Below are positions 1-22,461 of a stretch of DNA of 22,461 nt, piece by piece (positions within the stretch are counted from its first letter, which is position 1; every line of letters begins with the position of its first letter). The translations under genes were made by a program, and so were the position numbers. Source of the stretch: a virus; IMG/VR virus record IMGVR_UViG_3300031977_000073, positions 1 through 22,461 of that record, one strand, 5' to 3'. The notes below the pieces were generated by a model that ran no database searches, was not told where the DNA came from, and saw only the letters and a program-made list of their open reading frames with translations.

Positions 1-931
1 GATCTGAGCACCAGATGACGCTATCAGGAGCGGACTTAGGATTAACACTGGTGACGACAAGATCAGCCATCTTGAGTGGGAACTTTTCAGCATCACTGAG
101 GCTTGTGTCAAGCATGAACTGCAACATGAAGTTGCTGCGTCCCATAGACGCTTCACGTTCGATAAGGTCTTCATGGTCAAATCTATCCGGGTCAGTTACG
201 CTCCACGGATCGGCACCTTGGTCGATGTCTTCCTGGAGCTGGGGAGCGATGAGTCCTTCGTAGCTGGATAGCTTACGAGGTACACGAGCAGGCCATACAA
301 AGGGGCGGTAGTTACGTTCTGCAAGTTTACGATAGATAGTAAAAACTGTTTGTGGCGTACCAAGGTACATAATCCTACTATCCTCTTTTGGTGTAAGGAT
401 AGATTCTGCCTCAGTACAGAGTTGTAAAAGTTTCTCCCTCATCAGCTCAGTCATGCTGTTTCCGGGAACCTCAATGTCGTCCAGGATCATCAAATCTGCA
501 CGGCTACCCGTGAGCTGACCGGTGATACCAACGGACTTAACGGAGGGGGCTTGGTGGGGTGGGCACTTAATGTCAAAAGAAATACGAGACCACCGAGCCG
601 AATCATCAGCGGGTTGCATATGATTCAGCCAGGGAGTCTCGATAATCAGCTTCTGAAGAAAGATAGACATGTTGTCTGCACGCTCTTTGGAAGCGGAGAT
701 AATCATGATCTTCTTTTCGTTGTCTTTAAAAAGAGTCCAAAGGACAAAAGCGCCAGTAATCCAAGATTTACCAACCCCACGAAACGCCTGAATCTGTAGA
801 CGTTTCGGTCCGTACTGTAGGTAGTCCGCAATAGCGTACTGAGCACGGGTAGGGGATGGTAGATCTAGTTGAGCCCACAAAGCCTGCAAAAATAGTTTGA
901 AATCTTCTTTAAGCAGGTCTAATGTGTTCAT
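1..931 (-). CDS. terL: Terminase large subunit, T7 gp19-like (3' part beyond window)
   Basis: The ATPase motor that packages concatemeric DNA into the prohead. The ATG at 931-929 opens a frame that stays open to the window edge, giving 310 complete residues. T7 gp19 is 586 residues, so the ATPase domain is present and most of the nuclease domain is missing. The Walker A loop is FRGVGKSW (residues 50-57). The Walker B segment is LMILDDIE (147-154), and a YLGTPQT coupling motif lies at 189-195; the surrounding segments closely resemble T7 gp19. The gene starts 3 nt after the TAA of the 476-aa gene, with a weak AGGT ahead of the ATG. The identification is firm; only the C-terminus cannot be judged. 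Confidence 0.96.
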   Translation of the reverse strand, partial: MNTLDLLKEDFKLFLQALWAQLDLPSPTRAQYAIADYLQYGPKRLQIQAFRGVGKSWITGAFVLWTLFKDNEKKIMIISASKERADNMSIFLQKLIIETPWLNHMQPADDSARWSRISFDIKCPPHQAPSVKSVGITGQLTGSRADLMILDDIEVPGNSMTELMREKLLQLCTEAESILTPKEDSRIMYLGTPQTVFTIYRKLAERNYRPFVWPARVPRKLSSYEGLIAPQLQEDIDQGADPWSVTDPDRFDHEDLIEREASMGRSNFMLQFMLDTSLSDAEKFPLKMADLVVTSVNPKSAPDSVIWCSD

Positions 932-934
932 AAA

Positions 935-2365
935 TTACCTAGGTTTACGCGGGTCTTGTAGTGCAGCATATCGCTGTTTAAAATCTATAAGTTCTTGACC
1001 CTTTAAAGTGTTAATAGTTTTGTTGTACCACCAATCTTGTACTTTGTAAGCAATGTCCCGGCTAGGTACTGCAATCTCTTGCAAATACCTGTCGTAAGCT
1101 TGCATCAATTCGTCAACATTAGTGACTTTATCTAGACCGTAATCTTTGATAATTCTAGCTTTAGTACGACCACCAAACTCCAATCCAGCCATGTCTAAAA
1201 TTTTATGCAAAGCCATGGGGTCTTTTTGAGCAACGGTGTGCGTAATTTCACCCATGTCAAGCAGGTTTTTAATAACATTACCCGGATAAAGTTCGTATTT
1301 TTCTGGCCAAACAAAGAAGTTTACCAAATCATCTTTATTGCCTACACCCGTGTCAATTAGCTTTAACAGTGTATCGACAAAAGGTTTAGTTTCAGCTTTA
1401 GCCAAAACGTGATGCTGTTGAGCAGGTTTAGTGACATCATAAGGATCAACTCTACCAAACTCTTCTTCTAATTTACTAAGAACACCTCTTTGACCTGCAC
1501 GTTCTTGCCGATAGGCTTGAGACACCCGTAAATCAGTTAGATATGCTTCAGGGTTAGCTTCATCATAAGGGAAAGTTGACATAACACCTTTTTCGTGTTT
1601 GCCAATTTTTGCCAACGCTTTTTTCAAACGTTCAGCGTTTACTTCACCAGATGCATAAGCTGCTTTAAGGTCAGCTTTAACTTCTTCATAAATAGCACGC
1701 CTACGTTCAAACGTTTCAACAGCAGGTTTAAATTGAGGTGACTCTGCTGAACCAAGACCTGCTTTAGGTGAAGTCCATTCAGGTGAAGTAGTAGACATAA
1801 ACACGCTGCCACCTTGAATCCTAGGTTTAGATATAGGAGGCGTAAGTGCAGCACCAGCCACAGCGGGGGCCAAACCCGTAGGAGGTGTTATTACATCATC
1901 AGCTAAACCTTTAACAGCTGTTTTAACAGTTTGGCGTAAACCTTTGCTAGCTAATGCTGATGCACCACCAGTAGCTACGTCAGTTATCAGAAAAGGATCA
2001 GTTAAAGAAACAGGTAAGCCAGTTGCAGCGGCAATATTTTCTGCAGCTGTTTGTGGTAATTGTGCAACTTCAGTAATTTTTTGTTGAACAGGTTGAGGCG
2101 CAGATTGAAAAGCTAATGAAATGCCACCACCTATCGAACGCAATGTCGGACCAATTATCGGATCATTCTGATAAAAATCTGTAGCAGCTTGAACAAGCGG
2201 TTTAGTTATAGGTGAAACTAACCGATCAATTTGTTGTTGGGCTGGATTTAACTTACCTTGAACATAAAGTTTATCAAAACTTTCTTGAGATTGCCAGCCG
2301 TAGTTTTCACCAGCCCAACGTTTACCTGTTTTTCTATCTTCTAAACCAATCTCATAGTCGTTCAT
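935..2365 (-). CDS. Uncharacterised 476-aa protein with possible divergent HNH-like motif
   Basis: I do not recognise this as a named family. The N-terminal 210 residues are Ala/Pro/Thr-rich with hydrophobic stretches (for example residues 70-86 and 162-176) and read as poorly ordered. Residues 215-260 are charged and probably helical. Residues 315-390 are the most distinctive: a QQHH pair (H318, H319), then PGN (N363), KNLLDM (N367), TH (H376) and LH (H387). That order of His-His, Asn and His recalls degenerate HNH/beta-beta-alpha-metal nucleases, but the assignment is inference. The start ATG overlaps the HNH gene's stop by 4 nt (ATGA), and no Shine-Dalgarno is visible. It sits directly before terL. 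By eye it is more A/T-rich than the fibre genes. It could instead be a virion or packaging accessory protein. Confidence 0.85.
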   Translation of the reverse strand: MNDYEIGLEDRKTGKRWAGENYGWQSQESFDKLYVQGKLNPAQQQIDRLVSPITKPLVQAATDFYQNDPIIGPTLRSIGGGISLAFQSAPQPVQQKITEVAQLPQTAAENIAAATGLPVSLTDPFLITDVATGGASALASKGLRQTVKTAVKGLADDVITPPTGLAPAVAGAALTPPISKPRIQGGSVFMSTTSPEWTSPKAGLGSAESPQFKPAVETFERRRAIYEEVKADLKAAYASGEVNAERLKKALAKIGKHEKGVMSTFPYDEANPEAYLTDLRVSQAYRQERAGQRGVLSKLEEEFGRVDPYDVTKPAQQHHVLAKAETKPFVDTLLKLIDTGVGNKDDLVNFFVWPEKYELYPGNVIKNLLDMGEITHTVAQKDPMALHKILDMAGLEFGGRTKARIIKDYGLDKVTNVDELMQAYDRYLQEIAVPSRDIAYKVQDWWYNKTINTLKGQELIDFKQRYAALQDPRKPR

Positions 2366-2688
2366 TTGATGTGCGATAAAATAAGTTGTTCTCTAGGCGT
2401 AGTGCCAAAAGTCTGCCTCATCCAAGTGAGCCAGTTATTCGTTCCTTTGTTCTGATTACATTTCCTGCAGGATGGAACCAAATTTCGCGTGATCGTCTGT
2501 CCTCCATAAAAACGAGGTACAACATGATCAAGAGTAAGTTCGTGTAATTCATAAGTTTCTCCACAATAGACACATTGACAGTTGAAGTGTTCCTTAATGG
2601 CACGTCGCCATAGCCGTTTCGCTTCAGGGCTAGTCATGGTTATTAGATTTTGCAGGTAGTGATCAGGACTGGGGAGCAGCGGGGTCAT
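2362..2688 (-). CDS. HNH endonuclease
   Basis: A small DNA endonuclease of 108 residues. It has a CVYC knuckle (C39, C42), the catalytic segment LTLDHVVPRFYGG (D54, H55), and NLVPSCRKCNQNKG with N69, a second Cys pair (C74, C77) and N78 in the third catalytic position. This is the standard zinc-supported HNH layout. The gene overlaps the basic-protein gene upstream and the 476-aa gene downstream by 4 nt each (ATGA), so it is translated as part of the operon. HNH proteins beside terminase genes can assist cos cleavage in other phages, while free-standing ones in T7-like phages are often homing nucleases. The sequence does not decide between these roles. Confidence 0.93.
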   Translation of the reverse strand: MTPLLPSPDHYLQNLITMTSPEAKRLWRRAIKEHFNCQCVYCGETYELHELTLDHVVPRFYGGQTITRNLVPSCRKCNQNKGTNNWLTWMRQTFGTTPREQLILSHIK

Positions 2689-2924
2689 GCTTTCTTGCCT
2701 TTACGGGCTCTATTTTTAGATGCAATTTCAAGGGTTGTAGATCCATCCTTTTTGTGGGATACATCTTTACCATCTCCATTGCCATAGGTGCCACGTTTCC
2801 GATTCTCTTTGTTTAGTTCGGTACGTTTTCGTATTTGCAAAGAACTACTATCATACTTTTTTTGGTATGATTTGTAGTTACCGTTAGCGTACTTAGGACC
2901 GCTGTACTTAGACTTTCGGGCCAT
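2685..2924 (-). CDS. Small basic conserved phage protein
   Basis: 79 residues, rich in Lys, Arg, Asn, Ser and Gly, with no hydrophobic core. It opens with MARKSKYSGPKYANG and ends with SKNRARKGKKA. I recognise this pattern (SKYSGPKYANGNYKSY near the start, YGNGDGKD in the middle, a basic SKNRA tail) from other cyanophage genomes, where it is left as hypothetical. High net positive charge suggests nucleic-acid or capsid-interior binding, but that is inference. A GGAG element lies 7 nt upstream of the ATG. The gene begins inside the last 17 nt of the small terminase gene and ends in an ATGA overlap with the HNH gene. Confidence 0.85.
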   Translation of the reverse strand: MARKSKYSGPKYANGNYKSYQKKYDSSSLQIRKRTELNKENRKRGTYGNGDGKDVSHKKDGSTTLEIASKNRARKGKKA

Positions 2925-3153
2925 ACAATCTCCGCTGTACTAGTTCTGGATCAATAGTAGGCAAGACACTTGCCAGTTTGTCTAGTTGGTTACCCTCAAG
3001 GGCAACACCACTAATGTCGTTTTTGGCGAGCCAGTCACACGCAGCTTTAAGATCCTGCGTAGAGGCTTCACCGGATTTGATACGATTGAGGAACTCAGTA
3101 GTTACGAGATTGTGAAGCTCGTTAAACTGGTCCTCAGTAGCCTTTTTCTTCAT
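2908..3153 (-). CDS. terS: Terminase small subunit / DNA maturase A (gp18-like)
   Basis: Recognises phage DNA and loads the large terminase. The protein has 81 residues, against 89 for T7 gp18. It is predominantly helical: the charged MKKKATEDQFNELHNLVTTE opening is followed by FLNRIKSG and a second helical stretch ending in CDWLAKNDISG. This resembles the small maturases of cyanobacterial podoviruses, where ATEEQ, LIKRIKDG and FLKDNGI-like segments occur in the same order. The position between the fibre/lysis-type genes and terL agrees with T7. The start lies 20 nt inside the upstream exported-protein gene, and no clear Shine-Dalgarno is present. Identity rests on similarity by memory plus gene order. 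Confidence 0.8.
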   Translation of the reverse strand: MKKKATEDQFNELHNLVTTEFLNRIKSGEASTQDLKAACDWLAKNDISGVALEGNQLDKLASVLPTIDPELVQRRLYGPKV

Positions 3154-3784
3154 TTGTCAAAGACACAATAGGTACAATGTCGTGACACAATACCTCTACC
3201 CGAGATCCAGGTCGGAAAGTAAATCCAGCCTTCATGATCTCAGTACACTTCAAAGCTCTCACAAGCTCATAGTCCAACCGTAGCTTTTCTTCGTGTCGTC
3301 TAGCGATAGCTTTACACTGCTCAATCATCCCACCGTCAAGCGGTACAGAAAAGTTGAGCTGTGCACCGTAGTTATTATTACGGGTGTAGCCTTGAGGCAA
3401 CGTATCGTTCCCCATGTAAAATGGAGAGAACGTCATTGTTGTACCGTTACAAGAATTACCCCCAGTAAACTGCTGTCTACTAGGGGCACCGTTATTCTGG
3501 AATTGTACAGCTTGATTTGTTACGTTACCTGTAGCAGCCGCAATAGGTGATGCATTGTTACTAACTGTTGGTTCTTCTGCTTTAACCGGAGTTACTGCGA
3601 GAAGACAGAAAGCGAGGTAGTAGTAGAGGTAGTTTCGATGTCGCGGGTGATGTCGATTGTTTCGATGATTCCCGCTGCTCGTGTCACAGTCTCCAGTTGA
3701 AACTGTTCGCCAGCTGTGGTCACCGACCAAGTAGTTGAGGAATCGGTGATGTCCCCACTTGGGGTTACGTTTGTTCCAGACCAT
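3134..3784 (-). CDS. Exported protein with internal signal-peptide-like segment; start uncertain
   Basis: From the only ATG in frame (3784) this is 216 residues. Its first ~50 residues are read out of frame through the preceding Thr-rich gene and look non-native (His/Arg/Asn-rich). A typical signal-peptide core, LYYYLAFCLLAVTPVKA, follows at residues 53-69, with predicted cleavage before EE. The mature part is Asn/Gly-rich, then has a charged segment (EQCKAIARRHEEKLRLDYE, 154-172) and four Cys residues. I recall similar mature regions in other cyanophages, without known function. No ATG, GTG or TTG lies just ahead of the signal core; the nearest is TTG at 3730. The true start, or expression by frameshift from the upstream gene, is therefore unresolved. 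It sits where T7 carries lysis-related genes. Confidence 0.7.
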   Translation of the reverse strand: MVWNKRNPKWGHHRFLNYLVGDHSWRTVSTGDCDTSSGNHRNNRHHPRHRNYLYYYLAFCLLAVTPVKAEEPTVSNNASPIAAATGNVTNQAVQFQNNGAPSRQQFTGGNSCNGTTMTFSPFYMGNDTLPQGYTRNNNYGAQLNFSVPLDGGMIEQCKAIARRHEEKLRLDYELVRALKCTEIMKAGFTFRPGSRVEVLCHDIVPIVSLTNEEKGY

Positions 3785-3942
3785 GATGAGTATGCACCAC
3801 CGTAAACCTCAGTTGCAATGGTCTCAGTGATGGTTTGTGTGGTGGTAGTAGTGGATTGCATTGACCCCTGGGTAAACTGTGGGGTAACAGTTTGAGCTGC
3901 TGCAGGGGAAGCCAACAACAGCAGTAGAAGTAGTTTCTTCAT
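3592..3942 (-). CDS. Secreted Thr-rich phage protein
   Basis: 116 residues. A clear Sec signal peptide (MKKLLLLLLLASPAAA) is cut after AAA/AQT; there is no lipobox Cys. The mature protein is about one-third Thr/Ser. It ends with TVTRAAGIIETIDITRDIETT and a SLSVFSQ tail, a pattern I recognise from other cyanophage genomes, where it has no assigned role. GGAG lies 8 nt before the ATG, and the start overlaps the preceding gene by 4 nt (ATGA). Its 3' half overlaps the next exported gene in a different frame. It may act in the periplasm during lysis or on the virion surface; the sequence does not say which. Confidence 0.85.
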   Translation of the reverse strand: MKKLLLLLLLASPAAAQTVTPQFTQGSMQSTTTTTQTITETIATEVYGGAYSSWSGTNVTPSGDITDSSTTWSVTTAGEQFQLETVTRAAGIIETIDITRDIETTSTTTSLSVFSQ

Positions 3943-4151
3943 TTAGGTGGCTCCGAAGTTTTCTTGGTGTCCATTCGGCTGATCCCGTACGATGCTAACG
4001 TGCCAGACAGCAGCGAAGCTACGAACGTGGGATCCATCTTTTGCAGCATTCCCATGTAGGAAGCTGTCAGTACACCAGCACTCCACACGAGCACAAGTGC
4101 CTTAACGATTTCGCTAAAGAACTCATTCAGGAAGCTCTTCGTTTTGTGCAT
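3939..4151 (-). CDS. Small membrane protein, holin candidate
   Basis: 70 residues with two hydrophobic segments: EIVKALVLVWSAGVLTASYMGML (14-36) and PTFVASLLSGTLASYGI (41-57). A charged N-terminus (MHKTKSF) precedes them and a basic, Pro-containing tail (KKTSEPPK) follows. Size and layout fit a class II-like holin. The position between the fibre genes and the small terminase is that of T7 gene 17.5, which is the holin. No sequence motif proves the function, and small membrane proteins of other kinds are common in phages. The start lies 29 nt inside the Pro-rich gene, in the +1 frame, following an A-rich stretch. Confidence 0.75.
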   Translation of the reverse strand: MHKTKSFLNEFFSEIVKALVLVWSAGVLTASYMGMLQKMDPTFVASLLSGTLASYGISRMDTKKTSEPPK

Positions 4152-4581
4152 TTTTCTTTTTCTTGGTTAGCAGTTTCTTGATAATTGGTTTCAAGACGCT
4201 AACTGTCCGTTTAAAGACTGCAGTAGCTGTAAGGGTGGCTGCAACTGAGACAGTAGCTGTCGTTGTAGCCGTAGCTAAGATTTCGTTACTCGGTAGTGGA
4301 ACAGTAAAATCTGTACCCGGTACGTCAACGTAACGAACTTGTGAAGGTATTGGGGGTGGTTTAGGGGGTGGAGGAGTCACTGGTTTAGGCTTCTCCTCCT
4401 TCTTTTCGTCCGATTGTGTTGTACCCTTCACACCCGGAGGCGGTCGAAGGTCGTTAGGAGGCACTACAAGCGGTTTGTAGGTGGGTAAAGTGGCTCGTGG
4501 TACCTCCAGTACCGGACGGGGTAGTAAAGGCGCCTCAGGGAGCCGTAGAACCGGCAGTACCGGCGGTGCTCCCAAGTCCAT
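4123..4581 (-). CDS. Proline-rich protein with one membrane segment
   Basis: 152 residues. Residues 1-50 are Pro/Leu-rich (MDLGAPPVLPVLRLPEAPLL at the start). Residues 57-67 are strongly charged (SDEKKEEKPKP). Residues 69-79 are nearly pure Pro/Lys, with PPPP and PPP runs. A Thr/Ala-rich hydrophobic stretch (101-123) could cross a membrane and is followed by a basic tail with four consecutive Lys. A soluble rod followed by a membrane anchor would suit an envelope-spanning or virion-surface role, but no family is recognised with confidence. It is coupled to the 53-aa gene by a TAATG overlap and ends inside the holin-like gene. Confidence 0.82.
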   Translation of the reverse strand: MDLGAPPVLPVLRLPEAPLLPRPVLEVPRATLPTYKPLVVPPNDLRPPPGVKGTTQSDEKKEEKPKPVTPPPPKPPPIPSQVRYVDVPGTDFTVPLPSNEILATATTTATVSVAATLTATAVFKRTVSVLKPIIKKLLTKKKKNAQNEELPE

Positions 4582-4742
4582 TACTTATCACCGAAAAGAC
4601 CACGCTCGATAAAATCAACGGCTTGGTCATCAACAGTGTTATCAGATTGCTCAGCCAGTTTGCGGAGCAGGTCAACAATCAATCGCTTCACTTTGTCGCT
4701 GTTAAGGAACGACATAAGAACGGGACGGATAAGTGCAATCAT
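4581..4742 (-). CDS. Small conserved helical protein (53 aa)
   Basis: An intact frame from ATG at 4742-4740 to TAA at 4583-4581. It encodes 53 residues starting MIALIRPVLMSF and ending ERGLFGDK. The N-terminus is hydrophobic; the centre (DKVKRLIVDLLRKLAEQ) is an amphipathic helix, followed by an acidic VDDQAVDFI segment. I recall short cyanophage proteins with the same IRPV...KVK..LVDLL...DN.VDD pattern, function unknown. The stop overlaps the next start (TAATG), which supports translation. The frame stays open upstream for 8 residues without a start codon (NPYFFRT), so the ATG is the only usable start. No strong ribosome site is seen. Confidence 0.78.
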   Translation of the reverse strand: MIALIRPVLMSFLNSDKVKRLIVDLLRKLAEQSDNTVDDQAVDFIERGLFGDK

Positions 4743-4762
4743 TGTTCTAAAGAAGTAAGGGT

Positions 4763-5020
4763 TTACGGGTTGCTATTTTCCTGCGCCTCAAGCATTGCCT
4801 GATAAGCAGCAACGACCTCATCGGTCCAAAGCGCCGTGGCAACTGCCTGCATTTCGGCGCACTCGCCGGTCATATCTTCGCCAGGTGTTTTGCAGTGGCG
4901 GTGATAAGTGCGTCCCACTTCAACACCATCCTTTTCAACAATGTCCGCACGGCGGCATTGCAGGATGTTGTACGGGGGAATAATTTCAATTTTGTGTTCG
5001 TGGCGTTCAGTAAAAGCCAT
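4763..5020 (-). CDS. Conserved hypothetical protein downstream of fibre genes
   Basis: 85 residues from the ATG at 5020; an earlier ATG at 5029 would add three residues. A GGAGG at 5030-5034 abuts the earlier ATG but sits 9 nt before the one at 5020, so the latter is preferred. The protein begins MAFTERHEHKIEIIPP, then has ADIVEKDGVEVGRTYHRH and a C-terminal helix of the WTDEVVAAYQAMLEAQ type. I recognise this layout (KIEV..., VVE.DGVEI.R..HRH...TPG.D, W...VI.AYQ) as a small protein common in cyanophage tail-gene clusters. No function is established, and nothing points to a membrane or export. Confidence 0.85.
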   Translation of the reverse strand: MAFTERHEHKIEIIPPYNILQCRRADIVEKDGVEVGRTYHRHCKTPGEDMTGECAEMQAVATALWTDEVVAAYQAMLEAQENSNP

Positions 5021-5083
5021 TAGGGTCATCCTCCAGATGAAACGGGTTTAGGCGTAGTTTTTAGCCGTTGCGGGCTTGCGATT
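5021..5083 (-). other. Longest intergenic gap; no clear regulatory element
   Basis: About 60 nt separate the short fibre gene from the 85-aa gene, the only real gap in the window. On the minus strand it contains a 4-bp stem (AGCC/GGCT, 5063-5066 with 5073-5076, loop of 6), then AAAAA, and the GGAGG of the next gene. The stem is too weak and lacks a U-run on the transcribed strand, so it is not called a terminator. I do not recognise a phage RNA-polymerase promoter in it. Confidence 0.4.
5030..5034 (-). promoter_or_regulatory. Ribosome binding site deciding the start at 5020
   Basis: GGAGG on the minus strand lies directly against an ATG at 5029 and 9 nt ahead of the ATG at 5020. Normal spacing selects 5020. 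Confidence 0.75.
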
Positions 5084-5701
5084 TTAAACGTGATAGGAAC
5101 AACTAATGATAACCTGAGCCGCTGAATCATATGTACCGTTTTTCTGTGAACCGCCACCAGTTGGCTCTTCTTTTAAAATAATAGTGGTTTTACTGTTTTC
5201 AGTTCTTCCTACAAGTATATGATTGGCACTAGTAGTAATAGTTGAATCAGAAACCGAAATTGCATAAAATCGGTTGCCTGAAGCTGCGGCAAAAGGCAAT
5301 CCGGTTATCTGCATTGCACCAGATCCGGTGCCGCTACTCCATTGTAGAAAAGCTTGAATAGTTACTAGCCTTCCTACCTTTGTATAAGTGCCAACGGCAC
5401 TGGCATAAGTAGCCGTACCACCAGTTGTGGTGCCCTGGATTCCGGGGGTAAATGTTCCCTCTTCATAATCATCCAGCAACTCGCTGGTCATTCCAGAAGC
5501 GTTGCCTGCTGCTGAGAAATCAATACCGTTGCCGCTGCTCAGGACAACATTGCCGCTGGTGACAGTCAGATCGCCCGTGCAACCAATCGTTCCACCAGCC
5601 GTAAAGTTATTGGCAGTGGTAACGTTATTGGAGCTGTCCAGCGCGATGTTGTTAGACGTTGCGCTTTCGTGGCGCAGATTGGTAACCTTGATCGTAGACA
5701 T
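5084..5701 (-). CDS. Short tail fibre / adhesin protein
   Basis: 205 residues. It opens MSTIKVTNLRHESATSNNIALDS, followed by short Asn/Thr/Gly-rich beta repeats (AGGTIGCTGDLTVTSGNVVL). A SELLDDYEEGTFTPGI segment at about 73-89 joins the shaft to a C-terminal beta-rich domain (YTKVGRLVTIQAFLQW onward). I recognise the SELLDDYEEGTFTP linker and the opening motif from cyanophage tail-fibre-type proteins. It is probably a receptor-binding or decoration fibre in trimeric form, by analogy. The start overlaps the preceding stop (TGATG), and AAGGAGG lies 9 nt upstream. The C-terminal domain's ligand cannot be read from the sequence. Confidence 0.85.
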   Translation of the reverse strand: MSTIKVTNLRHESATSNNIALDSSNNVTTANNFTAGGTIGCTGDLTVTSGNVVLSSGNGIDFSAAGNASGMTSELLDDYEEGTFTPGIQGTTTGGTATYASAVGTYTKVGRLVTIQAFLQWSSGTGSGAMQITGLPFAAASGNRFYAISVSDSTITTSANHILVGRTENSKTTIILKEEPTGGGSQKNGTYDSAAQVIISCSYHV

Positions 5702-6054
5702 CAGCTGGCACCTCCTTCAGCGGGATACGGGAAACGTGCTTTGATTTCAGCGACCTTTGCGGTCCATTCGTCGGTGGTAGCTTCACCACGTTGTGCTTTG
5801 AAGAAGAGAGGGTCAGATTCTGCGGCGTAGGCAGCGGCGCGGTTGCGTTCAGCTTTTGCACGAGCTTTGCGAGCAAGGTATGCTGACTCGTCAACTGCAT
5901 CAAGCTCAGCTTCGGTAGGTTGGGTAAGAGTCGAATGGTCCCAAGTTTTAATGTAATCACCAGAACCTGAATTTTCTAAAACAATACCTTCCCAATCAGC
6001 TCTAGTTTTAAGCTGTGGATAGATACTTTCAATTTTTTGTGATAATGATAACAT
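5701..6054 (-). CDS. Small fibre-associated protein, XkdW/assembly-like
   Basis: 117 residues. The N-terminal half (DWEGIVLENSGSGDYIKTWD then QPTEAELDAV, about 21-53) resembles the short phage proteins with a W....QPTEEEL pattern, such as the XkdW group. A charged Ala/Arg helix follows (ARKARAKAERNRAAAYAAESD, 61-81). The end, FKAQRGEATTDEWTAKVAEIKARFPYP, is a tail I recognise from cyanophage fibre clusters. Lying between two fibre genes, it may be a fibre chaperone or a small tail protein; this is inference from position. GGGAGG lies 7 nt before the ATG, and the stop overlaps the next start (TGATG). Confidence 0.82.
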   Translation of the reverse strand: MLSLSQKIESIYPQLKTRADWEGIVLENSGSGDYIKTWDHSTLTQPTEAELDAVDESAYLARKARAKAERNRAAAYAAESDPLFFKAQRGEATTDEWTAKVAEIKARFPYPAEGGAS

Positions 6055-6056
6055 TA

Positions 6057-6674
6057 TTAAGCCTCCCTAATTAAAGCACCCCAAAATCCGCTCCGCATCC
6101 CAGCTCGGAAATTGAGAGTTTCAGAATCACTGTCAAAATAATAATAAGTTGCGTCAAAATAATCCGTACTGCCATTAGCGTAGAGAATACCTGAACAGTT
6201 TATACCGCTATAACCGCCATAACCTAGTCTTCCGTCTAAATTAGCTAACACAGTCGACCCATTTTTGCGGATGTTAATTCCGGTTTCAAGGTAATCACCG
6301 GCTGTATTTGCTACTGTTCCTACCGCCGCAAGGAAATAATACCCTGCAACAGTTGGTGTAAACCGGTAGGTTGACGTGTTATAACAATTGTCTGTATCAA
6401 ATTCTTCTTGATTAAATTGTATAACCGCTTCTGTGTTGTGACTAATGTCGTAATTAGCGGATCGGCTAGCATAAAATGCTGGACCATCAGCAGTCATGCC
6501 ACTTGTGACCGTCTGCCAACTCAACGTGCCACTACCATTCGTCTGCAGGTATTGACCGCTAGACCCCGCGCTAGTCGGCAGGGTCAGGGTAACGTCAGTT
6601 CCAGACGGACTAGTGTCAGCAGGAGCGTCGATAGATACGGAGCCGTTAGTGGATCCGTTTAGTTTAAGTGTCAT
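6057..6674 (-). CDS. Fibre protein with C1q/TNF-like C-terminal domain
   Basis: 205 residues in two parts. Residues 1-56 form the short beta-repeat shaft start seen in many cyanophage fibres: MTLKLNGSTNGSVSIDAPAD, then a TLTLPTSAGSSGQYLQTNG segment and SWQTV. Residues 64-205 look like a C1q jelly roll: AFYASRSANYDIS at the first strand, YRFTPTVAGYYFLAAVG in the centre (103-119), INIRKNGSTV, and FWGALI as the last strand. C1q-like heads are trimeric ligand-binding knobs, so this is probably a host-surface adhesin. AAGGAGG (6684-6690) lies 9 nt upstream and the start overlaps the S74 gene's TAA (TAATG). The C1q call is by eye. Confidence 0.85.
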   Translation of the reverse strand: MTLKLNGSTNGSVSIDAPADTSPSGTDVTLTLPTSAGSSGQYLQTNGSGTLSWQTVTSGMTADGPAFYASRSANYDISHNTEAVIQFNQEEFDTDNCYNTSTYRFTPTVAGYYFLAAVGTVANTAGDYLETGINIRKNGSTVLANLDGRLGYGGYSGINCSGILYANGSTDYFDATYYYFDSDSETLNFRAGMRSGFWGALIREA

Positions 6675-7777
6675 TAGTTAGTGCCTCCTTCGAGTTGGGC
6701 GACGCGGGTTTCTAAGGCTTCAATTTTGGAGATAGCCTCCTGCAATGCAGCAGTCAGCAAGGGCACCAGTTTGGATTGGTCGATGCCCTGATACTTAGGA
6801 ATCGTGTTGCCGTCTTCGTCCAGCTTGTTATCGCCAACGGAAACACCGCTTGGCAATTCTTCGCCTTCTTTCCAAACCTCTACTTCATCCTGTGTGCCTA
6901 CAACAGCCTCTGGGACGACTGCCTGTGCTTCATGAGCGAGGAAGCCGTCGACGGTTAATTCTGGATTAGCAATAAAATTGAACCGTCTGGGTGAAAGTTG
7001 TTTGACTCTGGTGATTGCGCCATCAAGGTCAACAACATTTTCTTTAAGCCTGTAATCAGACGACGTGGAATAAGTTGTATTTGAGCCGTTATGCGTAATT
7101 GCGCCAACATTTGTACCGGATGAGTTTTCCCAGTATCCGATATAACGAGTGCCGCCAGAACCTTGATCGCGAAATATCAAGGCTGAGTATGTTCCTGCAT
7201 TGCTGCTTAAACAAAGCGCCTCTCCGTTGCTGCCCCTTATTTCAACTTTTTCCCTATTCGTTCCTCTAATGCTGCTGGTGGTCCCGAAAAATGTTTGTCC
7301 GTTGCTCTTAATCCTCACCCGCTCCGTCGGGTTGGCGCTGCCGTCGTTCGTCCAAAAAGTTAAATAACCGGGATAGTTCTCGCTGCCACCAGCAGACGTG
7401 CTGTATCCCCTAATTAATGCACGATCTCCGCCATCGGTATCACAAAAATAAAGTGATCCCAGTCCCGTGTTGCTACCTGTTGTTGCTCCTGTGCCCAGAG
7501 TAATTCTGCCGTCGCCAGTGGACCCACTGGTGTTGCCTTCTACTTGAAGAAAGCTGTAAAAAGAACTCCGCGAACTTGTGCCAAATTGGCTAGACGTTCC
7601 AACCAACAGCCGTCCGCTGCTGTCAACCGTGGTGCGAGTGCTGCCGCCCGTGACAACGTTGATCGTATCCGTGCCAAACGAAATGCCGGTGTTTGTATCT
7701 GTCCCCTGAAGTGCAGGCGTGGTGGCAGAGCCATCCACACCCGAGATTCCAGAGGTTCCATTAATTTGAATACTCAT
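6674..7777 (-). CDS. Fibre/spike protein with S74 intramolecular chaperone domain
   Basis: 367 residues from the ATG at 7777; an in-frame TTG at 7795 would overlap the preceding gene and is not preferred. Residues 1-60 are a Gly/Thr-rich shaft (MSIQINGTSGISGVDGSATT). Residues 105-165 hold GSLYFCDTDGG and NPTERVRIKSNG, typical of cyanophage fibres. The C-terminus is a peptidase S74 chaperone: SDYRLKENV (S240, K245 as the self-cleavage dyad), FLAHEAQAVVPEAV (H282, E283) and a terminal coiled coil (about 344-363). By analogy with endosialidase fibres, the chaperone trimerises the shaft and cleaves itself off before S240. The start is 2 nt after the gp17-like TAA, with no Shine-Dalgarno. Confidence 0.92.
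   Translation of the reverse strand: MSIQINGTSGISGVDGSATTPALQGTDTNTGISFGTDTINVVTGGSTRTTVDSSGRLLVGTSSQFGTSSRSSFYSFLQVEGNTSGSTGDGRITLGTGATTGSNTGLGSLYFCDTDGGDRALIRGYSTSAGGSENYPGYLTFWTNDGSANPTERVRIKSNGQTFFGTTSSIRGTNREKVEIRGSNGEALCLSSNAGTYSALIFRDQGSGGTRYIGYWENSSGTNVGAITHNGSNTTYSTSSDYRLKENVVDLDGAITRVKQLSPRRFNFIANPELTVDGFLAHEAQAVVPEAVVGTQDEVEVWKEGEELPSGVSVGDNKLDEDGNTIPKYQGIDQSKLVPLLTAALQEAISKIEALETRVAQLEGGTN
6684..6690 (-). promoter_or_regulatory. Strong ribosome binding site of the C1q-like fibre gene
   Basis: AAGGAGG on the minus strand, 9 nt before the ATG at 6674 and inside the end of the S74 gene. Equivalent strong sites precede the starts at 6054 (GGGAGG, 6062-6067) and 5701 (AAGGAGG, 5711-5717). 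Confidence 0.75.
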
Positions 7778-7779
7778 AA

Positions 7780-10700
7780 TTAAACAATCGTCCAAGTAGA
7801 ACCAGAAGGAATAGTCACAGTGACGCCAGCGTCCACCGTGATCGGACCTGCACTGAGGCCGTTGGTGCCCGACGTAATCGTGTAGTTGGAACTAATAGTT
7901 TGGGACACCTCGTAGATAGCACCACCAGCGGATGCACCGCCACCAATGCTTCCCCAAGATGTACCGTCAAACCCTTCAAAACTGTCGGTATCAGTGTTAA
8001 ACCGGAGATGACCGGCGGAACCAGTCGGACGCTGTGCTTCAGTACCAGATGGCAGAGCAGCAGCACCAGTTGCAGAGGTTTGGTCTACAAAGTTAGTGTC
8101 AACGTAGTTTTTAGTTGCTGCATCCTGTGCACCGGTAGGGTCGGTAACACTGGTAATACGGCTAGTGCTTACGTCAACAGTGCCAGTACCGTTAGGATCA
8201 AGGGTGATGTTACCGTCAGTGGTAGACGTAGTAATAGTCCGTGCTTGAACGTCAAGGTTACCACCAAGTTGAGGCGTCGTATCATCGACAACATCACTTG
8301 TTGCTGCGGCTACTTGAGCATCAACATACGCCTTGGACGTTGCTTCAGAGCTTGCAGTAGGGGTAGTAGGAAGACCAGTAATCGTGCTACCGTTTACGTC
8401 AAGGTCACCGCCAAGTTGCGGAGTCGTATCCGACAACAAGTTAAAGGCAATAGAACCTTCAGGGATGGTAACAAAGCCAAGCTGTTGGTCTACTTCAAAG
8501 ATCGGGTCATCGGTTTGGTTACCGCCAATGCGGAACTTACCGTTGTGATCAGTAATAGCAGTCCAGACTTTACCGTTGTTAGATTCAGTAATTTGACGTG
8601 CTTCATTAGGCACACCACCGTTCTCAGGCAGTGCGGTGTAGTTAGTACCAGAGCCCACGTACTCCATCGTGTGACCGCTAGAAGCGATCATGGAACGGAG
8701 CCAGAACTGAACGTTATTAGTACCAGTATTGACTTGAACACTGAAACCAAGGTTATTACTACGGTTAGTAGGATCAGGACGACTAATCGTTACAATCCAA
8801 TCACCAGTGTAACCAGCAGGATCAGCGTCAAAAGTCGTTTGATCTTGAGGAACAACGTTAGTAATAGGATAGATCTCTGCGTCACTGTTCACCGACAGCA
8901 GCATGTTGCTAGCTGGACGGGTAGAAGTACCATGCCAGGAAGCATCAGCCACACCGTTGCTAACACGAATAGTAGTGTCGTTAACGTTAGCTTGGGTTAC
9001 GCAGTCAGCGGTAAAGATGTTGGTAGTAGAACGACCATCAGCAACCAAAGAACGATCACCAAAGTCAGTGGTAGAAGCAGCAAGGTTAGCCTGACCACCA
9101 TTCAGACACTTGATATGATAAGTGTTGAAGAAAGCGTAGCTACTAGTGATCTGGGTGTAACCGTTGTTAGTAACAAGGATACCAGGACCATTCAGTGCCA
9201 CGTGGGTGTAGCTGTCAGCCACCATAGACCGCAGGGGACTATCGGCGTGAGGAGTTGCACCGTTGACCAGCAGACCACCGCCAGTAGGAGCGGAGTCAGT
9301 GTCACCAGCTTGACCACCACGGGGACGGTGAGACCTCAGGTCATCGTTGTCAATCTCCGAGTCAGAGAAGTTAGTACAATTCTGGATGTAAGGAGACTTG
9401 GTAATAAATGCATTATTATAGAATGCAAAGTTCCAACCTTGATCAGTAGGCAGAACGGCGTCAAGCGTGTTACCAGTACCCGTACCAGCTTGCATACCGG
9501 TAAGCGTCAGGTTAGCAATGTATGAACCGCTGTTCAACTCAAACAGGTTGTTGAGTTCAGTTGCAGAGGTAGGATGTACAATACAGCTACGCAGTGCTTG
9601 ACCGATAACAGAAACGTTACGGCGTTTAATTTGCAGAGGTGCAGTTTCCTGGTAAGTACCAGCAGCAACTACAACAATCTGTCCGTCACCGTTACCTCCA
9701 ACAGTGATCTGAAGACCAGAACCGCTACCACCCAGGTTAGCAGCATCAGCCGACAGAATGTCACCGATGTTGTAATCCTCAAGGGTCGTGGTGCTGTTAA
9801 CAGTAACAGTAGTGACAACACCAGAGGCGTTGACAACGATGTCAGCAGTCAAACCAGTACCAACACCACCAGTCAGTGCAACAGTGTTGTAGGTACCTTC
9901 GACGTAACCAGAGCCACCATTAGTGACACTAATGTTAATCTCTGCGTTGATTTGGTTGATAGCAGCACGGATAGTCTGCTTAGGACGGCTAACACGGTGA
10001 CCGTCGTTAGCGTCGTCACCACCTGCTCCATCCACATAAACAACGTTAGGCTGTTCGGTAAACGTACCACCAGAGGTGATAGCAGACCAAGCCGAACCAT
10101 TCCAAACAGAAAGAGTCAGGTCGTTATCAACGTCAACCCACACACGACCTGTACCAATACCGGTACCAGACGGTGCAGAGTTTTGAACGTAGTTCTCGAA
10201 GCGACGGATAGCAGCAGATGAAGTGAAGACAGAATCATCATCACCAGCAAGATCATAGTCAGCATCTTGCTCAGATTGAGTAATGATGTCCTCAGCCTTG
10301 ATACGATCCAGGTCGATGTTAGCAAGACCAAGAGTGATCGTACCGTCACCATCATCGGTTACGGTGATACCAGTGCCATCGGTACCAATATCATTAGTGA
10401 TAGCAGTATCAATACGGTTATCAATCGCAGCAGTCGTGGCAATAGTATCGTCATTGTCAGGCCAAGTCTCCGAACTAGTAATAGTTTCATTTAGTTCATC
10501 TTGGAAACGAGCGTCAATGGAAGCCGTAGTTGCAACGTGATCATCATCACTTACCCAAGACTCTGAACTAGTAATGGTCTCGTTAGCTTCATCCTGGAAC
10601 CGTGCATCCAATGCAGCGGTTGTAGCAATCTTAGTGTCGCTGCTATCCCACGTGTCACTGGACTTTACAGTATCTGTGTAGTTGTTCCAATAATAGGTGT

Positions 10701-11109
10701 TGATGTATTCTTCAACCTCTTCAGGAACTTCCTGGCAGAATGCTTCCTGAATAGCATAGCGAAGCTGTTCAAAGTTCCGGTTCAAGTCATCCGAACGAAT
10801 GGCAGAGCCAGGGTTGAACAACGCCCGGATGTCGTCAAGTTTGGTTAGACGACGAATCCGAACATTATCTACCCCAGCCTCAGGAGTTGAAGGCGGAGCA
10901 GTGCTAGTAAACTCTACAATAGTAGGGTTAGCATCGGTTACCTGCCACGGATAGGTACCATCAGTCGTGAGCTTTTCGTCCCATTCTTTAGTTGTAGCGT
11001 TCCAGAAATAAACGTGGATCTCAGATTTGAAAATGTACGGGAAGTCAAATGAGAACTGTGTCTTAGTCCCATTACCCGCTTGAATTGTTTGTACGTCAGT
11101 ACACGACAT
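7780..11109 (-). CDS. Tail fibre, T7 gp17-like N-terminus with beta-helix body
   Basis: 1109 residues, twice the length of T7 gp17 (553). Residues 1-125 are the gp17-type tail-attachment domain (FSFDFPYIFKSEIHVYF, VRIRRLTKLDDIRALFNPG, RSDDLNRNFEQLRYAIQEA). Three 31-residue repeats follow (150-238). A right-handed beta-helix begins at NVVYVDGAGGDDANDG (355-370) and resumes at IVVVAAGTYQETAPLQIK (478-495); a Gly-rich module (about 391-473) is inserted between. A EYVGSGTNYTALPENGGVP segment (816-834) is one I associate with cyanomyovirus fibres. Two TTPQLGG repeats and AATKNYVD segments lead to a beta C-terminus (TVTIPSGSTWTIV). It binds the host surface. The start follows gp16 by 19 nt without a Shine-Dalgarno. 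Confidence 0.94.
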   Translation of the reverse strand: MSCTDVQTIQAGNGTKTQFSFDFPYIFKSEIHVYFWNATTKEWDEKLTTDGTYPWQVTDANPTIVEFTSTAPPSTPEAGVDNVRIRRLTKLDDIRALFNPGSAIRSDDLNRNFEQLRYAIQEAFCQEVPEEVEEYINTYYWNNYTDTVKSSDTWDSSDTKIATTAALDARFQDEANETITSSESWVSDDDHVATTASIDARFQDELNETITSSETWPDNDDTIATTAAIDNRIDTAITNDIGTDGTGITVTDDGDGTITLGLANIDLDRIKAEDIITQSEQDADYDLAGDDDSVFTSSAAIRRFENYVQNSAPSGTGIGTGRVWVDVDNDLTLSVWNGSAWSAITSGGTFTEQPNVVYVDGAGGDDANDGHRVSRPKQTIRAAINQINAEINISVTNGGSGYVEGTYNTVALTGGVGTGLTADIVVNASGVVTTVTVNSTTTLEDYNIGDILSADAANLGGSGSGLQITVGGNGDGQIVVVAAGTYQETAPLQIKRRNVSVIGQALRSCIVHPTSATELNNLFELNSGSYIANLTLTGMQAGTGTGNTLDAVLPTDQGWNFAFYNNAFITKSPYIQNCTNFSDSEIDNDDLRSHRPRGGQAGDTDSAPTGGGLLVNGATPHADSPLRSMVADSYTHVALNGPGILVTNNGYTQITSSYAFFNTYHIKCLNGGQANLAASTTDFGDRSLVADGRSTTNIFTADCVTQANVNDTTIRVSNGVADASWHGTSTRPASNMLLSVNSDAEIYPITNVVPQDQTTFDADPAGYTGDWIVTISRPDPTNRSNNLGFSVQVNTGTNNVQFWLRSMIASSGHTMEYVGSGTNYTALPENGGVPNEARQITESNNGKVWTAITDHNGKFRIGGNQTDDPIFEVDQQLGFVTIPEGSIAFNLLSDTTPQLGGDLDVNGSTITGLPTTPTASSEATSKAYVDAQVAAATSDVVDDTTPQLGGNLDVQARTITTSTTDGNITLDPNGTGTVDVSTSRITSVTDPTGAQDAATKNYVDTNFVDQTSATGAAALPSGTEAQRPTGSAGHLRFNTDTDSFEGFDGTSWGSIGGGASAGGAIYEVSQTISSNYTITSGTNGLSAGPITVDAGVTVTIPSGSTWTIV
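8248..8283 (-). repeat. DTTPQLGGxLDV repeat, copy 2 (fibre residues 943-954)
   Basis: Encodes DDTTPQLGGNLDV. It matches copy 1 at 8395-8430 in protein and largely in DNA. The unit is a short shaft module common in fibre stalks and is followed in both copies by an Ala/Thr-rich AATKNYVD or EATSKAYVD segment. Confidence 0.8.
8395..8430 (-). repeat. DTTPQLGGxLDV repeat, copy 1 (fibre residues 894-905)
   Basis: Encodes SDTTPQLGGDLDV; see the matching copy at 8248-8283. Confidence 0.8.
10396..10662 (-). repeat. Three 31-residue tandem repeats in the tail fibre stalk
   Basis: Residues 150-180, 181-211 and 212-238 each begin SS(D/E)(T/S)W, have a DD-rich turn, then (I/V)ATTA(A/S)(L/I)D. The first two units continue ARFQDE(A/L)NETIT and the last is shortened. 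Unit length is 93 nt. The codons differ between copies, so the duplication is old or diversified. Confidence 0.85.
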
Positions 11110-11128
11110 AATTAGTTAAGGTGTAAGT

Positions 11129-14100
11129 TTACTTACGAATTGACAGGGTGGAATCTAATACAACACCTTGCCTACTTGCAGCTTGTTTCAACTGTTCTTC
11201 CACTTGCAGTTGTGCAAACTTCTGCTGAAGACCAGGATCAAGACGCGCATAAGCTTGGTTCTCTGCGAACCTTTGAGCAGCACGAAGACGTTCGTGAATA
11301 CTATGCCACGTTGCTAGCTCAGGAGCTTTACCTTGACGGCGGAGTTGTTCAAAACTTTCCATAGATCTCCACTGTGTATTACTACGCATAACTTCCTGGA
11401 TACCAGTACGGAAAATACCGTCTTCACCCATAATACGCAGCAGTTCTGACCGCATCTGTTTAGGAATTTTTACACCATCTTTGGTTTTAAACAAAGTAGC
11501 AGTGGGATACTCAATTTTCTGTAGGAATTGTTCTTCTTCAGAAGGGGTATCGTGGATGGGGAATGGCATATAAGCATTCCATACACGTTGCAGGAAACCA
11601 TAGCTATTCACTTTCTTACCACTTACAGGACTGTAGATAAATGGATCTGCAGTCTTAGGATCAATTTCAGCAGCAAATCGGTTAAGATTCTTACCGTAGC
11701 TGTAAACGTCTTCGTCTACAATACGGAGACCGTCAGCAAAGATACGGCTCCACTCACCACGTTGAGAGGCGAGAGGACCAAGACCGTTCAGGAAACCAGC
11801 TGCCCAACGAGTGGCAGCAGAAGTATCTCCGCTAACAATTTGAAGCAAAGGACGAATACTAGACAAACCAGTGTTGTCGGTAGTAGCAGCACTAATAACA
11901 AAAGCAAACTTAGGTAGAATAGTTTCAATACCTTGTGCACCAATACTATCAAAATTATCAATAGTATTAACAGTAGATGCAATCCAGTCGGCTAAAACAC
12001 CCAAACCTTTGTAAGAGTAGTATCTACCATCTAAACCTTTAACACTACGAGGTTTCCAGCCTTGCTGTATACGTGCTCTTTGGATTTGAGGATCATAGTG
12101 CCCATCTCCAGTAATGCGATCATCACCGAACAACGACACAACACCCATCACTGCAGAGGTACCAATAGCTTTACGTCCCAAAGTTTCATACTTTAGATCG
12201 GTGATTTTGTTGACCTTAGCCAACGTCGTCATACTGGAAACATCGTAACCACGGCTAGACAGCAGGTCATTGACATACTGCTCATTACCAAGTAGCTGCT
12301 TAAGAGGAGTAAATGCTAGTTCATTAACATCCTTTTGGAAAGGTGCCCACGGAGCATATTTACCAAACATGGAGATCCTGTTAGCACCCGTAGTGGGGAA
12401 CATAAGGAACGGTTTCATAAATGCCATGTGCTGAGACAAAGCATTAGAACCATTTACCAAAGGAGAATCCAAGTTAAGTGCTAATTCGTTAGTACTCCAA
12501 CGGACAGCCTCATCTTTAATCAGACCGTCAGGTCCGAACATTTTGTTGTATTCTTTTTGAGCGATAGGAGCCAGGTTCTCTTTAGTAAGAGGTAGCCCAG
12601 ATTCCATCAGCTCATTCACAGCACGAGTGTAGGATTCAGAGTGAGCAATCATTGCACCAGTGAATCCGTCAGTTGCAATCAAACCATTAGGACCGAAACG
12701 AATCCTAGGATCTTTAGCAAGGGCATTCATTGTTTCAATCTGTTGAACAATGTATTGCATACCCCAACTGCCTTCAGCGGCTTGACTATCTGCTACTTCA
12801 CGTAGAAGCTCAAGCTCTTGCTCTTGCTGAAGCAACAAATCACGACGAGTAATTGCAGAAACAGAATCAGGGTTTTTAGAAGCTTTAGCAAAGATTTCAC
12901 CCATGTAAGGCAGAGACCTCCGCAAACTTTCGTTCATGGCACCATAAGCGATGTAGCCACGACGGATTGCATTGAAGTCACCGTGCATAACAGCACCGAT
13001 AAAGTGACTAGTAGGTTTAGAAATCAAACCACCGACGTTACCAAACAGTGCTTCAATCGGGGTCTTAAATGCTGACAGGTAAGAAGCGTAGATGTTAGAC
13101 CACATACCAGCCAGAAGCTTGTTTTGAACTTCAGGATTAGGATCAATAATCGCCTTACCCAAATTGGTCGTCATTGCAGAGATGTAGTCATTTAGCTGAC
13201 TAATACTACTAATTCGACCACCGGTCATCTCATAACCCATCAGGAATTGCTTCATCAGGTTAGGGTTGACCTCTGCAATAGCCCGGAGAGTAGTTCCAAA
13301 CTGCTCAGATTTTTGGAAGATAGCTTTAGCTACCTCATCTGCTTCACTAATAGTAGCAGCATTGTAGCCTGTAATGTTTGTAAAACCGTTTTGGATTTGT
13401 TTAAGGAGACCCACCTTACGGTGTTTGTAATAACTTGCAGAACCCTGAAGTTGTACAAGATATTGCATCAAATCAATAATTTTCTCTTGCCCAGGTTTAA
13501 CAGCAGAAGTACCTTCCATCAAACGAACGCCTTCGGACAAGTCAGACACACGACCTGACAAAGAACCTGCCAAAAGAGATTGCGCCCTGGAGACATCCAT
13601 TGCACTGACTTGCTCACCAAAATTACGGAGAGCTTTGGAGATCATACCAAACCCAGCTTCGTCCATAACTTGGACGCCAGCGTCATTGACTCTAAGGTAA
13701 GGTTGGATAATCTGCATAATGTCAGCACGACTCATGCGAGGATCAAACAAATCATGTGTCAGATCCATCGTGGCATCAATCTGATCGTCAAAGGTAACTT
13801 TCCAGCCAGCGTCACTTTCCATGCCAATACGGTCAGCCTGACGGAGTTGGTCTGCTAAACCAAGGACAATTTCGTCAACATTACCTTCACCACGCAAACC
13901 ATATTGCAAAGCAGGTTCAGAAATAATATTACCCAGGCGACCTTCAACAGTACCTAAATTACGTGCAATTCGAGCTTGGTCAATACTGGCACCAACGACG
14001 CCAAAGTCATCGACGGTACGGACTCCCAGTTCACCGTATTCAAACAAATCATGAACACCTCTGATAGGTTTATCAAGATCCATGCTTTGTGACATACCGT

Positions 14101-15112
14101 AGTAACCTACTTCATCCAAAGCGTCCTCTTGGCGTAGCATACCCAAGGTAACGGATTCTTCAACAGTCGTAGGTGCAGGAGGTTCGTTTGCTTTTAACCA
14201 TTGCTGTGAAGCTTCGGATTGAGCAACCATTCTGTTAGTTTTACGCAAAATCCCAGAAGTTTCTAGGAAAGCTTTACTAAGACGAACAGTACCTACTGCA
14301 AGCTCTAGAACAAGACCAGTCAGCAAATCTTCATAAATATTCTTTTTACGTTTTGCGTCTGGTTCCTCAGCGGTACCTAGCGTAGCAAGGTCATCAGGAA
14401 TAAAATCAAATTGCGAAGGAAGGGCAGCCTTAGCCATACCCAACAAGTTTTCACCTTCGTACTCACTGCTAACAGCACCAACACCAAGACCGGCAAGCGC
14501 CTCCACTCCACGATTTCCAAGGAATTTCATGAAAGGAGTATTACCCAGACTCCAACCAACACGTGATTGGGCAGCCAAACCACCAGCCCTAAGTACACCA
14601 GTGCCGGTCATTGTAGGCAAAACTACAGAGGATACTTGACGAATAGCTTGTGCTGATTCGTTTTCAAATTTAGTAAGTTTAGGCAGATTAACACCAGGAA
14701 TGATGTTAATCATGTCTACAGCAAAGTCTAAACCGCCTGTAGGAACAGACATAGCCAGTTCCCAAGCGTAGCGCGGATCAGTAGCAAAACCTTCTACATC
14801 ACTGCCAACGTTGAGACCGCCAAGCCTTCGCTTATTCCATTCTTTCCTACTCATGCCACGGGCTTCGTAGTAAGAAAAGTCTTTTGTAGGATCAAATTCT
14901 TCTTCCGCTTCCGTAGAAGCAGCGGGGGTTGGAGTTGATTCGGTTTCTCCCGTGGGAGCTGCAGCAGAAGGTTGCCCAGCCACTTGTTCAGCAGCTTGGG
15001 CATCCTCTAGTTCTGCTGCCCGTTGAAGAGCTTCTGCTTGTTTCTGACCTTCTTCAGTCAGTTGCAGTTCCTCTTCTTCTGACCGAAGTACTCCATTCGG
15101 ATCATAAGGCAT
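11129..15112 (-). CDS. Large internal core / ejection protein, gp16-like
   Basis: 1327 residues, close to T7 gp16 (1318). It is the last and largest of the three core genes and should form the periplasm- and membrane-spanning part of the DNA-ejection channel. Residues 1-75 are acidic and Gln/Ala/Thr-rich, probably unfolded. Residues 78-110 contain YYEARGMSRKEWNKRR. Hydrophobic stretches occur at 112-145 and 155-185. Residues from about 898 contain MKPFLMFPTTGANR, and around 995 there is DDRITGDGHYDP with GWKPRSV after it, a pattern shared by many large virion proteins. Unlike T7 gp16, no transglycosylase motif is visible at the N-terminus. The start is 2 nt after the gp15-like stop. The gp16 call rests on order, size and pattern. 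Confidence 0.88.
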   Translation of the reverse strand: MPYDPNGVLRSEEEELQLTEEGQKQAEALQRAAELEDAQAAEQVAGQPSAAAPTGETESTPTPAASTEAEEEFDPTKDFSYYEARGMSRKEWNKRRLGGLNVGSDVEGFATDPRYAWELAMSVPTGGLDFAVDMINIIPGVNLPKLTKFENESAQAIRQVSSVVLPTMTGTGVLRAGGLAAQSRVGWSLGNTPFMKFLGNRGVEALAGLGVGAVSSEYEGENLLGMAKAALPSQFDFIPDDLATLGTAEEPDAKRKKNIYEDLLTGLVLELAVGTVRLSKAFLETSGILRKTNRMVAQSEASQQWLKANEPPAPTTVEESVTLGMLRQEDALDEVGYYGMSQSMDLDKPIRGVHDLFEYGELGVRTVDDFGVVGASIDQARIARNLGTVEGRLGNIISEPALQYGLRGEGNVDEIVLGLADQLRQADRIGMESDAGWKVTFDDQIDATMDLTHDLFDPRMSRADIMQIIQPYLRVNDAGVQVMDEAGFGMISKALRNFGEQVSAMDVSRAQSLLAGSLSGRVSDLSEGVRLMEGTSAVKPGQEKIIDLMQYLVQLQGSASYYKHRKVGLLKQIQNGFTNITGYNAATISEADEVAKAIFQKSEQFGTTLRAIAEVNPNLMKQFLMGYEMTGGRISSISQLNDYISAMTTNLGKAIIDPNPEVQNKLLAGMWSNIYASYLSAFKTPIEALFGNVGGLISKPTSHFIGAVMHGDFNAIRRGYIAYGAMNESLRRSLPYMGEIFAKASKNPDSVSAITRRDLLLQQEQELELLREVADSQAAEGSWGMQYIVQQIETMNALAKDPRIRFGPNGLIATDGFTGAMIAHSESYTRAVNELMESGLPLTKENLAPIAQKEYNKMFGPDGLIKDEAVRWSTNELALNLDSPLVNGSNALSQHMAFMKPFLMFPTTGANRISMFGKYAPWAPFQKDVNELAFTPLKQLLGNEQYVNDLLSSRGYDVSSMTTLAKVNKITDLKYETLGRKAIGTSAVMGVVSLFGDDRITGDGHYDPQIQRARIQQGWKPRSVKGLDGRYYSYKGLGVLADWIASTVNTIDNFDSIGAQGIETILPKFAFVISAATTDNTGLSSIRPLLQIVSGDTSAATRWAAGFLNGLGPLASQRGEWSRIFADGLRIVDEDVYSYGKNLNRFAAEIDPKTADPFIYSPVSGKKVNSYGFLQRVWNAYMPFPIHDTPSEEEQFLQKIEYPTATLFKTKDGVKIPKQMRSELLRIMGEDGIFRTGIQEVMRSNTQWRSMESFEQLRRQGKAPELATWHSIHERLRAAQRFAENQAYARLDPGLQQKFAQLQVEEQLKQAASRQGVVLDSTLSIRK

Positions 15113-15114
15113 GA

Positions 15115-18100
15115 TTAGTTCAATCTGTAGTAAAGATTAGGTTTACCGTAGTGCTTTTCATATTCTTCTGGGGACATTACCCAGCTAAATGAACGTGCAG
15201 AACTACTGTTACTGATAATCATCCCATCATTACGGACAATGCCGATGTGTGGATAAGGAGGGTTACCATTATCTTGCATGATAACGATTGCTCCAGGAAC
15301 TGGTCCAGAAATCTGTTTTGCACTTGCATCAAGATTTGCTTTTACAGTTGGAACATATAGGTCATCACCCCAAGGTGGCTGGATTCCACTAGCTCGTAGT
15401 ACTTTGTTAATCGCATAGACACAAGCGTTTTCACCCTTATCTGGACCTTCGCTAGTAGTCATGCCTTCAAAGGTTGCAGCTATGTTAGCCGCTTGGAAAG
15501 GAGTACCAGGACGAGCAAGATTAGGGTTAGTTAACACACGAGCATCACCACTATATTTGTAGTAAGACTTAGCTACCCTACGCATATAGTTAATAGTCTC
15601 TGCAGGCAGAGGTTTACCGCCTTGCAAATGAGCCTGCATAATTTCAGGACTAGAATGTAAAGCACCTGCTGCAAGGATGGGATCCTTAAAGGCAGCGGTA
15701 TACACATTCATATATTCTGCAACGCCTTTGATGCTAGAATCAGCGTTGCTTAAATCAATGCCACGGGCACGTGCCATCTCTGGTGACAGCAGTCCAATAC
15801 CAGCCCGTCCAGATGGAAGTCTTGCATTAGGATTCCAGCCGGATTGTTCCAGAACAGCTGAAAGAATTGCGGGGGACTGGTTTAACTCTTTAGCGTGTAA
15901 CTCCACGCTGTCTCTGTGTTGAGCAGGAACAATGTGGCGGTTCCACTCAACAGCCAATTTACCGCCTTCATAACCATGGATTCGGGTAGATACTTCTGCG
16001 TTCAGGTATTGTGTCAGAAGTTTTTGAGCAGTTGGTGTGTAAGCACTAACACGTTGTAAGGACTCAGGCAGGTCTCCCAACTTGTCAGACATGCCAGCTA
16101 AAGTAGCTTGCTTGCGCAGAACAGCAGGCATTCCACCCTCAACACCTTCAGATGCTAGAACAAGTTTAACATTAGGGACATAGCCTGGTTTGTTAAAGTT
16201 TTCCAGTTCTTTGGTCAACTCAGCTTCAGTCAAGACACCAAACTTAGTGTTAATAAGTTGTTTACGTTTGCCAGCCTTGAGAGCGTCTTGGAATTGAATG
16301 GCTGCTTCTTTAGCTTCTTGAGAAGGGGTGAGGTTTTGGTCTTTTAGATTAGGGAAAGTGAACAAACCTGTAATAGGGTTGTATTCTCGATAGTACCTTC
16401 CATCAGGTTTTGTAGCATCTTTTGCCAATTTACCTTCCAAAATACCTGCTGCTTCAACTGAAGCCTTTTCAATAGCAGCTTGATCACCACCGTACTTAGT
16501 GGCCAAATCTTTTACAAGAGCGTCAAACTCACGTCCCAAGATTCGAGAAGCGTGTAGGGTATGGGAAGAGTCTTGAGGAAATTGTACAGTTGCAGAAGGT
16601 TTTTTAGTAAGTCTGGTCAGACCTTTGCGCTGCTCTTTAAAAACATCACTTTTATTAAAAGGGTTCTGCTTATCCAGTGCTGCCTGCAAACGGTTACCTT
16701 CTTCAGGATCGTAACCGAAGACTTCAGTGACAAGCGCTTGTGTTAGAATACCACGCTGTTCTGCATCTTTAGCTGCAAGTTTAAGTTGTTGGATGTATTG
16801 ACCACCTTGCAAACCTTGTCTAGCTCGTTTAATCCAGTCAGGCGGACCCTCTTGGTTATCGCTAAAAGACTCTTCAGCAGCAGCCAAAGTCTCTTCAGTT
16901 GGGTTTCGTTGGTACTCTTCCCACCATGCTTTACTCTCTTGTTTGTATTCAGCCTTATCGGTGTTAGCCTGGTTAGTTGCCCACTCACGCCTAGCGTCTT
17001 GCCTAGCGTTCATAATCTCTAGGTAGCGCCCCGCAAAATCTTTATCGTAAGTACCGTACTTACCTTTAACTGCACCTTCACCGTAAACATCAATATTTTT
17101 GACTTGAGCGTCACTTAATACAAATGTTCCGTCTGGGTTCATCAAAGTGGCTTGTTTTTTAAGCCAAGTATGAGCAGCGGGAGCACCCTCCAGTTTTTTA
17201 TGCATCCTAAAGGCTTCACCACCGTAGCGGTCCCAGTCTGTGTAAGAAGCATTATCCCACCTTTGCAACGTGTCTGCGTTCAGGTTTTTAGTCTGTTGAG
17301 ACGTAGCAATAGTAAGAGCATTATTGTGGACGACTGCCATTTCTTGGTAGGCACCACCCAGCATGTCATGGTTTTCAGGCCATTGGTTGGTTTTAATCCA
17401 CTTATCTGCAATGGCTTGTTGGACCACAGCAAGTTGACCAGGCTCACCTAGTGCTTGGCTGTAGGAAATTTCCTGACCATTTACAAGAATAGTGTTATCT
17501 GGATTTGCCAGTTGGTCATTATAGAAAGCACTATACTGACTTTTTGTTTGCTGCTGAATAGCGCCGTAGAAGAAACCAGCACGCTGCTTAGCACTCATGT
17601 TTAAGACACGAGCAATAGCATTAGGATCATAGCCTTTTTCTTTTGCCAAAGCTGCATTATTTTCTAGCAGCGAGGACAAGGAGTCCTGATCGTTTAGCTT
17701 AGCAAGAAACAGAAGTTTCTCTTGGGTCATAGCCCCGCCAGTAGCTAGACCTTCATACAGACCCTTTTTGTAATTCTCTTCGTCTTCTTCTTTGCCTAGT
17801 GCTTTAAATTTTTGACCAGCAGTAAAACTTAGGGTAGATAAATCTTTGAAAATTTTAGCAGTACCAGAGCTGGCTTGTTCAAAACGACGCTGCCTTTCAG
17901 CTTCGTCATATTGAATCTGCTTCTGCCGCTCAGTTTCATTGTTAGAAGCAATCTGGAAATTACGATCCAGAGCGTTTTGTGTGTAATTGGCATTGGACTG
18001 CATCTCACTAAGAGTCCGCTGCCTGTTCTCTAAATCAGCATTACGTTGAGCCTGCATATTCTGCAGGACACGGTTACCCTCCTCTTCTAATCGAGCAAGA

Positions 18101-18171
18101 TTGGCATTGCTGACTTGAACTGCATTAAAACCCCTAGCTTTTGTACCAGGGGTGTACTGTCGTCGTGCCAT
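15115..18171 (-). CDS. Internal core protein gp15-like with degenerate SLT domain and C-terminal Cys/His hydrolase
   Basis: 1018 residues; T7 gp15 is 747. Residues 1-130 are Gln/Asn/Glu-rich and helical (LEEEGNRVLQNMQAQRNADL). A long helical middle follows. Residues 756-866 follow the lytic-transglycosylase pattern (SPAILSAVLEQSGWNPNA, PSGRAGIG, LPAETINYMRRV), but the residue before the Ser is Q776 (CAA) instead of Glu, and the usual NAG motif reads LHSS (838-841). Residues 913-1018 look like an NlpC/P60 or CHAP hydrolase: NACVYAIN (C917), PGAIVIM, YPHIGIV (H975) and IISNSS (N988). It probably opens the cell wall during DNA ejection. The start is 3 nt after the gp14-like TAA. Confidence 0.9.
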   Translation of the reverse strand: MARRQYTPGTKARGFNAVQVSNANLARLEEEGNRVLQNMQAQRNADLENRQRTLSEMQSNANYTQNALDRNFQIASNNETERQKQIQYDEAERQRRFEQASSGTAKIFKDLSTLSFTAGQKFKALGKEEDEENYKKGLYEGLATGGAMTQEKLLFLAKLNDQDSLSSLLENNAALAKEKGYDPNAIARVLNMSAKQRAGFFYGAIQQQTKSQYSAFYNDQLANPDNTILVNGQEISYSQALGEPGQLAVVQQAIADKWIKTNQWPENHDMLGGAYQEMAVVHNNALTIATSQQTKNLNADTLQRWDNASYTDWDRYGGEAFRMHKKLEGAPAAHTWLKKQATLMNPDGTFVLSDAQVKNIDVYGEGAVKGKYGTYDKDFAGRYLEIMNARQDARREWATNQANTDKAEYKQESKAWWEEYQRNPTEETLAAAEESFSDNQEGPPDWIKRARQGLQGGQYIQQLKLAAKDAEQRGILTQALVTEVFGYDPEEGNRLQAALDKQNPFNKSDVFKEQRKGLTRLTKKPSATVQFPQDSSHTLHASRILGREFDALVKDLATKYGGDQAAIEKASVEAAGILEGKLAKDATKPDGRYYREYNPITGLFTFPNLKDQNLTPSQEAKEAAIQFQDALKAGKRKQLINTKFGVLTEAELTKELENFNKPGYVPNVKLVLASEGVEGGMPAVLRKQATLAGMSDKLGDLPESLQRVSAYTPTAQKLLTQYLNAEVSTRIHGYEGGKLAVEWNRHIVPAQHRDSVELHAKELNQSPAILSAVLEQSGWNPNARLPSGRAGIGLLSPEMARARGIDLSNADSSIKGVAEYMNVYTAAFKDPILAAGALHSSPEIMQAHLQGGKPLPAETINYMRRVAKSYYKYSGDARVLTNPNLARPGTPFQAANIAATFEGMTTSEGPDKGENACVYAINKVLRASGIQPPWGDDLYVPTVKANLDASAKQISGPVPGAIVIMQDNGNPPYPHIGIVRNDGMIISNSSSARSFSWVMSPEEYEKHYGKPNLYYRLN

Positions 18172-18174
18172 AGT

Positions 18175-19008
18175 TTAATCCATAAAAGCAGGAGCAGCCC
18201 CCATAAAGCCAGAAGCCATGCCACTAATAAGCGGCATAAGAGGGTTAGTTTTTTGAGCAGGAGGAACAGCTTCAGGCATAGCTACCATTGGTGCAACGAA
18301 GGTACGTGCAGGTGCCATAGTAGGTCTAACCAGTTCAGGCAACCGTTCAGGTTCAATCATAAGATTAGCTGCAGCTTGCATGTCGGCACCGTATCGTTGC
18401 AGACCAACATCACGCATACCACGATTATACTCACGCTCACCACTAACTAGACTTGCACTCAAAATAGCTGCGTTCCTACCTTGCTCTGCAAGAGTAGATT
18501 GAATAGCCTTGGTACGTGAGCCACCAGCTTGATTCAAAGAAGCCCTACCTTCAGCTTGAAGCTGTTCAATAAGAGCACCTTCCCCTTCAAACGCAGAAGA
18601 CGCTAACAATTCGTTAAACGTTGCCTGCTGTGACTCGTAAGCCATCCGGGCACCGATGTCGTTAAAAGTAATCTGCTGCTGATAATTATCAACAGAACCT
18701 TGATACTTTTTAGTTTCCTGAAGATAGCGGTAGTCTTGTAGTTCAGTGTCGTACTGCCACTGTTTAACAGCAGTGTCGAACTGGTATTGACGTGCAGCAA
18801 TGTAATCATTAACCTCAGCATTAAACCTTTCAAGGTTATATGCATTGATCATATTAGCTTTCTGCCGGGATGCTTCAAGAGCTTGGTTCCTGGCTTGAGC
18901 AGCTCTAGAGTTATTTGCGCTTGCTTGGAAGGCACCGACAACTCCGCCAATAAGAGATAGACCGCCGCCAATACCTCCAAGCAATTTAGATGTATCTGTT
19001 GCCGTCAT
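18175..19008 (-). CDS. Internal core protein, gp14-like
   Basis: 277 residues against 196 in T7 gp14. The N-terminus has a Gly-rich hydrophobic segment (LLGGIGGGLSLIGGVVGAF, 9-27), followed by long Gln/Ala/Asn-rich helices (RAAQARNQALEASRQ; QFDTAVKQWQYDTELQDYR) likely to coil. The C-terminus is Pro/Ala/Met-rich with LISGMASGFMGAAPAF. In T7 the gp14 protein inserts into the outer membrane as the first part of the ejection channel, and the hydrophobic N-terminus fits that role. The gene lies directly after TTPB as in T7, with AGGAGG (19017-19022) 8 nt upstream of the ATG. Confidence 0.88.
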   Translation of the reverse strand: MTATDTSKLLGGIGGGLSLIGGVVGAFQASANNSRAAQARNQALEASRQKANMINAYNLERFNAEVNDYIAARQYQFDTAVKQWQYDTELQDYRYLQETKKYQGSVDNYQQQITFNDIGARMAYESQQATFNELLASSAFEGEGALIEQLQAEGRASLNQAGGSRTKAIQSTLAEQGRNAAILSASLVSGEREYNRGMRDVGLQRYGADMQAAANLMIEPERLPELVRPTMAPARTFVAPMVAMPEAVPPAQKTNPLMPLISGMASGFMGAAPAFMD

Positions 19009-19010
19009 CC

Positions 19011-21563
19011 TTAAGACCTCCTATAGAATCGGGGAGTATAGTTACCTTCCCACATCATCGACACCAACGATACAGGATAAGGGAAATCACTTGTCACTTT
19101 AAGTTCAAAATTAGTATTACGTTGATGAATAGGGACAATAAACTGTCGCTCACTCTTGACAGGAGAACTATCGGCTGAGTAGTAGTCAGCATCTGCAGTG
19201 TGTTGAACATCGCGCCACTCGTTAGAACCTTGGGCTTTTAGTTTAAACTTCACTGCACCTGTTCTACCTACAGAGAACTTAGCTCTGGAGACAGTCAAAG
19301 CAGCGGTAAAATCAGTAGTGTTAGCGTCCCTACGGAAATAGAACCTAGGTATAGTTGCTTCAAAGTCATAAGGATAACCAACAACAATGCCATCAGCATA
19401 GTTAGTGAAGTTACCTTTTACTTCAAAGTACCGGAAATTGGTACCACTTTCTGTACGTTCGTATGCAGTTGCATAGTAACCAGAATCAGCATCAATCTCT
19501 GCAGCCGTACCATCATCTGCTGTAGGAACAGTCAGAAGCATCATTGCATTCCGTTGTTGGAATGGAGTGAACGGTACATAGATCTTAGTCAGATCGTTAG
19601 TAGAGTCGTATACAACGGCGTCTACGGTGCCTGGATTGGGCGATACGGGGCGTGTAGCCATGTCTAGGCATGGATTACCCTCAATGGTGCTAGCGCCTGC
19701 TACAACGTCTCCTGTGGGGATCTCATCAAGGGTGATAGAACCGATGGTGTACTCATCCTCGTGCTGAGAAATAACAATAACAGAGTCATTAAGGATCTTA
19801 GCAGACTGGATAGTACCAGGAAGCTGCCACTTAGTCCACGCTTGGAAGAGGTCTTCCTTACCGTTGTTGTAGTAACGATAGAGATACAGGTAAGAGGTAT
19901 CCCGGTCAATCAGCATAATCACTGAGTTCTGCGGGCTAACCGTCAGATTGTCCACAGTGTCAGGAATCCACTCAAGTACCACCTTACTGATGTCAACCAC
20001 GATAGGCGGTTGTTCAACGTCACGCAGTTGCAGAGTAAACAGCTTGCTGTAACCCGACACATTGCTGACGAATGCAGTGGTAGTACCAACATCTACAGGA
20101 GCAATGTTCGTATTCATCTCATAGTTAGAGAGTGAACGAACAATGGTAGAAGTAGGAGTCAACGTGCTTCCATCGGTGGTAAACACCTGGAACTGTTGAC
20201 GCTCAGAGAACACCAGCAGACCTTGAGGAGAAGGCAGCACATCAGACAAAGTAACAGGTCTGACACTAGCCACGTTCAAATCAATCGGATCTGAGTCAAT
20301 CTGTGTAAGAGCTGACTTAACAAAAAAGTTATAGGGATCGTTAGCAACACTAAAGTTAATGTTGTCCGTGGAAAGGATGCCGAGTCGGTTATTATAAAAG
20401 AAAGTAGAAGTAATAGGATCCCCAATAAAAGCAGGTATAGGGCTAGTATCATCGTCTCCAGCAGCTCTTGCTTTCCAAGTAATAGGACCAAAGGTAAAGG
20501 TAGTAGCACCAGTGTTAGCCAATTCATGCGGCATGGTAGCAGCATCAAAACCAGGAGACACATCACGTGCTACAGTCTCTTGCCAGAAACCACGCCCTCT
20601 ATTCAAGGTAGTATCGTAAGCAACAAACACAACATGATAATCATCCTCAGCACTGTTACTGTTTAGTACTTTTACGTTGTGACCTCCAAAAGATTCCAAA
20701 GGAAGTTTGGTAACATCTACTACTTGGTCTTCAAATACCTCAATAGCTGTGTTACTGATACCACCTCTAACATCAATTTCAAAAGCTAAAGGTGTACCAC
20801 CAGGAGTGCTGTAGTCTGTGACAACTCCATTAGCTTCATTAGTTCTACGGATAACGAGGCTATTGTTGTAGCCTTCTAAATACCACCTACCAGTAAAGTC
20901 AGCGTTTGAGGCAGCCTGTTGGGTTTCAATTAGATTCTTAACACCATCAATAATGTGGTGAGAGGGTACATCTTCTGAAGCACCAGCAGTGTACAACAAC
21001 ATGTCATCAAATGTTGTAGTAGACTGAGCGGTCATTGTAGCTGCTTGATCTTGAATAGTAACAATGTACTCAAAACCATCAGTCAATGTAAGCAGTTTAA
21101 TGGTAGCTACTGAGTTAGCAACAAATGTACCTGCTGCTTGCATAGCAGTATCGACGGTACGGTTAGTGATAATAGTAGTATCCTGAATGCTACGGAAGTG
21201 GTAGTCACTCTGTTGAGTGCCAGTTAGGTAACCGGTTGCATTATTGGTAACAGTACAGAAGGTGCCATCAGCTGCAGTCCACACATAAATGTTAGTACCT
21301 TTGATAGCACCAATGTACGAACCTGCTGCACCACGTTCAATAAAGAACCAAGCAGAATCTTCCAACTCGGTCTCAGTAAACGCATCCCCATTTGCCTTTC
21401 TCAAGACACTGGTGAACTGCATACCGGGACGCTTCAGCAAACCGTAGGTGGGATCAGGATAACCATTGACGCACTCAGTAAGTTGTCCTTCTAATTTTTT
21501 GTCATCATTTTGACGCGATACACCACCAAGAAAGTTTGGTGTGAGTTGAGTTACTGCTGGCAT
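19011..21563 (-). CDS. Tail tubular protein B, gp12-like
   Basis: 850 residues (T7 gp12 is 794). The opening MPAVTQLTPNFLGGVSRQND and the following KLEGQLTECVNGYPDPTYGL are the family's N-terminal signature; GLLKRPGMQF comes right after. The body is beta-rich, with NNRLGILSTDNINFSVANDPYNFF in the middle and VFSERQQFQVFTTDGSTLTP after it, both typical of gp12 proteins. It forms the tail nozzle to which gp17 fibres attach. Translation is coupled to TTPA by a TAATG overlap, without a Shine-Dalgarno. The end of the gene codes for the gp14 ribosome site (FYRRS, AGG AGG). Confidence 0.96.
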   Translation of the reverse strand: MPAVTQLTPNFLGGVSRQNDDKKLEGQLTECVNGYPDPTYGLLKRPGMQFTSVLRKANGDAFTETELEDSAWFFIERGAAGSYIGAIKGTNIYVWTAADGTFCTVTNNATGYLTGTQQSDYHFRSIQDTTIITNRTVDTAMQAAGTFVANSVATIKLLTLTDGFEYIVTIQDQAATMTAQSTTTFDDMLLYTAGASEDVPSHHIIDGVKNLIETQQAASNADFTGRWYLEGYNNSLVIRRTNEANGVVTDYSTPGGTPLAFEIDVRGGISNTAIEVFEDQVVDVTKLPLESFGGHNVKVLNSNSAEDDYHVVFVAYDTTLNRGRGFWQETVARDVSPGFDAATMPHELANTGATTFTFGPITWKARAAGDDDTSPIPAFIGDPITSTFFYNNRLGILSTDNINFSVANDPYNFFVKSALTQIDSDPIDLNVASVRPVTLSDVLPSPQGLLVFSERQQFQVFTTDGSTLTPTSTIVRSLSNYEMNTNIAPVDVGTTTAFVSNVSGYSKLFTLQLRDVEQPPIVVDISKVVLEWIPDTVDNLTVSPQNSVIMLIDRDTSYLYLYRYYNNGKEDLFQAWTKWQLPGTIQSAKILNDSVIVISQHEDEYTIGSITLDEIPTGDVVAGASTIEGNPCLDMATRPVSPNPGTVDAVVYDSTNDLTKIYVPFTPFQQRNAMMLLTVPTADDGTAAEIDADSGYYATAYERTESGTNFRYFEVKGNFTNYADGIVVGYPYDFEATIPRFYFRRDANTTDFTAALTVSRAKFSVGRTGAVKFKLKAQGSNEWRDVQHTADADYYSADSSPVKSERQFIVPIHQRNTNFELKVTSDFPYPVSLVSMMWEGNYTPRFYRRS

Positions 21564-22461
21564 TAGCGATACAGTGTATGGTAAGGTTGATAGCTTTGGT
21601 AATAGTTCTCTCCTTCAGGACTACCAAAGAAGGTAAAGTCCCCTTGGTTACACTCATACTCAAGCGCCATAGAACGTGCAAACGCTTCCTTCTGTTGAAG
21701 CATTTGGTACTGGTTAGGATCACCAATAATACGGCTAGACACAATGCTAGCAGCACGTGCTACGATAAACGCTTGGACGGGTTCGGGGATACTACCCCAG
21801 TCAAACTCCCACAGAACATCTACATAAACAGTTTCATCTGTCCACTTGTAGGAGTGGGTATTACGGTTGTAGAGTTTACCTCCACGGTTCACACTATCCC
21901 GATTCATGTTTTTGGTCTTACCAGTGCTAAGGTCCATCTGTAGGACGTTATTAGGGATCTGGATTTCGTCGTTAGAATCAGGTGTAATAGGATAGCTATA
22001 TTCTTTATTGAAAGTCCAGCCTTCTGCCTGTACTTCGCGGGACACTTCTCTCAGGGTGTTGAGTGCAATCGCAACGTCCGGGTTGGTTTGGGTTTCAACT
22101 CTACTTGTCACAATAGATTGAGTCAGGGCACGCTCAGCTACAAGTTGTGAGATGTTCACAGTGTAGCGATACGTCACAGGAGTGGTGGATTGTTCGACGC
22201 CAGCGGTAGCAATAGAGGTACCACTAGCAACACCAGTACCACCAATGTACGTGCCAACAGGAATGTTAGCAGTCTCAGTAGTAAGGGTTGTACCTGCAGC
22301 AGCGGGGCTACCCAGGTTGTCGATACGTCCACGGAAACGACTCACCTCATTGATAACAAGAGTCTCTTCAGTTGTCAACGTAGTAACAGGAGCCTGACCA
22401 ACTGACGCCAGGATCTGATTAACAGCTTGTAGCTCAGTGTTGGAGCCAGTAGTAGGAAAAG
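21563..22461 (-). CDS. Tail tubular protein A, gp11-like (5' end beyond window), with a large insertion
   Basis: The tail adaptor between portal and nozzle. The frame is open from the window edge, so the first codons are missing; 298 residues are visible. It begins FPTTGSNTELQAVNQILASVG followed by QAPVTTL, which is the family's N-terminal signature, so only one to a few residues are cut off. Residues after this should run straight into NPDVAIALNTLREVSREVQAEGW. Instead about 97 residues intervene (22085-22375), including PVGTYIGGTGVASGTSI and TYRYTVNISQLV. The C-terminal part is standard (RIIGDPNQYQML, ALEYECNQGDFTFFG). T7 gp11 has 196 residues. An internal TTG at 22378 is not the start, because the conserved N-terminus lies upstream of it. 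Confidence 0.95.
   Translation of the reverse strand, partial: FPTTGSNTELQAVNQILASVGQAPVTTLTTEETLVINEVSRFRGRIDNLGSPAAAGTTLTTETANIPVGTYIGGTGVASGTSIATAGVEQSTTPVTYRYTVNISQLVAERALTQSIVTSRVETQTNPDVAIALNTLREVSREVQAEGWTFNKEYSYPITPDSNDEIQIPNNVLQMDLSTGKTKNMNRDSVNRGGKLYNRNTHSYKWTDETVYVDVLWEFDWGSIPEPVQAFIVARAASIVSSRIIGDPNQYQMLQQKEAFARSMALEYECNQGDFTFFGSPEGENYYQSYQPYHTLYR

Follow-up and report, generated by a model that had tools for sequence, protein, structure and literature searches.

Can a cell-wall hydrolase domain that has lost its active site still be of use to a virus that carries it, joined to a second hydrolase, in an ejected virion protein? This question is raised by a 22.5-kb virus record from IMG/VR (22,461 nucleotides, the whole of which is called the window here), whose gene order and best relatives place it among the T7-like cyanophages. 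Synechococcus phage S-RIP1 has a gp16-like protein with 52% identity to that of the window, and the same species is represented by another contig, L002, which is 99.8% identical to the window across 20.4 kb. The gene of interest lies between gp14-like and gp16-like genes, as in S-RIP1 and other cyanopodoviruses, and thus occupies the gp15 position:

18175..19008, minus strand: gp14-like internal virion protein, the upstream neighbour (phrog_15746, E 1.2e-4)
15115..18171, minus strand: gp15-position ejection (internal virion) protein, an open reading frame of 1018 aa
11129..15112, minus strand: gp16-like internal virion protein (phrog_6651, 835 bits) with no recognised hydrolase domain and no Pfam match up to E 1

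Other parts of the window hold a free-standing HNH endonuclease gene near the terminase gene (2362-2688, minus strand; PF14279, 1.6e-13) and, adjoining a T7-type tail fibre gene, two genes (6057-6674 and 6674-7795, minus strand) whose small virion-type products contain a C1q-like domain and a Peptidase_S74 domain, an intramolecular chaperone. Two further genes overlap (3134-3784 and 3592-3942, minus strand), the upstream one beginning with the signal-peptide-like MKKLLLLLLLASPAAAQ; Pfam gives them no function beyond DUF6322, and they are possibly a lysis pair.

The C-terminal quarter of the gp15-position protein contains two domains, the first of which shows the following features:

15544..15945, minus strand: degenerate SLT (family-1 lytic transglycosylase) domain, residues 743-876, recognised by PF01464, a profile of its relatives and Foldseek
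15844..15849, minus strand: E775-Q776, the site of the lost catalytic Glu, from the alignment with intact relatives
15790..15792, minus strand: L794, where the G-V-M-Q-I-N motif otherwise has an invariant Gln
15649..15660, minus strand: L838-H839-S840-S841, in place of the Y-N-A-G of the A-Y-N-A-G motif, from the motif comparison

In sequence the SLT domain is faint, matching PF01464 with 14.9 bits (E 2.9e-4), under the gathering score of 21.3, and searches of Pfam and the PDB with the full protein sequence gave no match for either C-terminal domain. A profile built from intact relatives scores 25 bits on residues 743-876. The AlphaFold2 model of residues 725-1018, made with 39 sequences, has a mean pLDDT of 88 with both domains well folded and compact, and the top-ranked Foldseek match is the Slt of P. 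aeruginosa (E 1.2e-4), which identifies a lysozyme-like SLT fold. The same search also returned 4hpe (Clostridioides difficile) and 4fdy (Staphylococcus aureus, NLP/P60 family), aligned over both domains; these two-domain hydrolases, which we take to have the CwlT-type lysozyme-plus-NlpC/P60 architecture, are cellular, while the window protein is of virion type. Chance resemblance to SLT was rejected, since fold, profile and a linker shared with relatives are concordant. A first-pass annotation, made from the letters of the window, had proposed a lytic-transglycosylase-like domain joined to a Cys/His hydrolase, and this domain assignment is supported by the matches to Slt and to two-domain NlpC/P60 hydrolases; its residue numbers (E775, Q776, S777, C917, H975 and N988) and the CAA codon of Q776 at 15844-15846 are exact.

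The motif comparison covered 41 homologous SLT rows, with denominators counting the rows that cover each site. A catalytic Glu before Ser is found in 35/35 homologues and is absent in the window and in a second virus, L003; the Gln that L794 replaces is present in 37/37 others; and the A-Y-N-A-G motif, with its Tyr in 40/41, Asn in 41/41 and Gly in 41/41, reads A-L-H-S-S in the window, so that the earlier reading of the NAG motif as LHSS, with Asn changed to His and Gly to Ser, was correct. None of the Glu, Gln, Asn and Gly motif residues is left in the window or L003. With the SLT region as query, tblastn returned only weak SLT matches in phages, and the best ones compared retain the Glu. In the homologue alignment that had been suggested for Q776, the same residues recur in L003 and L002. 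Sequencing error was likewise rejected, given this recurrence in L003 (about 80% nucleotide identity) and L002. The domain is most likely a retained pseudo-enzyme, and on the strength of its motifs we infer that transglycosylase activity is lacking.

How the catalytic Glu was lost is seen from the length of the catalytic helix. Between the helix Pro and the Ser that follows the Glu, the window lacks one residue, with intact SPSYIAALAEIESGFNPN aligned to SPAILSAVLE-QSGWNPN in the window, which indicates that a deletion was involved. The gap can be placed in two ways: either Q776 stands opposite the Glu, giving a deletion plus a Glu-to-Gln change, or the Glu itself is deleted and Q776 stands opposite the preceding residue. 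Alignment programs pick the first placement, a choice that does not settle deletion versus substitution, and the earlier proposal of a Gln at the catalytic position therefore holds as to the loss of the Glu and describes one of two equivalent placements as to the Gln. The E-to-Q forms of Slt (6fc4 and 6fcq) and MltE (6ghy) were deposited as inactive mutants, according to their entry titles, so even the mildest reading, Glu to Gln, predicts loss of activity. It was also considered that the domain might still be an active glycosidase, with another acid, or E775 moved by the deletion, as its catalytic residue. E775, which L003 retains, is a single residue away from the lost site, and no part of the domain is better conserved than the strip around the Glu site. 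On the other hand, under either gap placement E775 falls opposite a non-catalytic acid of the intact relatives, two residues upstream of their catalytic Glu (EIES, DVES), and in the models E775 (Pro+8) is the last residue of the window helix, while the helix of an intact relative, L029, reaches Ser38 with its Glu37 at Pro+10. The cleft Gln, the Tyr-Asn and the Gly are lost as well, and an active SLT domain, including the shifted Glu that the first-pass annotation had kept in reserve, is quite improbable.

If the domain is a pseudo-enzyme, it may be kept or it may be decaying. The gp15-position protein of L003 is 87% identical to that of the window, and IMG/VR searches with peptides of the window found only these two near-identical lineages; the loss of the SLT motifs is fixed in two virus species. 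Between them, residues 743-806, the former active-site half, are 95% identical with a dN/dS of 0.12, and residues 807-870 are 70% identical with a dN/dS of 0.33, a fast divergence that fits relaxed constraint there. The whole SLT domain has a dN/dS of 0.27 (bootstrap 0.15-0.48), and the overall pattern speaks for constraint and against free decay. Residues 751-800 also show few third-position differences, so recent exchange could partly explain the conservation of that strip. A functionless remnant heading for loss would suit the long tree stem described below and the divergence of residues 807-870, but it is unlikely, since dN/dS stays well under 1 throughout, two species with about 80% DNA identity both keep an open frame, and the model is confident and compact. 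Synonymous divergence between the two viruses is itself uneven, with a dS of 0.83 for residues 1-735, 0.30 for residues 743-806 and 0.25 for the last domain, and this suggests, at the level of the nucleotide comparison, a recent exchange of the C-terminal module.

The direction of change is indicated by the relatives. An IMG/VR search with both domains found relatives of the same arrangement with strong SLT domains (Pfam 50-80 bits) and intact motifs, such as EIES, GVMQIN and AYNAG, and the catalytic Glu (EIES, DVES) is kept in 21/21 of the gp15-type contigs listed that cover the site. Seven uncultured T7-like cyanophage contigs (L028, L029, L031, L032, L034, L089 and L098) carry a gp15-position protein of about 1000 aa, like that of the window, with an alignable N-terminal part (about 24% identity), the same two C-terminal domains in the same order and a common linker motif, L-N-P-x-x-x-R. 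Their last domain is 58-65% identical to that of the window, and their SLT domain, about 25-29% identical, is intact in its Glu, Gln and AYNAG. Given that relatives have the same domain pair with an intact SLT, the window version is derived. In a tree of SLT domains, the window and L003 are sister to the intact gp15 SLT domains (support 95/86), and their stem measures 1.58 changes per column, compared with 0.62 for the intact group; a long-branch warning applies elsewhere in the tree, and the placement of the window is supported, though not beyond doubt. Intact sequences lie on both sides, which makes loss the simpler reading. The first-pass annotation had also held that a peptidase replaced the lost muramidase, and this was rejected, because the two coexist, both intact, in related phages; the loss therefore arose within an already existing two-hydrolase protein.

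The second domain belongs to the NlpC/P60-CHAP group, as had been proposed, and its features are as follows:

15118..15489, minus strand: NlpC/P60-CHAP-type Cys-His-Asn domain, residues 895-1018, recognised by profiles and by phrog_37890 and phrog_34252 ('endolysin')
15421..15423, minus strand: C917, predicted nucleophile, invariant in 30 sequences
15247..15249, minus strand: H975, predicted catalytic His, invariant in 30 and aligned with the His of the HVGI motif of MepS and 7cfl
15208..15210, minus strand: N988, predicted third polar residue, invariant in 30

The Cys, His and polar residue of the triad appear in this order across 30 divergent podovirus and myovirus sequences, of which 26/30 match CHAP and 17/30 match NLPC_P60 (E<=0.1; best 1.1e-7). 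The family profile also matches 7cfl (E 0.0023) and, less strongly, MepS, with its His facing theirs. This family was found at 55 loci in IMG/VR viral contigs, and, at the sensitivity and with the patterns used, its profile detected no relative among 84,980 GTDB species genomes, so the family looks phage-confined. In cyanomyoviruses, hub 'endolysins' (ACG-2014e, S-CAM7 and S-SCSM2R) contain the same Cys-His-Asn domain, 37-45% identical to that of the window, in large tail or baseplate proteins, behind other lysozyme types or none: the domain follows a GH104-like lysozyme (recognised by eye), Phage_lysozyme2, Phage_lysozyme or a GPD-type hub. Pfam scores are weak (20.4 bits for the window domain against CHAP, under the gathering score of 26), as they might be if this domain were inactive too and another protein opened the wall. 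Such a reading is very unlikely, since C, H and N are invariant across the divergent family and no other wall hydrolase was recognised among the structural proteins of the window or the scanned genes of a same-species 29.6-kb contig (an incomplete genome). Wall cutting is most likely done by the predicted C917/H975/N988 triad.

Taken together, the C-terminal quarter of gp15 is probably a wall-opening module, in which a working Cys-His-Asn hydrolase is accompanied by an SLT pseudo-enzyme kept as a structural or glycan-holding part. By its gene position and by analogy with T7, the gp15-type protein would travel in the core of the virion and enter the periplasm on ejection, where the Cys-His-Asn domain, judging from its invariant triad and its superfamily, would cut the host peptidoglycan at peptide or amide bonds. 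The SLT domain would no longer cleave glycan, for which several lost motif positions give strong sequence support, its catalytic Glu having been lost through deletion, with or without substitution, and its cleft Gln and Tyr-Asn-Gly also changed. The dead domain may be retained for packing, or for keeping glycan close to the peptidase, and the virus would probably open the host wall with the Cys-His-Asn domain alone. Transglycosylase mutants of T7 gp16 are only modestly impaired, most of all on cells that are about to become stationary (PMC1796659), so loss of SLT activity would be tolerable when another hydrolase is present. An alternative is that the degenerate domain is purely structural, serving the packaged core or DNA spooling with no wall contact. 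The lysozyme-like domains of Pectobacterium phage PhiM1, counterparts of the window SLT, are described as lining a groove for DNA (PMC11440229), but the intact relatives point to wall cutting as the original role, and a purely structural role is regarded as a real but lesser possibility. In the favoured reading of a wall-opening module, the hydrolase remains the active part.

Some parts of this picture are already known, namely lysozyme-fold ejection proteins, two-domain muramidase-peptidases, domain swapping in ejection proteins and pseudo-enzymes. T7 gp16 (residues 1-156, E37) has, like the window protein, a family-1 transglycosylase fold in an ejected core protein, and an intact relative of the window protein structurally matches it in Foldseek (9jyy, 7k5c). 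The T7 domain differs in being at the N-terminus of gp16, active and not fused to a peptidase (PMC8954989). The gp35 proteins of K1E and K1-5 are gp15-like homologues with lysozyme activity (PMC8954989), and PhiM1 carries its lysozyme-like domain in an octameric, gp15-type ejection protein (PMC11440229); these phages thus resemble the window in having such a domain on a gp15-type protein and not on gp16 alone, and differ from it in that the cited text reports neither an NlpC/P60-CHAP partner nor a loss of catalytic residues. No description was found in the literature searched of a fixed pseudo-transglycosylase together with an intact NlpC/CHAP domain in an ejection protein that has intact relatives.

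The gp15 C-terminus also varies among other cyanopodoviruses, with the following domains at that position:

S-SBP1 and S-RIP2, and at or below the cut-off in S-B28 and MedDCM-S45: Hydrolase_2 (SleB)
S-SRP01: Glucosaminidase plus M23
DSL-LC07: Glucosaminidase
S-CBP4: SLT plus M23-like
S-CBP3: SLT_3

The gp15-position proteins of P-SSP2, P-SSP7, S-TIP37 and S-RIP1 have no Pfam match for the C-terminus, and those of S-TIP37 and S-RIP1 show lambda-lysozyme-like motifs by eye. Most of the gp15-position proteins examined carry a predicted wall hydrolase at this end, and such a hydrolase on gp15 rather than gp16 is, by domain assignment, common in the cyanopodoviruses examined. The earlier idea that the activity moved from gp16 to gp15 is accordingly right in placing a hydrolase on gp15 and wrong in treating this as peculiar to the present phage. 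The domains change partners even between close relatives: L028 and L029 are 96% identical in their shared N-terminal part, 57% in the SLT domain and 98% in the Cys/His domain, and L087 and L029 are 95% and 88% identical in their first two parts and differ in their last domains. Cyanophage gp15 C-terminal wall hydrolases are thus exchanged as modules.

A mirror image of the window case is seen in L087, L088, L090, L094, L103, L105, L108 and S-CBP4 (L012, 1581-4685), where an intact SLT precedes an M23-like last domain without the usual metal ligands: HxGxD has become Q-P-G-(I/V/L)-D, the H-L-H-F-E strand has become I-A-S-I-D-F, and the HLA His alone is kept. The gp15-position protein of DSL-LC07 (L014, 189-3182) has M23-type motifs in a permuted arrangement (TGPHLD, then HGIDYG, then LHG) behind its glucosaminidase domain. 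Tentatively, the two-hydrolase modules of cyanopodovirus gp15 may have been repeatedly reduced to one live enzyme with a conserved dead partner, the SLT/M23 mirror cases included; if this is true, the dead partner would serve to direct the live one to the wall or to help pack the core. The window and its intact relatives form a natural pair, in which related phages carry the module with and without a functional transglycosylase site, and this pair allows asking what virions need to get through the cyanobacterial wall, and whether a hydrolase fold that no longer cuts can still act in binding or structure.
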